This document shows, piece by piece, positions 1-64,000 of a stretch of 64,000 bases of DNA. Positions within the stretch are counted from its first letter, which is position 1. Each line of letters begins with the position of its first letter. Made by a program: the position numbers and the translations under genes. The notes below the pieces were generated by a model. That model searched no databases. It saw nothing but the letters and a program-made list of their open reading frames with translations, and had not been told where the DNA came from. This DNA is from Streptomyces globisporus (GTDB lineage Bacteria; Actinomycetota; Actinomycetes; Streptomycetales; Streptomycetaceae), in contig BMTG01000014.1 in the NCBI GenBank assembly GCA_014649555.1, forward strand, positions 140,555 to 204,554, written 5' to 3'.

Positions 1-298
1 CGACCGCGTTCGCCGAGTGCTGGACGCCGTTCACCAGGCCCGGAGGAAATCCGCTGATGGCCGTTCCTGGGCTGACGCCGACGTCCCCAGTGATCACCGT
101 AGGCCCGGTGTTGGTGACCGACTCCCCTGCCAGCACGGCGAAACTGTCCGCCGTTCCGAGCGGCACCGGCGTGGCGATGGCGAACGCCGGTGACGACGTC
201 ACCGCGACCATCGTGGCAGCGACCGTCGCGGCGAGCGCGGCCGTGATCCAGGAAGAAACAATGCGCCGAACTGCAAGGTCAGATTTTCTGAGCTTCAA
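1..298 (-). CDS. DUF3494 (ice-binding-like) secreted protein, N-terminal part
   Basis: Reading leftward, the frame gives a basic n-region (LKLRKSDLAVRR), a hydrophobic core and a cleavage site around SSPAFA, so the product is exported. The mature part begins with the DUF3494 signature: DSFAVLAGESVTNTGP, then GDVGVSPGTAISGFPPG. In this family that region opens the beta-solenoid found in ice-binding and adhesin-like proteins, but many soil actinobacterial members have no tested ice activity. The start is uncertain: TTG at 298-296 is the only nearby candidate and has no clear ribosome binding site. The gene runs off the left edge, so only about 99 codons are visible. Identity of the fold is fairly sure; the function is not. 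Confidence 0.72.
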   Translation of the reverse strand, partial: MKLRKSDLAVRRIVSSWITAALAATVAATMVAVTSSPAFAIATPVPLGTADSFAVLAGESVTNTGPTVITGDVGVSPGTAISGFPPGLVNGVQHSANAV

Positions 299-594
299 CA
301 GAAATGGACTTTCTGTGCGAGGCGGCGACTTCCGAGCCGTTCACGGTTTCCCGGAAGCCCTCGTGTTGTCGGCAGCACATTACGCACAGAACCACCCTGA
401 AAGTCCGGAGAAATGGCGCTAAATACGACGCTCTTTTCCGGGGCGATCAAGGAGAACGCTTTTTTCGCACTACAGAATCCTTTCTCCGGAAGCATTCTCC
501 CCGAACGCACGAACCGAATAGTAAATAATGCGTCACGCGTTCCTATTAATTACCGGAATTCCCCGACCGCCGCCCTGTCGTCCCGTGGCGGTTC
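299..594. other. Intergenic stretch, AT-richer than surroundings
   Basis: Between the DUF3494 gene and the 3' end of the PucR-type regulator. It is noticeably richer in A and T than the flanking genes (for example ATTAATTA at about 545-552). It must hold the promoter of the DUF3494 gene. I see no convincing gene, RNA or repeat in it. Confidence 0.5.
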
Positions 595-2109
595 CTACGC
601 CGCCGCCAGGTCCCGGGACCTCAGCGCCAGCCACAGGTCGTAACGGGCGCTCGGAGGCCGCAGCAGCGAGCGCTGGAGCACCGTTTCGAGGCGGGTGAGG
701 CGCTTGCGGGCGCCGGGTACGGAGATGCCCAGCTCGGCGGCGGCCGGGCCGATGCGGCCCTCGCACCGCACCCAGGTGCGCAGGGTCTCCTCGGCGCCGA
801 GGACGGGGGCAAGTTGCTGGTCCGCCCAGTCGCGTACGGCGGGGCGGACCAGGATCGCGTCGAGACCGCCCGCCGCCTCCGACGTACCGGACGCCGACGA
901 TCCGGAATGCGCGGGCTCGGGGGTGCACGCCGGGGCGGGCGTGGAGCGGACGCGCAGGGCCAGATCGAGGGCGGCCTGGTCGGCCAGCCGGTGCAGGTCG
1001 AGGCCGAGCAGCTCGCCGATGAGCCGCAGCCGGGCGGCGAGGGTGTTGCGGTGGACCTTGAGATGCTCCGTCGCGTGGGACGAGAACGCCAGCCAGGAAG
1101 CGGCCGTGGCCAGGAGCTCCTGGCTCCCGGGGTCCTGCGCGCGGCGCGGAACATGGGTCAGGAGGGGGTTCAGCAGCTCGTCCGCCCACCGGTGGCCGGC
1201 CGGCCCGACGACGAGCGCGGAATCCGGCGAGACCCCGAACCGGGCGTGCCGGGTGGGCAGTTCACGGGCGGCGGCGAGGGCGTGGAAGGCCTGGCGGTAG
1301 CCGGTCGCGGTGTCGGCCAGCGGCACGGGCTCGCTGACGCCCACCACGCAGTCGCCCACCCGGGCGGCGACGGTCTCGTCGGGCGGGACGGCTCCCGGCT
1401 CCGGCGTCTCCGCCTCCGCGGGCATGACCAGGATGAGGTGGCGGGCGTAGACGGGGCACCGCACGATCCAGGAACGACCGCCGTCCGCGTCCGCGCAGAC
1501 CCGGGCCACCTCGTCGCGCCCGCCGCCGGAACACTCCACGACACACACCCGCACCGGATCGGGAAGCCGGGGGCGCAGCGCACCCGCTACCTGCTGGGCG
1601 ATGGAGAGCTGACCCGTCATCAGCAGGTGCAGCACCGCCTCACGGCCCCGAGACTCGGCGAGGTCCACCCGGCGGCGCTTGCGCTCCAGCGTCTCGGCCT
1701 GGAGGCACAGGGACAGCGGCAGGACCACGTCCGCGAGCAGCGTGGCGAGCCCGGCGGCCACCGGCCGGGGCGTGACGACGGCGAGCACGGGAGCGCCGAG
1801 GTCGCCGACGCCCGGAGAGGAGCCGCCCAGAGGGAAGAGCAGGGCGGTGTACGCACCCGTGTCCACGGAATACGCCTGGACACCCCGCTCGGTGAGGGCG
1901 CTCGCGCCCTCGGCGACCAGGCCCGCGACATCGGGCACCATCGCCCCCGCCGTACGGGCCGCGGCGTGCAGCACCGTGCCGTCCGGCCCGACGAGCCCGG
2001 CCCAGCCCTCGGCCCGCCCGGCCAGCCAGCGCAGCAGCTCGGCCGTTCCGCCGGTGCGGGTCAGCCGGTGCATCCGCAGAAGATCGTCCGCACGCTCCCC
2101 TGATCGCAT
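595..2109 (-). CDS. PucR-family helix-turn-helix transcriptional regulator
   Basis: A 504-residue regulator. The C-terminal half holds two PucR-type helix-turn-helix blocks: one around HLKVHRNTLAARLRLIGELL, as in PucR/CdaR C-termini, and another near the end (LGISVPGARKRLTRLETVLQ). The N-terminal part looks like a GAF/PucR sensory region (AGLVGPDGTVLHAA). ATG at 2109 was chosen because GGGGGACTG lies just upstream; the open frame extends further but without a better start. Regulators of this kind usually act locally on purine, amino-acid or secondary metabolism genes. No catabolic operon adjoins it, so the target is unknown. It is divergent from the clamp paralogue. Confidence 0.8.
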   Translation of the reverse strand: MRSGERADDLLRMHRLTRTGGTAELLRWLAGRAEGWAGLVGPDGTVLHAAARTAGAMVPDVAGLVAEGASALTERGVQAYSVDTGAYTALLFPLGGSSPGVGDLGAPVLAVVTPRPVAAGLATLLADVVLPLSLCLQAETLERKRRRVDLAESRGREAVLHLLMTGQLSIAQQVAGALRPRLPDPVRVCVVECSGGGRDEVARVCADADGGRSWIVRCPVYARHLILVMPAEAETPEPGAVPPDETVAARVGDCVVGVSEPVPLADTATGYRQAFHALAAARELPTRHARFGVSPDSALVVGPAGHRWADELLNPLLTHVPRRAQDPGSQELLATAASWLAFSSHATEHLKVHRNTLAARLRLIGELLGLDLHRLADQAALDLALRVRSTPAPACTPEPAHSGSSASGTSEAAGGLDAILVRPAVRDWADQQLAPVLGAEETLRTWVRCEGRIGPAAAELGISVPGARKRLTRLETVLQRSLLRPPSARYDLWLALRSRDLAAA

Positions 2110-2457
2110 CAGTCCCCCGTTCCGCCCAGGACACAGCCGTGTCGCCGGTGACCGGGCCATTCTGACTGTGCGGACCGATACCCCGGCGGCCGCCCCATTG
2201 GGCGTATTGAATCTCCCGGTGCCCCTACCCTCCGATCTATCGTCCGAACGTGTTCCGGCACGTCGGGGGACGACGGGGGAGGCCGGAACACGGGACCGCG
2301 GCAACGCGGCGGCAGCGGCTCACGGGGGTGGTCGCTGTCGCCGGTTGCCGCGCTTCCGCGCGTCAGTGCTGCGCTGTGGGCGCGCCTGATTGTCAGTGGT
2401 GCCTCGTACCGTCGGACGCAGGAGTCGGCTGACGACTTCGACCCGAGGAAGGCACCC
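2110..2457. promoter_or_regulatory. Divergent intergenic region (348 bp)
   Basis: Holds the promoters of the leftward PucR-type regulator and the rightward clamp paralogue. The only element that can be placed with confidence is the ribosome binding site GAGGAAGG shortly before the ATG at 2458. I see no riboswitch, repeat or small gene that I could defend. Confidence 0.45.
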
Positions 2458-3579
2458 ATGGAATTCCGCATCGAGCGCAGTGCCCTGACCGAGGCCGTGT
2501 CCTGGGCGGCCCGCGTCCTGCCCGTGCGCTCCCCCGTCCCCGTGCTGGGCGGACTGCTGCTGGACACGGAAGCCGGGTCCGGGGGCGGGCTGTTGCGCAT
2601 CTCCGGGCTGGACTACGAGGCGTCCGCGCGCATCGACGTGGAGGCCGAGGTCCCGCGGCCCGGAAAGGTGCTCGTCATGGGGCGGCGGCTGCTGGACATC
2701 TGCAAGGTGCTGCCCGACGGCCCCGTGGAGTGCGCGGTGGAGGGGTCACGGTTCACCGTGTCGGGCGACGGGGCCCGGTTCGGCCTCTCCGTGCTGCCGT
2801 TGGACGACTACCCGGCCCTTCCCCCGCTCCCGCAGGTGCGGGGCGCGGTGGACGCGGAGCTGTTCGCGGCGGCGGTGGCCGATGTGGCGGTGGCGGCGGG
2901 GCGCGACGACACGCTGCCCGCGCTCACCGGGATCCGGCTGGGGCTCGACGGCGACACGATGACGCTCGCCGCGACCGACCGCTACCGCTTCGCCGTGCGG
3001 ACCGTCCCGTGGAAGGCGGCCGCGCCCGGCGAGAGCGCCGACGTCCTCGTCTCCGCCCGCCGGCTCACCGAGATCGCCCGCTCGCTGGGCCGCTCCGGTC
3101 TGGTGAGCCTCGCCCTGGACGCCGGTTCGGCGGGCTTCGAGCACGCGGGCATGCGAACCACCGTCCGGCTCCTGGAGGGCCGACTGCCGCGCCACGAGAA
3201 GCTGTTCGCGCTGGAGGACCCGGCCCTGGCGGTGGTGGACCGGGCCCGGCTGGCGGAGGCGGTCAAGCGGGTCTCCGTCGTCGCCGACGGGGACAGCCCG
3301 GTGCAGATGACGTTCTCCCGCGCCGACGCCTCCGTGACGCTCCGGGCGGGCTACGAGGACGACGTGGCCTCCCAGCGGCTTCCGGCCACGCTGGAGGGGG
3401 CCGAGGAGCTGACGGTGGCCTTCAACCCCGCGTATCTGGCGGACGCCCTGGCCTCCTTCACGGGACCGGCCCTGCGGCTCCAGCTGCTGGGGGCGGGCCA
3501 GCGCGCGCTGATCACGGACGGGGCGGGCACGGGCACGCACCGGCATCTGCTGATGTCGGTGCGGCCGCAGTTGGTGTGA
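2458..3579 (+). CDS. DNA polymerase III beta-clamp paralogue (DnaN-like)
   Basis: A 373-residue protein with the three-domain sliding clamp pattern: N-terminal FRIERSALTEAVSWAARVLP, middle LPALTGIRLGLDGDTMTLAATDRYR and a C-terminal domain ending HRHLLMSVRP in place of the usual YLLMPVRL. The length is right for a complete clamp. Essential dnaN normally sits beside dnaA, dnaK-independent of this context, and none of those genes is near, so this is a second, accessory clamp as found in several streptomycetes. It could load on DNA with specialised polymerases or be used in repair; that is inference. A strong ribosome binding site precedes the ATG, and a long hairpin follows the stop. Confidence 0.85.
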   Translation: MEFRIERSALTEAVSWAARVLPVRSPVPVLGGLLLDTEAGSGGGLLRISGLDYEASARIDVEAEVPRPGKVLVMGRRLLDICKVLPDGPVECAVEGSRFTVSGDGARFGLSVLPLDDYPALPPLPQVRGAVDAELFAAAVADVAVAAGRDDTLPALTGIRLGLDGDTMTLAATDRYRFAVRTVPWKAAAPGESADVLVSARRLTEIARSLGRSGLVSLALDAGSAGFEHAGMRTTVRLLEGRLPRHEKLFALEDPALAVVDRARLAEAVKRVSVVADGDSPVQMTFSRADASVTLRAGYEDDVASQRLPATLEGAEELTVAFNPAYLADALASFTGPALRLQLLGAGQRALITDGAGTGTHRHLLMSVRPQLV

Positions 3580-3599
3580 CGGGGGCCGGATGCCGAAAC

Positions 3600-3636
3600 G
3601 GGGGGTGCGCTCCGGCTCGCGCCGGACGCACCCCCC
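3600..3636. terminator. Bidirectional hairpin terminator
   Basis: The left arm GGGGGGTGCG plus TCCGGC pairs with GCCGGA plus CGCACCCCCC around a TCGC loop, with one unpaired base. It lies between the convergent clamp paralogue and first chitinase gene and can serve both. Confidence 0.75.
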
Positions 3637-3676
3637 GCTCGGGTGGGGTTCTCAGGCCCTCACGAGGACCTTCGGG

Positions 3677-4567
3677 TCAGCAGCTCAGGTTCGAGCCGGT
3701 GGTGGTGCCGAGAACCTGGGTGAACTGCGTGAACTTGTCGATCCGGCTCTGGACCTGGGCCGGGTTGCCGCCGTTGCACTCGATCGCGCCGTTGATCGAG
3801 CGGATGGTCTCGCCGAAGCCGGCGTTGTTCACGATGGCGTTGTGGCCGGTCATGGTGCCGGGGCCGGACTGGGTGTTCCAGTACCAGAGGCCGGTCTTCC
3901 AGGCGATGGCGGCGTTCTGCTCGACCAGGTAGGGGTTGTTCAGCAGGTCGATGCCGAGCGCGTCACCGGCGGCCTTGTAGTTGAAGTTCCAGCTCAACTG
4001 GATCGGGCCCTTGCCGTAGTACGCGGACTGGCCGGCCGGGCAGCCGTAGGGCTGGCTCGCGTCGCAGTAGTGCGGGTAGTTCGCCTCGTTGACTTCCTTG
4101 ATGTACACCAGCCCGCCGGTCTCGTGGCTGACGTTGGCGAGGAAGGCGGCCGCCTCGCGCTTCTTGATCTCGTCGCTGCCGGTGTTGGCGAAGGCCGGGT
4201 AGGCGCTGAGGGCGTCGGTCAGGCCCTGGTAGGTGTAGAAGGGGTTCCGGTTCGGGAACATCTGGTTGAACTGGGCCTCGCTGACGACGAATCCGTTGCT
4301 CTGGCCCGGGTCCTCACCGCCCCCGCCGGTGCCGCAGGCGCCCTTGTCGGCCCACACGTCCGACGAACCCGGACGCTCGTTCTGGGTCCACCACTTGGCC
4401 GTGTAGTTACGGCCGTTGTACGAGACCGAGCCACCGTTCGTGTAGACGGCGGAGGAGCTCCAGGCCGTGGCGCAGGTGGCGGCCTGAGCGGTGGCGGCGG
4501 GAAGGACGACGAGCGCCGCGACGACCGCGCCGAGCGCGACCAGCAGGCTCATGACACGTCGGATCAC
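3677..4567 (-). CDS. Family 19 chitinase with N-terminal chitin-binding domain
   Basis: Secreted endochitinase of 296 residues. A signal peptide (MIRRVMSLLVALGAVVAAL, ending near AQA) is followed by a CBM5/12-type chitin-binding module of about 45 residues with the AKWWTQNE motif, a short Gly-rich linker, then a GH19 catalytic domain. SHETGG carries the family's general acid Glu, and NEANYPHYC and LSWNFNYKAAG are conserved GH19 segments. GH19 enzymes cleave chitin with inversion and are common in Streptomyces as ChiF/ChiG-type proteins. GTG at 4567 is the start, with AGGAG nine bases before it. The chitin-inducible promoter element lies directly upstream, and a tandem paralogue follows at 4904-5788. 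Confidence 0.93.
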   Translation of the reverse strand: MIRRVMSLLVALGAVVAALVVLPAATAQAATCATAWSSSAVYTNGGSVSYNGRNYTAKWWTQNERPGSSDVWADKGACGTGGGGEDPGQSNGFVVSEAQFNQMFPNRNPFYTYQGLTDALSAYPAFANTGSDEIKKREAAAFLANVSHETGGLVYIKEVNEANYPHYCDASQPYGCPAGQSAYYGKGPIQLSWNFNYKAAGDALGIDLLNNPYLVEQNAAIAWKTGLWYWNTQSGPGTMTGHNAIVNNAGFGETIRSINGAIECNGGNPAQVQSRIDKFTQFTQVLGTTTGSNLSC

Positions 4568-4642
4568 GTGATCACACTCCTAGGACGCGGCGCGACGTCC
4601 GGCCGTGCGCCGCTGTGGGGGTGCCCGACACTCAAGCGAGGA

Positions 4643-4670
4643 TGGTCTGGACCTGTCAAGGTCTAGACCA
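4643..4670 (-). promoter_or_regulatory. Chitin-responsive promoter: paired 12-bp repeats around TTGACA
   Basis: On the minus strand TGGTCTAGACCT (4670-4659) overlaps a -35-like TTGACA (4659-4654), which runs into AGGTCCAGACCA (4654-4643). A plausible -10 region lies about 17 bases further on. Streptomyces chitinase promoters are known to carry a pair of such 12-bp repeats over the -35 box, needed for chitin induction and glucose repression. The TGGTCTAGACC core also resembles the DasR-responsive element. Both arms are present here. Confidence 0.82.
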
Positions 4671-4903
4671 TCCTCGAAATGAGCGGAGGTCGCGCCGGTG
4701 ACGGACCCCGGCCACCTGCGGCAAGGGCGTCAAGTGCGCTCTCAACAGCCGCTATTCCGGAAGGAGTCCATCCGGATCGCCCGCGGACGGGAGCGGAGGC
4801 GAAAGTAAAATCTTCCGCCCCGCCCACCATGCGGACAGCACTCGCTCCCCCTCCGGACAGCCTCGGGGCGCAGGATCCCCTCCGGGCAGTCCCGGGCGCG
4901 GGC
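4671..4903. other. Intergenic stretch between the two chitinase genes
   Basis: About 230 bases between the promoter of the first chitinase gene and the 3' end of the second. It contains short GC-rich inverted segments but no convincing terminator and no credible gene. Confidence 0.4.
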
Positions 4904-5788
4904 TCAGCAGGTGAGCCCGGACCCCGGGGCCACCCCGACGATGCCGGTGATGCGTTCGTACCGCTCCACCCGCGCGGCCACCGACGCCGGGTTGCCGCCG
5001 TCGCACTCCAGGGCCCCGTTGAGCGAACGGATCGTCTCGCCGAAGCCCGCGCCGCCGACCATCGCATCGTGCGAGGTCATGGTGCCGGGGCCGTTCTGGG
5101 TGTTCCAGTACCAGAGGGCGGTGGCCCAGGCGACGGACGGATCCCGCTCGACCAGCCAGGGATCGTTCAGCAGATCGACCCCGAGGGCGTCCCCGGCGGC
5201 CTTGTAGTTGAAGTTCCAGCTGAACATGATCGGGCCGCGCCCGTAGTAGGCCTCACGCCCCGCCGGGCAGCCGAAGGGCTGGGTGTCGTCGCACTTGCGC
5301 CAGTAGTTGGCCTCGTTGATCTCCTTGACGTACTTCAGCCCCACCGACTCGAAGTCCGCGTGCGTCAGGAACGCCGCCGCTTCCCGGGCCCGCGTCTGCG
5401 GCGTGCCCACGTTGGCGAAGCGCGGGTAGGCGTGGAGCGCGTCGATCAGGCCCTGGTACGTGTAGAAGGGGTCGCGGTCCGGGAAGATCGCGTCGAACTC
5501 CTCCTCGCCGATGACGAAGTCGGAGACCCCTCCCGTACAGGCACCCCGGTCGGCCCAGGCGGACCCGGCGCCCGGATTCTCCCCGCGCGTCCACCACTTG
5601 GCGCTCCAGTTGCGGCCGTGGTGGGAGACGGTGTCCCCGGCGCGGTAGTCGGCCGTGGGGCTGTGGAGCGGCGCGCAGGGCTGGGTGGCGGGCGTGGCGG
5701 CCGAGGCGGCGGGGGCCACCGTGACGAGGACGGCGGCCAGAGCGGCCGGCACGGTCAGGAGCTTCGTGAAGCGGTCGATGCGAGACAG
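4904..5788 (-). CDS. Second family 19 chitinase, divergent paralogue, probable CTG start
   Basis: Same layout as its neighbour: signal peptide ending APAASA, CBM5/12 module with AKWWTRGE, GH19 domain (YGRGPIMFSWNFNYKAAG). Two features are unusual. First, the reading frame has no ATG; GTG at 5752 would give a signal peptide without a basic n-region, whereas CTG at 5788 gives LSRIDRFTKLLT before it and has AAGGAG nine bases upstream, so I extend to CTG. A GTG seven codons further up is out of frame. Second, the HETGG catalytic motif reads FESVG: the Glu is kept but the His and Thr are changed. It may be active with altered specificity, or decaying. Chitinase identity is certain; activity is not. 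Confidence 0.82.
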   Translation of the reverse strand: MSRIDRFTKLLTVPAALAAVLVTVAPAASAATPATQPCAPLHSPTADYRAGDTVSHHGRNWSAKWWTRGENPGAGSAWADRGACTGGVSDFVIGEEEFDAIFPDRDPFYTYQGLIDALHAYPRFANVGTPQTRAREAAAFLTHADFESVGLKYVKEINEANYWRKCDDTQPFGCPAGREAYYGRGPIMFSWNFNYKAAGDALGVDLLNDPWLVERDPSVAWATALWYWNTQNGPGTMTSHDAMVGGAGFGETIRSLNGALECDGGNPASVAARVERYERITGIVGVAPGSGLTC

Positions 5789-5873
5789 AGCGGCTCACTC
5801 CTTCGGCGGGGCACACCGAGCGCCGGAGCGCCCCGGTGGGCCGACATGGGGGGGAGCCACAGCCAAACCGCAT

Positions 5874-5890
5874 TGGTCTGGACCTGTCAA
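5874..5890 (-). promoter_or_regulatory. Partial chitin-type promoter element of second chitinase
   Basis: On the minus strand TTGACA (5890-5885) runs into AGGTCCAGACCA (5885-5874), as in the neighbouring gene's promoter. The upstream partner repeat is missing; GGCGGCGACC stands in its place. Only one of the two repeats is therefore retained. Confidence 0.65.
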
Positions 5891-5913
5891 GGCGGCGACC
5901 GGCCAGGAAAACC

Positions 5914-5961
5914 CGTGGGGCCCGGGATGCGGATCATTCCGATCCGGTCCCGGGCCCCACG
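5914..5961. terminator. Long hairpin terminator downstream of purA
   Basis: CGTGGGGCCCGGGA (5914-5927) pairs perfectly with TCCCGGGCCCCACG (5948-5961), and an inner CGGATC/GATCCG stem tightens the loop. It lies 14 bases beyond the purA stop codon. Confidence 0.85.
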
Positions 5962-5974
5962 GCCGCAGCACCGC

Positions 5975-7258
5975 CTACAGGAACGAGTTGATCTCGATCG
6001 TCTCGGTCCGGCCGGGGCCGACGCCGATCGCGGAGATCGGGGCGCCCGACATCTCCTCCAGGGCCTTCACGTAACCCTGCGCGTTCTTCGGCAGGTCGGA
6101 GAAGGTCTTGGCCTTGGTGATGTCCTCGGACCAGCCCGGGAGGGTCTCGTAGATCGGCTTCGCGTGGTGGAAGTCGGTCTGGTTGTACGGGAGCTCCTCG
6201 ACGCGCTTGCCGTCGATCTCGTACGCCACACAGACCGGGATCCGCTCCCAGCCGGTGAGGACGTCCAGCTTGGTGAGGAAGAAGTCGGTCAGGCCGTTCA
6301 CCCGGGTCGCGTACCGCGCGATCGGGGCGTCGAACCAGCCGCAGCGGCGGTCACGGCCGGTGGTGACACCGCGCTCGCCGCCGATGCGCCGCAGCGCCTC
6401 GCCGTCCTCGTCGAACAGCTCGGTCGGGAACGGACCGGCGCCGACACGCGTCGTATAGGCCTTGAGGATGCCGATGACGCGGCTGATCTTCGTCGGGCCG
6501 ACACCGGCGCCGGTGCAGGCGCCGCCCGCCGTCGGGTTCGACGAGGTGACGAAGGGGTACGTGCCGTGGTCGACGTCGAGCAGGGTGCCCTGGCCGCCCT
6601 CGAAGAGCACGACCTTGCCGTCGTCGATGGCATCGTTCAGGATCAGGGTCGTGTCGGCGACGAACGGCTTGATCTGCTCCGCGTACTGGAGCATGTCCTC
6701 GACGACCTTGCCGGCCTCGATGGCCCGGCGGTTGAAGACCTTGGCCAGGAGCTGGTTCTTCTGCTCCAGGGCCGCCTCCACCTTCTGCTCCAGGATCGAC
6801 TCGTCGTAGAGGTCCTGGACGCGGATCCCCACCCGGTTGATCTTGTCGGCGTACGTCGGGCCGATGCCCCGGCCCGTCGTGCCGATCTTGCGCTTCCCGA
6901 GGAAGCGCTCGGTCACCTTGTCGAGCGTGACGTTGTACGGAGTGATCAAATGAGCGTTGCCGCTGATCAGAAGCTTGGACGTGTCGACGCCTCGCTCGTT
7001 CAGACCGCTCAGCTCGGAGAGCAGGACCGCCGGGTCGACCACGACACCGTTCCCGATGACCGGGGTACAACCCGGCGACAGGATTCCGGAGGGGAGGAGA
7101 TGAAGTGCGTACTTCTGGTCGCCTACGACGACCGTGTGACCGGCGTTGTTACCGCCCTGGTATCGCACGACATAGTCCACGGATCCACCGAGGAGATCGG
7201 TGGCCTTCCCCTTGCCCTCGTCACCCCACTGAGCACCGAGCAGCACAAGTGCGGGCAC
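5975..7258 (-). CDS. purA: Adenylosuccinate synthetase
   Basis: Catalyses the GTP-dependent ligation of aspartate to IMP, the first committed step from IMP to AMP, in the cytoplasm. The 427-residue length is standard. Visible motifs are the N-terminal P-loop-like [32 protein letters not shown], the [16 protein letters not shown] segment, and [11 protein letters not shown] in the GTP-binding C-terminal part. The GTG start at 7258 has GGAAGGGG upstream. It is transcribed alone, divergent from the lipid-kinase-like gene, and ends in a strong hairpin. Confidence 0.98.
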
Positions 7259-7444
7259 AGGCGTACACCCCTTCCGGGCGGGGCATGTCCAAGGTCAGGG
7301 GGCGTACGTCAAGGTCGTACCTGCCGTACGACGATGTACGGCAAAGCCTGAGCCGTCGAACCGGGTGCCCCGGAATAGACGAAGCCCCTGGCGCAATAGC
7401 GCAAGGGGCTCTTGCACCAAGATGCTACCCGAGGAAGGACCGAG

Positions 7445-8329
7445 GTGTCGGCTGCAGAGCCCCCCGGCGACGGCGACGACCAGCTCCTGGTGGTCATCGA
7501 CCCGGTCGCCCGCCGGAGTGACGGCGAGTCCGTCCGTATCGCCAAGGACGTGCTGAGCGCCGGTGCGCACGCCAAGATCTGCCTTCCGGACACCCCCGAG
7601 GAGTTCGCCCGGGCCCTGTCCCGGCGGGGTGCGCGCAGGCCCGTCGTCGTCGGTGACGACCATGCGCTGCTGCGCGCCGTCGCCCAGCTGCACCGCGAAC
7701 GGGAGCTGGCCGCCGGCGTCCTCTCCCTGATCCCCGTCGGCGCCGCGCACGCGCTGGAGGTCGCCCACGCCCTCGGCGTCCCCCGGGGCGCGGTGGCGGC
7801 CGCCCGGACCGCGCTGGACGGTGCGGTGCGCCGCCTGGACCTGCTGGTCGACGACAGCGACGGCGTGGTCCTGGGCCGCCTGCGCATCCCGGCCCCGCCG
7901 CCCCCGCCGCCCGGCTCCGGAACCCCGCACACGAACATCACGGCCATGTGGGACACCTGCCGCTCGCTGGTCACCTCCCTGGTCCGCCCGGCCCCCGTCG
8001 CCGCCACGACGAACCCGGGCACGCACCGCCTGCGCATCGAGGCGGACGGGGTGCTGCTGAGCGACCTGGACACGCCGGTCCGGGACCTCTCGGTCACCTC
8101 CCAGGGCGACGGGGGCCTCGCCGACGTCGTCGTCCGCACCGGTTCCGGCGAGGACGTCACGGCGGAGGCCAAGGCCGTCACAGTCTCCGGCGCGGACTTC
8201 CGCTACCGGGCCGACATACAGACCGGGGGGCCCGTGCGGACCCGGACCTGGACGGTCCGGGCGGGCGCCTGGGGGCTGATGCTGCCGGGCCCGGCGAGCG
8301 CGGACGCGGCGGCGGGCGCACGCTGGTAG
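7445..8329 (+). CDS. Degenerate diacylglycerol-kinase-family protein
   Basis: A 294-residue protein whose order of segments matches the DAGK catalytic fold followed by the C-terminal beta-sandwich: LLVVIDPVARRSDGE at the NPxSG position, VVVGDDHALLRAV at the GGDGT position, LIPVGAAHALEVAHALGVP at the PLGTGNDFARALGIP position, then VRRLDLLVDD. The nucleotide-binding glycines are lost: GGDGT has become VGDDH and GTGND has become VGAAH. Kinase activity is therefore doubtful, and a binding or regulatory role is possible. GTG at 7445 is preceded by GAGGAAGG. An eight-proline run sits near residue 150. A true gene, since codon use and start signal are good. Confidence 0.72.
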   Translation: MSAAEPPGDGDDQLLVVIDPVARRSDGESVRIAKDVLSAGAHAKICLPDTPEEFARALSRRGARRPVVVGDDHALLRAVAQLHRERELAAGVLSLIPVGAAHALEVAHALGVPRGAVAAARTALDGAVRRLDLLVDDSDGVVLGRLRIPAPPPPPPGSGTPHTNITAMWDTCRSLVTSLVRPAPVAATTNPGTHRLRIEADGVLLSDLDTPVRDLSVTSQGDGGLADVVVRTGSGEDVTAEAKAVTVSGADFRYRADIQTGGPVRTRTWTVRAGAWGLMLPGPASADAAAGARW

Positions 8330-8383
8330 GAGACGGCCCGGAGCCGTCCCTTTGCCCGCCCCCCGGTCCCGGAGGTGACCGTC

Positions 8384-8656
8384 ATGACCAGGATCGCTGT
8401 CGGATGGCACATCGAGCTCGAATTCGAGGAGGACACGCATCGCACGCGCGCGGCGGCGCTCGTCCGCCTCTCCGACGGAACAGAGGTACGCGCCCACGGC
8501 TACGCCAGCCGCCATCCCTCGGACGCCGACCAGCAGCGGGTCGGCGAGGAGATCGCGGGGGCGAGGGCGCTCAACGAACTGGCAATGAAACTGCTGACCA
8601 AGGCGCACGACGAGATCGACGAGGCGTCGGGGCGGCACTCGTACCCGCTGACCTGA
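8384..8656 (+). CDS. DUF1876 domain protein
   Basis: A 90-residue cytoplasmic protein matching the actinobacterial DUF1876 family (alpha/beta, dsRBD-like fold). Recognisable segments are GWHIELEFEEDTHRTRAAA, DGTEVRAHGYASRHPSD and ELAMKLLTKAHDEI. The ATG at 8384 has GGAGG eight bases upstream. It lies 54 bases after the lipid-kinase-like gene and may be cotranscribed with it. Biochemical function is unknown for the family. Confidence 0.85.
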   Translation: MTRIAVGWHIELEFEEDTHRTRAAALVRLSDGTEVRAHGYASRHPSDADQQRVGEEIAGARALNELAMKLLTKAHDEIDEASGRHSYPLT

Positions 8657-8658
8657 CA

Positions 8659-8706
8659 CCGGGGCTCCGCCCCGGACCCCGCTCCTCCATCGCCGGAGGG
8701 GCTTGA
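8659..8706 (+). repeat. Dispersed Streptomyces hairpin repeat, copy 1
   Basis: Begins CCGGGGCTCCGCCCCGG (a hairpin), continues ACCCCGCTCCTCCATCG and ends CCGGAGGGGCTTGA. The same 3' half appears at 18858-18907. This element is scattered at gene ends in many Streptomyces genomes and probably terminates transcription here, just after the DUF1876 stop codon. Confidence 0.7.
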
Positions 8707-8787
8707 AAAGAACCCCCGGAGGGGCCTTGACAGGCGCCCTCGGCAAGGAAAGGAACCGGGCCCGCGCCCGCCTGCGTCTCCCCCCGC

Positions 8788-9129
8788 ATGGAGATCCAGA
8801 ACTCGCGCCGCGAAGCCGTCACCGGCACCGTCGGCTGCGTGACCGCCTTCGCCGGAGCGCTCGCGGGCATCGTGCTCTGGGCGCCGCACGGCAAGGGCGG
8901 TCTCCTGGACGGGTTCGAGGGCGCCTCCAACTGGAACGTGCTCCGGGTCGGCCTGCCCCTCATGATCCTCGGCGGGATCGCGGCGGCCCTGGCCGTGTTC
9001 TTCCTGGTCCGGAGGGACTGGAAGCGGGCGCTCGGGTGCGTCGCGGCCATCGGCGTCCTCTTCGCGCTCGGCGTCGCCGTGGACGCGCTGGCCGGGGCGC
9101 CGAGGCCGGAGTGCCACGACCCCTGCTGA
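8788..9129 (+). CDS. Small integral membrane protein, three predicted helices
   Basis: 113 residues with hydrophobic segments at about 15-32 (CVTAFAGALAGIVLW), 53-73 (RVGLPLMILGGIAAALAVFF) and 80-100 (ALGCVAAIGVLFALGVAV). Basic residues between the second and third helices (VRRDWKR) favour a cytoplasmic loop there. The C-terminus is short and contains two Cys (ECHDPC). The ATG at 8788 lacks a clear ribosome binding site. I do not recognise the family. It is convergent with the P450 gene. Confidence 0.65.
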   Translation: MEIQNSRREAVTGTVGCVTAFAGALAGIVLWAPHGKGGLLDGFEGASNWNVLRVGLPLMILGGIAAALAVFFLVRRDWKRALGCVAAIGVLFALGVAVDALAGAPRPECHDPC

Positions 9130-9148
9130 GTCCGCCCCGGCCGGGGGC

Positions 9149-10354
9149 CTACACCTCCGCCCGCAGCTCCTTCAGCCCCCGGATCACATACCCCGGCTGC
9201 CACTCCGGCTCCGCCGTCATCCGCAGCGCGGGCGCCTTCCGCAGCAGCTCCCCGAAGGACGCGGCCAGCTCCAGGCGGGCCAGCGGGGCGCCCAGGCAGA
9301 AGTGGATGCCCGCGCCGAAGGTGATGTGCGGGTTGTCCGTACGGGACAGATCCAGGACGTCCGGGCGCGCGAACCGTTCCGGGTCCCGGTTGGCCGAGCC
9401 GAACAGCAGCGCCACCTCCGCGCCCCGCCCGATCACCTGGCCGTCGATCTCGATGTCGTCCAGCACCCAGCGCTCGAACATCTGCAACGGGGTGTCGTAG
9501 CGCAGCAGCTCCTCGATCGCGGTCGGCAGCAGCGCGGGGTCGGCGCGCAGGGCGGCCAGCTGCTCGGGGTGGTGGAAGAGGGTCCGCCAGCCGTTGACGG
9601 TGGTGTTCACCGTCGCCTCGTGGCCCGCGTTCAGCAGCAGCACACAGGTGGAGATCATCTCCTGCTCGGTCAGCCGCTCGCCCTCGTCGTGGGCGGCGAT
9701 GAGTGCCGAGATCAGGTCGTCGCCGGGGTTCGCCCGCCGCTCGGTGATCAACCCGCGCAGATACGCGGAGAAGTCCACGGAGGCGGAGACGGCGGCGGCC
9801 GCCGTCTCCGCCTCCGGGTTCAGCTCGAACATTCCGCAGATCGCCGCCGACCAGGGCCGCAGCAGCCCCCGGTCCGCCTCCGGGACGCCCAGCATCTCCG
9901 CGATGACGGCGACCGGCAGCGGCTCCGCGACCTCCGCCAGCAGGTCCCCGCCGCCCTTCGCCACGAACGCGTCGACCAGCTCGGCCGCCAGCCGCCGCAC
10001 CGTCGGGGCGAGGTTCTCGACCGTACGCGGGGTGAACGCCTTGGAGATCAGCCGCCGGATCCGGGGGTGGTCGGGGGCCTCCAGGTCGAGGATGCCCTGC
10101 CCGTTGAGCGTGGTGAACGGCTCGTGCTCGGGCGGCGGCGGGGTGCGCCCGAACTCCTCGTGGCTGAAGCGGTGCAGATACGTACGCCCGAGGCGCCGGT
10201 CGCGCAGCAGGGCCGATACGTCGGAGTGGTGCGGGATCAGCCACTGCCCCGTCGGCTCGAACCAGTGCGCCCGGCCGGCGGCGCGCAGCGCGGTGTAGGC
10301 GGGGTAGGGATCGGCGACGAACGCGGGCGACCAGGGATCGAAGGACACGTGCAT
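9149..10354 (-). CDS. Cytochrome P450 (CYP107-like)
   Basis: Soluble bacterial P450 of 401 residues. The heme-thiolate loop FGAGIHFCLGAPLAR, the K-helix EELLR (ExxR) and the I-helix LLLNAGHEATVN are all present; the I-helix keeps the Ala-Gly pair with Ala-Thr where many have Thr-Thr. The N-terminus (SFDPWSPAFVADPYPAYTALR) is typical of actinobacterial class I P450s, which take electrons from ferredoxin. No ferredoxin gene is next to it and no pathway genes surround it. In my judgement it resembles the CYP107 group; the substrate cannot be inferred. Confidence 0.93.
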   Translation of the reverse strand: MHVSFDPWSPAFVADPYPAYTALRAAGRAHWFEPTGQWLIPHHSDVSALLRDRRLGRTYLHRFSHEEFGRTPPPPEHEPFTTLNGQGILDLEAPDHPRIRRLISKAFTPRTVENLAPTVRRLAAELVDAFVAKGGGDLLAEVAEPLPVAVIAEMLGVPEADRGLLRPWSAAICGMFELNPEAETAAAAVSASVDFSAYLRGLITERRANPGDDLISALIAAHDEGERLTEQEMISTCVLLLNAGHEATVNTTVNGWRTLFHHPEQLAALRADPALLPTAIEELLRYDTPLQMFERWVLDDIEIDGQVIGRGAEVALLFGSANRDPERFARPDVLDLSRTDNPHITFGAGIHFCLGAPLARLELAASFGELLRKAPALRMTAEPEWQPGYVIRGLKELRAEV

Positions 10355-10452
10355 GGCCCGACGCTACCCTCGCCCGCGCTCGCCGCAAGGGGTCCGGCAC
10401 AGGTCCGGCCACCCGCGGTCGCGCTCGCCGTCAGGCCCCCGCCGAGGTCTGC

Positions 10453-11121
10453 CTACCCCGGGGTGACCAGCCGCGCCTCGTACGCGAACACCGCCGCCTG
10501 GGTCCGGTCGCGCAGCCCCAGCTTCACCAGGATGCGGCTCACATGCGTCTTGATCGTGGACTCGGCGACGATCAGGTGCGAGGCGATCTCCGCGTTGGAG
10601 AGACCCTGCGCGATGAGGACGAGCACCTCCGTCTCCCGCTCGGTGAGATCCCCGATCCGGGCCAGCGCGGGCGGCCGCGGGGTCTCCGCGAGCTTGGAGA
10701 ACTCGGTGATGAGGCGCCGGGTGACCGTCGGCGCGAGCAGCGCCTCGCCCGAGGCCACCACCCGAACCCCGTCGGCGAGCTGCCGGGCCGAGGCGTCCTT
10801 GAGGAGGAAGCCCGAGGCCCCGGCCCGCAGCGCCTGGTAGACGTACTCGTCGAGGTCGAAGGTCGTCAGCACCAGGACCTTGGCGTCGGCGTCCCGGGCG
10901 ACGATCTCGCGGGTCGCCTCGATGCCGTTCATCTCCGGCATGCGGATGTCCATCAGGACGACGTCCGGGCGCAGGGCGGCGACCTGGTCGAGCGCCTGCC
11001 TGCCGTCCAGCGCCTCGCCCACGACGGTGATCCCGGGCATCGCGTTGAGCAGGACCGAGAAGCCCTCGCGGACCATCATCTGGTCGTCGACGATCAGGAC
11101 CCGGATGTCGGTGTCGCTCAT
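10453..11121 (-). CDS. NarL/LuxR-type response regulator
   Basis: 222 residues. The receiver domain has the acidic pocket VLIVDDQ, phospho-acceptor Asp in VVLMDIRMPEM, Thr in VLVLTTFDLDEY and Lys in FLLKDAS. A C-terminal LuxR helix-turn-helix follows (LTERETEVLVLIAQGLSNAE, then ESTIKTHVSRILVKLGLRDR). It overlaps the histidine kinase stop by four bases (ATGA, 11118-11121), so the two are translationally coupled and form a cognate pair. Target genes are unknown. Confidence 0.95.
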   Translation of the reverse strand: MSDTDIRVLIVDDQMMVREGFSVLLNAMPGITVVGEALDGRQALDQVAALRPDVVLMDIRMPEMNGIEATREIVARDADAKVLVLTTFDLDEYVYQALRAGASGFLLKDASARQLADGVRVVASGEALLAPTVTRRLITEFSKLAETPRPPALARIGDLTERETEVLVLIAQGLSNAEIASHLIVAESTIKTHVSRILVKLGLRDRTQAAVFAYEARLVTPG

Positions 11122-12458
11122 GCCCGGCCGTCCCGGTCGATGACGACGGTGTCGGCGTTGCCTTCGGCCGCTTCCCGGGACTCCGGGCGCTCCGGCTGCT
11201 CGGACAGCGGCACGGGGAGGAACACCGCGACCTCGTACCCGCCGTCGGCCGTCGGCCCGGCCGTCATCTCGCCGTTAAGCATCGCGACCCGCTCCCGCAT
11301 CCCGGTGATCCCGTGCCCGGCGCCGGGCGAGGGCTTGACCAGGCCCCGCGCGGGTCCGTTGACCACGCGCAGCCCGAGCCCGCCGAGGACGTAGCCGAGC
11401 TCGACCCGGGCCGTGGAGCCGGGCGCGTGCCGCAGGCTGTTGCTCAGGGCCTCCTGGACGATCCGGTACGCCGACAGCTCGACGCCCTGCGGCAGTTCGC
11501 GGACGGCCCCGGTGATCACCTTCTCCGTCTCCAGGCCCGTCTCGCGGACGTTGTCCAGGAGCCCGTCGAGCGCGGCGAGGGTGGGCTGCGGGGCGTCGGG
11601 GGCCTCGTAGTCCTCCGCGCGGACGACCCCGAGGACGCGGCGCAGCTCGGTGAGGGCGGCCACGGCGTTCTCCCGGATGGTGACGAAGGCCTGTTCCAGC
11701 TCGGGCGGCGGGTTCTCCACCCGGTAGGGGGCGGCCTCGGCCTGGATCGCGACGACCGACATGTGGTGGGCGACCACGTCGTGCAGCTCCCGGGCGATGG
11801 TGGTGCGCTCCTCCAGCAGCGTGCGCCGGTCGCGCTCGACGGCGGTGACGGTGCGCTGCACGGTGACCTCGCGTTCGGCGTCGCGCCGGATCTGGACCAC
11901 GGCGACGACGAGCAGCGCGAGGGCGGAGAGGGTGACCACGGGCGCGGTGATCGACGGGTCGCCGCCCTCCAGCAGCATCCCGAAGAACAGGGTCAGCAGC
12001 CACATCCAGGCCGCCGCACGGGGGCGGGTCCGGGCGGCCACGACCACCAGGACCACCACCTGGGCCATGAAGGCGCTCGGCCCCCACAGCCCGTCGGTGC
12101 CGAGGACGGCGCAGAAGACGGTCGTCACCATGGACGCCCAGAACGCGGCGACCGGCCTGATGAGGGTCATCGCCACCGGGATCGCCGGCACCACGCCCAT
12201 CAGGAAGCGGTACTCCCACTCGGCGAACCCGGCCATCATCACGAGGAACGCGGCGAACAGCACCACGGCGTGCGGGGTCCAGACGACGAACTTGCGCAGC
12301 CCCTCGGGCAGCCGCCGGACGACCCGCCCGTCGGGGTTGAGCGGCGGCAGCGGCCGGTAGGCGAACACGTTGCGCAGGAGGTCGTCCCGCAGGCCGTCTA
12401 TCGCCCCTGCGGCTGCCCGGAACTCCGGGCTACTGGTCTTCGTCTGGGTCTCGGTCAC
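11118..12458 (-). CDS. Membrane sensor histidine kinase (HisKA_3 type)
   Basis: 446 residues. The N-terminal half has about six hydrophobic segments from VVWTPHAVVLFAAFLVMMAG to LSALALLVVAVVQI, so the stimulus is probably sensed in or near the membrane. The dimerisation/phosphoacceptor box is TIARELHDVVAHHMSVVAIQ with the reactive His after EL. The ATPase domain shows the N box QEALSNSLRHAPGS and G box GHGITGMRERV. Family: the NarX/DesK-like kinases paired with LuxR-type regulators. The C-terminal tail is acidic and variable. It is the first gene of the two-gene operon with the response regulator. Confidence 0.95.
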   Translation of the reverse strand: MTETQTKTSSPEFRAAAGAIDGLRDDLLRNVFAYRPLPPLNPDGRVVRRLPEGLRKFVVWTPHAVVLFAAFLVMMAGFAEWEYRFLMGVVPAIPVAMTLIRPVAAFWASMVTTVFCAVLGTDGLWGPSAFMAQVVVLVVVAARTRPRAAAWMWLLTLFFGMLLEGGDPSITAPVVTLSALALLVVAVVQIRRDAEREVTVQRTVTAVERDRRTLLEERTTIARELHDVVAHHMSVVAIQAEAAPYRVENPPPELEQAFVTIRENAVAALTELRRVLGVVRAEDYEAPDAPQPTLAALDGLLDNVRETGLETEKVITGAVRELPQGVELSAYRIVQEALSNSLRHAPGSTARVELGYVLGGLGLRVVNGPARGLVKPSPGAGHGITGMRERVAMLNGEMTAGPTADGGYEVAVFLPVPLSEQPERPESREAAEGNADTVVIDRDGRA

Positions 12459-12566
12459 GCTTCCACGGTAGGCGGCGGCGGACGGCCGGTCGTCACCATC
12501 GCTACGGATCCCGGAGCATCCCTCTCAAGGACTACCCGCCTCCGCCGTGCAGTCCCGCAGGTCCGG

Positions 12567-13406
12567 TCAGGCCTCCGGTGAGGCCTCCGCGCGGAAGGCG
12601 TGCGCGTGCTCCTCGGCCCACTGGGCGAAGCTCCGCGCCGGCCGCCCGGTGACCTTCTCCACCGTGTCGAGCACGGTCCGGCCCTCCGGCGGCGTGTCCC
12701 GGTAGACGTCGATCAGGAACGCGATCACGTCCTCCGGCATGCCCTGGCCCCGCCAGGTCTCCAGCGCCTGCTCCTCCGTGAGCTCGACCAGCTCCACGTC
12801 CGCGCCCCGCGCCGCGCCGATGGCCGTCGTCTTGTCGCGGACGGTCAGCGCCTGCGGTCCGGTGACCAGGTACTCCTGGCCGCCGTGACCGTCCTCGGTG
12901 AGGGCGACGGCCGCCACCGCACCGATGTCCGACTCGTGGACCATGGCGCTCAGCCGGTCCACGAACGGCTCGCGCACCACGCCCTCGCTCCGGATGCCGG
13001 GCGCCCACTCCAGGGCGTTCGCCATGAACTCCACCGGCATCACGACCGTCCACGCGAAGTCGCTCGCGCGCACCGCCGTCTCCATCGGGGTCTCCCCGCC
13101 GCCGTGCAGCACGGTCACCCGCCGCACGCCCGCCTCCTCGGCCAGGGCGAGGATCTCGTCGGCGGTCTCCAGCGGGGCGAAGAGGGCCCCGCCGAAGGTG
13201 ATGAGGTGCAGCCCGGTCGCCCCGCGCAGCGCGGGAGCCAGCGACGCCGGGTCTTCCAGGTCGCCGCCGACCACCTCGACCCCGGCCGGGAACTCCGCCC
13301 GCTCCGGGTCGCGGGTCAGGGCCCGGACGTGCTCACCGCGCTCCAGCAGCTGCTCGACCACGCGGCGGCCGACCGTTCCCGTGGCTCCGGTCACCAGGAT
13401 CGTCAT
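12567..13406 (-). CDS. NmrA/SDR-type NAD(P)-binding protein
   Basis: 279 residues with the atypical short-chain dehydrogenase Rossmann start TILVTGATGTVGRRVVEQLL (GxxGxxG). A second strand runs into RALTRDPERAEFP, and VVGGDLEDPASL follows. Catalytic Tyr-x-x-x-Lys is not evident, as in NmrA-like redox sensors and NAD(P)H:quinone or azoreductase-like family members. It could act as a reductase or as a cofactor-sensing protein. The gene stands alone, upstream of the two-component system and in the same direction. Confidence 0.85.
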   Translation of the reverse strand: MTILVTGATGTVGRRVVEQLLERGEHVRALTRDPERAEFPAGVEVVGGDLEDPASLAPALRGATGLHLITFGGALFAPLETADEILALAEEAGVRRVTVLHGGGETPMETAVRASDFAWTVVMPVEFMANALEWAPGIRSEGVVREPFVDRLSAMVHESDIGAVAAVALTEDGHGGQEYLVTGPQALTVRDKTTAIGAARGADVELVELTEEQALETWRGQGMPEDVIAFLIDVYRDTPPEGRTVLDTVEKVTGRPARSFAQWAEEHAHAFRAEASPEA

Positions 13407-13526
13407 GAGGTCTCCTTCGTCGGTTCCGACTCCGTCTGAGCGGCAACACGACCAAGGTAGGGACCGTTGAGGACAGCTTCAGTCCTCTATTCCAGGTCTC
13501 TTCCGGGTCCTCCCTTCGGGAAGGGT

Positions 13527-14450
13527 TCACCAGGCGAGCTGGGTGATCTCCTCGGCGACGACGGCGCAGGCGTCGGCGGCCGGGTCGATCAGCTGGAAGT
13601 GCCCGACGCCGCCGAGCAGCGTCAGCCCGACCGTCTCGCCGGCCAGGGCCGCCGCGTCGACGTACGCCTCGGAGACGGCCTGCGGGACGACGATGTCGTC
13701 GACTCCCTGCACGATCGCGGTGGCGATCCCGGTCGGCAGCAGCACCCCGGGGTCGGCGTGCGCCGCCCGGTCCGCGAAGTCGGCCTCCCCGCCCAGGAGC
13801 TGGGTGACCGCGCCGCCGCACACCCCCAGCCGGACCGCCGCCGCGAAGTCCGCGATCGGAGCCAGGGCGACGACCCCGCGCAGCTGCGGCGGGGCGGGCA
13901 GCCGCCACGGCGACCCCTCGGGCAGGACGTGACGCGCCGCCGCCCACAGGGCGAGGTGCCCGCCCGCCGAGTGCCCGGTGACCACGATCCGCCGCACATC
14001 GGCGCCCGGCAGCTCGCGGGCGGCCAGCACGGGCATCGCGTCCAGGGCCGCGGCCACGTCGTCGAAGGTCTCCGGCCAGCGCCCCGCGACCGGGTCCGCA
14101 CCGGCGGGCGCCGGCCCGCTCCCGCCGCCGCGCTGCTGCGGGATGTCGTCGCCGCCGCGCCGGTACTCCACATTGGCCACGGCGAAGCCCCGGCGGGCCA
14201 GGAAGTCCGCGAGCGGGGAGGCGTGGACCCGGTCGTAGCGGGAGCGCCAGGCGCCGCCGTGCAGGAAGACGACGAGCGGGGCTCCGGTGCGGCCGTCGCG
14301 CGGGGCGTAGAAGTCGACGACCTGGTCGGGGTGGTCCCCGTAGGCGGCGGTGGCGTCGGGGGCGACGGGAGGGTGGGCGAACGCCGACGCGCTCTCCGCC
14401 TCGTCCCGATCACGCGCCGCAGAGTCCGGGAAACCCGGGGAATCCGACAT
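13527..14450 (-). CDS. Alpha/beta-hydrolase, probable kynurenine formamidase
   Basis: 307 residues with an alpha/beta-hydrolase fold: oxyanion motif VVFLHGGAW, nucleophile elbow VVTGHSAGGHLALW, Asp in VQGVDDIVVP, His in GVGHFQLIDP. It is the third gene of an operon whose first two are tryptophan 2,3-dioxygenase and kynureninase. Hydrolysis of N-formylkynurenine to kynurenine is the missing step between them, which makes formamidase the best call. It belongs to the alpha/beta-hydrolase type and not to the metal-dependent KynB type. The ATG at 14450 (MSDSPGF) was chosen over a longer frame that lacks a ribosome binding site. Confidence 0.8.
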   Translation of the reverse strand: MSDSPGFPDSAARDRDEAESASAFAHPPVAPDATAAYGDHPDQVVDFYAPRDGRTGAPLVVFLHGGAWRSRYDRVHASPLADFLARRGFAVANVEYRRGGDDIPQQRGGGSGPAPAGADPVAGRWPETFDDVAAALDAMPVLAARELPGADVRRIVVTGHSAGGHLALWAAARHVLPEGSPWRLPAPPQLRGVVALAPIADFAAAVRLGVCGGAVTQLLGGEADFADRAAHADPGVLLPTGIATAIVQGVDDIVVPQAVSEAYVDAAALAGETVGLTLLGGVGHFQLIDPAADACAVVAEEITQLAW

Positions 14451-14571
14451 GCTGCTCAACCGTCCTCTGCCCGTGGCCTGTGCCTGTGTGCTGCCCAACT
14501 GGGTTGACCTGCGGGGACGGTACCAGCACTCGGTACCGTCCCCGTCCGGCCGCACACGTATTGACGGCCTG

Positions 14572-15816
14572 TCAGGCCACCGAACCGGACGGCGGGATCT
14601 CCGCCAGCACCTCGGCCAGCACCCGCGCCGCCCGTTCCACGTCGGCGAATCCGACGTACAGCGGGGTGAAGCCGAACCGCAGCACGCCCGGCCGGCGCAG
14701 GTCGCCGACGACGCCCCGCTCGATGAGGCGCCGCATCACGGGCTCGGCGTCCTCACAGCGCAGGGCGACCTGACTGCCGCGCTCGGCATGCGCGGCCGGG
14801 GTGACGGAGGTGACCCGGCCTGCCGGAACGTACGCCTCGACGCACTCCAGGAAGAAGTCCGTCAGCGCCAGTGACTTGGCCCGTACGGTGTCCACCGACA
14901 CCCCGTCCCACACATCGAGCGCCGCATCCAGCGTCAGCATGGAGACGATGTCGGGGGTGCCGACCCGGCCCCGTACGGAACCGTCCGCCGGGACGTAGTC
15001 GGGGGTCATGCCGAACGGGTCGGCGTGCGAGTTCCAGCCCGGCAGCGGCGAGTCGAAGGCGGCCTGGTGGCGCTCGGCGACGTACAGGTACGCGGGCGAA
15101 CCGGGGCCGCCGTTGAGGTACTTGTACGTACAGCCGACCGCCAGGTCCACCCCGTGCTCGTCGAGCCCGACGGGCAGCGCGCCCGCGGTGTGGCAGAGGT
15201 CCCACACCGCGACCGCGCCCGCCGCGTGGACGGCGGCGGTCAGCCCGGGCAGGTCGTGCAGCCGGCCGAAGCGGTAGTCGACGTGGTTGAGCAGGGCCAC
15301 GGCGGTACGGGGACCGAGCGCGGCCGGTACGTCGGCCGGATCCACGGGCACCAGCCGGTGGCCGGTGAGCCGGGCGGCGGCCGCCGCGATGTACCCGTCC
15401 GTGGGAAAGGTCGTCGCGTCAACCAGGATCTCGTCGCGTCCCTCGCCCGCGATCCGGGCCGCGGCGACGACGGCCTTGAAGACGTTCACGCTGGTCGAGT
15501 CCCCGACGACGATCTGCCCGGCGGCGGCCCCGACGAGCGGGGCGATCCGGTCGCCGATCCGCTCGGGCGCGGTCCACCAGCCGCTCTCGTCCCAGGACCG
15601 GATGCGCAGCTCGCCCCACTGGCGGGTGAGGACGTCCTGCACCCGGGCGGGGACATGGACGGGCAGCGCGCCCAGCGAGTTGCCGTCGAGGTAGACGCCG
15701 TCGTCGAGCGCGAAGAGCTCGCGGCGGCCGGCGAGCGGATCGGTGGCGTCGAGCTTCAGCGCCCGCGCGCGGAGGTCTTCCGCCGTGGTCGTGGCGGTGG
15801 TCGTGGTCTCAGACAT
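14572..15816 (-). CDS. kynU: Kynureninase
   Basis: PLP enzyme splitting kynurenine to anthranilate and alanine, 414 residues. Motifs: VYLDGNSLGALP near the N-terminus, the WWTAPERIGDRIAPLVGAA segment, VAVWDLCHTAGALPV containing the PLP-binding Asp, and the Schiff-base Lys in GCTYKYLNGGPGSPA. The start ATG lies inside the end of the dioxygenase gene (overlap 15809-15816), so translation is coupled. With its neighbours it forms the tryptophan-to-anthranilate branch, which in Streptomyces also feeds antibiotic precursors. Confidence 0.96.
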   Translation of the reverse strand: MSETTTTATTTAEDLRARALKLDATDPLAGRRELFALDDGVYLDGNSLGALPVHVPARVQDVLTRQWGELRIRSWDESGWWTAPERIGDRIAPLVGAAAGQIVVGDSTSVNVFKAVVAAARIAGEGRDEILVDATTFPTDGYIAAAAARLTGHRLVPVDPADVPAALGPRTAVALLNHVDYRFGRLHDLPGLTAAVHAAGAVAVWDLCHTAGALPVGLDEHGVDLAVGCTYKYLNGGPGSPAYLYVAERHQAAFDSPLPGWNSHADPFGMTPDYVPADGSVRGRVGTPDIVSMLTLDAALDVWDGVSVDTVRAKSLALTDFFLECVEAYVPAGRVTSVTPAAHAERGSQVALRCEDAEPVMRRLIERGVVGDLRRPGVLRFGFTPLYVGFADVERAARVLAEVLAEIPPSGSVA

Positions 15817-16657
15817 GGCTACGCGCCGTCCACAGCTCGGGGAACACGTTCTTCGTGGCGCGCTTCTCCAGCCACGCGACCCCGGCGGAACCGCCGGTGC
15901 CGGTCTTGGAGCCCATCGCGCGGCGGGTGGCGACGAGGTGGTCGTTGCGCCATCGCCACACCAGCTCGCCGACGTCGGTGAGCAGCTCACCGAGGCGGAC
16001 CAGCTCGTCGTTCTGGTCGTCGGAGGCGTAGATCTCCGCCCACACGGCCTCGACCTCGGGCGACGGCTCGTACCGCTTGGTCAGGTCCCGGGTGGTGACG
16101 GCCTCGGGAATGGCGTACCCGCGCCGGGCCAGCAGGGCGAGGGTCTCGTCGTACAGGCTGGGCTCGCCGAGCGCCTTCTCCAGCTCGGCGTACACGCGGG
16201 GCGCGCCCCGGTGCGGCACCAGCATGGAGGCGGACTTGTCGCCGAGCAGGAACTCCATCCGCCGGTACATCGCGGACTGGAATCCGGACCCCTCGCCGAG
16301 GGAGCCCCGGTAGGAGTTGAACTGGGCGGGGGTGAGCCCGGCGAGCGGCCGCCAGGACTCGTTGAGCGCCTCCAGCTCGCGCAGCGAACGCTTCAGGGCG
16401 TCGCGCGCGACGGGTATGCGGTCCTCGCGCAGGGCGCGGGTGGCGGTCTCCCACTCATGGACGATGACCGTGAACCACAGCTCCATGACCTGGGTGGTGA
16501 CCAGGAAGACCATCTCGCCGGGATCGTCCGAGCGCAGGTGCTGGAGGTGGGTCAGGACATCCGCCTGGACGTAGTCCTCGTACGGAGTCGTGCCCGCGAA
16601 GTCGAGGTACGGGGTGTCCGCACCGGTGGCTTCGGGGTCGGGGTGGTTGGTCGACAT
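15809..16657 (-). CDS. kynA: Tryptophan 2,3-dioxygenase
   Basis: Heme enzyme opening the indole ring of tryptophan to N-formylkynurenine, 282 residues. Family motifs seen: YLDFAGTTPYEDYVQADVL, ELWFTVIVHEWE, the substrate loop FNSYRGSLGEGSGFQS, YRRMEFLLGDKS, and near the end GSKTGTGGSAGVAWLEK, the mobile loop over the active site. GAGGAGA lies a few bases before the ATG. It is the first gene of the kynA-kynU-formamidase operon. Confidence 0.97.
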   Translation of the reverse strand: MSTNHPDPEATGADTPYLDFAGTTPYEDYVQADVLTHLQHLRSDDPGEMVFLVTTQVMELWFTVIVHEWETATRALREDRIPVARDALKRSLRELEALNESWRPLAGLTPAQFNSYRGSLGEGSGFQSAMYRRMEFLLGDKSASMLVPHRGAPRVYAELEKALGEPSLYDETLALLARRGYAIPEAVTTRDLTKRYEPSPEVEAVWAEIYASDDQNDELVRLGELLTDVGELVWRWRNDHLVATRRAMGSKTGTGGSAGVAWLEKRATKNVFPELWTARSHV

Positions 16658-16786
16658 CGCTGTCTCCTCGACACGAGCTTCCGGGTAGCGGTCCGCCCCT
16701 TCCGTGAGGTGGTGGAGCTCCGGTCCCCTGCTCGCATACTAAGCCGCTCCCCGCCCGGTGCGCGTGGGCGGGGAGCGCCGAGAAGG

Positions 16787-17200
16787 TCAGCTGAGGATGT
16801 CGGCGGCGGTCGGCGAGGAGTCGCGCAGGAACGTCGAGCAGCGCTCGTGCTCCTCGGTCTCGCCGATCGCGCCCGCGGCCCTGGCGAGGGCGTGCAGGGC
16901 GCGCAGGAAGCCGCGGTTCGGCTCGTGCTCGAACGGGACGGGCCCGTGGCCCTTCCAGCCGGCCCGGCGCAGGGAGTCGAGGCCGCGGTGGTAGCCGGTG
17001 CGGGCGTACGCGTACGACTCGACGACCCGGCCGCCCTCGTACGCCTCGTCGGCGAGCTGCGCCCAGGCGAGGGAGGAGGTGGGGTACTTCGCGGCGACCT
17101 CGGCGGGCGGGGTGCCGGCGGCGAGCAGCTCGCGCGGCTCGGGGTCGTCGGGGAGGTGGGTCGGGGCGGGGCCCCCGAGCAGGTTCTCGTGGATGGACAT
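16787..17200 (-). CDS. DUF3151 family protein
   Basis: A 137-residue cytoplasmic protein that matches DUF3151, a family restricted to actinobacteria. It opens MSIHENLLGGPAPTHLP and contains the conserved middle SSLAWAQLADEAYEGGRVVE and YAYARTGYHRGLDSLRRAGW. The two-helix repeat look (Ala-rich helices with Tyr/Trp) is compatible with a TPR-like helical fold. In related genomes it lies near fructose-bisphosphate aldolase genes, and here fbaA is 3 kb away. No activity is known. Confidence 0.85.
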   Translation of the reverse strand: MSIHENLLGGPAPTHLPDDPEPRELLAAGTPPAEVAAKYPTSSLAWAQLADEAYEGGRVVESYAYARTGYHRGLDSLRRAGWKGHGPVPFEHEPNRGFLRALHALARAAGAIGETEEHERCSTFLRDSSPTAADILS

Positions 17201-17244
17201 GGTTCAAGTGTGCCTGCCGTCACGTCCCGGTGGGACCACGGCCC

Positions 17245-17263
17245 CGGCCCGCCATGCGGGCCG
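17245..17263 (-). terminator. Short GC hairpin after the MFS gene
   Basis: CGGCCCGC, loop CAT, GCGGGCCG: a perfect 8-bp stem 38 bases downstream of the MFS stop codon. Confidence 0.5.
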
Positions 17264-17300
17264 TCGCCCGCCCCCCGCGGCACCGCGGCCCCGGCGGGTC

Positions 17301-18809
17301 TCACCCTTCCCGCCGCTCCGGCTCCAGCGGCGGGGCGGTGACCCCGCAGTGCACCGCGCACTCGGGCCGCTCGCTCCGGACGGCGGCGGTCGCGGCCGGG
17401 GTGCGCACCGTCCACCAGGCGAGGACGGCACCGGCGACCAGCAGACCCGCACACATCGGCATCGCCCGCCGGAAGGTCGTGGCGAACTCACCCGCGTCCC
17501 GGTACGCCTCGGGCCCCATCCCGGCGAGCAGCGGCAGGGCGGCCACGGCGATGAGCCCGGCGGCCCGGGCTGCGGCGTTGTTGATGCCGCTGGCCAGCCC
17601 GGCCCGCCCGGCGTCCACGGCGGCCAGGACGGTCGCGGTGAGCGGCGCGACGACCACGACGAGCCCGGCGCCGAGCACCAGGACGGCGGGCAGCACCTCG
17701 GTGACGTACCCGCCGAAGGAGGCGCTGCCCGGCCCCACCCGCAGCATCAGGAGCATCCCGGCGGCGGCCAGCAGCGGACCCACGGTGAGCGGGATCCGGG
17801 GTCCGATGCGCCGCCCCAGCTCACCGGCCTGGGCGGAGAAGAGCAGCATCAGCACGGTGGTGGGCAGCAGGGCTGTACCGGCCCCCAGCGCCGAGTACCC
17901 GGCGACGACCTGGAGCTGGATCGCGGAGAGGAAGAAGAAGCCGCCGAGGGCCGCGTAGACGCAGAAGGTCACCAGGTTGACCGAGGTGAACAGCCGGGAG
18001 CGGAAGATCGACGGCGGCAGCATGGGGTCGGCCCGCCGCCGCTCGACCCGCACGAAGGCGGCCCCCAGCAGCAGCCCGCCGACGGCCGACCCGATCACGA
18101 GCGGCGAGGCACCCTGCTCCGGGGCCTCGATCAGCGCGTATGTCACCCCGGCGAGCGCCAGCGCCCCGAGGGCGGCCCCCAGCACGTCGAACCGCCCGTG
18201 CGCCGCCGGATCCCGCGACTCCGGTACGTGCCGGAGCGCGACGGGTACGCAGATCGCGGCGAGCGGCAGATTCAGCAGGAACACCCACCGCCAGCCGGGC
18301 CCGTCGACGAGCCAGCCGCCCACGAACGGCCCCACGGCCGCCCCGACCCCGCCGAAGCCGGACCAGAGCCCCACGGCCCGCGCCCGGTCGTCCGGATGGA
18401 AACTGGCCTGGATGAGCGCGAGGGACCCCGGCGTGAGCAGCGCCCCGCCGACGCCCTGGAGCGCCCGGGCGGCGATGAGGACACCCGCGTTCGGCGCGAT
18501 CCCGCAGAGCAGGGAGGCCACCGCGAACCACACCACCCCGACGACGAACACCCGCCGCCGCCCGTACCGGTCCCCGAGCGCCCCGCCGAGGAGGATCAGC
18601 CCGGCGAGCGTGAGCATGTAGGCGTTGACGGTCCACTGGAGGGCGGCCATATCGGTGCCGAGGTCCTCGCCGATACGGGGCAGGGCGACGTTGATGACGG
18701 TGGAGTCGAGCATCGCCATCCCGGACCCGAGCACGGTGGTCAGCACGACCCAGCGCCCGACGGGCGAGGCGACCCGGATCTCCCCGGGGGCGGAGCCAGC
18801 AGCAGCCAT
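17301..18809 (-). CDS. DHA2-family MFS drug/metabolite exporter (14 TM)
   Basis: 502-residue proton-driven efflux pump of the EmrB/QacA type. The first helix carries motif D1 (LDSTVINVALPRIGEDLG), the loop after helix 2 carries motif A (LGDRYGRRRVFVVG), and further hydrophobic segments add up to about fourteen. The C-terminal tail (RSERPECAVHCGVTAPPLEP) is unusual in holding two Cys. Pumps of this class export hydrophobic antibiotics or dyes; the substrate here is unknown. No regulator of the TetR or MarR type adjoins it. Confidence 0.92.
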   Translation of the reverse strand: MAAAGSAPGEIRVASPVGRWVVLTTVLGSGMAMLDSTVINVALPRIGEDLGTDMAALQWTVNAYMLTLAGLILLGGALGDRYGRRRVFVVGVVWFAVASLLCGIAPNAGVLIAARALQGVGGALLTPGSLALIQASFHPDDRARAVGLWSGFGGVGAAVGPFVGGWLVDGPGWRWVFLLNLPLAAICVPVALRHVPESRDPAAHGRFDVLGAALGALALAGVTYALIEAPEQGASPLVIGSAVGGLLLGAAFVRVERRRADPMLPPSIFRSRLFTSVNLVTFCVYAALGGFFFLSAIQLQVVAGYSALGAGTALLPTTVLMLLFSAQAGELGRRIGPRIPLTVGPLLAAAGMLLMLRVGPGSASFGGYVTEVLPAVLVLGAGLVVVVAPLTATVLAAVDAGRAGLASGINNAAARAAGLIAVAALPLLAGMGPEAYRDAGEFATTFRRAMPMCAGLLVAGAVLAWWTVRTPAATAAVRSERPECAVHCGVTAPPLEPERREG

Positions 18810-18857
18810 GGGGCCAGGGTGCCCCGACGCGCCCTTCCCCGCACCCCTGCCCGTTAC

Positions 18858-18907
18858 GGGGGCGCTGCCCCCGCACCCCCGCTCCTCAATCGCCGGAGGG
18901 GCTTGTT
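18858..18907 (-). repeat. Dispersed Streptomyces hairpin repeat, copy 2, inside a gene end
   Basis: Contains GGGGGCGCTGCCCCCG (hairpin) then CTCCTCAATCG and CCGGAGGGGCTTG, the same element as at 8659-8706. Its right half codes the last residues and stop codon of the MalY/PatB gene. Confidence 0.7.
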
Positions 18908-20067
18908 CTCAGGCTCTCCACCGCCCGCACCAACGCCTCCACCCCCCGCACAACCTTCTCCCGAGGACACCCCACGTTCAGCCGCACGCACCCCGGCGCC
19001 CCGTAGACGGAACCCCCCATCACCGCCACCCGCTCCCGCTCCACCAGCACCCGCTGCAACGCCGGCTCCTCCACCCCCAGCGGCCGCAGGTCGATCCACG
19101 CCAGGTATCCGGCCTGCGGCGGCTCCCACCCCAGCTCGGGGAACGCCGCCCCCAGCCGCTCCGCGACGTACCCCAGGTTCCCCGCCACATACGCCCGCAC
19201 CGCGTCCAGCCACGCCGCCCCCTCCCGGTACGCCGCGATGTGCGCGGTCAGCGACAGGACGGCCGGTGACGCCAGCCCCTCCGCCGTCTCCATCCGCCGC
19301 AGGAACTCCGCCCGGTCGGCGGGGTCCCCGATGAACCCGTACGAACCGGTCAGCGCCGGAAAGTTGAACGCCTTCGACCCGGAGGTGATGAGCGCCCACC
19401 GGCCGTCACCCGCCACCCGCGTCCACGGCACATGGACGCGCCCCGCACCGTCGTCGTGCACGAAGTCGGCGTGGATCTCGTCGCTGATCACCGCGACCCC
19501 GTACCGCTCGGCGAGCGCCGCCGTCCGGGCCAGTTCGTCGGCCGTCCACACCCGGCCGGTCGGGTTGTGGGGCGAGCACAACACCAGCACCTTCGCGTCG
19601 CCCCGCGAAAGCTCCCTCTCCAGCGCCTCGTCGTCCCCCACCGGCACGCCGCGCAGCTCCCGCCCGAGCCCGGTGATCGCCTTGCGGAAGCCGTCGTACA
19701 CAGGGGTGTGGACGACGACGCCGTCCCCTTCCACCGTCCACATCTGGAGCAGCTGGGAGAGCTGGCTGAGCACGGACGGCCCGTAGACGAGCTGCCCGGT
19801 GTCGATCTCGGCGCCGTACCGCGTGGCGTACCAGTGGGCGATCGCCGAGCGGAAGTCGTCCTGCCACCAGGTGGTGTAGCCGAACACCCCGTGGTCCAGG
19901 CGGGCCCGGAGCGCGGCCAGGACCTCGGGGGCGGTGGCGAAGTCCATGTCGGAGATGGTGAACGGCAGCAGGCCGTCGACGCCGAACCGGTCGGCGACCC
20001 CGTCCCACTGGACGCACCAGGTGCCCCGGCGGTCGACGGCGGTATCGAAGTCGTAGGGCGCGCCCAC
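18886..20067 (-). CDS. MalY/PatB-type PLP cystathionine beta-lyase/aminotransferase
   Basis: A 393-residue fold-type I PLP enzyme. It shows the family start YDFDTAVDRRGTWCVQWD, LPFTISDMDFATAPEVLAAL, the PLP Asp/Asn region LCSPHNPTGRVW and SDEIHADF, and the Schiff-base Lys in ALITSGSKAFNFPAL. PatB/MalY proteins cleave cystathionine and other cysteine S-conjugates. GTG at 20067 was chosen because AGAGGA precedes it by six bases; a longer frame has no start signal. The last residues (TSPSGD) are encoded by a dispersed repeat, so the C-terminus is probably recent. Confidence 0.9.
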   Translation of the reverse strand: MGAPYDFDTAVDRRGTWCVQWDGVADRFGVDGLLPFTISDMDFATAPEVLAALRARLDHGVFGYTTWWQDDFRSAIAHWYATRYGAEIDTGQLVYGPSVLSQLSQLLQMWTVEGDGVVVHTPVYDGFRKAITGLGRELRGVPVGDDEALERELSRGDAKVLVLCSPHNPTGRVWTADELARTAALAERYGVAVISDEIHADFVHDDGAGRVHVPWTRVAGDGRWALITSGSKAFNFPALTGSYGFIGDPADRAEFLRRMETAEGLASPAVLSLTAHIAAYREGAAWLDAVRAYVAGNLGYVAERLGAAFPELGWEPPQAGYLAWIDLRPLGVEEPALQRVLVERERVAVMGGSVYGAPGCVRLNVGCPREKVVRGVEALVRAVESLRTSPSGD

Positions 20068-20100
20068 AGCAGATCCTCTTCTCTCTCCCGGCACAGCGAC

Positions 20101-20131
20101 GGGCCCGGCCCCCCGAGGGAGGACCGGGCCC
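20101..20131 (-). terminator. Hairpin terminator of fbaA
   Basis: GGGCCCGG (20101-20108) pairs with CCGGGCCC (20124-20131), 36 bases past the aldolase stop codon. Confidence 0.7.
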
Positions 20132-20167
20132 GGCACCGTGCGTCGTCACGTCCGTGCGGACGGGTGA

Positions 20168-21199
20168 CTACTTCAGCTTCGTGCCCGTGGAGCGCAGGTT
20201 CGCGCAGGCCTCGGTGACGCGCGCGGCCATGCCGGCCTCGGCGAGCTTGCCCCAGGTGCGGGGGTCGTAGGTCTTCTTGTTGCCGACCTCGCCGTCGACC
20301 TTCAGGACACCGTCGTAGTTGCGGAACATGTGGTCCGCGACCGGGCGGGTGAAGGCGTACTGGGTGTCGGTGTCGAGGTTCATCTTCACGACGCCGTTCT
20401 CCAGCGCGGTGGCGATCTCCTCGGCGGTGGAGCCCGAACCGCCGTGGAAGACGAAGTCGAACGGCTGGCTGCCGGCCGGCTTGCCGTACTTCTCGGAGAC
20501 GCCCGCCTGGAGGTCCTTCAGCAGCTCGGGGCGGAGCACGACGTTGCCCGGCTTGTAGACACCGTGGACGTTGCCGAAGGAGGCGGCCAGCAGGTAGCGG
20601 CCCTTCTCGCCCAGGCCGAGCGCCTCGGCGGTACGCAGCGCGTCGTCGACGGTCGTGTACAGCTCGTCGTTGATCTCGTGCGTGACGCCGTCCTCCTCAC
20701 CGCCGGTCGGGGTGATCTCGACCTCAAGGATGATCTTGGCGGCGGCGGCCTTGGCCAGCAGCTCCTGGCCGATGGCCAGGTTGTCGGCGAGGGTCTCGGC
20801 CGAACCGTCCCACATGTGGGACTGGAACAGCGGGTTGAGGCCCTTGGCGACGCGCTCGGCGGAGACGTCGAGCAGCGGACGTACGTACCCGTCCAGCTTG
20901 TCCTTGGGGCAGTGGTCGGTGTGCAGCGCGATGGTGACGTCGTACTTCGCGGCGACGATGTGCGCGAACTCGGCCAGGGCGACCGCGCCCGTGACCATGT
21001 CCTTGTTGTACTGGCCGCCCAGGAACTCCGCACCACCGGTGGAGATCTGGACGATGCCGTCGCTCTCGGCCTCCGCGAAGCCGCGCAGCGCGGCGTGCAG
21101 GGTCTGGGACGAGGTCACGTTGATGGCCGGGTAGGCGAACTTGCCCGCCTTTGCCCGGTCGAGCATCTCGGCGTAAGCCTCGGGGGTTGCGATGGGCAT
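20168..21199 (-). CDS. fbaA: Class II fructose-bisphosphate aldolase
   Basis: Zinc-dependent aldolase of glycolysis/gluconeogenesis, 343 residues. The metal-binding motif IALHTDHCPKDKLDGYV, EVEITPTGGEEDGV, phosphate-binding FVFHGGSGSTAEE and KMNLDTDTQYAF are all present. Class II enzymes of this longer (class IIA, E. coli-like) subtype are standard in actinobacteria. AGGAGC precedes the ATG at about eight bases. It lies downstream of pyrE, separated by a parS palindrome, and is monocistronic. Confidence 0.97.
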   Translation of the reverse strand: MPIATPEAYAEMLDRAKAGKFAYPAINVTSSQTLHAALRGFAEAESDGIVQISTGGAEFLGGQYNKDMVTGAVALAEFAHIVAAKYDVTIALHTDHCPKDKLDGYVRPLLDVSAERVAKGLNPLFQSHMWDGSAETLADNLAIGQELLAKAAAAKIILEVEITPTGGEEDGVTHEINDELYTTVDDALRTAEALGLGEKGRYLLAASFGNVHGVYKPGNVVLRPELLKDLQAGVSEKYGKPAGSQPFDFVFHGGSGSTAEEIATALENGVVKMNLDTDTQYAFTRPVADHMFRNYDGVLKVDGEVGNKKTYDPRTWGKLAEAGMAARVTEACANLRSTGTKLK

Positions 21200-21307
21200 C
21201 TGACCGCTCCTTGGGATGTGCGGGTGTGCAGGCTGTGAGTCCCTGACCTGGGGGCGACGTCATCGTCGCCCCCATCTTCCCAGACTTGCCATCCGGCTCC
21301 ACCCGGC

Positions 21308-21335
21308 GGACCCGGTTTCACGTGAAACCGGGTCC
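21308..21335. other. parS: parS-type partition site within a 28-bp perfect palindrome
   Basis: GTTTCACGTGAAAC at 21315-21328 is a perfect match to the 14-bp ParB-binding site of Streptomyces chromosomes. The flanks extend the symmetry (GGACCC on the left, GGGTCC on the right) to 28 bp. It lies between the pyrE stop codon (21345) and the fbaA promoter, where the longer palindrome could also fold in pyrE RNA. Streptomyces parS sites cluster around oriC, so the window is probably in the origin-proximal core. Confidence 0.85.
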
Positions 21336-21344
21336 GGGGAGGGT

Positions 21345-21884
21345 TCAGCCCAGGTCGAGATCGGCCACCGAGTAGACGTGGACGTACGGCAGACCGGCCT
21401 CGGCGACGGCCGGGGCGGCACCGCGCTCGACGATCACGGCGACGGCGACGACCTCGCCACCCGCCTCACGGACCGCCTCGACGGCGGTCAGCGGCGAGCC
21501 GCCCGTGGTGGAGGTGTCCTCGACGACCAGGCAGCGGCGGCCCTTGACGTCCGTGCCCTCGATCCGGCGCTGCATCCCGTGGGCCTTCTGCGCCTTGCGG
21601 ACGACGAACGCGTCCAGGCTCTGCCCCCGGGCGGCGGAGGCGTGCAGCATCGAGGTAGCGACCGGGTCGGCGCCGAGCGTCAGCCCGCCGACGCAGTCGT
21701 AGTCCAGCTCGGCGGTGGCGTCGAGCATGACCTGCCCGACCAGCGGCGCGGCCTTGCCGTCCAGCGTGATCCGGCGCAGGTCGATGTACCAGTCGGCTTC
21801 CAGACCCGAGGAGAGGGTCACCTTGCCGTGCACCACGGCCTTGTCCTTGATCTGCTGGAGCAGGTCAGCGCGTACGTCAGTCAT
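21345..21884 (-). CDS. pyrE: Orotate phosphoribosyltransferase
   Basis: Transfers phosphoribose from PRPP to orotate in pyrimidine synthesis, 179 residues. The PRPP motif reads CLVVEDTSTTGGSPLTAVEA, and the N-terminal segment TLSSGLEADWYIDLRRI is the orotate-binding hallmark. ATG at 21884 (MTDVRADLL) is preferred; a GTG two codons upstream is the alternative. Neither has a strong ribosome binding site. It follows the aldose epimerase gene by about 70 bases in the same direction. Confidence 0.96.
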   Translation of the reverse strand: MTDVRADLLQQIKDKAVVHGKVTLSSGLEADWYIDLRRITLDGKAAPLVGQVMLDATAELDYDCVGGLTLGADPVATSMLHASAARGQSLDAFVVRKAQKAHGMQRRIEGTDVKGRRCLVVEDTSTTGGSPLTAVEAVREAGGEVVAVAVIVERGAAPAVAEAGLPYVHVYSVADLDLG

Positions 21885-21956
21885 GTCCACGAGGGTAAGC
21901 GGTGCCGCACGGGCCCACGCCCGGGCCCACGTCCAGGCCCACGCCCGGGCACCGGC

Positions 21957-22763
21957 TCAGAGCCGCGTCCAGCTCCAGGTCGTGGTCATCTCCAGCGGGT
22001 CGATCGGGGTCACCAGGCGGGGCGTGGTGTTCAGCCCGTTCGGCGGACCGGACTGCGGTTCCACGCAGACGGCCTCGTCCTGCTCGTCGTAGACCACCAC
22101 CCACTCGCTGCGGCTCTTCACCGTCAGCTCCAGCCGCTCCGGCCAGGTGATCTTCACGTCCACACCGTCGGGCATCCCGAAGCAGTCGTCCCACGGGCCG
22201 GGCTGCGGGTCGATGCGCCGCCCGGTCGGCAGATGGTCCCCGCCCCGCTCCTCCTGCCAGGCGGCGTCGAAGGACAGCTCGGCGTCCCGGCCGTCGAGGG
22301 TGCGGTGGAACCAGGGGTGCCAGCCGGCCTGGGCCGGGAAGGAGTCGCCGTACGTCTCGACGGCCAGGCCCAGCGTGAGCGTGTCCTCCGTCAGCTCGAA
22401 GGTCTGCGTCACCCGGCCCTCGTACGGCCAGGGCTTCGCGAGGTCGTAGTAGAAGGCCGCCCGGCCCTCGGCCAGGTCGGCGGCCGTGTGCGCGGGGTGC
22501 CAGGAGGTGTCCCGGCCGGTGCCGTGGATGGCGTGCGGCGGGGAGTTCAGCGGCAGTTCGTGGAGCTCGTCGCCGTTGCGGAACTGCCCGTACCCCGTAC
22601 GCCCGCACCAGGGGACCATCGGGAAGCAGCCGTACCGATCGCCCTGGCGGAGCAGTTCGGTGGACCCGATCCGCAGGCTGCTGATCCGGCAGCCGTGCAC
22701 GGGGTCGACGGTCAACTCGGCCGCGCCGACGGTCAGCCTGACGTTCTCTTCGCTGCTGCTCAC
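21957..22763 (-). CDS. Aldose 1-epimerase family protein
   Basis: 268 residues, beta-sandwich sugar mutarotase family. Seen: DPVHGCRISSLRIGSTELL, CFPMVPWCGRTGYGQF, the His-containing PPHAIHGTGRDTSWHP and AGWHPWFHR, and DDCFGMPDGVDVKITWP. The catalytic His residues at the two H-containing motifs and the Glu region VCVEPQSGPPNGLN (E-P-x-S/T-G-P-P) are kept. Galactose or glucose mutarotation is likely. It sits between pyrE and the SRPBCC gene. Confidence 0.9.
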   Translation of the reverse strand: MSSSEENVRLTVGAAELTVDPVHGCRISSLRIGSTELLRQGDRYGCFPMVPWCGRTGYGQFRNGDELHELPLNSPPHAIHGTGRDTSWHPAHTAADLAEGRAAFYYDLAKPWPYEGRVTQTFELTEDTLTLGLAVETYGDSFPAQAGWHPWFHRTLDGRDAELSFDAAWQEERGGDHLPTGRRIDPQPGPWDDCFGMPDGVDVKITWPERLELTVKSRSEWVVVYDEQDEAVCVEPQSGPPNGLNTTPRLVTPIDPLEMTTTWSWTRL

Positions 22764-22783
22764 CCGACGACCCTACTGGCGGC

Positions 22784-23692
22784 TCACGGCCTGCGGCGCC
22801 GCAACGCCCGGCCCAGCACCACGGCGGAGGCGAGCGCGAGGGCGGCGGCGGGGGCGACCCACCGCAGCGTGGTGCTCGCACCACCCGCCTCCGGGGAGGG
22901 CACGGGGGCGTAGCGGCCGCGCGGGGGCGCGTGGTCGACCTCCTCGGCGCTGCGCCCGATCATGGTGCGGCGGGCGTGCGCGGCCTCGGCGGGCGGTTCG
23001 TCCGGAACGGTGAACTCCACCCCGGCGACGGGGTCGAGCGAGGGCGGCGGCACGGGGGAGTCGTAGAGGGACCCGGGGTCGTCACCGCCCGGGCCGCCCA
23101 CGTCGTCCGCATCGTCCGCGCGGATCCCGTCGCCCGAGGCGTCCGCGCCATCCGCGCCGTCCGCGCCCTCCTCGTCGCCCGCAAGCCCCTCCGCGGCCAC
23201 GGCGTCGTCCACATCGGCGTCGGCTTCCGCGTCCCCGTCGGCGTCCCCGCCCTCCCGCGCCGCCAGCGACTCCGTCACCAGTTGCTGGGTGAAGCGGTCC
23301 AGGAGCCGGTGGGCGGCCGCGAGCGCCGCGCCCTCCTCCAGCTCGACCAGCCGTCCGTCCCCGTCGGCCGTACCGCTGTAGGCGATCGTCGTCCCGCCGT
23401 CCGCCGCCGTGAGGCCGATGGTCAGGGCCAGCTCGACCGCGCCGGTGCCCCGGGCCTCCACGCCCTTGCCCGTGACGGAGAAGCGGCCTCTCTCCGGGCC
23501 GGTGAGCCGCAGCTCGCCCCGGTAGGTGATGGTGTGGCCGCCGGCCCGCAGCTTCAGCCGGCCCGCCAGGGGCGACGCCGACGCGTCGGCGTCCTGCTGG
23601 AGGCCGGGGACACAGCGGGCGACCCGGGCGGGATCGCCCAGGGTGCGCAGCAGGGTCGGGACGGGAACCGGAACGAACACCTCATGCTCCAT
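22784..23692 (-). CDS. SRPBCC/CoxG-like lipid-binding fold with acidic linker and C-terminal membrane anchor
   Basis: 302 residues. Residues 1-150 are an SRPBCC fold of the carbon monoxide dehydrogenase subunit G type: MEHEVFVPVPVPTLLRTLGD, ARVARCVPGLQ, YRGELRLTGPERGRFSVTG. Then follows a strongly acidic Asp/Ala/Gly linker of about 60 residues, a Pro-rich region, and a C-terminal hydrophobic helix (WVAPAAALALASAVVLG) with a basic tail RALRRRRP, predicting a tail-anchored cytoplasmic protein. No CO dehydrogenase genes adjoin. Such proteins may bind hydrophobic ligands at the membrane; the role is unknown. ATG 23692 has a weak ribosome binding site. Confidence 0.82.
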   Translation of the reverse strand: MEHEVFVPVPVPTLLRTLGDPARVARCVPGLQQDADASASPLAGRLKLRAGGHTITYRGELRLTGPERGRFSVTGKGVEARGTGAVELALTIGLTAADGGTTIAYSGTADGDGRLVELEEGAALAAAHRLLDRFTQQLVTESLAAREGGDADGDAEADADVDDAVAAEGLAGDEEGADGADGADASGDGIRADDADDVGGPGGDDPGSLYDSPVPPPSLDPVAGVEFTVPDEPPAEAAHARRTMIGRSAEEVDHAPPRGRYAPVPSPEAGGASTTLRWVAPAAALALASAVVLGRALRRRRP

Positions 23693-23802
23693 GGAAACCG
23701 AGCCTAATCGGCCACGGCCCCGGACGTCAGCGCTTCCGCCCGCCGAGGAACCGCCGAAGACCGCCGAAGAACGCCGAAGGCCGACGGCCGCACCCAGCCG
23801 GC

Positions 23803-25401
23803 TCACGCGTCCTCCCAGTACCTCGGGTGGATCAGCGTCGACGGGAGCAGCCCCGGCAGCCGGGCCTCGGCCGCGGCCCGCGCCCCCTCGCGCAGCTCCC
23901 GGCCCCGCAGCGAGCGCGGTTCGGGCCCTCCGGCGGCCAGCGCGGCCTGCGGCGCCCGGCCCGCCGCGGCGAGGAGGAACCCCCAGTCCTCCCGCTCCCG
24001 GCCCTCCCCACCGCCCCGGTCCGGGCTGGCGGCGAAGCCCGCGTACCGGCCGGTGACGCGATAGGGACGGGTCGCGAGGCCGCCCGCGCGCACCGACGCC
24101 TCCACCGTCCAGAAGGTCTGCGGCCGGGCCCCCAGCGGTCCGGCGTGCACCACGAGCCGCCCGTCCGGGGCCAGGGCCTCCCCGATCAGCCCGTAGAACT
24201 CGGCCGAATACAGCTTCGTACTGGCGGTGATGCCCGGGTCCGGGAGGTCGGAGATCACCACGTCGTAGCGGCCGTGGTCGGCCCGGAGCCAGGGGAACGC
24301 GTCCGCCCCGACCAGAGTGAGGCGGGGGTCGCGGAAGGCGTGGCCGTTCAGTTCGGAGAGGGCGGGGTCGGTACGGGCCAGTCGGGTGACGGCGGGGTCC
24401 AGCTCGACGACGGTGACCGCGCGGACGTCCTCGTAACGCAGCACCTCGCGGGCGGCGAGCCCGTCGCCGCCACCGAGGATGAGCACACGGGCGCGGGGCC
24501 CGTTCATCGCGGGGTGCACCAGCGCCTCGTGGTAGCGGTACTCGTCGCGGGCGCTGACCCGCAGCCGGCCGTCCAGATAGAGGCCGAGGGAGTCCCGGTC
24601 GGTGCCGGTCACCACGACCTCCTGCACCCCGGTCTGCACGGCGACCCGCACCTGGTCCCCGTACACCGCCCGGCGCGCCGCCCGCTCGAAGTCGTCGACC
24701 AGCACCGTGGCGGTGGCCAGCACCGCGATCACCGAGACGTTGGCCAGGACGAGGAGCCAGCGGGACCGGGGGCTCAGGTCGCTCCGGAACACCCACAGGA
24801 CGAGCGCCCCGCCCGCCGCCGCGTTGACCGCGCCGGTGAACAGCGCACCGGTCAACTGCCCCAGCATCGGCAGCAGCAGAAAGGGGAACGCGAGCCCGCC
24901 GACCAGCGCGCCCACGTAGTCGGCGGCGAAGAGATCGGCGACGGCCCCGCCCGCGTCCTGCCGGTCGACGCGCTGGATCAGCGTCATCAGCAGCGGGATC
25001 TCCGCGCCGATCAGCACTCCGATCGCCAGCGAGAACCCGACCAGGGCGTACTGCGAATCGCCGAGCCAGGCGAACGAGGCGTAGAGGACCAGCGCGGATG
25101 AGCCGCCGATCAGGGCGAGAGCCGCCTCGATCATCCCGAAACCGACGGCGGCACGGCAGCGCAAACGTTTCGCGAGAAGGGATCCGATGCCCATCGCGAA
25201 CACCATCACGGAGAGCACGACGGACGCCTGGGTGACCGAATCGCCGATGAGATACGAGGCGAGCGCGACCAGTTCGAGCTCGTAGACGAGACCGCAGGCG
25301 GCGCAGACGAAGACCGCGGCCAGCACGAGGAACCGGCCGGTCCTCGGCCGTACGGGGAGCCGCGCCGCGCCCCCTCGCAGCGACATCTGCTGGTCGATCA
25401 T
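23803..25401 (-). CDS. Polyamine aminopropyltransferase-like enzyme with N-terminal membrane domain
   Basis: 532 residues. About seven transmembrane helices occupy residues 20-235 (from [20 protein letters not shown] onward). A spermidine synthase domain follows: [20 protein letters not shown] (SAM/decarboxylated-SAM binding), [27 protein letters not shown] (active-site Asp) and KLYSAEFY. This fused layout is common in actinobacteria and some members make polyamines or related alkylated products; the substrate here is unproven. The start codon at 25401 lies 67 bases after the DUF2617 gene, so they probably form one operon. Confidence 0.88.
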
Positions 25402-25468
25402 GACGCGAACGCTACGTCACGACACGGTCGCACCTTGTCACCCACACGGGTGTAAGTGCCCCTGCCAC

Positions 25469-25990
25469 TCAGGCCGCGGGAGCCGGAATCCGCACGCCCA
25501 CCCGGGTCCGGGTCACCACCAACTGCCCCTCCTGCGGGTACGCGTGCCAGGTGCGCCACCGCACCTGGCCCTCGGTGCGCTGGGCGAGCATCGCGGTGAA
25601 GGCGTACGGGCTGCCGGGGAAGGTGCCCACCAGGCCGTGCGGGTGGTCGCTCACCAGGGCGAGCAGCTCCTGCGCGCGCCCGGCGAACTGCCCCTGGGTC
25701 AGGGTCTCCACCCGCGCCGCGAATTCGTACTCCCGGTCCCCGAGGCGCTTCGAGACACCGAGGGGCAGGGGGGTGCTGCTGCCGGGCATACAGGCCACGG
25801 TCTCGGAACAGACCCCGTGCTCCTCCTGGAGGAGCACCTGGTGGGAGGCGCCGAGCAGCCTCAACTGGAGTTCGGCGCCGTCGAACCGGAGGTCGAGGAC
25901 CGCCAGGGCGGGCAGCGGCTCCCGCCCCAGCATCCAGGCCAGGTCGGCGGCGCGGGTATCGGAATAGGCCGTCTGGAGGGTGGTGAGCAT
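25469..25990 (-). CDS. DUF2617 family protein
   Basis: 173-residue cytoplasmic protein matching DUF2617. Recognised segments: LAWMLGREPLPALAVLDLRF, LQLRLLGASHQVLLQ, and EYEFAARVETLTQGQFAGRA. GGAG lies seven bases before the ATG at 25990. It precedes the membrane aminopropyltransferase gene in the same direction, an arrangement often seen in Streptomyces that suggests linked function, but no activity is known. Confidence 0.85.
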   Translation of the reverse strand: MLTTLQTAYSDTRAADLAWMLGREPLPALAVLDLRFDGAELQLRLLGASHQVLLQEEHGVCSETVACMPGSSTPLPLGVSKRLGDREYEFAARVETLTQGQFAGRAQELLALVSDHPHGLVGTFPGSPYAFTAMLAQRTEGQVRWRTWHAYPQEGQLVVTRTRVGVRIPAPAA

Positions 25991-26231
25991 GGGTGGGCTC
26001 CGCAAACACACATGGACACCGGGACAGCGGAACGCCCCCTGCATGACTGCGCGTGGGAGGTGAGGGCGCCCGATCTGGTCCAACTGGGGTCCGAGGGCTG
26101 AATGTTCTCTTCGACGAGGGAATCACGAAGTACGCCGCACTCACAGCGTTTTCGCCCAACTTGCCGTGGTTTCCATCCCCTCGGGGGCCCCACGGTTCAA
26201 CTGTTCAAACGAAAACGTCCGCGTCGCTCAA

Positions 26232-26269
26232 CAAAAAGGCGCCCGGAGGGAGTTCACCCTCCGGACGCC
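26232..26269 (-). terminator. Rho-independent terminator of the small-protein pair
   Basis: On the minus strand GGCGTCCGGAGGG pairs with CCCTCCGGGCGCC across TGAACT and is followed by TTTTTGT. A U-tract like this is unusual in such high-GC DNA and marks a true intrinsic terminator. Confidence 0.85.
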
Positions 26270-26307
26270 CGGCGTCAGGTCACTGTCGGTGACCCTCGGC
26301 GGCCGGG

Positions 26308-26553
26308 TCAGTCACCGCCGCCCCCACCGCTGCACGAATACCCTCCGGAGCTCCGGCTCCCTCCGGAGCGCCGGCTCCCGCCCGAAGACCGCGTGCCTCC
26401 GCTGCCGGAAGACCGCGTGCCTCCACCGCTGTAAGGAGGCGTGCCTCCTCCCCGGCCGGCATCCCGGCGGCTGTCGCGCACCATCCCCCACACGAGCCAG
26501 ACGACGCCCGCCACCGGCGCCCCCAGCAACAGCACCGTCAAGACGATCTCCAT
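26308..26553 (-). CDS. Tiny membrane protein with Gly/Ser-rich tail (second of tandem pair)
   Basis: 81 residues: an N-terminal hydrophobic helix (EIVLTVLLLGAPVAGVVWLVWG), a basic stretch VRDSRRDAGR, then a tail of Gly-Ser-Arg repeats (SGGGTRSSGSGG and similar) ending CSGGGGGD. Its size, layout and 5' leader match the gene just upstream. A GGCGGGTGAG ribosome-binding-like stretch precedes the ATG. Family not recognised. The tail could be extended on either face of the membrane. Confidence 0.65.
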   Translation of the reverse strand: MEIVLTVLLLGAPVAGVVWLVWGMVRDSRRDAGRGGGTPPYSGGGTRSSGSGGTRSSGGSRRSGGSRSSGGYSCSGGGGGD

Positions 26554-26573
26554 GCGCTCACCCGCCTTCCTGG

Positions 26574-26609
26574 CCCCCGAAGCGAGGTCCCCCGTCGCTT
26601 CCCCGTTGT
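26574..26609 (-). promoter_or_regulatory. 36-nt leader element with palindrome, copy A
   Basis: On the plus strand this contains GAAGCGA, nine bases, TCGCTTC (26579-26601), a perfect 7-bp inverted repeat. The 36-nt block is identical to 26993-27028 and lies 20 bases upstream of the second small gene's ATG. Confidence 0.75.
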
Positions 26610-26665
26610 CGCGAACGCCCCCCAGGCCCGTGGCCCCGTCAGCTGCCACCGGCGGGGTGGCCCCG

Positions 26666-26971
26666 TCAGCTGCTGCTCCCGCCGCAGCCACCCCCGCCGC
26701 CCCCGCACGACGAGCCGCCGCCGCAGGAGTGGCCGCCGGAGTGCCCGCCCGAGCCGGAGTCGCCGCCGGACCCGGAGTCGCCCCACGACGACCACCAGCC
26801 GCCGCCGGAGTCGCCGCCGCCGAAGCTGTCGCCGCCCCCCGATGCCACGCTCGACGAACGCCGGCTTCCCTTGCGCTTGCTCGACGGCCGGCTCCCGCCG
26901 GTGGCCCGCAGAACGGCCAGCAGTCCTCCGACGACGACCGCGGCGATCACTATCGCGATGAAGACGCCCAT
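26666..26971 (-). CDS. Tiny membrane protein with Gly/Ser/Cys-rich tail (first of tandem pair)
   Basis: 101 residues: N-terminal helix (GVFIAIVIAAVVVGGLLAVL), a basic patch (SSKRKGSRRSSS), then a tail of Gly-Gly-Asp-Ser, Trp-Trp-Ser-Ser-Trp and His-Ser-Gly repeats that ends in a Cys-Gly-rich stretch (SCGGGSSCGGGGGGCGG). Three clustered Cys suggest metal binding or disulfides. It shares organisation and leader with its neighbour and probably arose with it by duplication followed by fast tail divergence. Function unknown. Confidence 0.65.
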   Translation of the reverse strand: MGVFIAIVIAAVVVGGLLAVLRATGGSRPSSKRKGSRRSSSVASGGGDSFGGGDSGGGWWSSWGDSGSGGDSGSGGHSGGHSCGGGSSCGGGGGGCGGSSS

Positions 26972-26992
26972 GGCCCCCACCCGCCCTTCTCT

Positions 26993-27028
26993 CCCCCGAA
27001 GCGAGGTCCCCCGTCGCTTCCCCGTTGT
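26993..27028 (-). promoter_or_regulatory. 36-nt leader element with palindrome, copy B
   Basis: Identical over 36 bases to 26574-26609, including the GAAGCGA/TCGCTTC palindrome, and 21 bases upstream of the first small gene's ATG at 26971. Equal spacing in both genes points to a shared leader or operator. Confidence 0.75.
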
Positions 27029-27110
27029 TGTGTGACAGGGGGATTCCCCAGGCCGTCGCGCGCCAAAGCGGACTTGAGCAACTCCAGAGCTTCGGCCCAG
27101 GATGGCGCCC

Positions 27111-28277
27111 ATGACACAGGGACGACCGCTGCTCAACCGCCGCCTCGCCGCGTTCGGCACGACGATCTTCGCCGAGATGTCGGCGCTGGCCGTGCGGACC
27201 GGCTCCATCAACCTCGGCCAGGGCTTCCCCGACACCGACGGGCCCGAGGAGATCCGGGAGGCGGCGGTCCGGGCGCTGCGCGCCGGCCACGGCAACCAGT
27301 ACCCGCCCGGCCCCGGCGTCCCGGAGCTCCGGAACGCCGTCGCCGCCCACCAGGAGCGCTTCTACGGCCTGACCTGGTCCCCGGAGACGGAGGTCCTGGT
27401 GACGACCGGGGCCACGGAGGCGATCGCAGCATCACTGCTCGCCCTCCTCGAACCGGACGACGAGGTCATCGCGTTCGAGCCGTACTACGACTCGTACGCC
27501 GCCTGCATCGCCATGGCGGGCGCCAAGCGCGTACCGCTCACCCTGCGCGCCCCGGGCTTCCGCCCCGACCTCGATGAACTGCGCACCCTGATCACCCCGC
27601 GCACCCGCCTCCTGCTGCTGAACACCCCGCACAACCCGACCGGCACGGTCCTCACCCCCGATGAACTGGCCGGGATCGCCGCCCTCGCGGTGGAGCACGA
27701 TCTCCTGGTGGTGACCGACGAGGTGTACGAGCACCTGGTCTTCACCGGGGCGCACCACCCGATCGCCGCGCTCCCCGGGATGCGCGAGCGCACGGTGTCC
27801 ATCTCGTCGTCGGGGAAGACGTTCTCGTACACCGGCTGGAAGATCGGCTGGGTGACCGGTGACGCGCCGCTGGTGGCGGCGGTGCGGTCGGCGAAGCAGT
27901 ATCTGACCTTCGTCAGCGGGGGCCCGTTCCAGTACGCGATCGCCGAGGCGCTCGCCCTGCCGGACACGTTCTTCACCGGCTTCCGCGCGGACATGCACCG
28001 CAAGCGGGATCTGCTGGCGAAGGGGCTGCGCGCCGCGGGCTTCCGGGTGTACGAGCCGGAGGGGACGTACTTCATCACCACCGACATCTCCCCGTTCGGC
28101 GACGAGGACGCCTACGCGTTCTGCCGCGCGCTGCCGGAGCGCTGCGGGGTGGCGGCGGTGCCGGTCTCGGTCTTCTACGACGACCCGGAGGCGGGCCGCA
28201 GCCAGGTCCGGTTCACGTTCTGCAAGAGGGACGACGTGCTGGAGGAGGCGGTGGAGCGGCTGGCCCGGCTGGGCTGA
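27111..28277 (+). CDS. Class I/II PLP aminotransferase
   Basis: 388 residues, aminotransferase of the kynurenine/methionine (KAT, YbdL-like) branch. Motifs: INLGQGFPDTDGPEEI, TTGATEAIAASLLALL, LLLNTPHNPTGTVL, VVTDEVYEHLVF (PLP Asp), and the Schiff-base Lys in SISSSGKTFSYTGWKIGW, with the C-terminal substrate Arg in SQVRFTFCK. A likely 2-oxoacid/amino acid transaminase; the exact substrate is open. The second ATG (27111) fits the AGG upstream better than the first at 27102. Divergent from the small membrane protein pair. Confidence 0.92.
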   Translation: MTQGRPLLNRRLAAFGTTIFAEMSALAVRTGSINLGQGFPDTDGPEEIREAAVRALRAGHGNQYPPGPGVPELRNAVAAHQERFYGLTWSPETEVLVTTGATEAIAASLLALLEPDDEVIAFEPYYDSYAACIAMAGAKRVPLTLRAPGFRPDLDELRTLITPRTRLLLLNTPHNPTGTVLTPDELAGIAALAVEHDLLVVTDEVYEHLVFTGAHHPIAALPGMRERTVSISSSGKTFSYTGWKIGWVTGDAPLVAAVRSAKQYLTFVSGGPFQYAIAEALALPDTFFTGFRADMHRKRDLLAKGLRAAGFRVYEPEGTYFITTDISPFGDEDAYAFCRALPERCGVAAVPVSVFYDDPEAGRSQVRFTFCKRDDVLEEAVERLARLG

Positions 28278-28291
28278 TCCCCCCAGAGGTA

Positions 28292-28342
28292 CGGGAACGG
28301 CCCGGGCAGCGGTCGCGATGACCGCTGCCCGGGCCGTTCCCG
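28292..28342. terminator. Perfect bidirectional terminator
   Basis: A 23-bp perfect stem (28292-28314 with 28320-28342; arms begin CGGGAACGGCCC) with a five-base loop between the convergent aminotransferase and YbjN genes. Confidence 0.9.
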
Positions 28343-28354
28343 ATGGGTCGGAGA

Positions 28355-28900
28355 CTAGGCGCCCGCGGGCTCCTCGCCGTCCGTCTTGCCCTCGGCGGGC
28401 TGGATGCCGAGGCGCTCGATGAGCCACTTGTCGAACTCGATCGAGGCACGCACCCAGCTCACCGTCGAGGAGACGAAGTGCTCCAGGCTGACGCCGGTGC
28501 CGATGAGCATCTGCGCCTCACCGATCAGCCGGACGGAACCCGTCTCGCCCTCCTCGCCCTCGTGGGCGTGGGTGTAGACCTTGGGCCACAGGGTGCGGCG
28601 GTTCCAGTCGTCGATGGCGTCCAGCAGGACGGGACGCTGGTCCAGGTCGTGCGGGCGGTCGTAGAACGTACGGACCGAGAAGACCTGCTGCTCCGCCTCG
28701 CCGCGGAACATGAAGTACGTCCGGAACTCTTCCCACGGCGCCGCGAGGTCGCCCTCGTCGTCGACGACGTACTTCAGCTCCATCTGGTCGAGGAGCTGCT
28801 TGACGAGGTCCTGGTCAGGGACGACGGGGCCCTCCGGTCCTGCCGCCTGCGGTTCGGGCTGGCCCCCGAAATTAGGAATCGAGGACGGATCGATGCTCAC
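28355..28900 (-). CDS. YbjN-domain protein
   Basis: 181 residues. The core from about residue 45 on has the YbjN pattern: DLVKQLLDQMELKYVVDDEG, EFRTYFMFRGEAEQQVFSV, DDWNRRTLWPKVY and GEAQMLIGTGVSLEHF. YbjN folds resemble type III secretion chaperones and are linked to stress responses, but no specific partner is visible. GTG at 28900 (MSIDPSS) has AAGGGA upstream and is preferred to the longer ATG frame. Monocistronic between clpB and the bidirectional terminator. Confidence 0.85.
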   Translation of the reverse strand: MSIDPSSIPNFGGQPEPQAAGPEGPVVPDQDLVKQLLDQMELKYVVDDEGDLAAPWEEFRTYFMFRGEAEQQVFSVRTFYDRPHDLDQRPVLLDAIDDWNRRTLWPKVYTHAHEGEEGETGSVRLIGEAQMLIGTGVSLEHFVSSTVSWVRASIEFDKWLIERLGIQPAEGKTDGEEPAGA

Positions 28901-29058
28901 CGTTATTTCCCTTCGTGCGGTTGCGGCCATCCTCTCCCATGGCGGGCGGGGCATGGCAAGCCCCGGCGGCCCCGATCAGCCACAAGCTGACAGACAGCGG
29001 GTGGAGACGGGGCTCGCCGGGCATTCGCTGACAGCGTGCGACGCTCCGTGACCGGCGG

Positions 29059-31650
<2,592 letters not shown>

Positions 31651-31723
31651 GTGTGGTTACTCCTCCTCGCAGCTGGGGGCGTGCGTGCCTACGTCTCACA
31701 TTGACTTAATCAACGTGCACAAA

Positions 31724-31744
31724 GTTGAGTCTATTCCACTCAAG
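31724..31744 (-). promoter_or_regulatory. HAIR operator of clpB
   Basis: GTTGAGT, seven bases, ACTCAAG: one mismatch from the HspR-binding HAIR consensus CTTGAGT-N7-ACTCAAG. It lies upstream of clpB, and TAGACT within it could be the -10 box. HspR/DnaK repression is well established for Streptomyces clpB and dnaK. Confidence 0.85.
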
Positions 31745-31810
31745 GCAGTGATCGCACGCGCCCCGGGCCTCGGAGCCGGGTTCGTTCGCGGGCTCTCGTA
31801 CGCTGCCCCC

Positions 31811-32212
31811 ATGGCAGACGTACGCAACCCCTCCCCCGAATACGTCGCGTTCTGGCGCGAGAGCCACCTGTCCACGCTGACGACGCCCCGCCCGGACGGC
31901 ACGCCGCACGTGGTGCCGGTCTGTGTGACGTACGACCCGGAGGCCGGGATCGCGCGCGTGATCACCGACGGCGGCAGCCGCAAGGTCGCCCACATCCGCG
32001 CGGCCGGCCCCGACGGGGCGCGCGTGGCCGTCTGCCAGATCGACCGGGCCCGCTGGGCGACCCTGGAGGGCCGCGCTGTGATCCGTACCGAGCCGGAGAC
32101 CGTCAGGGACGCCGAGGCCCGCCACGAGGAGCGCTACGGCCGTCCGCCGCGGATCAACCCGACCCGGGTCGTCATCGAGATCACCCTCGACCGGGCGCTC
32201 GGCAAGGCCTGA
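31811..32212 (+). CDS. PPOX-class (pyridoxamine oxidase-like) flavin/F420-binding protein
   Basis: 133-residue split beta-barrel protein. VAFWRESHLSTLTTPRPDGTP and HVVPVCVTYDPEAGIARVIT are the family's N-terminal strands, and GSRKVAHIRAAGPDGARVAV follows. The Rv1155-like group binds F420 or flavin and reduces small substrates. No strong ribosome binding site precedes the ATG at 31811, so it may be leaderless. It is divergent from clpB, whose HAIR operator lies in the shared region. Confidence 0.85.
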   Translation: MADVRNPSPEYVAFWRESHLSTLTTPRPDGTPHVVPVCVTYDPEAGIARVITDGGSRKVAHIRAAGPDGARVAVCQIDRARWATLEGRAVIRTEPETVRDAEARHEERYGRPPRINPTRVVIEITLDRALGKA

Positions 32213-32244
32213 CCCCGCCGCGCAGAGCTGCGGAGACAGCACAA

Positions 32245-32277
32245 CGGCGCCACCGTGTTCAGGTCACGGTGGCGCCG
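32245..32277. terminator. Perfect bidirectional hairpin
   Basis: CGGCGCCACCGTG and CACGGTGGCGCCG form a 13-bp perfect stem around a seven-base loop between the PPOX gene and the convergent Rieske-like gene. Confidence 0.88.
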
Positions 32278-32325
32278 CTGTGTGGGGGAAGCGCCTGGAG
32301 CGACAGGTGACGACGGGGGAATCGC

Positions 32326-32646
32326 TCAGGCACTGCGGGGGGTGGCGGAAAGGGGTTCTGCGTCGAACAGCTCGTGGTCGCGCTGATCGAGATTGACGAA
32401 GATCATGCCGTACCTGACGGCACAGCGAACCGGCTGCGGGGCGCCGCGGGGCCGACGGAGGCAGCGATAGGCGCGGACGTCCTCGTCCTCTTCCATCACC
32501 ACGACGATCGGCTCTCCGAACAGGGTGACCATCAACGAGTCGCCACGGCGGGGGAGGGCCGTGAGCAGATCGATGAAATGCCACCCTGAGCGATAGGCGG
32601 TTGCCATCTCGCGCCGGAAGGTGCGGTCGTCCGGCGGGGTGCTCAT
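32326..32646 (-). CDS. Small protein resembling a Rieske domain without its His ligands
   Basis: 106 residues. WHFIDLLTALPRRGDSLMVT, LFGEPIVVVMEEDEDVRAYR and YGMIFVNLDQRDHELF match, in order, the N-terminal strands, the first cluster-binding loop and the post-cluster segment of Rieske oxygenases. Where CxH and CxxH should hold a [2Fe-2S] centre, this protein has CLR and CAVR, so the Cys remain but the His are replaced by Arg, and the stretch between them is shortened to about ten residues. It cannot hold a normal Rieske cluster. The start overlaps the stop of the GDIAW-repeat gene (ATGA), so it is translated from the same message. Homology is my inference; the function is unknown. Confidence 0.6.
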   Translation of the reverse strand: MSTPPDDRTFRREMATAYRSGWHFIDLLTALPRRGDSLMVTLFGEPIVVVMEEDEDVRAYRCLRRPRGAPQPVRCAVRYGMIFVNLDQRDHELFDAEPLSATPRSA

Positions 32647-32945
32647 GCGACCGTACGGGCCGGAGCGACCCAAGCGATGTCGCCGTCGGCGGGCGACATC
32701 GACCAGGCGATGTCACTCGGCGCCGCTGCCGGTACGACCCAGGCGATGTCCCCGGGTGCAGCCGCTCCCTCGGCCCCCCAGGCGATGTCTCCGGGCGCAG
32801 CTGCCACTTCGACACCCCAGGCGATGTCCCCGGGAACGGACACCGCCTCGGCACTCGAAGCTATTCCGCTACCGCCCAGCGCACCGAAAGCCACGGCTGC
32901 GACGAACGAGGCGGCAAGCGCCGAGCGAAGCATTCGCTTGTACAT
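32643..32945 (-). CDS. Secreted small protein with five GDIAW repeats
   Basis: About 100 residues. A clear signal peptide (MYKRMLRSALAASFVAAVAF, cleavage near SSAEA) is followed by a mature part that is little more than repeats: P-GDIAW occurs at five places (GDIAW, GDIAW, GDIAW, SDIAW, GDIAW), spaced 11-13 residues apart by Ala/Pro/Val/Glu linkers. At DNA level the units are near-identical CAGGCGATGTC blocks (32671-32828 on the plus strand). ATG at 32945 has GAGGA upstream; a GTG at 32963 is the alternative. It overlaps the Rieske-like gene by ATGA and is divergent from a LuxR-type regulator. I know of no named family. A multi-copy peptide signal or scaffold is the guess. Confidence 0.75.
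   Translation of the reverse strand: MYKRMLRSALAASFVAAVAFGALGGSGIASSAEAVSVPGDIAWGVEVAAAPGDIAWGAEGAAAPGDIAWVVPAAAPSDIAWSMSPADGDIAWVAPARTVA
32665..32830 (-). repeat. GDIAW-coding tandem repeat
   Basis: Five units with the CAGGCGATGTC (or CAAGCGATGTC) core at about 32671, 32704, 32740, 32779 and 32818, so spacing is 33, 36, 39 and 39 bases. All are multiples of three, which keeps the reading frame. Confidence 0.85.
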
Positions 32946-33035
32946 AGTCGGCTTCGTCCTCACTTGTGGATTCTTCTCCCCCGCACATAAGACGATGTCC
33001 TACCTGGGCACTCGAACACCACTGAGTCGATGCAT

Positions 33036-33061
33036 CATGTTCCTGAATGTTCAGGAACATG
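33036..33061. promoter_or_regulatory. Perfect inverted repeat in the divergent control region
   Basis: CATGTTCCTGA, loop ATGT, TCAGGAACATG: 11-bp perfect arms, 12 bases upstream of the regulator's start codon at 33074. This is the right size and place for an operator of the regulator that also covers the divergent GDIAW promoter (start at 32945). Confidence 0.75.
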
Positions 33062-33073
33062 GGGGGTGGAGAT

Positions 33074-34057
33074 ATGCCTACAAGCGACACAAAGCCGACA
33101 CATCCTCACGGGATAACCGAACTATGTGCGGCGGGAGGCAACCTCTACGCCAGTGCGCTGCGTTCCGGCCGCATCGCACGCGCAGAAGTCGCACCAGCAC
33201 CTTGCCTGATGGAGTTCGCCCTACTCCACCCCGATCCCGATGATCCGGAATGGCTCCGGCCCGTACCGCCGTCCGCCGCTCTGGCACAACATCTGCACCC
33301 CATAGAACGCGAGATACAGGAACGGCGACGGCACTCCGTCGAACTGACCGAATCCTTCGAGCCTTTCATGGACATCAGCGCTCAGGATCCGCCGACCACC
33401 CATGCCATAACGGTGCTGGAAGGCGTCAACCGGATCAACGCGGCGCTCGATCTCGCAACAGCGGAGTGCCGCACCGAGGTTCTCACCGTGCAGCCCGGGG
33501 GCGGCCGCAGCGAGGACCGGCTCAGCGAGGCGCTGGAGCGCGGCATGTCCGTGGTGGACCGGGGTGTCAGCATCCGTACGCTCTATCAGCACACCGTGCG
33601 CCACAGTCCCGGCACACTCGCCTACGCGGAGCGCATGGCAGACACACATGTGGAGATCCGGACTCTCGAGGAACTCATCGAGCGCCTGATCATCTTCGAT
33701 CGCACGGTGGCCTTCATCCCCGCACAGGACGACCGCCAAGTCGCCCTGGAGCTCCGCCATCCGGGGCTCGTGGAATACCTGGTGAAAGTCTTCGAACAGC
33801 TCTGGACCCGCGCCGCCCCCCTCATGGAAGAGGTCAAGTACGACCCGACCCCGCAGGGTGTCAGCGGTGTCCAGCGCTCCATCGCACAACTCCTGGTCGA
33901 AGGCCACGTGGATGACTCCATCGCCCGCAGGCTCGGTATGAACGTCCGCACCTGCCGCGCCCATGTGGCCAAGCTCTCCGCCGCCCTGGGCAGCAGCAGC
34001 CGGGCCCAACTCGGCTACCTGATCGCCCGGTCCGGAATCCTCGAATCGGATTCCTGA
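33074..34057 (+). CDS. LuxR-type regulator with TrmB/PLD-like sensory region
   Basis: 327 residues. The C-terminus is a LuxR-type helix-turn-helix (QRSIAQLLVEGHVDDSIARR, RTCRAHVAKLSAALGSSSRA). The middle (about 120-230) resembles the phospholipase-D-like ligand region of TrmB-type regulators (TTHAITVLEGVNRINAAL, VVDRGVSIRTLYQHTVRHSP, LIIFDRTVAFIPAQDD). The N-terminal 90 residues (LYASALRSGRIARAEVAP, PPSAALAQHLHPIEREI) look like a degenerate winged-helix region. ATG 33074 has GGTGGAG in front. It is divergent from the GDIAW operon and followed by a decayed copy of itself. A regulator of the same type is at 48891-49883. Confidence 0.82.
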   Translation: MPTSDTKPTHPHGITELCAAGGNLYASALRSGRIARAEVAPAPCLMEFALLHPDPDDPEWLRPVPPSAALAQHLHPIEREIQERRRHSVELTESFEPFMDISAQDPPTTHAITVLEGVNRINAALDLATAECRTEVLTVQPGGGRSEDRLSEALERGMSVVDRGVSIRTLYQHTVRHSPGTLAYAERMADTHVEIRTLEELIERLIIFDRTVAFIPAQDDRQVALELRHPGLVEYLVKVFEQLWTRAAPLMEEVKYDPTPQGVSGVQRSIAQLLVEGHVDDSIARRLGMNVRTCRAHVAKLSAALGSSSRAQLGYLIARSGILESDS

Positions 34058-34076
34058 CCGAACCTCCCGCCCAGGG

Positions 34077-34124
34077 GTACGGGCGTGACTGCACAACAAG
34101 GGGAGAGCACAGCCACGCCCGTAC
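34077..34124 (+). terminator. Inverted repeat after the regulator
   Basis: GTACGGGCGTG (34077-34087) pairs with CACGCCCGTAC (34114-34124) around a 26-base loop, 20 bases after the regulator stop codon. It is a possible terminator or an operator for the following pseudogene. Confidence 0.45.
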
Positions 34125-34228
34125 ACGTCGAGGAAGTTCCCGGCTCCCTCGACGCGTACAGAATCCCCCGGACGCCCACAGTCGTACCACCATCCACTTG
34201 TTGCAGTGCACAAAGCAGGGGGGTACCA

Positions 34229-34680
34229 ATGGGAACAGAAGGCATCGAAACACCCCATCCGCACGCGAACACCGAAGTGTGCGAGCCGGCGTTGCACCTG
34301 TACCGCGAAGCCCTGCACACCGGGCGAGTCGCGCGAGCCGAACTCGGCGCCGTCCCCTGCCTCATCGACATGGCTCTGCTCCACCCCGACCCGTGGGACG
34401 GCCGGTGGATGCGCCCGGTACCGCCTTCGGCCGCCCTGGCCAACGCGCACACGGCCATCCGGCGCGGAACCAGGATCCGGCACATCTACCAGCACCCGGC
34501 CCGGTACAGCAGCTCCGTCAGAAGCTATCTGTCCCAGATACCGGTCCAGCATCTTCAGGTACGCACGACCGAGCCCACATCGCCAAACTCATGCAGGCAC
34601 TCGGCGCCACCAGCCGCACCCACCTCGGCGCACTCCTCGTCCGGTCCGGCATCGTGGAAGCCGACCGGCGCGAGCAGTGA
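34229..34680 (+). pseudogene. Decayed second copy of the LuxR-type regulator
   Basis: Three pieces of the neighbouring regulator remain in order. Piece one (LYREALHTGRVARAELGAVP, LLHPDPWDGRWMRPVPPSAA) matches its first 70 residues. Piece two (GTRIRHIYQHPARYSSSVRS) matches the middle region near VSIRTLYQH. Piece three (RAHIAKLMQALGATSRTHLG, then LLVRSGIVEAD) matches the final helix-turn-helix but lies in another frame. About 100 codons are missing at each junction. The start ATG 34229 still has AGGGGGG upstream. The reading frame of piece one runs on antisense into the ABC permease gene without a natural stop, so a functional product is unlikely. Confidence 0.8.
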
Positions 34681-34761
34681 CACGGTGGAAGCGGTGGACG
34701 CACGGCAGCGGGGCGTGACCGCACGCAGAAATGCGCGGCCACGCCCCGGCGGGGGTCGTTC

Positions 34762-35508
34762 TCAGACGTCGCGGTGGGTGAAGAGGCGGGTGCCCGCCAG
34801 GGACATGGCTGCCGTCCAGCCCACGAGCAGGAGCAGACCGTACGGTGCCGCCAGCGCGTCCGGGAAGCCGGAGGCGTCCCCGAGCAGGGCGAACTGGGCG
34901 CCCTCGGGGAGGAAGCGGCCCAGCTCGGGGAGCTGCCCCAGCACCAGTACCTGGCCCAGCGTGCCCCAGACGACCAGGCCGAGGACCGCGGCGAGCCGGT
35001 TGCGGACGACGAAGCCGATCGCCGCGCCCCACGGACCGGCCAGGGTGCAGATCGTCAGGACGGCGGCGGCGGTCGTCCACGTGGAGCCGTCGACGGTCAG
35101 CCCGGAATCCTTCGCCGCGAGCGCCGCGTAACCGACGGCCAGCGAGCAGACCACGGCCGCGACGCCGAAGACCAGGCCCGACACCGTCGTGGCCAGCAGC
35201 TTGGCGCCCACGACCGCCGAACGCCCGGGGGCGTACAGCACGGTGCGGCCGATCGAGCCGGAGCTGAACTCGCCTGTCACGTGCAGCGCCCCGAGCAGCG
35301 TCGCGAAGAGCGCGGCGGACGCACCGAGCCCGACGATGTTCGCCGTCAGCTCCGCACCGGCGGACGCGGGGTCCGACTCCGCGTACACCAGGCCCAGTTG
35401 ACCCAGCGCGCAGAAAGCAAGAGCCACCAGGAGCAGCGCCGGGAGGGCCAGCCCCGTGCGCAGTTTCAGAAGTTCGGCGGAGAGCTGGTTGCGCAGGACC
35501 TCAGGCAC
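34762..35508 (-). CDS. ABC-2 type transporter permease of the lanthipeptide cluster
   Basis: 248 residues with about six hydrophobic segments (LALPALLLVALAFCALGQLG, LGASAALFATLLGALHV, LLATTVSGLVFGVAAVVC and so on) and the ABC-2 signature region TGEFSSGSIGRTVLYAPGR. It overlaps the ATPase gene at 35501-35508, so the two make one transporter. As the last genes of a lanthipeptide operon they are most likely the producer's self-protection (LanFE-like) pump, though a second export role cannot be excluded. Confidence 0.85.
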   Translation of the reverse strand: MPEVLRNQLSAELLKLRTGLALPALLLVALAFCALGQLGLVYAESDPASAGAELTANIVGLGASAALFATLLGALHVTGEFSSGSIGRTVLYAPGRSAVVGAKLLATTVSGLVFGVAAVVCSLAVGYAALAAKDSGLTVDGSTWTTAAAVLTICTLAGPWGAAIGFVVRNRLAAVLGLVVWGTLGQVLVLGQLPELGRFLPEGAQFALLGDASGFPDALAAPYGLLLLVGWTAAMSLAGTRLFTHRDV

Positions 35509-36265
35509 GGGTGACCTCCGGACGCGGCGCGGCGTCCGCGCCCTCGACGAGTGCGAAGTAGGCGTCTTCCAGGCGGCCGCCGCCGCGCCGCACCAGCTCC
35601 TGCAGCGAGCCCGTGAACAGCACCGAGCGGCGCAGCACGACCACGTCGTCCACGCTCTGCTCGACCTCGGAGAGCATGTGGCTGGCGATCAGCACCGTCC
35701 GCCCCTCGTCGGCGGAGCGCTCGACCAGACGCCGCATCCAGCGGATCCCGTCCGGGTCGAGGCCGTTCAACGGCTCGTCCAGGATGAGGAGTTCGGGGTC
35801 GGGAAGCAGGGCGACGGCCAGCGCCAAGCGCTGCCGCATGCCCGTCGAGCACGCCTTGACCCGCTTGCGCTCCGCACCGTCCAGGCCGACCTGCCCGATC
35901 ACCTCGGCGATACGCGAGGACGGCAGACCCAGCGAACGGGCGGATATCTCCAGCTGGCGGCGGACCGTCACCCGAGGGTGGAAACCGATCGCGTCCATGA
36001 CCACGCCGACCCGCTGCGCCCGCTCGGGGGCGGACAGCGGCTCCCCGCCCAGGACCTCGGCGCTCCCCGCGTCGGGTCGGGCCAGCCCGAGCAGAATTCT
36101 CAACAGGGTGCTCTTGCCCGCCCCGTTGGGCCCCAGCAAGCCGGTGACCTTGCCCGGCCGCAGCGCGAAGCTCACGTCGTCGAGGGCCTGATGGTCGCCG
36201 AACCTCTTGCTCACGCCGTCGAAGACGACGCTTCCCCCTGCCCGGGGCGGATGCTCTGGTCGCAC
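35501..36265 (-). CDS. ABC transporter ATPase of the lanthipeptide cluster
   Basis: 254 residues, complete nucleotide-binding domain: Walker A GLLGPNGAGKSTLLRILLGL, a signature CSTGMRQRLALAVALL (variant of LSGGQ), Walker B LLILDEPLNGLDPDG, H-loop IASHMLSEVE. Note the signature begins CSTG in place of LSGG. GTG at 36265 (MRPEHPPRAGG) was chosen because AGGA precedes it by seven bases; an upstream GTG at 36319 has none. It partners the overlapping permease. Confidence 0.9.
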   Translation of the reverse strand: MRPEHPPRAGGSVVFDGVSKRFGDHQALDDVSFALRPGKVTGLLGPNGAGKSTLLRILLGLARPDAGSAEVLGGEPLSAPERAQRVGVVMDAIGFHPRVTVRRQLEISARSLGLPSSRIAEVIGQVGLDGAERKRVKACSTGMRQRLALAVALLPDPELLILDEPLNGLDPDGIRWMRRLVERSADEGRTVLIASHMLSEVEQSVDDVVVLRRSVLFTGSLQELVRRGGGRLEDAYFALVEGADAAPRPEVTRA

Positions 36266-36336
36266 GTGTTCTTCCTGTCCTGCCGTTCGGTCACTGCGGT
36301 CCGCACCGACGCCGGTCACGCGTCGGCGGGTGTTTC

Positions 36337-37371
36337 TCAGCCAACCAGCCGGCCAGGCCGCTCCCCCGGCTCCACGGACGCAGCTTCCTGCCGATCGCCG
36401 GGCAGGAAGCTGCGGCAGGCGGCGAGGATCTCCTCCAGGTCCTCCACGGCCGCGTGCAACCCCTCACCGAGCAGCACCCCCGTGGGGTTGAGCAGCACCT
36501 CGTCCACCCCGCTGCGGCGGTACGCGTCCAGCGCGCCCGCGATCTCCTGCGCACTGCCCGCCACGACCACCCGGTGCCGCAGCAGGGCGTCCGCGCTGCC
36601 CGCCGGATCGTGCGGGTCGAGGGTGAGACCGGCCGCCCGCAGCATCGCCGCGTAGTGCGGGGCCTCGCGGTGCCCGGCGGTCGCCGCGAGCGCCAGGGCG
36701 CGTACGTCACGTCCCGGCCGGTCGAGGACGACGTGGACGGCGGTGGCGATCCGGGGCGCGCGTGACCGGCCGGCCGCTGCCGCCCCCTCCTCCAGCGCGC
36801 GCCGCAGCGTCCCCGCCACATACCCCGGAGGCGTCATCCAGGTGATCGCGACGTCCGCGGCCTCCCCCGCCGTCCGCGCCATCCCGGGCCGCAGCACGCC
36901 CGCCCCCACCTCCACGCGCGGCGCGTGCGGGAGCAGCGGCAGTGCGCCGTCGAGGTGGTGGTACGGGCCGCCGGCCTCGACCCGCTCCCCGTCCAGCAGG
37001 GCGCGTACGGAACGCAGGTAGTCGCGGACCGCCGTACGCGGACTGTCGTACGGGCGCCCCGTCAGGCCCGCCACGAAGTCCGGGTTGCCGATGCCGAAGC
37101 CCGCGACGACCGGTTCGCCGGTGAGCAGCGCCAGCGAACGGGCCTGGAGCGCCGCCTCGTACGGGTGCCGCAGCGGAAGCAGGGTCACACTCGTCCCGAC
37201 CGGCACGGTGTGCCCCGCGCCCGCCAGATACGCCAGCACCTGGTGCGTCTCGGCCTGGAAGGACTGGCACATCCACAGCCGGCGGGCCCCGGTGCGCCGG
37301 ACCAGCGCCGCGAAGGGGGCGACGAGTTCGGGGTGGTCGGGCTGGAGAGGGTAGAGGACGGCCGGGTTCAC
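36337..37371 (-). CDS. lxmJ: F420-dependent LLM-class reductase, LxmJ-like
   Basis: 344-residue luciferase-like (TIM barrel) oxidoreductase: YPLQPDHPELVAPFAALVRR, SVTLLPLRHPYEAALQARSL, VVAGFGIGNPDFVAGL and VEVGAGVLRPGMARTA are typical. In the lexapeptide pathway the homologous LxmJ uses F420H2 to reduce dehydroalanine to D-alanine, and this gene sits in the same company, so that role is likely. The GTG start overlaps the preceding peptidase stop (GTGA at 37368-37371). Confidence 0.82.
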   Translation of the reverse strand: MNPAVLYPLQPDHPELVAPFAALVRRTGARRLWMCQSFQAETHQVLAYLAGAGHTVPVGTSVTLLPLRHPYEAALQARSLALLTGEPVVAGFGIGNPDFVAGLTGRPYDSPRTAVRDYLRSVRALLDGERVEAGGPYHHLDGALPLLPHAPRVEVGAGVLRPGMARTAGEAADVAITWMTPPGYVAGTLRRALEEGAAAAGRSRAPRIATAVHVVLDRPGRDVRALALAATAGHREAPHYAAMLRAAGLTLDPHDPAGSADALLRHRVVVAGSAQEIAGALDAYRRSGVDEVLLNPTGVLLGEGLHAAVEDLEEILAACRSFLPGDRQEAASVEPGERPGRLVG

Positions 37372-38906
37372 GGGTGAGCACCCTTCTGGTCGTGGGGAAC
37401 GGCGGGGGCGAGGGTCCGCGTTGCGGCGGGGGCAGGGGCGTGGGCGGGCAGGCGTGGGCTCGTGTGCGCCGGGGCCGCGGTGGGAGCGGAGGCGTACGGG
37501 CCCGTGCGCGCCGGGACCGCCGTGGGAGCGGAGGCGTACGAGCCCGTGGGCATCGCAGCCGCCGTGGGCCCCGGCTCGTACGTCGCCACCACGGCCCGGT
37601 CCGGGGCCAGATGGCGGGCGGCCGCCTCCGCCACCTGCTCGGGCGTGACGGCGGCGAGCCGGTCCCGGTAGCCGTCCAGCCAGTCCGGCTCCAGGCCCGC
37701 CGCGGCGAACCCGGCCAGCGCGCTCGCCTCCTCCGCGCGGGTCGCGAGGGCGAAGCGGGTGAAGCCGGCCGCGTAGGCGCGGGCGCGGTCCACCTCCGCC
37801 CGGGACGGACCGCCCTCGGCGAGGTCCCGGAGGCATCGGGTGATCTCGGCGGCGATCCGGCCCGCGCCGCCCGGCGCTCCCGCGCACGCGATCTCCAGCC
37901 AGCTGCCCGCCCCGTTCTCGCGGAGGCCGGCGGAGACGTCGTACGCGAGCCCGTACCGGTCGCGCACCTGCCGGGCGAGCCGGGCGGAGGCGTACCCGCC
38001 CAGCAGCAACTGGGCCAGGTGGAAGGGGGCGTGCAGCGGATCGGCGGTGGGGACGCCGGGCCCGACCGTCAGGACGAGGGACTGCTCCCCGACGGCGTCG
38101 CCCCGCCAGGCCCCCGAGGCACCCGGCTCCGTGAGATCCACCGTGCCCGGACGCGGGACCGGGCGTGCGAACGACGGGAGCGTGAGCCCCGACGGGCCCC
38201 CCGACCAGGGTGCGAGCCGTTCGCCGACCAGGCGCAGCACGGCGTCCGGCTCGTCGCCCGCGAGGACGACCAGCGACGAGCCGCCGGGGACGACGGCGCG
38301 GGCGTGAAGATCCAGGAGGGCGTCGGGAAGCAGGGAGACCACGTCCAGGAGCGGTGCCGCTCCCCCGGACTCCGAGGACAACGGGTGCGGGCCGAACCCG
38401 TGCGTGAGCGCCGCGCGGCGCAGCCGTACCCGGGGCGCGGGCGCGCGCGGCGCGGCGGCCGCCCGGCGCTGGGCGAGGGCCACCTCGCCCTCCTCGTAAC
38501 GCGGTCGCAGCAGCAGTTCGGCCAGCAGGTCCAGCGCACCGGGCAGGCCCGGGGCCAGCACGCTGACGGAGAGGATCAGGGACTCGGCGGTGACGACGGT
38601 GCTGAGCTCCGCCCCGAGGTCGGCGGCCCGGTCGGCGATGCCCTGCCGGGTACGGTCCCGGCTGCCCGTTCCGAGACAGGCGGCCAGCAGTTCCTGGGCG
38701 GCGGCGAGCCCCGGTTCGGTGCGCGCGTAGGGGATGACGAGGCGCAGTTCCGCGAGCGGGGCGGCGGCAGCATGCGCCGCGAGAACGCGCAGCCCGGTGG
38801 GGAGAACGGCGGAGAGGGTGGTGCGGGGCGCGGTGGAGGGCGGTGGGGGCGGGGGCAGGGTGAGGGGAACTCCGGTCGGGAGTGCGGCGGTACGGGCCCG
38901 GGTCAT
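37368..38906 (-). CDS. M16-family peptidase, non-catalytic partner type
   Basis: 512 residues. It has the two M16 lobes (TLSAVLPTGLRVLAAHAAAA; GYASARLARQVRDRYGLAYD) and the Arg/Tyr pair of the substrate-binding subunit, but no HxxEH zinc motif. M16 enzymes of this arrangement work as a heterodimer with an active partner, here the overlapping upstream gene (ATGA, 38903-38906). Together they probably remove the lanthipeptide leader. The C-terminal 70 residues are low-complexity Ala/Pro/Thr repeats (YASAPTAVPARTGP twice) encoded by a 42-bp tandem repeat at 37461-37544. Confidence 0.85.
   Translation of the reverse strand: MTRARTAALPTGVPLTLPPPPPPSTAPRTTLSAVLPTGLRVLAAHAAAAPLAELRLVIPYARTEPGLAAAQELLAACLGTGSRDRTRQGIADRAADLGAELSTVVTAESLILSVSVLAPGLPGALDLLAELLLRPRYEEGEVALAQRRAAAAPRAPAPRVRLRRAALTHGFGPHPLSSESGGAAPLLDVVSLLPDALLDLHARAVVPGGSSLVVLAGDEPDAVLRLVGERLAPWSGGPSGLTLPSFARPVPRPGTVDLTEPGASGAWRGDAVGEQSLVLTVGPGVPTADPLHAPFHLAQLLLGGYASARLARQVRDRYGLAYDVSAGLRENGAGSWLEIACAGAPGGAGRIAAEITRCLRDLAEGGPSRAEVDRARAYAAGFTRFALATRAEEASALAGFAAAGLEPDWLDGYRDRLAAVTPEQVAEAAARHLAPDRAVVATYEPGPTAAAMPTGSYASAPTAVPARTGPYASAPTAAPAHTSPRLPAHAPAPAATRTLAPAVPHDQKGAHP
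37461..37544 (-). repeat. 42-bp tandem repeat at the 3' end of the M16 partner gene
   Basis: Two adjacent 42-bp units, the first starting CGTGTGCGCCGGGGCC and the second CGTGCGCGCCGGGACC, differing at only a few positions. Unit length is a multiple of three. Confidence 0.85.
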
Positions 38907-40348
38907 CCCACGGTTCCTTTCTGCGGGGCGAGTTCGGTGCCTGCCCGCGCGATCGGGACGGTGCGTGCCTGCGGGGCGAGTTCGGTGCCTGCCCGCGCGG
39001 TCAGGACGGTGTGTGCCCGCGCGGTCGGGACGGTGCGTGCCTGGGGGGCGAGTTCGGTCACGGTGGCCGGTCCTTCGAGCAGCGCACGGGCCGCCGCCGC
39101 CACCTCGGCGGGTGTGGTGCGGCGCAGTTCGGCGGGGAGGGCGTCGGGGCCCGCCGAGCCCGGCAGGAGCAGGGCGTCGCGGCCGAGAGCGACGGCCCGG
39201 GTGGGGAGCGAGTCGGCCTGCCGGTGCCAGGCGACGAGCAGGGAGTTCACCGCACGCCGGTGCTCGGCCTCCGGCAGGGGTCCTTCGGCCACGGCCCGCA
39301 GGACCGACCGCCAGATGCCGACGGCCGCATCGACCTCGGTACCGGGCGCCCGGCCGAGCACCGCGAGGATCAGGTCGGGCGCGGCGGAGGCGAGCCACTG
39401 GCCGTGGTAGCCGCAGGTGACGGTGGCGGAGGTGAGGCGGTGCCCGTCCCGCGCGGACCGGGCCAGCGCGGGCAGCCGGGACCGGCCGAGCACCTGGGCG
39501 AGCACGGCCTGGGCGAGGTACGCGGGGCGGTCGGCGACCGGGTCGGGCAGCGGATGCCCGACCGCGACGCCGGGACGCCCCGAGGGGAGGGGCGCGGTGT
39601 GGATCTCCCTCGCGGTGCGGGGCTCCCCTGCGGCGCGGGGCTCCCCTGCGGCGCGGGCCTCCCCCGCAGCGCGGATCCCCTCGGCAGCACCGGCCTCCCC
39701 CGCAACGCGGATCACCCCCACCCCCGCGAACACCGCACGCACCACCGCCATGACCCCCGCCGGGTCCACATCCCCCACGACCGACAGCACCATCCGCCGT
39801 GCCGTGTAGTGCGCCCGGAAGAACGCCTCCACCTCACCGGCCGTGATGCCCGCCAGCTCCGCCGCCGTACCGAAGCTGTCCCTGCTGCCCGGGTACAGCG
39901 CACCCAGCGCCGATTCCCAGGAGCGGCCTGCGTCCCCCGCTCCGCGGATCTCCTCGCCGATGACGTCGGTCTCCGTGCGGATCACGTCCTCCGTGGGCGC
40001 GAAGCCGAGCAGGCGGCGGGCCTCCCAGGCCAGGGCGTCGGGCAGCGACTCGGCGGGGACCGTGGTGTGGAAGACCGTGTGGTCCCGGTGGGTCTCGGCG
40101 TTGCAGACCCCGCCCGCGCCCGCGACCAGCGCCGCGTAGCCCTCCCCGGTGGGGTCGGCCGAACCCCCGCCGGAGCGCGGGAACATCAGGTGCTCGACGA
40201 GATGCGCCGTACCGTGGCGTCCGGCCGGGTCGTCGTCGCCGCCCGCCGCGACGGTGAGCGCGACGGCGGCGAGGCCCCGCCCGTACTGCGGGACCGACTC
40301 GACGCACACCCGCAGCCCGCCGGGGAGCACGGACACGCTCGGGCTCAT
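38903..40348 (-). CDS. M16-family zinc peptidase, catalytic subunit
   Basis: 481 residues. The inverted zinc motif HxxEH is intact in GTAHLVEHLMF, and the third ligand Glu lies about 75 residues on (TDVIGEEIRG). The N-terminal lobe is followed by an unusual Ala/Gly/Glu repeat insert (around residues 215-250, AAGEPRAAGEPR) and ends with another repeat region (TELAPQARTVP). With the overlapping non-catalytic partner it is the likely leader peptidase of the lanthipeptide. ATG at 40348 follows the methyltransferase stop codon after one base. Confidence 0.9.
   Translation of the reverse strand: MSPSVSVLPGGLRVCVESVPQYGRGLAAVALTVAAGGDDDPAGRHGTAHLVEHLMFPRSGGGSADPTGEGYAALVAGAGGVCNAETHRDHTVFHTTVPAESLPDALAWEARRLLGFAPTEDVIRTETDVIGEEIRGAGDAGRSWESALGALYPGSRDSFGTAAELAGITAGEVEAFFRAHYTARRMVLSVVGDVDPAGVMAVVRAVFAGVGVIRVAGEAGAAEGIRAAGEARAAGEPRAAGEPRTAREIHTAPLPSGRPGVAVGHPLPDPVADRPAYLAQAVLAQVLGRSRLPALARSARDGHRLTSATVTCGYHGQWLASAAPDLILAVLGRAPGTEVDAAVGIWRSVLRAVAEGPLPEAEHRRAVNSLLVAWHRQADSLPTRAVALGRDALLLPGSAGPDALPAELRRTTPAEVAAAARALLEGPATVTELAPQARTVPTARAHTVLTARAGTELAPQARTVPIARAGTELAPQKGTVG
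38922..39058 (-). repeat. 48-bp tandem repeat at the 3' end of the M16 catalytic gene
   Basis: Two near-identical 48-bp units (38922-38969, 38970-39017; each begins TGCGGGGCGAGTTCGG) and a partial third. The unit codes sixteen residues of the TELAPQARTVP type. Confidence 0.85.
39607..39712 (-). repeat. 18-bp-period tandem repeat inside the M16 catalytic gene
   Basis: About six units built on GCGGGGCTCCCCTGCGGC, degrading toward the right. It codes an Ala-Gly-Glu-Pro-Arg repeat in the linker between peptidase lobes. Confidence 0.75.
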
Positions 40349-40349
40349 C

Positions 40350-41183
40350 TCAACCGGCCTGGTTCAGCGGGCGGAACACGGAGACGCACATCTTGCGGCT
40401 GTCGCCCCCGTCGAAGGGCTGCTCGCGCCAGCCCGCGTACCGGCCGACGAGCTCCAGCCCGGCGATCGCACCGAGCAGGTCCAGCTCGCCCGGCCACACG
40501 TAACGCATCACGGTCGTCGCGGACTTGGGGGCGTCGCCGTCCAGGAACAGGGTGCTCTGCAGCATCATGTTCTGCGAGGCGGGCAGCACCCCCACCGACT
40601 CGATGAGCGCTCCGCGCGCCCCGATCGGATAGGTGTTGACCTCGTTCTTCTTCTGTACGTGGTAGTCGCTCGGGTCGAACGTCTCGATGACCACATGCCC
40701 CTCCGACGTGACGTGCCGGGCCATGGCGTGCATCAGCGCGATCTGCTCGTCGACCGCCATCGCGCAGCACAGCACGTTGAACGGGGCGAGGACGACGTCG
40801 AAGGAACGGCCGAGGTCGAGCCCGGCGAAGTCGCCGTGCAACGGGGTGATACGGCCCTCGGGGTCCTTCTCCGCGAGGCGGGCCAGCATCCCTTCGGAGG
40901 ACTCGACACCGGTGACGTCGAAGCCGCGTTCGGCGAGCGGAAGCGCCACCCGGCCGGTCCCGACGCCGAGTTCGAGGACGCTCGCGCCCGGTTCGGCGAG
41001 GGTGAGCAGGTACGTCGCGATGTCGTCGAGGTCCGGGGTGCTCGGGTAGATGTCGTCGTAGACACCGGCCAGCGCGTCGCTGTAGGCGACGGTGATCGCC
41101 GCACCGAACCCTCCTGCCGCCTCGGGAACCTCCGTGGTCGCCACGGTCTCGGGGTTCTCCGTCGTCTCGGTCGTCGTGGTCAT
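40350..41183 (-). CDS. lxmM: SAM-dependent N-methyltransferase, LxmM-like
   Basis: 277 residues, class I methyltransferase. SAM-binding motif I is SVLELGVGTGRVALPLAERG, and GFDVTGVESSEGMLARLAEK, LHGDFAGLDLGRSFDVVLAP complete the fold. In the lexapeptide pathway a methyltransferase forms an N,N-dimethyl N-terminus on phenylalanine. The predicted core here starts with Phe, which fits. The N-terminal 20 residues are Thr-rich. It starts five bases after the LxmY-like stop codon with GGAG upstream. Confidence 0.88.
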   Translation of the reverse strand: MTTTTETTENPETVATTEVPEAAGGFGAAITVAYSDALAGVYDDIYPSTPDLDDIATYLLTLAEPGASVLELGVGTGRVALPLAERGFDVTGVESSEGMLARLAEKDPEGRITPLHGDFAGLDLGRSFDVVLAPFNVLCCAMAVDEQIALMHAMARHVTSEGHVVIETFDPSDYHVQKKNEVNTYPIGARGALIESVGVLPASQNMMLQSTLFLDGDAPKSATTVMRYVWPGELDLLGAIAGLELVGRYAGWREQPFDGGDSRKMCVSVFRPLNQAG

Positions 41184-41188
41184 CGGGC

Positions 41189-42196
41189 TCACACTCCAGC
41201 GGTCGCGGTCGAGGGGGTTCCGGCAAGGTTGTTCTCGGGGTGCTCCGGGTCGATCCCCGCCGCGCGGAAGGCCCGTACGACGTGATCGGCGAGGCCGTCG
41301 CCGGGGCCGGCCCCCTGCGCGTGGTCGACCAGCGCGGTGGCCAGCGCGAAGCTGCGGTGCTGCCCGAAGCTCATGCCGTCGCGGCCGGGGCGCGGGTCGC
41401 GCGGGTCCCAGGCGGCGGCGACGCCGGGGGCGAGGCGGGCGGTGAACAGCGAGGTGTCGCCGCCGAGCCCCGGCAGGTCCCGTACGGCGGCGGCCACCGC
41501 GCGTTCGGCCGGTGCGTGGTCGCCGTGCAGATAGACGACGACGCTGTCGCGGCGCGGGTAGTCGTCCTCGTCGGACAGGACCTTGGCGTGGTACCGCGCC
41601 CCGGCGTCCTCGAGGGCGGCCAGCGCGACGGCCCACAGCCCGACGGCCGCGGCCGCGTCGCGGGCGTGCAGGAAGAGGCGGCGGACCGGGCCCGCGGGGA
41701 CCGGCAGGGGCCGCGAGCCCATCACGTAGAAGAAGCCGGGCGAGAGGGCGGGCCGTGCCGCCTCCAGGGCGACCTGGACCAGCTCGCCCGGCACGGGCGC
41801 GGCGGGGCCGATGAGCCGGTCGGCGGCGATCCGGGCGGTGATCTCCGGCAGCCGTACGACCAGTTCGCCGCCCTCCCCGACCTCCAGGAGCCGTCCGGTG
41901 ACCGGGGTCGTGGGGTGCGGCACGGCCGCGGCGAGGCGGCGTTCCAGCGCGGAGTCGCGCAAGGTGCGGCGGGGAGCGGCGTCCGCGTCCCGGCGGTGCG
42001 CCCCGTTCCCGGCGTGGAACTCCTCGTACAGCGCGTTGGTGAGGCGGCCGCGCAGATCCCGCGGGCTGTCCGCGGTCAACGTACGCCCGGCGACCCGCGC
42101 TTCGAGACCGTCGGAGCGTACGTCCACGAGGTCGAGCGCTGCGGCGAGCCGCGGAGCGAGCCCGGCCGGCCGGGCCGGGGCGGGGGTGAGGGTCAT
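41189..42196 (-). CDS. lxmY: Class V lanthipeptide synthetase subunit, HopA1-like (LxmY)
   Basis: 335 residues of the T3SS effector HopA1 family: DLRGRLTNALYEEFHAGNGA near the N-terminus, LPVPAGPVRRLFLHARDAAA, and the conserved KVLSDEDDYPRRDSVVVYLH in the middle. In class V lanthipeptide systems this protein is the lyase thought to eliminate phosphate from phospho-Ser/Thr to leave dehydro residues, acting with LxmK and LxmX. It overlaps the LxmK-like gene stop by ATGA (42193-42196). AGGGAGCC lies upstream. Confidence 0.88.
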   Translation of the reverse strand: MTLTPAPARPAGLAPRLAAALDLVDVRSDGLEARVAGRTLTADSPRDLRGRLTNALYEEFHAGNGAHRRDADAAPRRTLRDSALERRLAAAVPHPTTPVTGRLLEVGEGGELVVRLPEITARIAADRLIGPAAPVPGELVQVALEAARPALSPGFFYVMGSRPLPVPAGPVRRLFLHARDAAAAVGLWAVALAALEDAGARYHAKVLSDEDDYPRRDSVVVYLHGDHAPAERAVAAAVRDLPGLGGDTSLFTARLAPGVAAAWDPRDPRPGRDGMSFGQHRSFALATALVDHAQGAGPGDGLADHVVRAFRAAGIDPEHPENNLAGTPSTATAGV

Positions 42197-43560
42197 CGGG
42201 GGCTCCCTGAAGGGGCGTCGGCGGGGTGCGGCTGAGCGGGATGCGCCACAGCAGTAGGCAGCACAGCGGCAGGCACCACAGCGGCAGGCGTCACAGCGGG
42301 GTGCGGCACGGCAGGGTCGGCCAGGCGCAGAGTGGCCACCGCACCCGCCGGGTTCAGCAGCAGCGTCCGCCCGATCCCGGCGGCGGCACGCGCCACCGGG
42401 TTGAGAACGGCGTGCGCCTGCGCCGTGGCGATGAGCCGGTCGTACAAGTGCCAGCCCGCGAACCCGACGGCCCGCTCGGCGAGTTCGGGGTCCGGGGTGC
42501 GGCACTCGGTGTAGCCCTGCCAGAAGGCCGCGATACGGGGGATGTGGTGGCGCAGTCCGGCCGCGCCGCGCTCCACGATCTCCTCGTGGGACAGGTCGAA
42601 GCCGGGCGCGACGGCGTCCTTCGCCGAGGTGGGCTCGCCCGTCGGCGCGAAGACGGAGTACGTGGCCTGGAAGAGCCATTCGCCGACGAACGCGCCGACG
42701 TCGCGGGCCGGGTCGGCGAGCCGGAACTCCTCCCAGTCGCACAGGAAGAGCTGCCCGTCGTGGACGAGGAACTGGTCGAAGCGCAGGTCGCAGTGGGCGG
42801 GGGTGTGCGGTGCCGTACGCTCCCGCTCCCGCAGCCGGTGGAGCGCGGCGACGACCTCCGTGTCGTCCTGGACGAGCTTCCAGGCGGCGATCTGCGCCAT
42901 GCTGCGGTCCTGGACCTCGCTCCAAGGGAACGCCCGGAGCCAGCGCATCGGCGGCAGCGGGGCCTCGCCGGTGTCGATGGCGGGCGCCGAAGCCGGGTCC
43001 GGAGCCTCGCCGCCCGACGTGCCGCCCGACGCGCCGTCCGCCGTCCCCAGCGTGTGCAGGGTGGCGACGGCCCGCCCGGCTTCCCGGCACAGCGCCTCGT
43101 CGAAGTCGCCGTCCAACGCGACCTCCGAGCCCGAACGGGACCCGGGCAGCAGCCGGAAGGCGCTGACGGCCGATTCCCGGTCGGTGCCGAGGTGTTCGGG
43201 GGTACGGAGCGGCGAACCGGCCGGCAGCCGGGCGGCCGTCGCCTCGAAGGCGAGGGCGCGGTCGATCTCGGGCCGGCTGCCGTCGGGGGCCCGGGCGACG
43301 GTCTTGACGAAGACCTGCCGGCCACGGGTGGTCGTCCCGGCCCAGTTGTCGTTGCGGCCGCCGAAGGCGGTCAGCCCGTCCGGCGCGAAGGGCCCGAGGC
43401 CCAGCCGCTCCAGCAGCGCGTTCACCTCCGGCGCCGTGTCGAGTCCGGTCGGCCGGAACCTGATCAGCGCGGGCGCGTCCGCCGTGCTCGCCGTGGCTGC
43501 CGTGCTCGCCGTGGCCACCGCCTCCGTCGGGGCGGCCGTCGTACTCGTCGTGGTCGTCAT
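42193..43560 (-). CDS. lxmK: Class V lanthipeptide kinase, aminoglycoside-phosphotransferase fold (LxmK)
   Basis: 455 residues. The catalytic loop HCDLRFDQFLVHDG and metal-binding segment LFLCDWEEFRLADPARD are intact, and GRQVFVKTVARAPDG holds the ATP-binding Lys. This is the expected Ser/Thr kinase of class V lanthipeptide biosynthesis. The N-terminus (about 30 residues) and C-terminus (about 50 residues) are Ala/Thr/Pro low complexity, which is longer than needed for the fold. Overlaps at both ends by ATGA, so fully coupled in the operon. Confidence 0.9.
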   Translation of the reverse strand: MTTTTSTTAAPTEAVATASTAATASTADAPALIRFRPTGLDTAPEVNALLERLGLGPFAPDGLTAFGGRNDNWAGTTTRGRQVFVKTVARAPDGSRPEIDRALAFEATAARLPAGSPLRTPEHLGTDRESAVSAFRLLPGSRSGSEVALDGDFDEALCREAGRAVATLHTLGTADGASGGTSGGEAPDPASAPAIDTGEAPLPPMRWLRAFPWSEVQDRSMAQIAAWKLVQDDTEVVAALHRLRERERTAPHTPAHCDLRFDQFLVHDGQLFLCDWEEFRLADPARDVGAFVGEWLFQATYSVFAPTGEPTSAKDAVAPGFDLSHEEIVERGAAGLRHHIPRIAAFWQGYTECRTPDPELAERAVGFAGWHLYDRLIATAQAHAVLNPVARAAAGIGRTLLLNPAGAVATLRLADPAVPHPAVTPAAVVPAAVLPTAVAHPAQPHPADAPSGSPR

Positions 43561-44636
43561 GACACTCCTCGGGGGACCGCCCGGCGGCCCTCCTCATCGA
43601 TCAACTCGGCAGTGAAGGCGAGGTAGTCGAGCAGTTCGTCGCTCCACTCGCAGTAGGTGGCGAAGTCCCGCATGTGCGTGACGACGCGGAGCACGGCGCA
43701 GCGCCCGACGGCCACCGGGTCGTACACCGGTCCCGCCGGCCCGTGGTCACCGTCCTCACGGACGCCGGCGTCGTGACTGCCGCCCTCGCGGCCGTCCGTG
43801 TCGCTCCCGTCGGCTTCGTACGCACCGAGGAACACCCGCTGAAGGTCCGTGACGGACAGCAGCCCCGGGCTCTCCGCCACCGCCCGGTGGAGCGGCGAGG
43901 ACCAGGCCAGCTCGACGAGGTCGCCCAGCATCCAGCCCAGGTCCAGCTCCCGGCGGCCCGCGCCCAGGTCCTCACCGGTGAGCAGCACAACGCGGCCCCG
44001 GCTCCGGGGCGGTACGAGCGAACCGGTCGACGCCCAGCCGTGCAGCGGCACGACCGGGGCTCCGGTGCCCGAGGCACGTACGGCCTCGTCCGCCCAGCCC
44101 AGCAGGCGTTCCGTGCGGCCCTCGCCCCACACCTCCCGCGCACGCCGCCGCAGCCGCGCGGCCGCCGGGGCGAGCGGCGCGGTCCCGGACGCCCACTCCC
44201 GCAGTCGCCGCACCCCCGGGGGCGGGAGAGGCTGCGGACCGGGGGGCAGGGAGACCCCGTGCAGGGCCCGGAGCGCACGCGCGGCGGCGGCGAGGGAGTG
44301 GGCGACGAGCCGCCCGGCCTGCGGGCGGGGGTCCCGCAGCCAGGCGGCGGCCGACGCGGACCCGGCGGCCCGGTGGAGCAGCCCGTCCCCGTACGGCGTG
44401 CCGGTGGCCAGCAACGCGGCCCCCTCGGCAGATCCTAGATCCGGCACGAGGGCGGCCGACCGGGCGGGCACGCGGAGCGGGCCGCCGCGCCGGGGCCCCG
44501 GCCCGTGCCACCACAGGAAGTCACCGGCACCGCCGAGGTCGCCGTCGGCCCCCCGGTGAACCCGCGTGATCTGAAGGCCGGTTCCGTACTCGGCGACCGG
44601 AACACCCAGCTCCGGAGATGGACTTGCCACGTTCAC
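43557..44636 (-). CDS. lxmX: Third class V synthetase subunit (LxmX-like), degenerate kinase fold
   Basis: 359 residues. Assigned as LxmX by position with LxmD, LxmK and LxmY. The C-terminal half looks like an aminoglycoside-phosphotransferase fold whose active site has been lost: LHGWASTGSLVPP stands where HGDLHPGNLL should be, and VVLLTGEDLGAGRRELDLGW replaces the IDWxDA region, so both catalytic Asp residues are absent. A scaffold or binding role is more likely than catalysis. GTG at 44636 overlaps the decarboxylase stop, with GGAGGG five bases before it. The assigned name rests on context; the kinase resemblance is my own reading. Confidence 0.72.
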   Translation of the reverse strand: MNVASPSPELGVPVAEYGTGLQITRVHRGADGDLGGAGDFLWWHGPGPRRGGPLRVPARSAALVPDLGSAEGAALLATGTPYGDGLLHRAAGSASAAAWLRDPRPQAGRLVAHSLAAAARALRALHGVSLPPGPQPLPPPGVRRLREWASGTAPLAPAAARLRRRAREVWGEGRTERLLGWADEAVRASGTGAPVVPLHGWASTGSLVPPRSRGRVVLLTGEDLGAGRRELDLGWMLGDLVELAWSSPLHRAVAESPGLLSVTDLQRVFLGAYEADGSDTDGREGGSHDAGVREDGDHGPAGPVYDPVAVGRCAVLRVVTHMRDFATYCEWSDELLDYLAFTAELIDEEGRRAVPRGVS

Positions 44637-45322
44637 GACGACCCTCCGGCCACGCCCGTGCCGACACGGTCCCCGGCCGCACCCGCGCCGACACGGTCCC
44701 CGGCCACGTCCGTGCCGACGCGGCTCCTGGCCCCATCTGTACCGACGCCCGCATCGCCCTTCCGGTACGCGACGCACAGGTCGTACAGCTCGTTCAACGG
44801 TGCCGAGCCCCCGTCCTCCACCTCACCCGTACGCGCGCTCCGCGCGGGGATCGTCGGCGCGAGCACCACTCCGGGCCGCTCGCGCAGCGCCGCCAGATGC
44901 CCCTGGACGACCGGGCTCCCGAGCGCTCCGGGCGGCAGCGACGGTGCGACGCCGACCAGGGCGCGGGTGGTCTGCAGGGCGACCATCAGCGGGGTGTCGG
45001 CGACCCCGAGGGCGAAGCGGCCGACGAAATTCAGGGTGGCGGGATGGACGAGAATCAGATCCGCCCATTCCGCGATGTCCACATGGGGCACATCGACACC
45101 GGAGAAAGCATTCCAGTCGTCGATGAAGACTTCTTCTCCGGAGAGCACGGCCACCGCGTCCGGCGACACGAACCGGCATGCGGAACGGGTCAGCGCGAAC
45201 CGCTTCTCCATATCGGGAAAGGAATTCCCGAGCCAGTTGATCCAGAACGGCAGGAAGGCGACGCCGAGGGCTCCCGTCCCCACGACGAGGATGCGCTCGA
45301 AGTCCCGTTGCTGTTCCTCCAC
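44633..45322 (-). CDS. lxmD: Flavoprotein peptidyl-cysteine decarboxylase (HFCD family, LxmD-like)
   Basis: 229 residues with the HFCD fold: RILVVGTGALGVAFLPFWIN, the catalytic His-Pro-Ala region ILVHPATLNFVGRFALGVAD, and the substrate-recognition region LVGVAPSLPPG. It oxidatively decarboxylates the C-terminal Cys of the precursor, giving an enethiolate for the AviMeCys ring; the precursor ends in Cys, as needed. GTG at 45322 has AGGAGG upstream. The C-terminal 45 residues are Gly/Thr/Asp/Val repeats from a 27-bp tandem repeat and are probably flexible. Confidence 0.9.
   Translation of the reverse strand: MEEQQRDFERILVVGTGALGVAFLPFWINWLGNSFPDMEKRFALTRSACRFVSPDAVAVLSGEEVFIDDWNAFSGVDVPHVDIAEWADLILVHPATLNFVGRFALGVADTPLMVALQTTRALVGVAPSLPPGALGSPVVQGHLAALRERPGVVLAPTIPARSARTGEVEDGGSAPLNELYDLCVAYRKGDAGVGTDGARSRVGTDVAGDRVGAGAAGDRVGTGVAGGSS
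44648..44749 (-). repeat. 27-bp tandem repeat at the 3' end of the decarboxylase gene
   Basis: Three full units and a partial one (44648-44674, 44675-44701, 44702-44728, 44729-), the first starting GGCCACGCCCGTGCCGAC. All code a nine-residue Val-Gly-Thr-Asp-Val-Ala-Gly-Asp-Arg-type repeat. Confidence 0.85.
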
Positions 45323-45349
45323 GACGCCTCCTGTTGTGCGTTGGGGCCG

Positions 45350-45392
45350 GGGGCCGGCCGGAGCATGCACACCGCATCTCCGGCCGACCCCC
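45350..45392 (-). terminator. Intercistronic hairpin after the precursor gene
   Basis: GGGCCGGCCGGAG (45351-45363) can pair with CTCCGGCCGACCC (45378-45390) with one mismatch. It lies between the precursor stop codon and the decarboxylase start, where it would attenuate read-through and favour excess precursor. Confidence 0.6.
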
Positions 45393-45417
45393 GCGGCTCA
45401 CAGCGAAGAGTCGCTGG

Positions 45418-45633
45418 TCAGCACTTGTTCTCGACGGTCTTCGCGGCGAGCGAGCCGAGAGCGGCGGCGCACTGCTGCGAGGAACGCGCGGTGATGATCG
45501 TGGCGCGGATGGCCCACGGGATGGTGGGGCTGAACGCCGGCGCGGCCTCCTGGCCGTCGTGCAGGCCGAGCTCCTCGGCGGAGGTGTAGGCGGTGTAGCC
45601 GTCGAACAGGTCCTTCTCGGTGACGTTCTGCAT
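45418..45633 (-). CDS. lxmA: Class V lanthipeptide precursor (LxmA-type)
   Basis: 71 residues: an acidic leader of 33 residues (MQNVTEKDLFDGYTAYTSAE..., ending DGQEAAPA) and a 38-residue core starting FSPTIPWAIR and ending KTVENKC. Lexapeptide is likewise 38 residues, with dimethylated Phe first and a C-terminal AviMeCys. In this core the last Thr and Cys are six residues apart (T33-C38), fitting AviMeCys, while C22 can pair with Ser18 or Ser19 or with Thr. The only other Cys is the last residue. The Phe after AAPA fits the paired M16 peptidases. GGAAA lies before the ATG. Confidence 0.93.
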   Translation of the reverse strand: MQNVTEKDLFDGYTAYTSAEELGLHDGQEAAPAFSPTIPWAIRATIITARSSQQCAAALGSLAAKTVENKC

Positions 45634-45802
45634 GAGATTTCCTTCGTGTGATGAAAGGGAATTGACGACCGGCCACGTCGCGCATCTCTCCGATGCCTGG
45701 TTTACCGGCGTCCGTTGCGGACAGAAAGAATGGTGACCCACGCCGCCAGGTCCGCACCATTGGCTCTTACGGCATTGCCGCAAACGACAGTTCCCCGCGC
45801 GG
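45634..45802. promoter_or_regulatory. Divergent promoter region of the lanthipeptide cluster
   Basis: 169 bases between the leftward biosynthetic operon and the rightward exporter gene. GTCCG, TTG, CGGAC at 45710-45722 is a short inverted repeat that could be an operator. Both promoters must lie here. Confidence 0.5.
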
Positions 45803-47605
45803 ATGGAAGAGGATAGAACTACGGGTGTGAACACACCTGACGCAGAACAGTCTCCGGCGGAGCGGCCCGCACTGCGGGCGCTGCTCTCGTACGCGCGTCC
45901 GCACCGCGGCATCCTCCTCACGGTGCTGGCTCTGACCCTGGCGGGCAGCGCCGCCGGCCTCGCGCAGCCGCTGGTCATCCAGTCGGTGCTGGCCAAGCTC
46001 ATGACGGGTGAAGGACTGCGGGAGGACATCCTGCTGCTGACCGGCCTGCTGCTCGCCTCCATCGGGCTGACCTGGCTGCAGTCCTGGCTCAGCGAGCGGA
46101 CCGCCGAACGCGTCGTGCTCCAGGTCCGGCGCGGGCTGATCGCCCGTCTCATCAGGCTGCGTACTGCCGAGTTGGACCGCACCGAGCCGGGCGGCCTGAC
46201 CACGCGCGTCACCTCCGACAGCACGCTGGTGCAGCACGCGGCGACGGGCGGTCTCATTCAGCTCGTCGACGGGTCGATCCACCTGCTGGCCACGATCGTG
46301 CTGATGGGCATCGTCAGCCTGCCGCTGCTCGGCATCACCTCCGCCGTGCTGGTGGTCGTCGGCATCGCGATGGGCGTCGTCATGCCCCGGATCAAGCGGG
46401 TCACCACCGAGGCGCAGACCTCCGTCGGCGAGATCGGCGCGGCGCTCGACCGCTCGCTCGGCGCGGCCCGCACCGTCAAGGCCAACGGCGGTGAGGCGAA
46501 GGAGACCGAGCGGGCGACCGAGGCCGCGACACGCGCCTACCGGGCGGGTCTCAAGGGCGCCCGGTACCACGCGCTGATCGCCGTGCTGGCCGGGCTGATC
46601 GTCCAGGCCTCGTTCCTCGCCGTGATCGGCTTCGGCGGTGCGCTGGTCGCCATGGGCACCCTCGAACTGGCCGCGCTGATCGGCTTCCTGCTCTACCTGT
46701 TCAACCTGGGCGGCCCGGTCCTCTCCCTGGTCGGCGGCACCACCGCCCTGCAGCAGGGGCTCGGCGCCCTGGCCCGGATCGAGGAGGTGCGGTCCATGGC
46801 GGCGGAGGACGATGTGGACGGTACGCCGCCGGCGCCCTCCGGCCCGCCGCCCGCCGTCACGGTCGACGGGCTGACCTTCGGCTACGAGGGCCGCACGCCC
46901 GTCCTGCACGGCACGAGCTTCGTCGCGCCGGCCGGGAAGGTCACCGCGATCGTCGGCCCGTCCGGCTCCGGCAAGACCACGGTCTTCTCGCTGATCCAGC
47001 GGTTCTACGACACCGAGGGCGGCCGCATCCTGCTGGACGACACCGACATCCGCTCCCTGGGCCGGGCCGAACTGCGGCGCCGGATCGCCTACGTCGAGCA
47101 GGACTCCCCGATGCTCGCGGGCACACTCCGCGAAAACCTTCTCTACTCCGCGCCGGACGCGAGCGACGAGGCCGTGGCCGACGTGCTCCGCCGCACCCTC
47201 CTCGACGGCTTCGTGGCCTCCCTCCCGGACGGCCTCGACACGGCTGTCGGCGCCCGCGGCCTGGCCCTCTCCGGCGGCGAACGCCAACGCCTCGCCATCG
47301 CCCGGGCCTTGCTGCGCCGCCCGCAGGTCCTGCTCCTGGACGAGGTCACCGCGCATCTCGACGGGCTCAGCGAGACCGCGCTGCGCCGGACGGTGGAGGA
47401 GGCCGCGCGGAACTGCACGGTTCTCCTCATCGCGCACCGGCTCTCGACGGTCACCACGGCGGACCGGCTGGTGCTGTTCGAGAACGGCCGGGTCAGCGAC
47501 CACGGACGGCACGAGGAGCTGCTGGAGCGCAGTGCCCTCTACCAGGACCTCACCGCGACGCAGTTGACCGCAGGACCGGCGGTCGCGACGGCCGGGGCCC
47601 ACTGA
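45803..47605 (+). CDS. lxmT: ABC exporter, fused membrane and ATPase domains (LxmT-like)
   Basis: 600 residues. The N-terminal half is a type 1 exporter domain with six helices (LLTVLALTLAGSAAGLAQPL; LGFGGALVAMGTL region). The C-terminal half has Walker A VGPSGSGKTTVFSLI, signature LSGGERQRLAIARALL and Walker B VLLLDEVTAHLDG (Val-Thr in place of Pro-Thr). There is no N-terminal C39 peptidase domain, which fits separate M16 leader peptidases. It probably exports the mature lanthipeptide. ATG 45803 lacks a clear ribosome binding site; GTG 45827 is an alternative start. Confidence 0.9.
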   Translation: MEEDRTTGVNTPDAEQSPAERPALRALLSYARPHRGILLTVLALTLAGSAAGLAQPLVIQSVLAKLMTGEGLREDILLLTGLLLASIGLTWLQSWLSERTAERVVLQVRRGLIARLIRLRTAELDRTEPGGLTTRVTSDSTLVQHAATGGLIQLVDGSIHLLATIVLMGIVSLPLLGITSAVLVVVGIAMGVVMPRIKRVTTEAQTSVGEIGAALDRSLGAARTVKANGGEAKETERATEAATRAYRAGLKGARYHALIAVLAGLIVQASFLAVIGFGGALVAMGTLELAALIGFLLYLFNLGGPVLSLVGGTTALQQGLGALARIEEVRSMAAEDDVDGTPPAPSGPPPAVTVDGLTFGYEGRTPVLHGTSFVAPAGKVTAIVGPSGSGKTTVFSLIQRFYDTEGGRILLDDTDIRSLGRAELRRRIAYVEQDSPMLAGTLRENLLYSAPDASDEAVADVLRRTLLDGFVASLPDGLDTAVGARGLALSGGERQRLAIARALLRRPQVLLLDEVTAHLDGLSETALRRTVEEAARNCTVLLIAHRLSTVTTADRLVLFENGRVSDHGRHEELLERSALYQDLTATQLTAGPAVATAGAH

Positions 47606-47751
47606 CCGGCACCGGAGCACAGCACGCTCCTGGGACAATTCCCGTACGCCGGTGAGCCGCGCGCCCTCGACTCCGCGGCCGTGACTCCGTACGGCAGTGA
47701 TGCTCCGCGAACACCCCCCCCCCAGCACGACCGAAGGGTTCAAGGATCCAG

Positions 47752-48285
47752 ATGACCGACACCACCTCCCGCCCGCTGCCCGCCTCCACCGAGGACGACC
47801 ACTACGGGGAGATCTCCGTCGAACTCCTCGGCGAGAACCGCGAGAAGCTCGTCGTCAGCGGCGAGCGGATCCCGACCGTCACCATCGTCCGTGCCCCCGA
47901 GGCGGAGGTCGACGACCACATCGTCATCGGCACCCGCGACCTGCGGCATCTGACGATCACGGTGGACGGGGAGGACGCGACGATCAAGCCGGGCAAGGGG
48001 AAGCTCCGGCGGCAGACCTACCGGGTCGACGTCCATCACGGGGGCCTCCACTACCGGCTCGTCCCGAACTCGATCCCGTTCAGCAAGCTGACCCGCGACG
48101 GCAAGCACCTCGGGGACTTCTCCTCGGACGGTGACCGCCGGGTGATAGCGGAGTGGCAGGAGGAGGCCGGAACCCCCGAGCCCCTCGACGCGGCCATCGG
48201 CTACGCGCTGTCGGCGGCGTTCGGAACGGGCGGTCAGCCGATGTGGATGATGCTGGTGGACGCGGTCAGCGCCGCCCTGCCGTAG
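47752..48285 (+). CDS. Hypothetical protein, 177 aa
   Basis: AGGATCCAG precedes the ATG at 47752, and the length and composition are typical for a real gene. The sequence is mostly beta-strand-like (HIVIGTRDLRHLTITVDGED, YRVDVHHGGLHYRLVPNSIP), ending with a hydrophobic Ala-Leu helix (AAIGYALSAAFGTGGQPMWM). It resembles LURP/scramblase-like beta-barrels only vaguely. I do not recognise the family. It is 146 bases after the exporter gene, near a run of ten C (47714-47723), and ends in a strong terminator. Confidence 0.7.
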   Translation: MTDTTSRPLPASTEDDHYGEISVELLGENREKLVVSGERIPTVTIVRAPEAEVDDHIVIGTRDLRHLTITVDGEDATIKPGKGKLRRQTYRVDVHHGGLHYRLVPNSIPFSKLTRDGKHLGDFSSDGDRRVIAEWQEEAGTPEPLDAAIGYALSAAFGTGGQPMWMMLVDAVSAALP

Positions 48286-48313
48286 GGCCTGTCGTCAGGC
48301 GGGATGGCGGAAA

Positions 48314-48364
48314 CGCCCGAAGTCCCCTGCCGGAAGCGAGACTTCCGGCAGGGGACTTCGGGCG
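48314..48364. terminator. Perfect bidirectional terminator
   Basis: A 23-bp perfect stem (arms begin CGCCCGAAGTCCCC and end GGGGACTTCGGGCG) with a five-base loop, between the hypothetical gene and the convergent LuxR gene. Confidence 0.9.
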
Positions 48365-48403
48365 TAACGGTCCCAGGGCGCGATCCGGCGTCGGATCACG
48401 GCG

Positions 48404-48709
48404 TCAGATCACGGACGCGGCCCCCTGATGTCCTCTGATGTCCTCCGCGTGCAGGTACGACACGATCGCCGCCTCGAACCGGGACTTCAGGTTCAGCTTG
48501 CGCACGATGCTCGTCGTGTGCGCCCGGACGGTCCGTTCCGTGATGCCCAGTCTCCGGGCCAGCCAGCGGTTCTGCTCCCCGCTCGCCAGCAGCACGAGCA
48601 CTTCCAGCTCACGTTCGGTGAGCGTGGCGAAGTCCATCTCCGGCCGGCCGCCGTCGGCGGCCCCCGCCCGTCCGCCGGTCCTCATCCGTTCGTCGGCCAT
48701 CATCGTCAC
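48404..48709 (-). CDS. Small stand-alone LuxR-type DNA-binding protein
   Basis: 101 residues: a short Gly/Arg-rich N-terminus then a complete GerE-type helix-turn-helix (LTERELEVLVLLASGEQNRW, TERTVRAHTTSIVRKLNLKS). GTG at 48709 was chosen because GGAGGAG lies six bases before it. Without a receiver domain it must respond through abundance or another partner. It is convergent with the lanthipeptide cluster and divergent from the 48891 regulator, so one or both could regulate the cluster. Confidence 0.82.
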   Translation of the reverse strand: MTMMADERMRTGGRAGAADGGRPEMDFATLTERELEVLVLLASGEQNRWLARRLGITERTVRAHTTSIVRKLNLKSRFEAAIVSYLHAEDIRGHQGAASVI

Positions 48710-48890
48710 AGCAGTCTCCTCCATTGATCGTCACCGTCCCCCGTCCCGCGCCCGTCACCCGGACGACCGGGACTACCTGCTGCTTTACCTATGGATTACC
48801 CTCTCCCTCATCGGTTCGACGGTTGCGCGGCATTTGACCCATGCCGCAGTGCGCCGTCGGTAGTCGTGCGGCACGCGGGGGGCGGCAGCG

Positions 48891-49883
48891 GTGAACGGCG
48901 GAAGCCTGTCCATACTCGGCCTGGACATCACGGAGGAGCGTGCCTACCGGCACTTCCTCCGCAATCCGGGCACCGGCACCGAGGACATCGGGGTGCTCCT
49001 CCACAGCCCTCGTGAGGAGGTGGAGAAGGCCCTCGCCCGCCTCGACGAGCTGGGCCTGCTGCGGACCGACGAGCACGGCGGCGTCTCGGCGGCCGCCCCG
49101 GAGACCGCGGTCGAGCGGCTCACGGAGATCCGGCTGCGCGAGCTGCACGAACAGCTCCACCAGGTCACCAGGTCCCGGCACCTGATCGCCGAGCTGACCG
49201 CCGAACAGCAGACCCGCCCCCTCGCCACGCAGGGCGTCGAGCGTCTTGAGGTGCTCCGGCAGATCCGTGACCGGATCGACGACCTGGCCTTCTTCGCCCG
49301 TCAGGAGATCCTCTCCGTCGAGCCGTACACCGCCCTCACCGCCGAGAACATCGCGCACGCACGCCCCCTGGACACCCGGTGTCTGCGCCGGGGCGTGCAG
49401 ATCCGCAGCGTGGTGCTGCGGGAAGCGCTCGACCATCCGCCGACCGTCGCCTACCTGCGCGAACTCACCGCGCAGGGGGCGTCGATCCGGGCCGCGGACA
49501 AGCTGTCCGAGCGGATCCTCGTGTACGACCGGCGTACGGCCCTGGTGCCCGTCGACCCCTCGGACACCTCGCGCGGCGCGCTGGTCACCCAGCAGGCCGG
49601 TCTGGTCTCCAACATCCTGGCCCTGTTCGAGAAGATCTGGGCCGAGTCGACGGACCTGTCCACCCTGATCGACACCCACGCCTCCCCCTCCGACGTGCTG
49701 TCCGAGATGGAACAGCGCGTCATGGAGGAGATGTGCCGGGTGGCGAAGGACGAGACGGGCGCACGGAATCTGGACATCTCGGTGCGGACGTACCGCCGCC
49801 ATGTCGCCGACGTGCTCCGCATCCTGGGCGCGACCAGCCGCCCGCACGCGGCCCTGCTGGCCCGCGAGCGTGGCTGGATCTGA
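48891..49883 (+). CDS. TrmB/PLD-like LuxR-type regulator
   Basis: 330 residues. The N-terminal winged-helix (LGLDITEERAYRHFLRNPGT, EEVEKALARLDELGLL) is better kept than in the 33074 regulator. The middle effector region shares its pattern (LRRGVQIRSVVLREALDHPP; RILVYDRRTALVPVDP). The C-terminal helix-turn-helix is RTYRRHVADVLRILGATSRP. GTG start with GGGGGGCGG about ten bases before. It is adjacent to the lanthipeptide cluster and could be its pathway regulator; no target is visible from sequence. Confidence 0.8.
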   Translation: MNGGSLSILGLDITEERAYRHFLRNPGTGTEDIGVLLHSPREEVEKALARLDELGLLRTDEHGGVSAAAPETAVERLTEIRLRELHEQLHQVTRSRHLIAELTAEQQTRPLATQGVERLEVLRQIRDRIDDLAFFARQEILSVEPYTALTAENIAHARPLDTRCLRRGVQIRSVVLREALDHPPTVAYLRELTAQGASIRAADKLSERILVYDRRTALVPVDPSDTSRGALVTQQAGLVSNILALFEKIWAESTDLSTLIDTHASPSDVLSEMEQRVMEEMCRVAKDETGARNLDISVRTYRRHVADVLRILGATSRPHAALLARERGWI

Positions 49884-49940
49884 GCCCGGGGCGCGCCGGA
49901 CACGCCCCGGAGGCGGAGGGCCTGACCGGCCCCTCGCCCA

Positions 49941-49974
49941 GGGCGTGTCCGGCCCTGATCCGCCGGACACGCCC
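49941..49974. terminator. Hairpin between convergent genes
   Basis: GGGCGTGTCCGG (49941-49952) pairs with CCGGACACGCCC (49963-49974). A third copy of the arm, GCCGGACACGCCCC, stands at about 49898-49911. It serves the regulator and the small gene. Confidence 0.75.
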
Positions 49975-50216
49975 TAACCGGCCCCTTCCAGAACCCACCC
50001 GTCCAGCGTCCGGTCCCGCAGCGCCTCCGCGCACCGTTCCCGTACGCCGGTCACGTCCCCCGCGTCCCGCCCGGAGCCGCGCACCAGGACCGTGATCCGG
50101 TCCTCCTCGATGCGCTGGCCGCACTCCCACTCCGCGGGCAGCATCCCGATGAGCCGGAGGACCGCGATTCCGGCGGGCGCGGCGTCGGTGGCGACCCGCG
50201 CCACCGTGATCTCCAC
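49974..50216 (-). CDS. Hypothetical small protein, 80 aa
   Basis: EITVARVATDAAPAGIAVLR, then LIGMLPAEWECGQRIEEDRI and RCAEALRDRTLDGW: a compact mixed alpha/beta protein with two Cys. GTG at 50216 was taken as the start because an AGAAGA stretch lies shortly before it; longer frames would overlap the secreted-protein gene. The two genes are only eight bases apart and form an operon. I do not recognise the family. Confidence 0.6.
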   Translation of the reverse strand: MEITVARVATDAAPAGIAVLRLIGMLPAEWECGQRIEEDRITVLVRGSGRDAGDVTGVRERCAEALRDRTLDGWVLEGAG

Positions 50217-50224
50217 CGGGTCTT

Positions 50225-50524
50225 CTACTGCCAGCCGTTGACGCACTTCACCTTGCCCATGAACGGCGCCAGCGGCTTCGGCAGCGGTGCCCCGCAGATG
50301 AGCCGGCCGACCGCCTCCTTCACCTCCGACGCGATCTCCTCGCCCCGGTTCCCGATCCCGGTCCCGGCCCCCGTCCCGGTCGTCAGCGGTGCGGCCGCCC
50401 CGGCCACGGTGCCGGTCCCCGGACCGGCGGTCGCGTGGGCCGGTGCGGCGGCAGCTCCGAGAACCAGTCCCAGGAGCAGTCCCCCCGTGGCGACCGTCTT
50501 TCCGGTGAACGCGTAGACGCCCAT
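50225..50524 (-). CDS. Small secreted protein, 99 aa
   Basis: Begins MGVYAFTGKTVATGGLLLGL, a signal peptide with cleavage near APAHA. The mature part is a Gly/Thr-rich linker (GPGTGTVAGAAAPLTTGTGA) followed by a short folded piece with two Cys (EAVGRLICGAPLPKPLAPFM; KCVNGWQ), likely disulfide-linked. GGGGAGGAAG precedes the ATG. Family unknown. Confidence 0.72.
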   Translation of the reverse strand: MGVYAFTGKTVATGGLLLGLVLGAAAAPAHATAGPGTGTVAGAAAPLTTGTGAGTGIGNRGEEIASEVKEAVGRLICGAPLPKPLAPFMGKVKCVNGWQ

Positions 50525-50690
50525 GTCTTCCTCCCCGTACGTCACGTGTCTCGTCGGCTCGTTCCCGCCGACATGCACCACCTTGTCAGCGGAGCGATCC
50601 GCTCCGGGAGGCGATCACTGTCAGCTTGCTGCACGATTCCGGCCACTTGGTGCCAGCCACCGGCCACCACGGAGACACGACACACGAAGA

Positions 50691-50733
50691 CGGCCGGGGC
50701 GGAAGAACACCCTGTGTTCTTCCGCCCCGGCCG
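50691..50733 (-). terminator. Terminator of the dnaK operon
   Basis: CGGCCGGGGCGGAAGAACA and TGTTCTTCCGCCCCGGCCG form a 19-bp perfect stem with a five-base loop, 33 bases after the hspR stop codon. Confidence 0.9.
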
Positions 50734-50766
50734 TTGTCGTACGGAAAGCCCGCCCCGAAGCTACTG

Positions 50767-51210
50767 CTACGGCTTCGGCTTGGGCCGCCACACCACCAGC
50801 GCACCCGTCTGCTGCACGTCCTGGTACGGCACGAGGTCGCGGCGGTACGAGGCGTGGACCTGGGCCTCGCGCTGCTGCATGGCGACCGCCGCGCCGTCCA
50901 CCGCCGCCGAGAGCTCGGCGACGCGCTGCTGGAGCGCGGTCACCTGGTTCTCCAGCTCGATGATCCGCTTGATGCCCGCGAGGTTGATGCCCTCGTCCTG
51001 CGACAGCTGCTGCACGGTGCGCAGCAGCTCGATGTCGCGGGCCGAGTAGCGCCGCCCGCGCCCGGCCGTACGGTCCGGGGAGACCAGGCCGAGACGGTCG
51101 TACTGGCGCAGCGTCTGCGGGTGGAGCCCGGAGAGCTGGGCCGCGATCGAGATCACGTACACCGGGGTCTCATCGGTCAGCTGGTACGGATTGCGTCGAC
51201 GGCCGTCCAT
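50767..51210 (-). CDS. hspR: Heat-shock repressor HspR
   Basis: 147-residue MerR-family repressor. The helix-turn-helix YVISIAAQLSGLHPQTLRQY leads into DRLGLVSPDRTAGRGRRYSA, then an effector coiled coil (ELENQVTALQQRVAELSAAV) and a basic/hydrophobic tail that contacts DnaK (ALVVWRPKPKP). It binds HAIR operators with DnaK as co-repressor. It is the last gene of the dnaK operon, one base after dnaJ, so it is autoregulated. Targets seen here: the dnaK promoter and clpB. Confidence 0.97.
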   Translation of the reverse strand: MDGRRRNPYQLTDETPVYVISIAAQLSGLHPQTLRQYDRLGLVSPDRTAGRGRRYSARDIELLRTVQQLSQDEGINLAGIKRIIELENQVTALQQRVAELSAAVDGAAVAMQQREAQVHASYRRDLVPYQDVQQTGALVVWRPKPKP

Positions 51211-51211
51211 C

Positions 51212-52402
51212 TCAAGCTCCCTTCGCGGCCTGGAACAGTTCCGCCCGCGGGTCCTCGTCCGCGGTCGCCTTCCGGTAGGCCTCCAGGGCGTCCCTGGCCT
51301 CCTGGCCCAGGTCCCTGGGGACCGCGACCTCCACGGTGACCAGCAGGTCGCCGCGGGTGCCGTCCTTGCGCACCGCGCCCTTGCCCCGGGCGCGCATCGT
51401 ACGCCCGTTGGGGGTGCCGGCGGGAAGCTTCAGCGTGACCGGGGGTCCGCCGAGCGTGGGGACCTTGATCTCGCCGCCGAGCGTCGCCTCCGGGTAGGTG
51501 ACGGGCACGGTGACCGTGAGGTTGTCGCCCTTGCGGCCGAAGACCGGGTGGGCGTCGACGTGGACGACGACATACAGATCGCCGGCCGGTCCGCCGCGCT
51601 CGCCCGCGCCGCCCTTGCCGCGCAGCCGGATCCGCTGGCCGTCGGAGACGCCCGCCGGGATCCGCACCTGCATGGTGCGCGCCGACTTCGCCCGGCCGCT
51701 GCCCTTGCAGACGTCGCAGGGGTCCTGGGCGATGAGGCCCCGGCCCTTGCAGTCCACACAGGGGTCGGTGAGCGAGAACCCGCCGCCGCTGCCGCGCGAG
51801 ACCTGACCGGTGCCGACGCAGGTCGGGCAGACCCGGGGGGTGCCGTTCTTGTCGCCGGTGCCGGAACACGCCTTGCAGGGCGCCTGGCTGGACATCCGCA
51901 GCGGGACCGTGGCCCCGTCGACCGCCTCGGTGAAGCTCAGCGTCACCTCGGACTCGATGTCCTGGCCACGCTTCGGCTGGACCCGGGTGCCCGTGCCGCC
52001 GCGGTTGAACAGCCCGCCGAAGACGTCGCCGAGACCACCCCCGCCGCCGAAGCCGCCGCCCGCGCCGCCCTGTCCGCCGCCCGGGGCGCCCCCGCCGAAG
52101 AGGTCGCCCAGGTCGAAGTTGAAGTTGCCGCCCGCACCACCGGGGCCGGGCCGGAAGCCGCCGTTGCCGAAGAGGGCGCGCGCCTCGTCGTACTCCTTGC
52201 GCTTCTTGGGGTCACCGAGGACGTCGTTCGCCTCGGAGATCTCCTTGAAGCGCTCCTCCGCCTTGGCGTCGTTCTTGTTGGCGTCCGGGTGGAACTCGCG
52301 GGCGAGCTTCCGGTACGCCTTCTTGACCTCGGCGTCGGTGGCGTCCTTGGGGACGCCGAGGACCTTGTAGTAGTCCTTCTCGACGAAGTCCTTCGTGCTC
52401 AT
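51212..52402 (-). CDS. dnaJ: DnaJ co-chaperone
   Basis: 396 residues. J domain with HPD ([12 protein letters not shown]), Gly/Phe-rich linker, four zinc-finger CxxCxGxG repeats ([32 protein letters not shown]), and the C-terminal substrate-binding part. It stimulates DnaK ATPase. AAGGAGGGA precedes the ATG. The stop is one base from hspR. Confidence 0.98.
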
Positions 52403-52498
52403 CGACGTCCCTCCTTCCGGACGATCGGCCGAGCGGCCGGCCCGTGGGCCGGCCGCCGGGCCGGTCGGTGTGCACCGAGGTGATCAGACGTGTTCCCG

Positions 52499-53152
52499 TC
52501 AGACCTCCTCGGTGCCACCGCTCTCCTCGTCGTCTGCCTTCTTCTCTTCCTTCGCCGCGGCGGGCGTGGCGCCCGGCTGCGGCTCGGCGACGGCCACCCG
52601 CGCGGGGCGGATGGTGCGCTCGCCGATGCGATACCCCGGCTGAAGGATCGCCACGCAGGTCGTCTCGGTGACGTCCGGCGCGTAGCTGTGCATCAGGGCC
52701 TCGTGGATCGTCGGGTCGAAGGGCTCGCCCTCCTTGCCGAACTGCTGGAGGCCCAGCTTCGCGACGACGGTCTCCATCGATTCGGCCACCGACTTGAAGC
52801 CGCCGACCAGCTCGCCGTGTTCCCGCGCGCGGCCGACGTCGTCGAGCACGGGCAGGAGCTCGGACAGGAGGTTCGCGACGGCGATCTCCTTGACCGCGAC
52901 CCGGTCCCGCTCGACGCGGCGGCGGTAGTTCTGGTACTCGGCCTGGAGCCGCTGGAGGTCTGCCGTGCGCTCGTTGAGCGCCGTACGGACCTGGTCCAGC
53001 TGCGCCGTCAGACCGACGGTCGCATCGGTGTCCCCGGCCGGGGCTGCCGCCTCCTCCTCGGAGGAGTCGGCAGCCTTCGGCTCGGCGTCATCAGGGGTGG
53101 CGCCGGAGGGGACGTCGGGCTTCTCCTCGAAGCCCGGAGTCTCCTCGGTCAC
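52499..53152 (-). CDS. grpE: GrpE nucleotide exchange factor
   Basis: 217 residues. Long N-terminal acidic/Ala part, a coiled coil ([20 protein letters not shown]), then the beta domain [20 protein letters not shown] and the end [20 protein letters not shown]. It releases ADP from DnaK. The GTG start overlaps the dnaK stop (53149-53152), so the two are coupled. Confidence 0.97.
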
Positions 53153-55002
53153 GCCGCACCGCCCTTGGTGTCCTTCTCGTCGTCCACGATCTCGGCGTCG
53201 ACGACATCGTCATCGGCCTTGGCCTGGCCGTCGCCCGGGGCCTCGGCGCCCGGGGCCGCACCCTCGGCCTGGGCGTTGGCGTACATCGCCTGGCCCAGCT
53301 TCTGGGAGACGGCGGCGACCTTCTCGGTGGCCGTACGGATCTCGGCGGTGTCCTCGCCCTTGAGCTTCTCCTTCAGCTCCTCGACCGCGGTCTCCACCTC
53401 CGTCTTGACGTCGCCGGGGACCTTGTCCTCGTTGTCCTTGAGGAACTTCTCCGTCTGGTAGACGAGCTGTTCGCCCTGGTTGCGCGACTCGGCGGCCTCG
53501 CGGCGGGCGTGGTCCTCCTCCGCGTACTTCTCGGCCTCTTCGCGCATCCGGTTGACCTCGTCCTTCGGCAGCGAGGAGCCGCCGGTGACGGTCATCTTCT
53601 GCTCCTTGCCGGTGCCGAGGTCCTTGGCGGCGACGTGCATGATGCCGTTGGCGTCGATGTCGAAGGCGACCTCGATCTGCGGGACACCGCGCGGGGCTGG
53701 CGGCAGACCGGTCAGCTCGAACATCCCGAGCTTCTTGTTGTACGCCGCGATCTCGCGCTCGCCCTGGTAGACCTGGATCTGCACGGACGGCTGGTTGTCC
53801 TCGGCCGTCGTGAAGATCTCGGAGCGCTTGGTCGGGATCGTGGTGTTGCGCTCGATGAGCTTGGTCATGATCCCTCCCTTGGTCTCGATGCCGAGGGACA
53901 GCGGGGTGACGTCGAGGAGCAGGACGTCCTTGACCTCGCCCTTGAGGACACCGGCCTGGAGCGAGGCGCCGATGGCGACGACCTCGTCCGGGTTCACACC
54001 CTTGTTGGCGTCCTGGCCGCCGGTCAGCTCCTTGACGAGCTCGGCGACGGCCGGCATACGGGTGGAGCCACCGACGAGAACGACGTGGTCGATCTCGGAG
54101 AGCTGGATGCCCGCGTCCTTGATGACGTTGTGGAACGGGGTCTTGCAGCGGTCCAGGAGGTCCGAGGTCAGCTGCTGGAACTGCGAGCGCGTGAGCTTCT
54201 CGTCCAGGTGCAGCGGGCCCTCGGCGGACGCCGTGATGTAGGGCAGGTTGATCGTGGTCTCGGTCGAGGACGAGAGCTCGATCTTCGCCTTCTCCGCGGC
54301 CTCGCGGAGACGCTGGAGAGCCATCTTGTCCTTGGACAGGTCCACGCCGTGCCCGTTGGCGAACTGCTTCACCAGGTAGTCGACGACACGCTGGTCCCAG
54401 TCGTCACCACCGAGGTGGTTGTCACCGTTGGTGGCCTTCACCTCGACGACGCCGTCGCCGATCTCCAGGAGGGACACGTCGAAGGTGCCGCCACCGAGGT
54501 CGAAGACGAGGATCGTCTGGTCGTCCTTGTCGAGGCCGTACGCCAGGGCGGCGGCGGTCGGCTCGTTGACGATGCGCAGGACGTTCAGGCCCGCGATCTC
54601 GCCGGCCTCCTTCGTCGCCTGACGCTCGGAGTCGTTGAAGTACGCCGGGACGGTGATGACCGCGTCGGCCACCTTCTCGCCCAGGTAGGACTCGGCGTCG
54701 CGCTTCAGCTTCTGCAGGATGAAGGCGCTCATCTGCTGCGGGTTGAAGCCCTTGCCGTCGATCTCGATCTTCCAGTCCGTGCCCATGTGGCGCTTGACGG
54801 AGCGGATGGTCCTGTCGACGTTGGTGACCGCCTGGCGCTTGGCGACCTCGCCGACGAGCACCTCGCCGTTCTTGGCGAAGGCGACGACGGACGGCGTGGT
54901 CCTGGCGCCTTCGGCGTTGGTGATGACGGTGGGCTCGCCGCCTTCGAGAACGCTGACGACGGAGTTAGTCGTGCCCAGGTCGATGCCGACCGCACGTGCC
55001 AT
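53149..55002 (-). CDS. dnaK: DnaK (Hsp70)
   Basis: 617 residues. ATPase motifs: [51 protein letters not shown]. Substrate domain follows from about 380, and the acidic C-terminus includes [15 protein letters not shown]. Besides folding proteins it is the co-repressor for HspR. GGAGG lies eight bases before the ATG. First gene of the operon. Confidence 0.99.
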
Positions 55003-55022
55003 TTCAATTCCTCCAACGATTA

Positions 55023-55043
55023 CTTGAGTGGATCTGACTCAAG
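55023..55043 (-). promoter_or_regulatory. HAIR operator 1 of dnaK (perfect consensus)
   Basis: CTTGAGT, seven bases, ACTCAAG exactly matches the HspR site. It overlaps the -10 box of the promoter described next, so bound HspR should block RNA polymerase. Confidence 0.93.
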
Positions 55044-55070
55044 AATGCATGACGCCCGCCCACGAGTCAA
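55042..55070 (-). promoter_or_regulatory. dnaK operon promoter
   Basis: On the minus strand TTGACT (55070-55065), 17 bases, CATTCT (55047-55042). The -10 box touches HAIR 1. Confidence 0.65.
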
Positions 55071-55074
55071 CAGA

Positions 55075-55095
55075 CCTGAGTCGGGCACACTCAAC
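55075..55095 (-). promoter_or_regulatory. HAIR operator 2 of dnaK
   Basis: CCTGAGT, seven bases, ACTCAAC: two mismatches from consensus, directly upstream of the -35 box. Confidence 0.72.
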
Positions 55096-55324
55096 TTAAG
55101 TGCCACCTGACGCTTACGTGGGCCTTATCCACGCCGGTCCGCCCGCCACAGAACCGCACCGGCGCACGCCACACCCCTCGCGCACCACCCGACCCACCGT
55201 CCCACCGTGGGATCGTTCTGTCACAAATTGCCGCGAGACGGCCACAACCGTCACCGACCGGCAGGTTTCAGCGTGGATCGTCACCCATGGTGTCCCATCG
55301 AACCTCGAACCCCGGGCGGGCGCG

Positions 55325-56074
55325 ATGCAGAACGCGAGGAAGCGGCACGTACGGCAGATGGGACGGGAGGACCGGCGAGCGGGAGACACGGTGCGCGGGC
55401 ACTCACCCGCGTACGCCACCGTGTCCGGCACCGCGCGGGGCGACTTCCCCTCCCGCCCCGCCGCACACCTGGCAGGCCTCACCGACCGGGTGCGACGGCT
55501 CGCGGACCGCACCCTCCCCCGCACGACGGCCGAACGCGCCCTGGATCTGGTGCTCGGCACCGTACTGCTCGCCGTGACCTGTCCCGCCGTCGCCGTGGCC
55601 GCGCTCGTCCTGACCGCGCGGCGCACCCCGGGCGGCGCCTGGGACCGCCGGCCCCGGGCGGGCCTGGGCGGCCGGGTCTTCGAGCTGCGCACCCTGCGGA
55701 CCCGGAGACTCCGCCTGGACCTGTTCTCGCGGCTGCCGCACGTCGTCCGCGGCGACCTCGCCCTGGTCGGCCCCGCCCCCCTGGCCCCCGGCGATCCCCG
55801 GACCACCGGCCCCGGCGCCCGGCAGTGGCGGCGGGAAATGCGACCGGGACTGACCGGTCTGGCGCAGGTGCGCGCCCGCTCGGGCATGCCGTGGGACGAC
55901 CCCGCCCTGCTGGACCAGCACTACGCAGAGCACCATGGAGTGGTGCTCGACCTGGCGATCCTCGCCGAAGCCGCCCGCCACCCCCTGCGGGAACAGCTCC
56001 GGAAGGCCCGCCGAACCAAGGCACACCTGAGCGACGCAGATCACCGCCCGCCCGCCTGCAGGAGGGTGGACTAA
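55325..56074 (+). CDS. Bacterial sugar transferase-like protein, short form
   Basis: 249 residues. One hydrophobic helix (LDLVLGTVLLAVTCPAVAVA) precedes a catalytic domain with family segments: FSRLPHVVRGDLALVGPAPL (versus the usual DELPQLxNVLRGDMSLVGPRP) and MRPGLTGLAQVRARSGMPWD. The catalytic Asp-Glu pair is replaced by Phe-Ser, and the KxRSM motif by ELRTLRT. It may have lost phosphoglycosyl transferase activity. Start uncertain: ATG 55325 lacks a strong ribosome binding site. Divergent from dnaK. Confidence 0.72.
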   Translation: MQNARKRHVRQMGREDRRAGDTVRGHSPAYATVSGTARGDFPSRPAAHLAGLTDRVRRLADRTLPRTTAERALDLVLGTVLLAVTCPAVAVAALVLTARRTPGGAWDRRPRAGLGGRVFELRTLRTRRLRLDLFSRLPHVVRGDLALVGPAPLAPGDPRTTGPGARQWRREMRPGLTGLAQVRARSGMPWDDPALLDQHYAEHHGVVLDLAILAEAARHPLREQLRKARRTKAHLSDADHRPPACRRVD

Positions 56075-56178
56075 GTGGATAGTGTCAGCACAGACTAATT
56101 AAGTTACTGCTTAGTAGTAGCGGGCAGTATCACGTAACCAACTGGATCCCGCTCTCGCAGGCCCGAGGAGCCCCACTC

Positions 56179-58446
56179 ATGCAACTCGCCGCGATCATCG
56201 TGTCGCTGGTGCTGACGGTCGTCGGCGTTGCGCTCGTCGCCCGAGCCGTCGCGCAGATCTACCGCTTCGTCCGCCTCGGACAGGCGGTACCGGCAGGCAG
56301 CCGCACCGACGACCCCAAGCAGCGGACGATCACCTTGATCAAGGAGTTCGTCGGCCATACCCGCATGAACCGCTGGGGAATCGTGGGCGTCGCCCACTGG
56401 TTCGTCGCGGTCGGCTTCCTGACCCTGGGCCTGACGATCGTCACGGCGTACGGCCAGCTGTTCAAGGCCGACTGGGTGCTGCCGTACATCGGCACCTTCC
56501 TGCCGTACGAGGTGTACATCGAGTTCATCGCGCTCGGCACGACCCTCGGCATCCTCGTCCTGATCGCGATCCGCCAGCTGAACCTGCCCTCACGGGCGGG
56601 CCGCAAGTCGCGGTTCACCGGCTCCAAGATGGGCCAGGCGTACTTCGTCGAGGCGATCATCCTGATCATCGGCGCCGCGATCATGGTGCTCCGCGGTCTG
56701 GAGGGCGCGCTCCACCACGTGGACGGCTACGGCCCCGCGTACTTCGCCTCGTACCCCCTGGTCATGGCCTTCGAGGGACTGAGCACCGAGACGCTGCAGA
56801 ACCTGGTCTACCTGTTCGCGATGATCAAGCTCGGTACGACGATGATCTGGGCGATCACCGTCGGCCTCAACACCAACATGGGTGTGGCCTGGCACCGTTT
56901 CCTCGGCTTCCCGAACATCTGGTTCAAGCGGAACGCCGACGGCGAGGTAGCGCTCGGCGCGCTCCAGCCGATGACGACGGCCGGCAAGGAGATCGACTGG
57001 GAGGACCCGGCCGAGGACGCGGTCTTCGGTGTCTCCCAGGTCGAGCAGTTCTCCTGGAAGGGCATCCTCGACTTCTCCACCTGCACCGAGTGCGGCCGCT
57101 GCCAGTCGCAGTGCCCCGCCTGGAACACCGGCAAGCCCCTCTCCCCCAAGCTCCTGATCATGTCGCTGCGCGACCACGCGCACGCCAAGGCCCCCTACCT
57201 CCTCGCGGGTGGCGGCAAGACCATGGAGGGCGAGGAGAAGGCCACCGAGGAGCAGCTCAAGGACGTCCCCGCCGCCGCCCTCGCCGAGGCCGAGCGCCCG
57301 CTGATCGGCACCGCCGAGGAGAACGGCGTCATCGACCCGGACGTCCTGTGGTCCTGCACCACCTGCGGCGCCTGCGTCGAGCAGTGCCCGGTCGACATCG
57401 AGCACATCGACCACATCGTCGACATGCGCCGCTACCAGGTGATGATCGAGTCCGCGTTCCCGTCCGAGGCGGGCACGATGCTCAAGAACCTGGAGAAGAA
57501 GGGCAACCCCTGGGGCCTCGCCAAGAAGGCCCGCGTCGAGTGGACCAAGGAAGTCGACTTCGAGGTCCCCATCGTCGGCAAGGATGTCGAGGACCTCACC
57601 GAGGTCGACTACCTGTACTGGGTCGGCTGCGCCGGCGCCCTGGAGGACCGGGCCAAGAAGACCACCAAGGCCTTCGCCGAGCTCCTGCACATGGCCGGGG
57701 TCAAGTTCGCGATCATGGGCGGCGACGAGAAGTGCACCGGTGACTCCGCCCGCCGCCTGGGTAACGAGCCGCTCTTCCAGCAGCTCGGCCAGGAGAACGT
57801 GGCCATGCTGAACATGGCGTACGGCGAGGACGATGAAGACGAGACGACGAAGAAGCCCAAGTCGTCGAAGAAGATCGTCGCGACCTGTCCGCACTGCTTC
57901 AACACCATCGCGAACGAGTACCCGCAGCTCGGCGGCGAGTACGAGGTCATCCACCACACCCAGCTGCTCCAGCACCTCATCGACGAGGGCAAGCTGGTCC
58001 CGGTGACCCCGGTCGAGGGCCTGATCACCTACCACGACCCGTGCTACCTGGGCCGCCACAACAAGATCTACACCCCGCCGCGCGAGATCATCGCGAAGGT
58101 CCCGGGTCTGCGGAACGAGGAGATGCACCGCCACAAGGAGCGCGGCTTCTGCTGCGGCGCCGGCGGCGCCCGGATGTGGATGGAGGAGCGGATCGGCAAG
58201 CGCGTCAACAACGAGCGCGTCGACGAGGCCCTCGCCCTCAACCCGGACATCGTCTCGACCGCCTGCCCGTTCTGCCTCGTCATGCTGACCGACTCGGTCA
58301 ACGGCAAGAAGAACGACGGCCAGGCCAAGGAGTCCATCCAGGTCGTGGACGTCTCGCAGCTCCTCCTGGAGTCCGTGAAGACGCCCGTCGATCCGACCGG
58401 TGACGCGGAGCAGGTGGACGCACCGGAGCCGGAACCGGCAAAGTGA
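56179..58446 (+). CDS. Membrane Fe-S oxidoreductase, EtfD-like
   Basis: 755 residues. The N-terminal 260 form a NarI-like membrane domain of about six helices (LAAIIVSLVLTVVGVALVAR; FVEAIILIIGAAIMVL). Then two [4Fe-4S] motifs (CTECGRCQSQCP and CTTCGACVEQCP) and two CCG cysteine-rich segments (DPCYLGRHNKIY, GFCCGAGGARMW). This matches the actinobacterial EtfD family that passes electrons from electron-transferring flavoprotein to menaquinone in fatty acid oxidation. GAGGAG lies eight bases before the ATG. No etfAB genes are near. Confidence 0.85.
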   Translation: MQLAAIIVSLVLTVVGVALVARAVAQIYRFVRLGQAVPAGSRTDDPKQRTITLIKEFVGHTRMNRWGIVGVAHWFVAVGFLTLGLTIVTAYGQLFKADWVLPYIGTFLPYEVYIEFIALGTTLGILVLIAIRQLNLPSRAGRKSRFTGSKMGQAYFVEAIILIIGAAIMVLRGLEGALHHVDGYGPAYFASYPLVMAFEGLSTETLQNLVYLFAMIKLGTTMIWAITVGLNTNMGVAWHRFLGFPNIWFKRNADGEVALGALQPMTTAGKEIDWEDPAEDAVFGVSQVEQFSWKGILDFSTCTECGRCQSQCPAWNTGKPLSPKLLIMSLRDHAHAKAPYLLAGGGKTMEGEEKATEEQLKDVPAAALAEAERPLIGTAEENGVIDPDVLWSCTTCGACVEQCPVDIEHIDHIVDMRRYQVMIESAFPSEAGTMLKNLEKKGNPWGLAKKARVEWTKEVDFEVPIVGKDVEDLTEVDYLYWVGCAGALEDRAKKTTKAFAELLHMAGVKFAIMGGDEKCTGDSARRLGNEPLFQQLGQENVAMLNMAYGEDDEDETTKKPKSSKKIVATCPHCFNTIANEYPQLGGEYEVIHHTQLLQHLIDEGKLVPVTPVEGLITYHDPCYLGRHNKIYTPPREIIAKVPGLRNEEMHRHKERGFCCGAGGARMWMEERIGKRVNNERVDEALALNPDIVSTACPFCLVMLTDSVNGKKNDGQAKESIQVVDVSQLLLESVKTPVDPTGDAEQVDAPEPEPAK

Positions 58447-58462
58447 CGTAACGCATCAGCGC

Positions 58463-58509
58463 GAAGAAGCGGCCGGATCTGCCTCGGGGGCAGGACCGGC
58501 CGCTTCTTC
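58463..58509 (+). terminator. Terminator of the EtfD-like gene
   Basis: GAAGAAGCGGCCGG (58463-58476) pairs with CCGGCCGCTTCTTC (58496-58509), 16 bases past the stop codon. Confidence 0.88.
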
Positions 58510-58675
58510 GTGTCCGGGACCTCGCTGTGGCCGGGAACGTGACGACCACCGCAGGGGAACTGTGAACTCGGACATGTACGCGACGACGTATCTGGAGCAT
58601 CATGTGCTCCCGGAACACCTCCCCGGCCCGGCGGCCGACGGGAACACCGGTTCACGAACGACGAACGAGGCCTCC

Positions 58676-59821
58676 GTGCGTCCACGCACCCGCACCCGCA
58701 CCGAGCACCCGCAGGCAGCGGTCACCAGCCGGATGACGGCTTCCCTCACTGCGGGCTGTACGGCCCTGCTGCTGGCGCTCACGGCCTGTACGGCCCCGTC
58801 CTCCGCGTCCGACGGCAAGAACGGCGACACCCCGCCCCCGGCGCAGGCACGGACGCAGGCGGAGACGGCGAGCGCCCCCGTCCCCCGCGGCACCGGCAGC
58901 CGCGTCCCGTACGACTTCAACGGCGACGGCCACCGCGACCTGGTCGTCAACGACCTGGTGAAGGCCCCCGAGGACAGTCACGGCGACGACGCGGGCATCG
59001 GCATCGTGTACGGCTCCGAGGACCGCGACCGCCCCCTGGACCCGGCCACCCGGCACCTGCTGAGCGCCCGCGCGAACGCGGCGAAGTCCGGCGACACCCT
59101 GCCCGCAGCGTTCGACGCCGAGTCGGCCTGCGACCTGGACCGGGACGGCTTCACCGACCTGATCGTCTCGACCGACCCCCCGTACAACGGCATCGGCGCC
59201 CCGCCGGTACCGCTCCAGATCCTCTTCGGCTCCCCGCAGGGCCTGACGGGCAAGGCCGTCACCGTACGCATCCCGCAGCAGGCCCGGTTCGGCAACGAGT
59301 GGCCCGAGCAGCCGGTCTGCGGCGACTTCGACGGCGACGGGAAGGCCGACCTCGCGGTCACCGCCAGCGCCGGCCAGGTCACCTTCCTGCACGGCCCCTT
59401 CACCCGCACCGGGGCCCCGCGCAGCGCGGAACTGCTGCCCGACGGCGGCCCGTACCTCTACGCCCCCGAGCCCCGGTCCGACACCGACGGCGACGGTTAC
59501 GACGACCTCGTCGCCGCCGCCCGCCCGCACGCCCCCGGACAGGCGGGCAAGGGCACCCTCCTCCTCGGCTCCGCGAAGGGCCCGGCGGGTCCCGGCAGCA
59601 CGTACGCGTTCGCCGCGGAGGACGTCCCCACCGCACCGCTGAAGACGACGGGCACCACCCGCACCACCCTCCTGAACCACGGCGACTACGACGGTGACAA
59701 GAAGCCGGACACGGTGGTGCGGACGTACCGGGGCGAGCGGCAGGACCTGATCGCGCTCTACCCGGCGGGTACCACGGACGAGCCCCTCGTCACCTTCTCC
59801 ACGGCGCTGTTCCTCCGCTGA
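58676..59821 (+). CDS. Lipoprotein with FG-GAP/VCBS-like repeats
   Basis: 381 residues. Lipobox LALTAC follows the hydrophobic stretch TASLTAGCTALLLALTAC; the Cys after it would carry the lipid. The rest contains repeated Asp-rich Ca-binding-like segments: DFNGDGHRDLVV, DLDRDGFTDLIV, DFDGDGKADLAV, DTDGDGYDDLVA, DYDGDKKPDTVV, as in FG-GAP beta-propellers. GTG at 58676 follows GAGG; an upstream GTG at 58562 is an alternative that would put 38 residues before the signal peptide. Outer-surface binding is likely; ligand unknown. Confidence 0.8.
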   Translation: MRPRTRTRTEHPQAAVTSRMTASLTAGCTALLLALTACTAPSSASDGKNGDTPPPAQARTQAETASAPVPRGTGSRVPYDFNGDGHRDLVVNDLVKAPEDSHGDDAGIGIVYGSEDRDRPLDPATRHLLSARANAAKSGDTLPAAFDAESACDLDRDGFTDLIVSTDPPYNGIGAPPVPLQILFGSPQGLTGKAVTVRIPQQARFGNEWPEQPVCGDFDGDGKADLAVTASAGQVTFLHGPFTRTGAPRSAELLPDGGPYLYAPEPRSDTDGDGYDDLVAAARPHAPGQAGKGTLLLGSAKGPAGPGSTYAFAAEDVPTAPLKTTGTTRTTLLNHGDYDGDKKPDTVVRTYRGERQDLIALYPAGTTDEPLVTFSTALFLR

Positions 59822-59939
59822 ACTCCCCCTCCGGGGCCCCGGGGAGCGGCCCCTAGGGGATGTCACAGCTCGGCAGCAATGGCGCCCCGGTTCCCCCGGC
59901 ACCCCTCCCCGCCCCCCGGGGACCAGGTACGTTCGACGG

Positions 59940-60908
59940 GTGGCTGGATTCAGGATCGGACGCGGCCGGGACAACCGCACCCCGCAACAACCGCAGCAGC
60001 AGCCGTACGGAGGGCAGGCACCACAGCCGCCGTACGGTGCTCAGCCGTGGCCGACGGCAGGAGGCCCGGCCAACGGCGCGGCGCCACCGCCGTACGGAGC
60101 CCCTCAGGGCGCCCCGTACAACGCGGGCGGCTACCAGGGCCAGGGGCAACAGGGCGGACACGGGCACGGCGGGCATCACCGTCATGGGGGCGGCGGCCAC
60201 GGGGGCCACGGCGAGCCGGAGTACTTCGGCGACCCGTACACGGACCCCGCGCCCCACGACCCGTACGCCAACAATCCGGGCCACACGCAGGCGTTCCGCG
60301 TCGACGAGGACCCGTACGGCGACGGCAACACCTACCGCGCCGGCTCCGCCCCCGCCCAGCCGGCGGGCCCGCGGCTGCGCTGGAAGGAACTGCTGAGCGG
60401 CATCGTGATGCGCCCCGGCCCGACGTTCTGGCAGATGCGGGACTACCCGGTCTGGGGTTCGGCGCTGGTCGTCACGTTCCTCTACGGCCTGCTCGCGCTC
60501 TTCGGCTTCGACCAGGCGCGCGAAGAAGCGATCAACGCGACGATCTCGACGGCCATCCCGTACGTCCTGTTCACCGGCGTCGGCTTCGTCGTCGGCGGCC
60601 TGGTCCTCGGCGCGGTGACCCACACCCTGGCCCGCCAGCTCGGCGGCACGGGTTCATGGCAGCCGACGGTGGGCCTGTCGATGCTGATCATGTCGATGAC
60701 GGACGCCCCGCGCCTGCTCTTCGCCCTCTTCCTGGGCGGCGAGAACTCCCTGGTCCAGATCGTGGGCTGGCTGACCTGGCTGGCGGCGGGCGCGCTGTTC
60801 ACGTCGATGGTGAGCAAGTCGCACGACCTGCCGTGGCCGAAGGCGCTGGGAGCGTCGGCGATCCAGCTGATCGCGCTGCTGTCGATCATCAAGCTGGGCA
60901 CGATCTGA
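59940..60908 (+). CDS. Yip1-family membrane protein with Pro/Gln/Gly/His-rich N-terminus
   Basis: 322 residues. The first 130 are low complexity (PQQPQQQPYGGQ, then GHGHGGHHRHGGGGHGGHGE). The rest is a Yip1 domain: WKELLSGIVMRPGPTFWQMR leads into about five membrane helices (SALVVTFLYGLLALFGF; FTGVGFVVGGLVLGAVTHTL). Yip1-type proteins are found in many actinobacteria with unknown role. The His-rich stretch may bind metal. GTG start at 59940. Confidence 0.8.
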   Translation: MAGFRIGRGRDNRTPQQPQQQPYGGQAPQPPYGAQPWPTAGGPANGAAPPPYGAPQGAPYNAGGYQGQGQQGGHGHGGHHRHGGGGHGGHGEPEYFGDPYTDPAPHDPYANNPGHTQAFRVDEDPYGDGNTYRAGSAPAQPAGPRLRWKELLSGIVMRPGPTFWQMRDYPVWGSALVVTFLYGLLALFGFDQAREEAINATISTAIPYVLFTGVGFVVGGLVLGAVTHTLARQLGGTGSWQPTVGLSMLIMSMTDAPRLLFALFLGGENSLVQIVGWLTWLAAGALFTSMVSKSHDLPWPKALGASAIQLIALLSIIKLGTI

Positions 60909-60919
60909 GCGAGTGACGA

Positions 60920-60957
60920 GGAAGGCCCCGGAACGCTTCCGCGTTCCGGGGCCTTCC
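60920..60957. terminator. Bidirectional terminator
   Basis: GGAAGGCCCCGGAACG and CGTTCCGGGGCCTTCC form a perfect 16-bp stem between the Yip1 and phosphoribosyltransferase genes. Confidence 0.9.
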
Positions 60958-60976
60958 GCATAGGTCTTCGTCATCC

Positions 60977-61477
60977 CTACGCGTCGAGAACCTGCCCGTC
61001 CCGCCGAACGACGGGCTTCTCGACCGACCAGGGGAAGTTGATCCACTGGTCGGTCTTCTTCCACACGTACTCGCACTTCACGAGGGAGTGGGACTTCTCG
61101 TAGATGACCGCGCTGCGGACCTCGGCGACATGGTCGACACAGAAGTCGTGGACGAGCTTGAGGGTCTTGCCGGTGTCGGCGACGTCATCGGCGATCAGAA
61201 CCTTCTTGTCGGAGAAGTCGATCGCGTTGGGGACGGGCGCCAGCATGACGGGCATTTCCAGGGTGGTCCCGACCCCGGTGTAGAACTCCACGTTGACGAG
61301 GTGGATGTTCTTGCAGTCGAGGGCGTAGGCGAGCCCGCCGGCGACGAACACGCCACCGCGAGCGATGCTCAGCACCACATCGGGCTCATAGCCATCATCG
61401 GCAACGGTCTGGGCGAGTTCGCGCACGGCCCGCCCGAAGCCCTCGTAGGTAAGGTTTTCCCGCACGTCAGTAGCCAT
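60977..61477 (-). CDS. Phosphoribosyltransferase
   Basis: 166 residues, type I PRTase fold. PRPP-binding loop VLIADDVADTGKTLKLVHDF, and VVLSIARGGVFVAGGLAYAL near the N-terminus. The closest known groups are hypoxanthine/xanthine-guanine phosphoribosyltransferases (purine salvage); the base is unproven. It follows dcd by six bases and so shares its transcript, which links it to nucleotide metabolism. Confidence 0.88.
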   Translation of the reverse strand: MATDVRENLTYEGFGRAVRELAQTVADDGYEPDVVLSIARGGVFVAGGLAYALDCKNIHLVNVEFYTGVGTTLEMPVMLAPVPNAIDFSDKKVLIADDVADTGKTLKLVHDFCVDHVAEVRSAVIYEKSHSLVKCEYVWKKTDQWINFPWSVEKPVVRRDGQVLDA

Positions 61478-61483
61478 GGTCGA

Positions 61484-62059
61484 TCACACCTGGGTCCGAT
61501 GGAAGTTCTGGAAGGACCGCGAGGCGGTCGGCCCGCGCTGCCCCTGGTACCGCGACCCGTACCGCTCGGACCCGTAAGGAAACTCGGCGGACGAGGTCAG
61601 CTTGAACAGGCACAGCTGCCCGATCTTCATCCCCGGCCACAGCTTTATCGGCAGCGTGGCGAGGTTCGACAGCTCCAGGGTCACGTGCCCGGAGAACCCG
61701 GGGTCGATGAACCCGGCCGTCGAGTGCGTCACCAGACCGAGCCGCCCGAGCGAGCTCTTGCCCTCCAGCCGCGAGGCCAGATCGTCGGGAAGCGAGATCA
61801 CCTCGTACGTGGACGCCAGCACGAACTCCCCCGGGTGGAGGATGAAGGCCTCATCCCCCTCGGGCTCGACGGTCCGCGTCAGATCGGGCTGCTCCACCGC
61901 CGGATCGATGTGCGGGTACCGGTGGTTCTCGAACACCCGGAAGTAGCGGTCCAGCCGCACGTCGATGCTCGACGGCTGCACCATCGAAGGGTCGTACGGA
62001 TCGATACGGACTCGCCCGGCGTCGATCTCGGCCCGGATGTCCTTGTCTGAGAGAAGCAC
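61484..62059 (-). CDS. dcd: dCTP deaminase
   Basis: 191 residues. dCTP to dUTP conversion in dTTP supply. Motifs: [60 protein letters not shown] (catalytic Glu just before) and [11 protein letters not shown]. Trimeric family; length standard. First of two genes with the phosphoribosyltransferase. Confidence 0.96.
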
Positions 62060-62207
62060 GCCCCGAGGATACGCAGAACGCGCGAGCCCGCCCCAACCGG
62101 ACCACCCGCGCGCCTCTGCTCCACGTCTCCGCGACTACTGCTTCGCTACCACTCCACTACCGCCGGCGACCGCTCAGCTACGACTACTGCTGCCGTTACC
62201 GCTCCCA

Positions 62208-62381
62208 CTACCGCTTCTCGAACGCCACGGGAACGGCCTGCCGCAACCGGGCGCACCGGGGACACCGGATCAACCGCCCCGGCCCGATCCTGTCGGCCCC
62301 GAGCTGCTGCATCGGGAACGACGAGGTAGTGAAAACGTGCCCTTCGGCACAGCGGACGACGGTGCGCTCCATCGACTCCAT
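62208..62381 (-). CDS. Zinc-ribbon microprotein, 57 aa
   Basis: MESMERTVVRCAEGHVFTTS, QQLGADRIGPGRLIRCPRCA: one Cys plus GH (CAEGHVF) and CPRC give four plausible zinc ligands, a minimal zinc ribbon. AAGGGA lies four bases before the ATG at 62381. Short but well supported by start signal and motif; a conserved Streptomyces microprotein as far as I recall. Role unknown. Confidence 0.72.
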   Translation of the reverse strand: MESMERTVVRCAEGHVFTTSSFPMQQLGADRIGPGRLIRCPRCARLRQAVPVAFEKR

Positions 62382-62617
62382 CAAGTCCCTTCCCCAACCG
62401 CATCTGGACGAGACCGCCACATTAGGGGATGAACAGGACGCCACGGCACGCGGCACTCCGACCACCCACGCTACGCCCCCAACTCCCGCCCATCACACCC
62501 CCGTCCACCTTTCCTCCCACCTCCGGCGCACGACACGAAGGCCCCGCGGCGCATCCGCCGGGGGCCTGGCATGGGGTACAGTGTGGAACGATGCAGAGCC
62601 GGTGATCGGCATGCTTC
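62382..62617. promoter_or_regulatory. Divergent region before tRNA-Gly
   Basis: Contains TACAGT at about 62577-62582, a fair -10 box for the tRNA gene, 36 bases upstream of it. Otherwise nothing that I can support. Confidence 0.45.
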
Positions 62618-62688
62618 GCGGGTGTAGTTTAATGGTAGAACATGAGCTTCCCAAGCTCAGAGCGCGAGTTCGATTCTCGTCACCCGCT
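62618..62688 (+). tRNA. tRNA-Gly (anticodon CCC)
   Basis: Acceptor GCGGGTG pairs with CACCCGC. The anticodon arm is TGAGC, loop TTCCCAA, GCTCA, giving anticodon CCC. The T arm contains GTTCGATTC. No CCA encoded after the discriminator T. Total 71 bases. Confidence 0.95.
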
Positions 62689-62696
62689 CTTTCATG

Positions 62697-62727
62697 AAGG
62701 CCCAGGTCAGCGACCTGGGCCTTTCTT
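62697..62727 (+). terminator. Terminator of tRNA-Gly
   Basis: AAGGCCCAGGTC, loop AGC, GACCTGGGCCTT then TCTT: perfect 12-bp stem eight bases after the tRNA. Confidence 0.9.
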
Positions 62728-62854
62728 GTGTTCGGGGTCAGCCCGAGGTGTGGAGGCTGTGGGGACGGCTGGAACTACGGGGTTGCCCACGAGCGTGGTG
62801 TTCTAGCGTGTCCGGTGGTGAAGGGCGACAGCTGACGTACGGGGAGGGCTTCCA

Positions 62855-63295
62855 GTGGGTGACGGGGCAGCGCTGGCGGACCGGATAGCCGAGCGGCGGG
62901 CCGGGGTCGGGGACCCGGGGGCGCTCGTGGGTGAGCTGCGGCGGGCCCTCGTGCTCGTGCCGTATGACCGGGGCGGGTTGTGGACCGCCGAGTTCGGGGG
63001 GATCCGGTGGGTGTGCGGGTTCACCGATGAGGCGGCGTTGGCCCGGTTCGCCGAGGAGCGGGCTGTGGTGGAGGGGACTGCCGGGGCCGCCTCGCGGAGT
63101 TGGGAGTATGCCGTGTTCCGGGGGGCTCGGTTGCTGGATGAGGTCATCCCCGCCATGGGGGTGCCGGCCGGCGTCGCGGTGAACGCGGCCGACCCGGACG
63201 GTTCGATGCTGTTTCCGCCGGTGGTGGGGATCGTGCCGGATGCCGTCGCCGTCGATGCCGATGTCGACGTACCCAGCGGGGGGCGGGGGCTGTGA
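62855..63295 (+). CDS. SseB-like protein at a WXG100 locus
   Basis: 146 residues. The region VGELRRALVLVPYDRGGLWT, AEFGGIRWVCGFTDEAALAR fits the SseB N-terminal domain (type III/VII-associated, no catalytic site). GGGAGGG lies six bases before the GTG. Overlaps the next gene by GTGA. In Streptomyces such proteins are found upstream of WXG100-like and toxin genes. Confidence 0.7.
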   Translation: MGDGAALADRIAERRAGVGDPGALVGELRRALVLVPYDRGGLWTAEFGGIRWVCGFTDEAALARFAEERAVVEGTAGAASRSWEYAVFRGARLLDEVIPAMGVPAGVAVNAADPDGSMLFPPVVGIVPDAVAVDADVDVPSGGRGL

Positions 63296-63945
63296 GCGGT
63301 GCGGGGGCCGAAGACCTCAACGTCGATCCGGTCAGCCTTCAGAAGATCACCAGCGGGCTGCGCGGGGCCGTGGCCGAGCTGAAGGAGATCGGCGACGGCA
63401 CGGGCGCCGTGCTGGGCAAGGGGCTGTCCGAGCTGTCGATGACCGGGATGGAGGCCGGGCATCACGGGTTGTCGGTGGACTTCGAGGACTTCTGCGAGCG
63501 GTGGGAGTGGGGGGTGCGGGCGCTGGTCCAGGACGCCAACGCGATCGCGGCCAAGCTCGGGCTGGCGGCGGGGATCGTGTGGGAGGAGGACCAGTACGTC
63601 CAGGGCACGATGAAGATCGCCGTGAACGCGGGCGTCGGGAACCCGCATGCCTCGGAGGACGAGATCGTCAAGCAGGGCTGGGGCGATGTGCTCACCCCGG
63701 ACTATCTGAGCCCCGACTACAGCCGTGAGTCGTTCGAGCGGGCATCGGACGAGGCCGGGCAGACCTGGAAAGACACCGGGCGGGCGCTCGTCACGGAAGG
63801 GAACGGGGGACGGCAGGCGGAGCAGCTGAACGAGCTGTTCGGTGTGGATCAGCAGGCGTTCGACCGGTCCGTGGACGACATGTTCGGGCCCTCACCCGAG
63901 GAGCGTGCCCGGCAGCAGGAGCAGCAGGGCGGCGGGGGGAACTAG
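63292..63945 (+). CDS. WXG100/ESX-like helical protein
   Basis: 217 residues. N-terminal helical hairpin of the ESX type: LNVDPVSLQKITSGLRGAVA through GLSVDFEDFCERWEWGVRAL (WEW at the position of the WxG-like turn). C-terminal tail is Glu/Gln/Gly-rich. Translationally coupled to the SseB-like gene. Such proteins act as substrates or chaperones of the type VII secretion system, often with a toxin gene next to them. Any toxin lies beyond the right edge. Confidence 0.68.
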   Translation: MSGAGAEDLNVDPVSLQKITSGLRGAVAELKEIGDGTGAVLGKGLSELSMTGMEAGHHGLSVDFEDFCERWEWGVRALVQDANAIAAKLGLAAGIVWEEDQYVQGTMKIAVNAGVGNPHASEDEIVKQGWGDVLTPDYLSPDYSRESFERASDEAGQTWKDTGRALVTEGNGGRQAEQLNELFGVDQQAFDRSVDDMFGPSPEERARQQEQQGGGGN

Positions 63946-64000
63946 GCCGTGTTTTGAAAGTGGGCTTCGTCCTTCGTCCCACATCGTGATGATCTAGGTG

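Follow-up and report, generated by a model that had tools for sequence, protein, structure and literature searches.

Genes and features at the locus

The window, as we call the whole 64,000-nucleotide stretch of Streptomyces globisporus DNA analysed here, carries on its minus strand at 32643..32945 an ORF for a predicted secreted repeat precursor of 100 aa (ATG at 32945, TGA at 32645-32643) that has kin at 207/207 loci. Residues 1-34 (32844..32945, minus strand) form a predicted Sec signal peptide ending in AEA; it was judged by eye, and the leader is basic, hydrophobic and Sec-like, with an n-region and an h-region resembling those of relatives. Five DIAW units follow on the same strand at 32817..32828, 32778..32789, 32739..32750, 32703..32714 and 32670..32681 (residues 40, 53, 66, 78 and 89 of the precursor), spaced 39, 39, 36 and 33 bp apart. 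The first-pass annotation had described a small secreted protein with five repeats, and the ORF and its units bear this out. Its spacing of 33-39 bp holds as well, but of the pattern P-(G/S)DIAW, given for all five units, the P-(G/S) precedes only four, the fifth reading A-D-G-DIAW. Likewise, the DNA of the units was called nearly identical; this is true of the motif codons (GAC ATC GCC TGG four times, GAC ATC GCT TGG once) but not of the codons flanking the units, which are dissimilar.

An alternative GTG start at 32963 is open too. The conserved element GTGAGGACGAAG is present at 127 loci, and at 12 of these the GTG does not share the reading frame of the precursor; it was therefore dropped and the ATG at 32945 was chosen. 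Searches of Pfam, NCBIfam and PHROGs with the precursor returned no family matches, in agreement with the earlier remark that no described Streptomyces family with this motif was known.

The next gene on the minus strand (32326..32646) encodes a Rieske-like protein of 106 aa, and its ATG overlaps the precursor TGA (ATGA), a spacing found in 125 of 172 distinct loci. Residues 4-68 resemble the N-terminal stretch of a ring-hydroxylating dioxygenase alpha subunit (chain 20-84, profile E 2e-4), and the match to Pfam Rieske scores 12.6 bits, below the cut-off of 20.3. Where the 3NT oxygenase has NVCRHRG this protein has CLRRPRG, so that the ligands C and H stand opposite R and P. The patterns C-x-H and C-x-x-H are absent from its whole sequence, and the C-terminal catalytic domain of Rieske oxygenases is absent from its 106 residues. 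With the ligand residues replaced and the catalytic domain missing, we rejected a working iron-sulphur oxygenase. Its structural model was poor (pLDDT 60.8), and a fold search with this model gave no match below E 0.001, the best (0.03) being a Rieske monooxygenase. The protein is well conserved among 54 sequences, with a mean column identity of 83% and a nearly fixed C-terminal ATPRSA. Next to it lie two conserved neighbours, a PNPOx-family gene (31811..32212, plus strand) and a gene for the ClpB chaperone (29059..31650, minus strand).

On the other side of the precursor, a divergent gene at 33074..34057 (plus strand) encodes a regulator of 327 aa (start codon inferred), which we propose as the receptor and which combines a predicted TrmB/PLD-like sensor with a C-terminal LuxR-type HTH. 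In Pfam the regulator had sub-threshold matches alone, led by DUF7436 and GerE, the latter at 17.7 bits with a cut-off of 23.5; neither an autoinducer-binding (acyl-homoserine-lactone) domain nor TPR repeats were found there at E values up to 1. An AlphaFold2 model built from 61 sequences (pLDDT 79.6, pTM 0.46) matched the folds of archaeal TrmBL2 (E 1e-13), TrmB (5e-7) and the PLD Nuc (7e-7), at query-normalised TM scores of 0.33-0.36. The model begins with helices at 19-47, strands at 51-63 and a long helix at 66-99, and has a recognisable HTH at 265-320. Judged by this model, the regulator appears to have a TrmB/PLD-like effector domain, as in the TrmB family.

Between the precursor and the regulator lies the palindrome GTTCCTGAATGTTCAGGAAC (33039..33058, no strand assigned), a putative operator. 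Its own site is the only exact match in the genome; there is one near-match with one mismatch and there are two with two, and a reversed control pattern has one match. With no second exact match in the genome, the idea that there are many operators found no support. Among 25 Streptomyces within a 41-genome sample, 13 have one exact match each to a slightly wider palindrome pattern and 12 have none; 11 of the 13 matches are placed at the cassette. At some types, for instance some DLAW and DVVW loci, the palindrome is absent in this form and other sequences are present. We take it as a putative local operator, which would mean that the regulator acts chiefly on the cassette to which it belongs.

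Behind the main regulator are remnants of a second copy, an N-terminal part at 34208..34459 and a C-terminal part at 34570..34665, both on the plus strand. Of 119 genomes, many have one or two more regulator copies with open frames at this position, and one such copy is convergent. These extra copies may serve as recombination targets for the exchange of types.

The repeat unit across Streptomyces

A precursor search in 61 genomes revealed relatives with the same leader and other repeat words. The loci compared number 207 (L001-L017, L023-L132 and L133-L212), of which 197 were read by script and ten, which failed the Rieske pattern, by laxer patterns; L018-L022 were excluded as having no Rieske-like gene. 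L001-L017 are biased for the precursor because they were found through it, the remaining loci having been found via the Rieske-like protein. Some loci repeat the same genome and the counts are partly non-independent, so statistics were done on 172 distinct precursor/regulator combinations; L012, L101, L133 and L139 (no leader match), the ten laxer-read loci and duplicates are outside this set. The background count covered every third of 80 named loci, those of at least 12 kb only, plus the window.

A precursor with the leader and a [D/E/N]xxW unit lies directly upstream of the Rieske-like gene, and a homologous regulator is encoded divergently on the opposite strand, at each of the 207 loci. 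Of 150 loci tested, 149 have ClpB within 4 kb downstream, and in 143 the genes follow one another as Rieske-like, PNPOx, ClpB. The Rieske-like protein was matched in 333 of 392 Streptomyces genomes, at E 2e-55 or better in 321; the remaining 12 are weak hits, at E 4e-6 to 3e-17, that may represent different Rieske proteins. In a phylum sample of 396 genomes from 236 genera it occurred in Streptomyces only (11 genomes). The precursor family appears to be present in most Streptomyces species.

The unit is diverse between precursors and uniform within them. There are 36 different tetramers among the 172 distinct precursors, including EPTW (16), DSGW (13), DIGW (13), DITW (12), DSTW (11), DLAW (10), DIAW (9) and EISW (9). 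Precursors contain 1 to 11 units, with a single copy in 29/172. Among the 143 multi-copy precursors, 133 have one tetramer throughout and ten mix tetramers; the middle dipeptide is identical in 1021 of 1034 within-precursor pairs, compared with 5.8% when pairs are drawn at random from different multi-copy precursors. Our choice of ORFs favoured those bearing the motif, and a count made with no prescribed letters served as a control: a 4-mer recurs in 138 of the 172 precursors, and in 133 of them the top-ranking 4-mer fits [D/E/N]xxW. The first-pass annotation had looked to conservation of the pentapeptide in relatives. The five letters GDIAW are not kept there; what persists is a frame, [D/E/N]xxW, in which two positions vary.

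Over the family, uncorrected counts of differences between motif copies of one precursor come to 0.41 per synonymous site, against 0.003 for nonsynonymous sites; for the three codons after the unit the values are 0.28 and 0.50. Since dN is far below dS in the unit, the likeness of the repeats reflects selection on the peptide, the repeats being old and the codons after the unit free. The likeness had been put down to recent copying or selection; selection is retained, and recent copying of DNA was rejected in view of the synonymous divergence between copies.

In 22 of the 172 precursors (e.g., DTVWD, DTRWD, DSAWS) the protein ends exactly one residue past the W, and in none does it end at the W itself. 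Residue W+1 is constant over all copies in only 88 of the 143 multi-copy precursors, and thus does not by itself define the ends of the mature peptide.

A secreted-like, Ala/Pro-rich protein with 1 to 11 repeats might be a structural component of the cell surface or the spore, with repeats that vary under immune-like or phage-driven selection. Single-copy forms, the precursors that end one residue past the motif and the unconstrained codons after the unit do not fit such a protein, which would also leave the co-variation with a cytoplasmic regulator (see below) unexplained; we consider it very unlikely. Still less credible is a Trp-rich attenuator leader peptide, whose TGG codons would sense tryptophan supply on behalf of the Rieske-like gene downstream. 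An attenuator would suit the translational coupling between the two genes and also the W of the unit, although W is there by the definition used. However, the D/E and the middle residues are kept while synonymous sites change freely, a signal peptide is present, and the regulator co-varies with the unit.

Repeat unit and regulator

Alignment of the window with S. globisporus 1912-4Crt (L024), a DLAW type, gave identities of 92-97% per 100-bp step in the left flank, to approximately locus position 3900. Identity drops to 17-80% in the block 4100-6000 (regulator 71%, precursor 48% overall), returns to 95-100% at the first base of the Rieske-like gene, stays there up to 6800, and past 6800 is 85-100% into ClpB, which is 97% identical overall. 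Thus, a block of ~2 kb comprising precursor and regulator is replaced between flanks that are mostly 92-100% identical. S. rubiginosohelvolus (L025), a DITW type, gave a similar picture, with 85-98% in the left flank at 3500-4100, 77% in the regulator, 48% in the precursor, 100% in the Rieske-like gene and 97% in ClpB. Two further exchange pairs are L026/L028 (left flank 97%, regulator 73%, precursor 51%, Rieske 99%, ClpB 96%) and L033/L039 (94%, 74%, 64%, 95% and 95%, respectively). In L024 the regulator frame is in open pieces, from either a broken gene or a sequencing error.

Among 18 close loci (153 pairs, 31 with the same tetramer and 122 with different ones), same-tetramer and different-tetramer pairs are 91.6% and 92.0% identical in ClpB and 95.8% and 95.7% in the Rieske-like gene, whereas the regulators are 88.3% identical in the former and 75.3% in the latter. 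In both sets the left flank varies, with means of 59.4% and 54.0%, and an exchange between two conserved flanks is therefore visible in some pairs only.

The larger set of 172 behaved in the same way. In pairs with a Rieske DNA identity of at least 97%, regulator identity is 0.969 for the 43 same-tetramer pairs and 0.772 for the 106 different-tetramer pairs. The tetramer is shared with the nearest regulator in 134/172 cases and with the nearest Rieske gene in 62/172, and on trees it changes 50 times along the regulator, 99 times along the Rieske gene and ~141 times when shuffled. Within the regulators of Rieske-close, different-tetramer pairs, the greatest change is in sensor residues 151-165 and 181-195 (0.38 and 0.39 of sites) and in the first 15 residues, which lie outside the sensor (0.47, with 0.18 in same-tetramer pairs), and the least (0.13, 0.10) in the HTH at 271-300. 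Variation outside the sensor that follows the tetramer speaks against the pheromone reading.

The Rieske-like gene itself is outside the exchanged block, as are the PNPOx and ClpB genes. Because the Rieske-like protein does not follow the signal type, our guess is that it serves every type alike, as an output or a helper. Beyond a possible output, the pheromone model gives this conserved protein no place.

The genome carries further regulator paralogues. On contig 14 at 18.2 kb (15.5-22.0 kb), a paralogous regulator (2718-3767, minus strand, in the coordinates of locus L281) lies beside a divergent, secreted-like precursor (about 3854-4114, plus strand, same coordinates) that has two DLPWT units and ends in DLPWTR. 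At 30 loci with relatives of this regulator, [D/E/N]xxW with at most two residues after it forms the end of 10 of 26 secreted-like ORFs that are divergent, compared with 0 of 105 other secreted-like ORFs of these loci (p = 1.8e-8). When the starting case and two already known ones are set aside, 7 of 23 remain (p = 2.6e-6). Terminal units include DAGWQ (three times, plus one DAGRQ), DLGWQ, DMGWQ, NISWD and DLSWG, and further ORFs, not included in the count, end in MGWQ, FGWD and ACWE. At 50 loci with distant regulators from other genera, 4 of 48 divergent secreted-like ORFs end in the unit versus 1 of 173 elsewhere (p = 0.008), an ending pattern picked after cases were seen; for the unit anywhere in the ORF there was no enrichment (7/48 versus 21/173, p = 0.41). 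The support that these outgroup regulators' sequences lend to a wider class is modest. A distant regulator paralogue also lies in the window at 49047-49853, with no divergent W-motif ORF recognised beside it.

At the level of sequence, unit and regulator co-vary in the way that signal-receptor types do. Linkage, together with any cause of block exchange, could give the same picture, as in a selfish or freely recombining island where unit and regulator agree without molecular recognition. Such an island would be in keeping with the divergent, neighbouring positions of precursor and regulator at every locus seen, and with the additional regulator copies, a second and a third, that many genomes have next to the locus. 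Against it stand the selection on the motif within the precursor, the HTH that changes least with the tetramer, and independent paralogous pairs with a like unit. We favour recognition over mere linkage because the unit is under selection and the paralogous pairs bear like units, and we think the island very improbable.

We also considered that the product of the precursor is a peptide of narrow spectrum, antimicrobial or RiPP-like, the cassette being a competition locus with a block exchanged through strain conflict. A hypervariable repeated core behind a conserved leader, the block exchange and a conserved partner protein coupled to the precursor could all be accommodated in this way. Nevertheless, the co-varying partner is a DNA-binding regulator, the Rieske-like protein, highly conserved as it is, is without iron-sulphur ligand patterns, and the constrained unit is of four residues only. 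RiPP precursors are expected to have a modifying enzyme nearby, and the annotated neighbours (ClpB, PNPOx, Rieske-like, regulator) include no peptide-modifying enzyme, dedicated transporter or immunity gene. Consequently, an antimicrobial is in our judgement unlikely.

Proposed peptide signalling and known systems

The first-pass annotation had likened the gene to a multi-copy pheromone precursor. This is the best reading of the homogeneity of the unit within precursors and its diversity between them, the purifying selection, the co-segregation and block exchange with the regulator, and the paralogous pairs. We hold it to be probable, with good confidence, that the product of this gene is a multi-copy peptide-pheromone precursor, with the divergent TrmB/LuxR-type protein as its receptor. 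What is shown, and by comparison only, is that the family exists, that its unit is under selection, that unit and regulator are exchanged and vary together, and that many members have the palindrome in common. By analogy, the precursors that end one residue after the W resemble C-terminally matured pro-peptides.

In the proposed mechanism, the precursor would leave the cell through Sec and lose its signal peptide, and extracellular proteases would then release several short peptides centred on [D/E/N]xxW, here GDIAW. An oligopeptide permease would take the peptide back in, where it would bind the TrmB-like sensor of its own regulator, with the constant D and W as anchors and the middle two residues setting the specificity. 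At the palindrome the regulator would adjust the precursor/Rieske-like operon and, by a direct or an indirect route, the production of antibiotics. Genes for a transporter or a protease were not seen next to the cassette. Precedent for peptide uptake by an oligopeptide permease in Streptomyces is the BldK signal, since BldK is reported to import a 655-Da peptide signal in S. coelicolor (PMC9640686). According to the same source, BldKA-C are conserved in 5-10% of strains only, and its authors suggest that different strains possibly use different peptides (PMC9640686). A precursor type with DTHWP, at loci L158 and L169, has a mass of 654.7 Da, near that of the BldK signal; with one of 101 observed pentamers fitting, the match was set aside as uninformative.

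In S. coelicolor, clpB is SCO3661 (PMC2687793). From the conserved gene order, SCO3662, SCO3663 and SCO3664 should therefore be the PNPOx, Rieske-like and regulator genes, and the S. coelicolor receptor should, by position only, be SCO3664, three numbers beyond clpB. Disruption of SCO3664, called a 'regulator', is reported to raise actinorhodin more than 50-fold; in the same study complementation restored 12 of the 16 regulator mutants (PMC6585502). Among openly licensed PMC papers, none was apparent that describes this locus, none was found naming two of SCO3661-3665 together, SCO3660 and SCO3662-3664 taken singly were named in three, and 'GDIAW' occurred in one unrelated paper only.

A wider reading, which we offer tentatively and regard as possible but somewhat short of probable, is that the cassettes constitute a previously undescribed peptide language of the Streptomycetales. 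Cytoplasmic TrmB/LuxR receptors would each read a short W-centred peptide cut from a secreted precursor encoded divergently beside them. The Streptomyces locus would have at least 36 signal types, switch between them by block exchange and control antibiotics (SCO3664), and BldK-type import may serve it. If this is true, a locus in most Streptomyces gives the signal, the receptor and a sequence-only forecast of who talks to whom, and imported peptide signals for Streptomyces development become directly testable with cheap synthetic peptides. If SCO3664 is the S. coelicolor receptor, it would provide a handle on silent antibiotic clusters.

According to a review, signals are typically small molecules in Actinomycetota and oligopeptides in Bacillota (PMC10075063). 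Another account has actinobacterial signalling rely on gamma-butyrolactones and on peptides that are cyclic or modified, and finds it intriguing that LuxR proteins occur there without a known signal (PMC4748050). The regulator differs from LuxR acyl-homoserine-lactone receptors in that GerE is below threshold and no autoinducer-binding domain was found in Pfam at E up to 1. It is most like archaeal TrmB and TrmBL2, the top fold matches of its model. Known TrmB ligands are sugars, and the TrmB structure 2f5t is titled as a sugar-binding domain, whereas we propose a peptide ligand here; moreover, the recognisable HTH of the present regulator is C-terminal and LuxR-like.

In ComQXPA and agr, signal and receptor are exchanged as a block inside conserved flanks, and a Trp is the key residue of ComX. 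These systems have two-component membrane receptors and modified peptides, neither of which was recognised at the Streptomyces cassette. In fungal alpha-factor-type precursors, one short peptide is present several times over behind a signal peptide. The likeness is in the layout of the precursor, with no sequence relation claimed, and those systems are eukaryotic with a GPCR as receptor.

The RRNPP quorum-sensing systems of Bacillota consist of two genes, one for a small secreted pro-peptide and beside it one for a cytoplasmic receptor (PMC10075063). As in RRNPP, the pro-peptide gene here, with secretion predicted from sequence, adjoins the receptor gene at 207/207 loci, in divergent orientation. 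The mature peptide of RRNPP members such as PlcR/PapR, Rap/Phr and Rgg/SHP is short, is often C-terminal and has allelic types. Unlike these, the Streptomyces cassette belongs to Actinomycetota, has divergent genes and up to 11 W-centred units per precursor, and would use a TrmB/PLD-like receptor with a LuxR-type HTH and no TPR. Because the proposed receptor has no TPR match in Pfam, we do not file the cassette as RRNPP, although the two would work alike.
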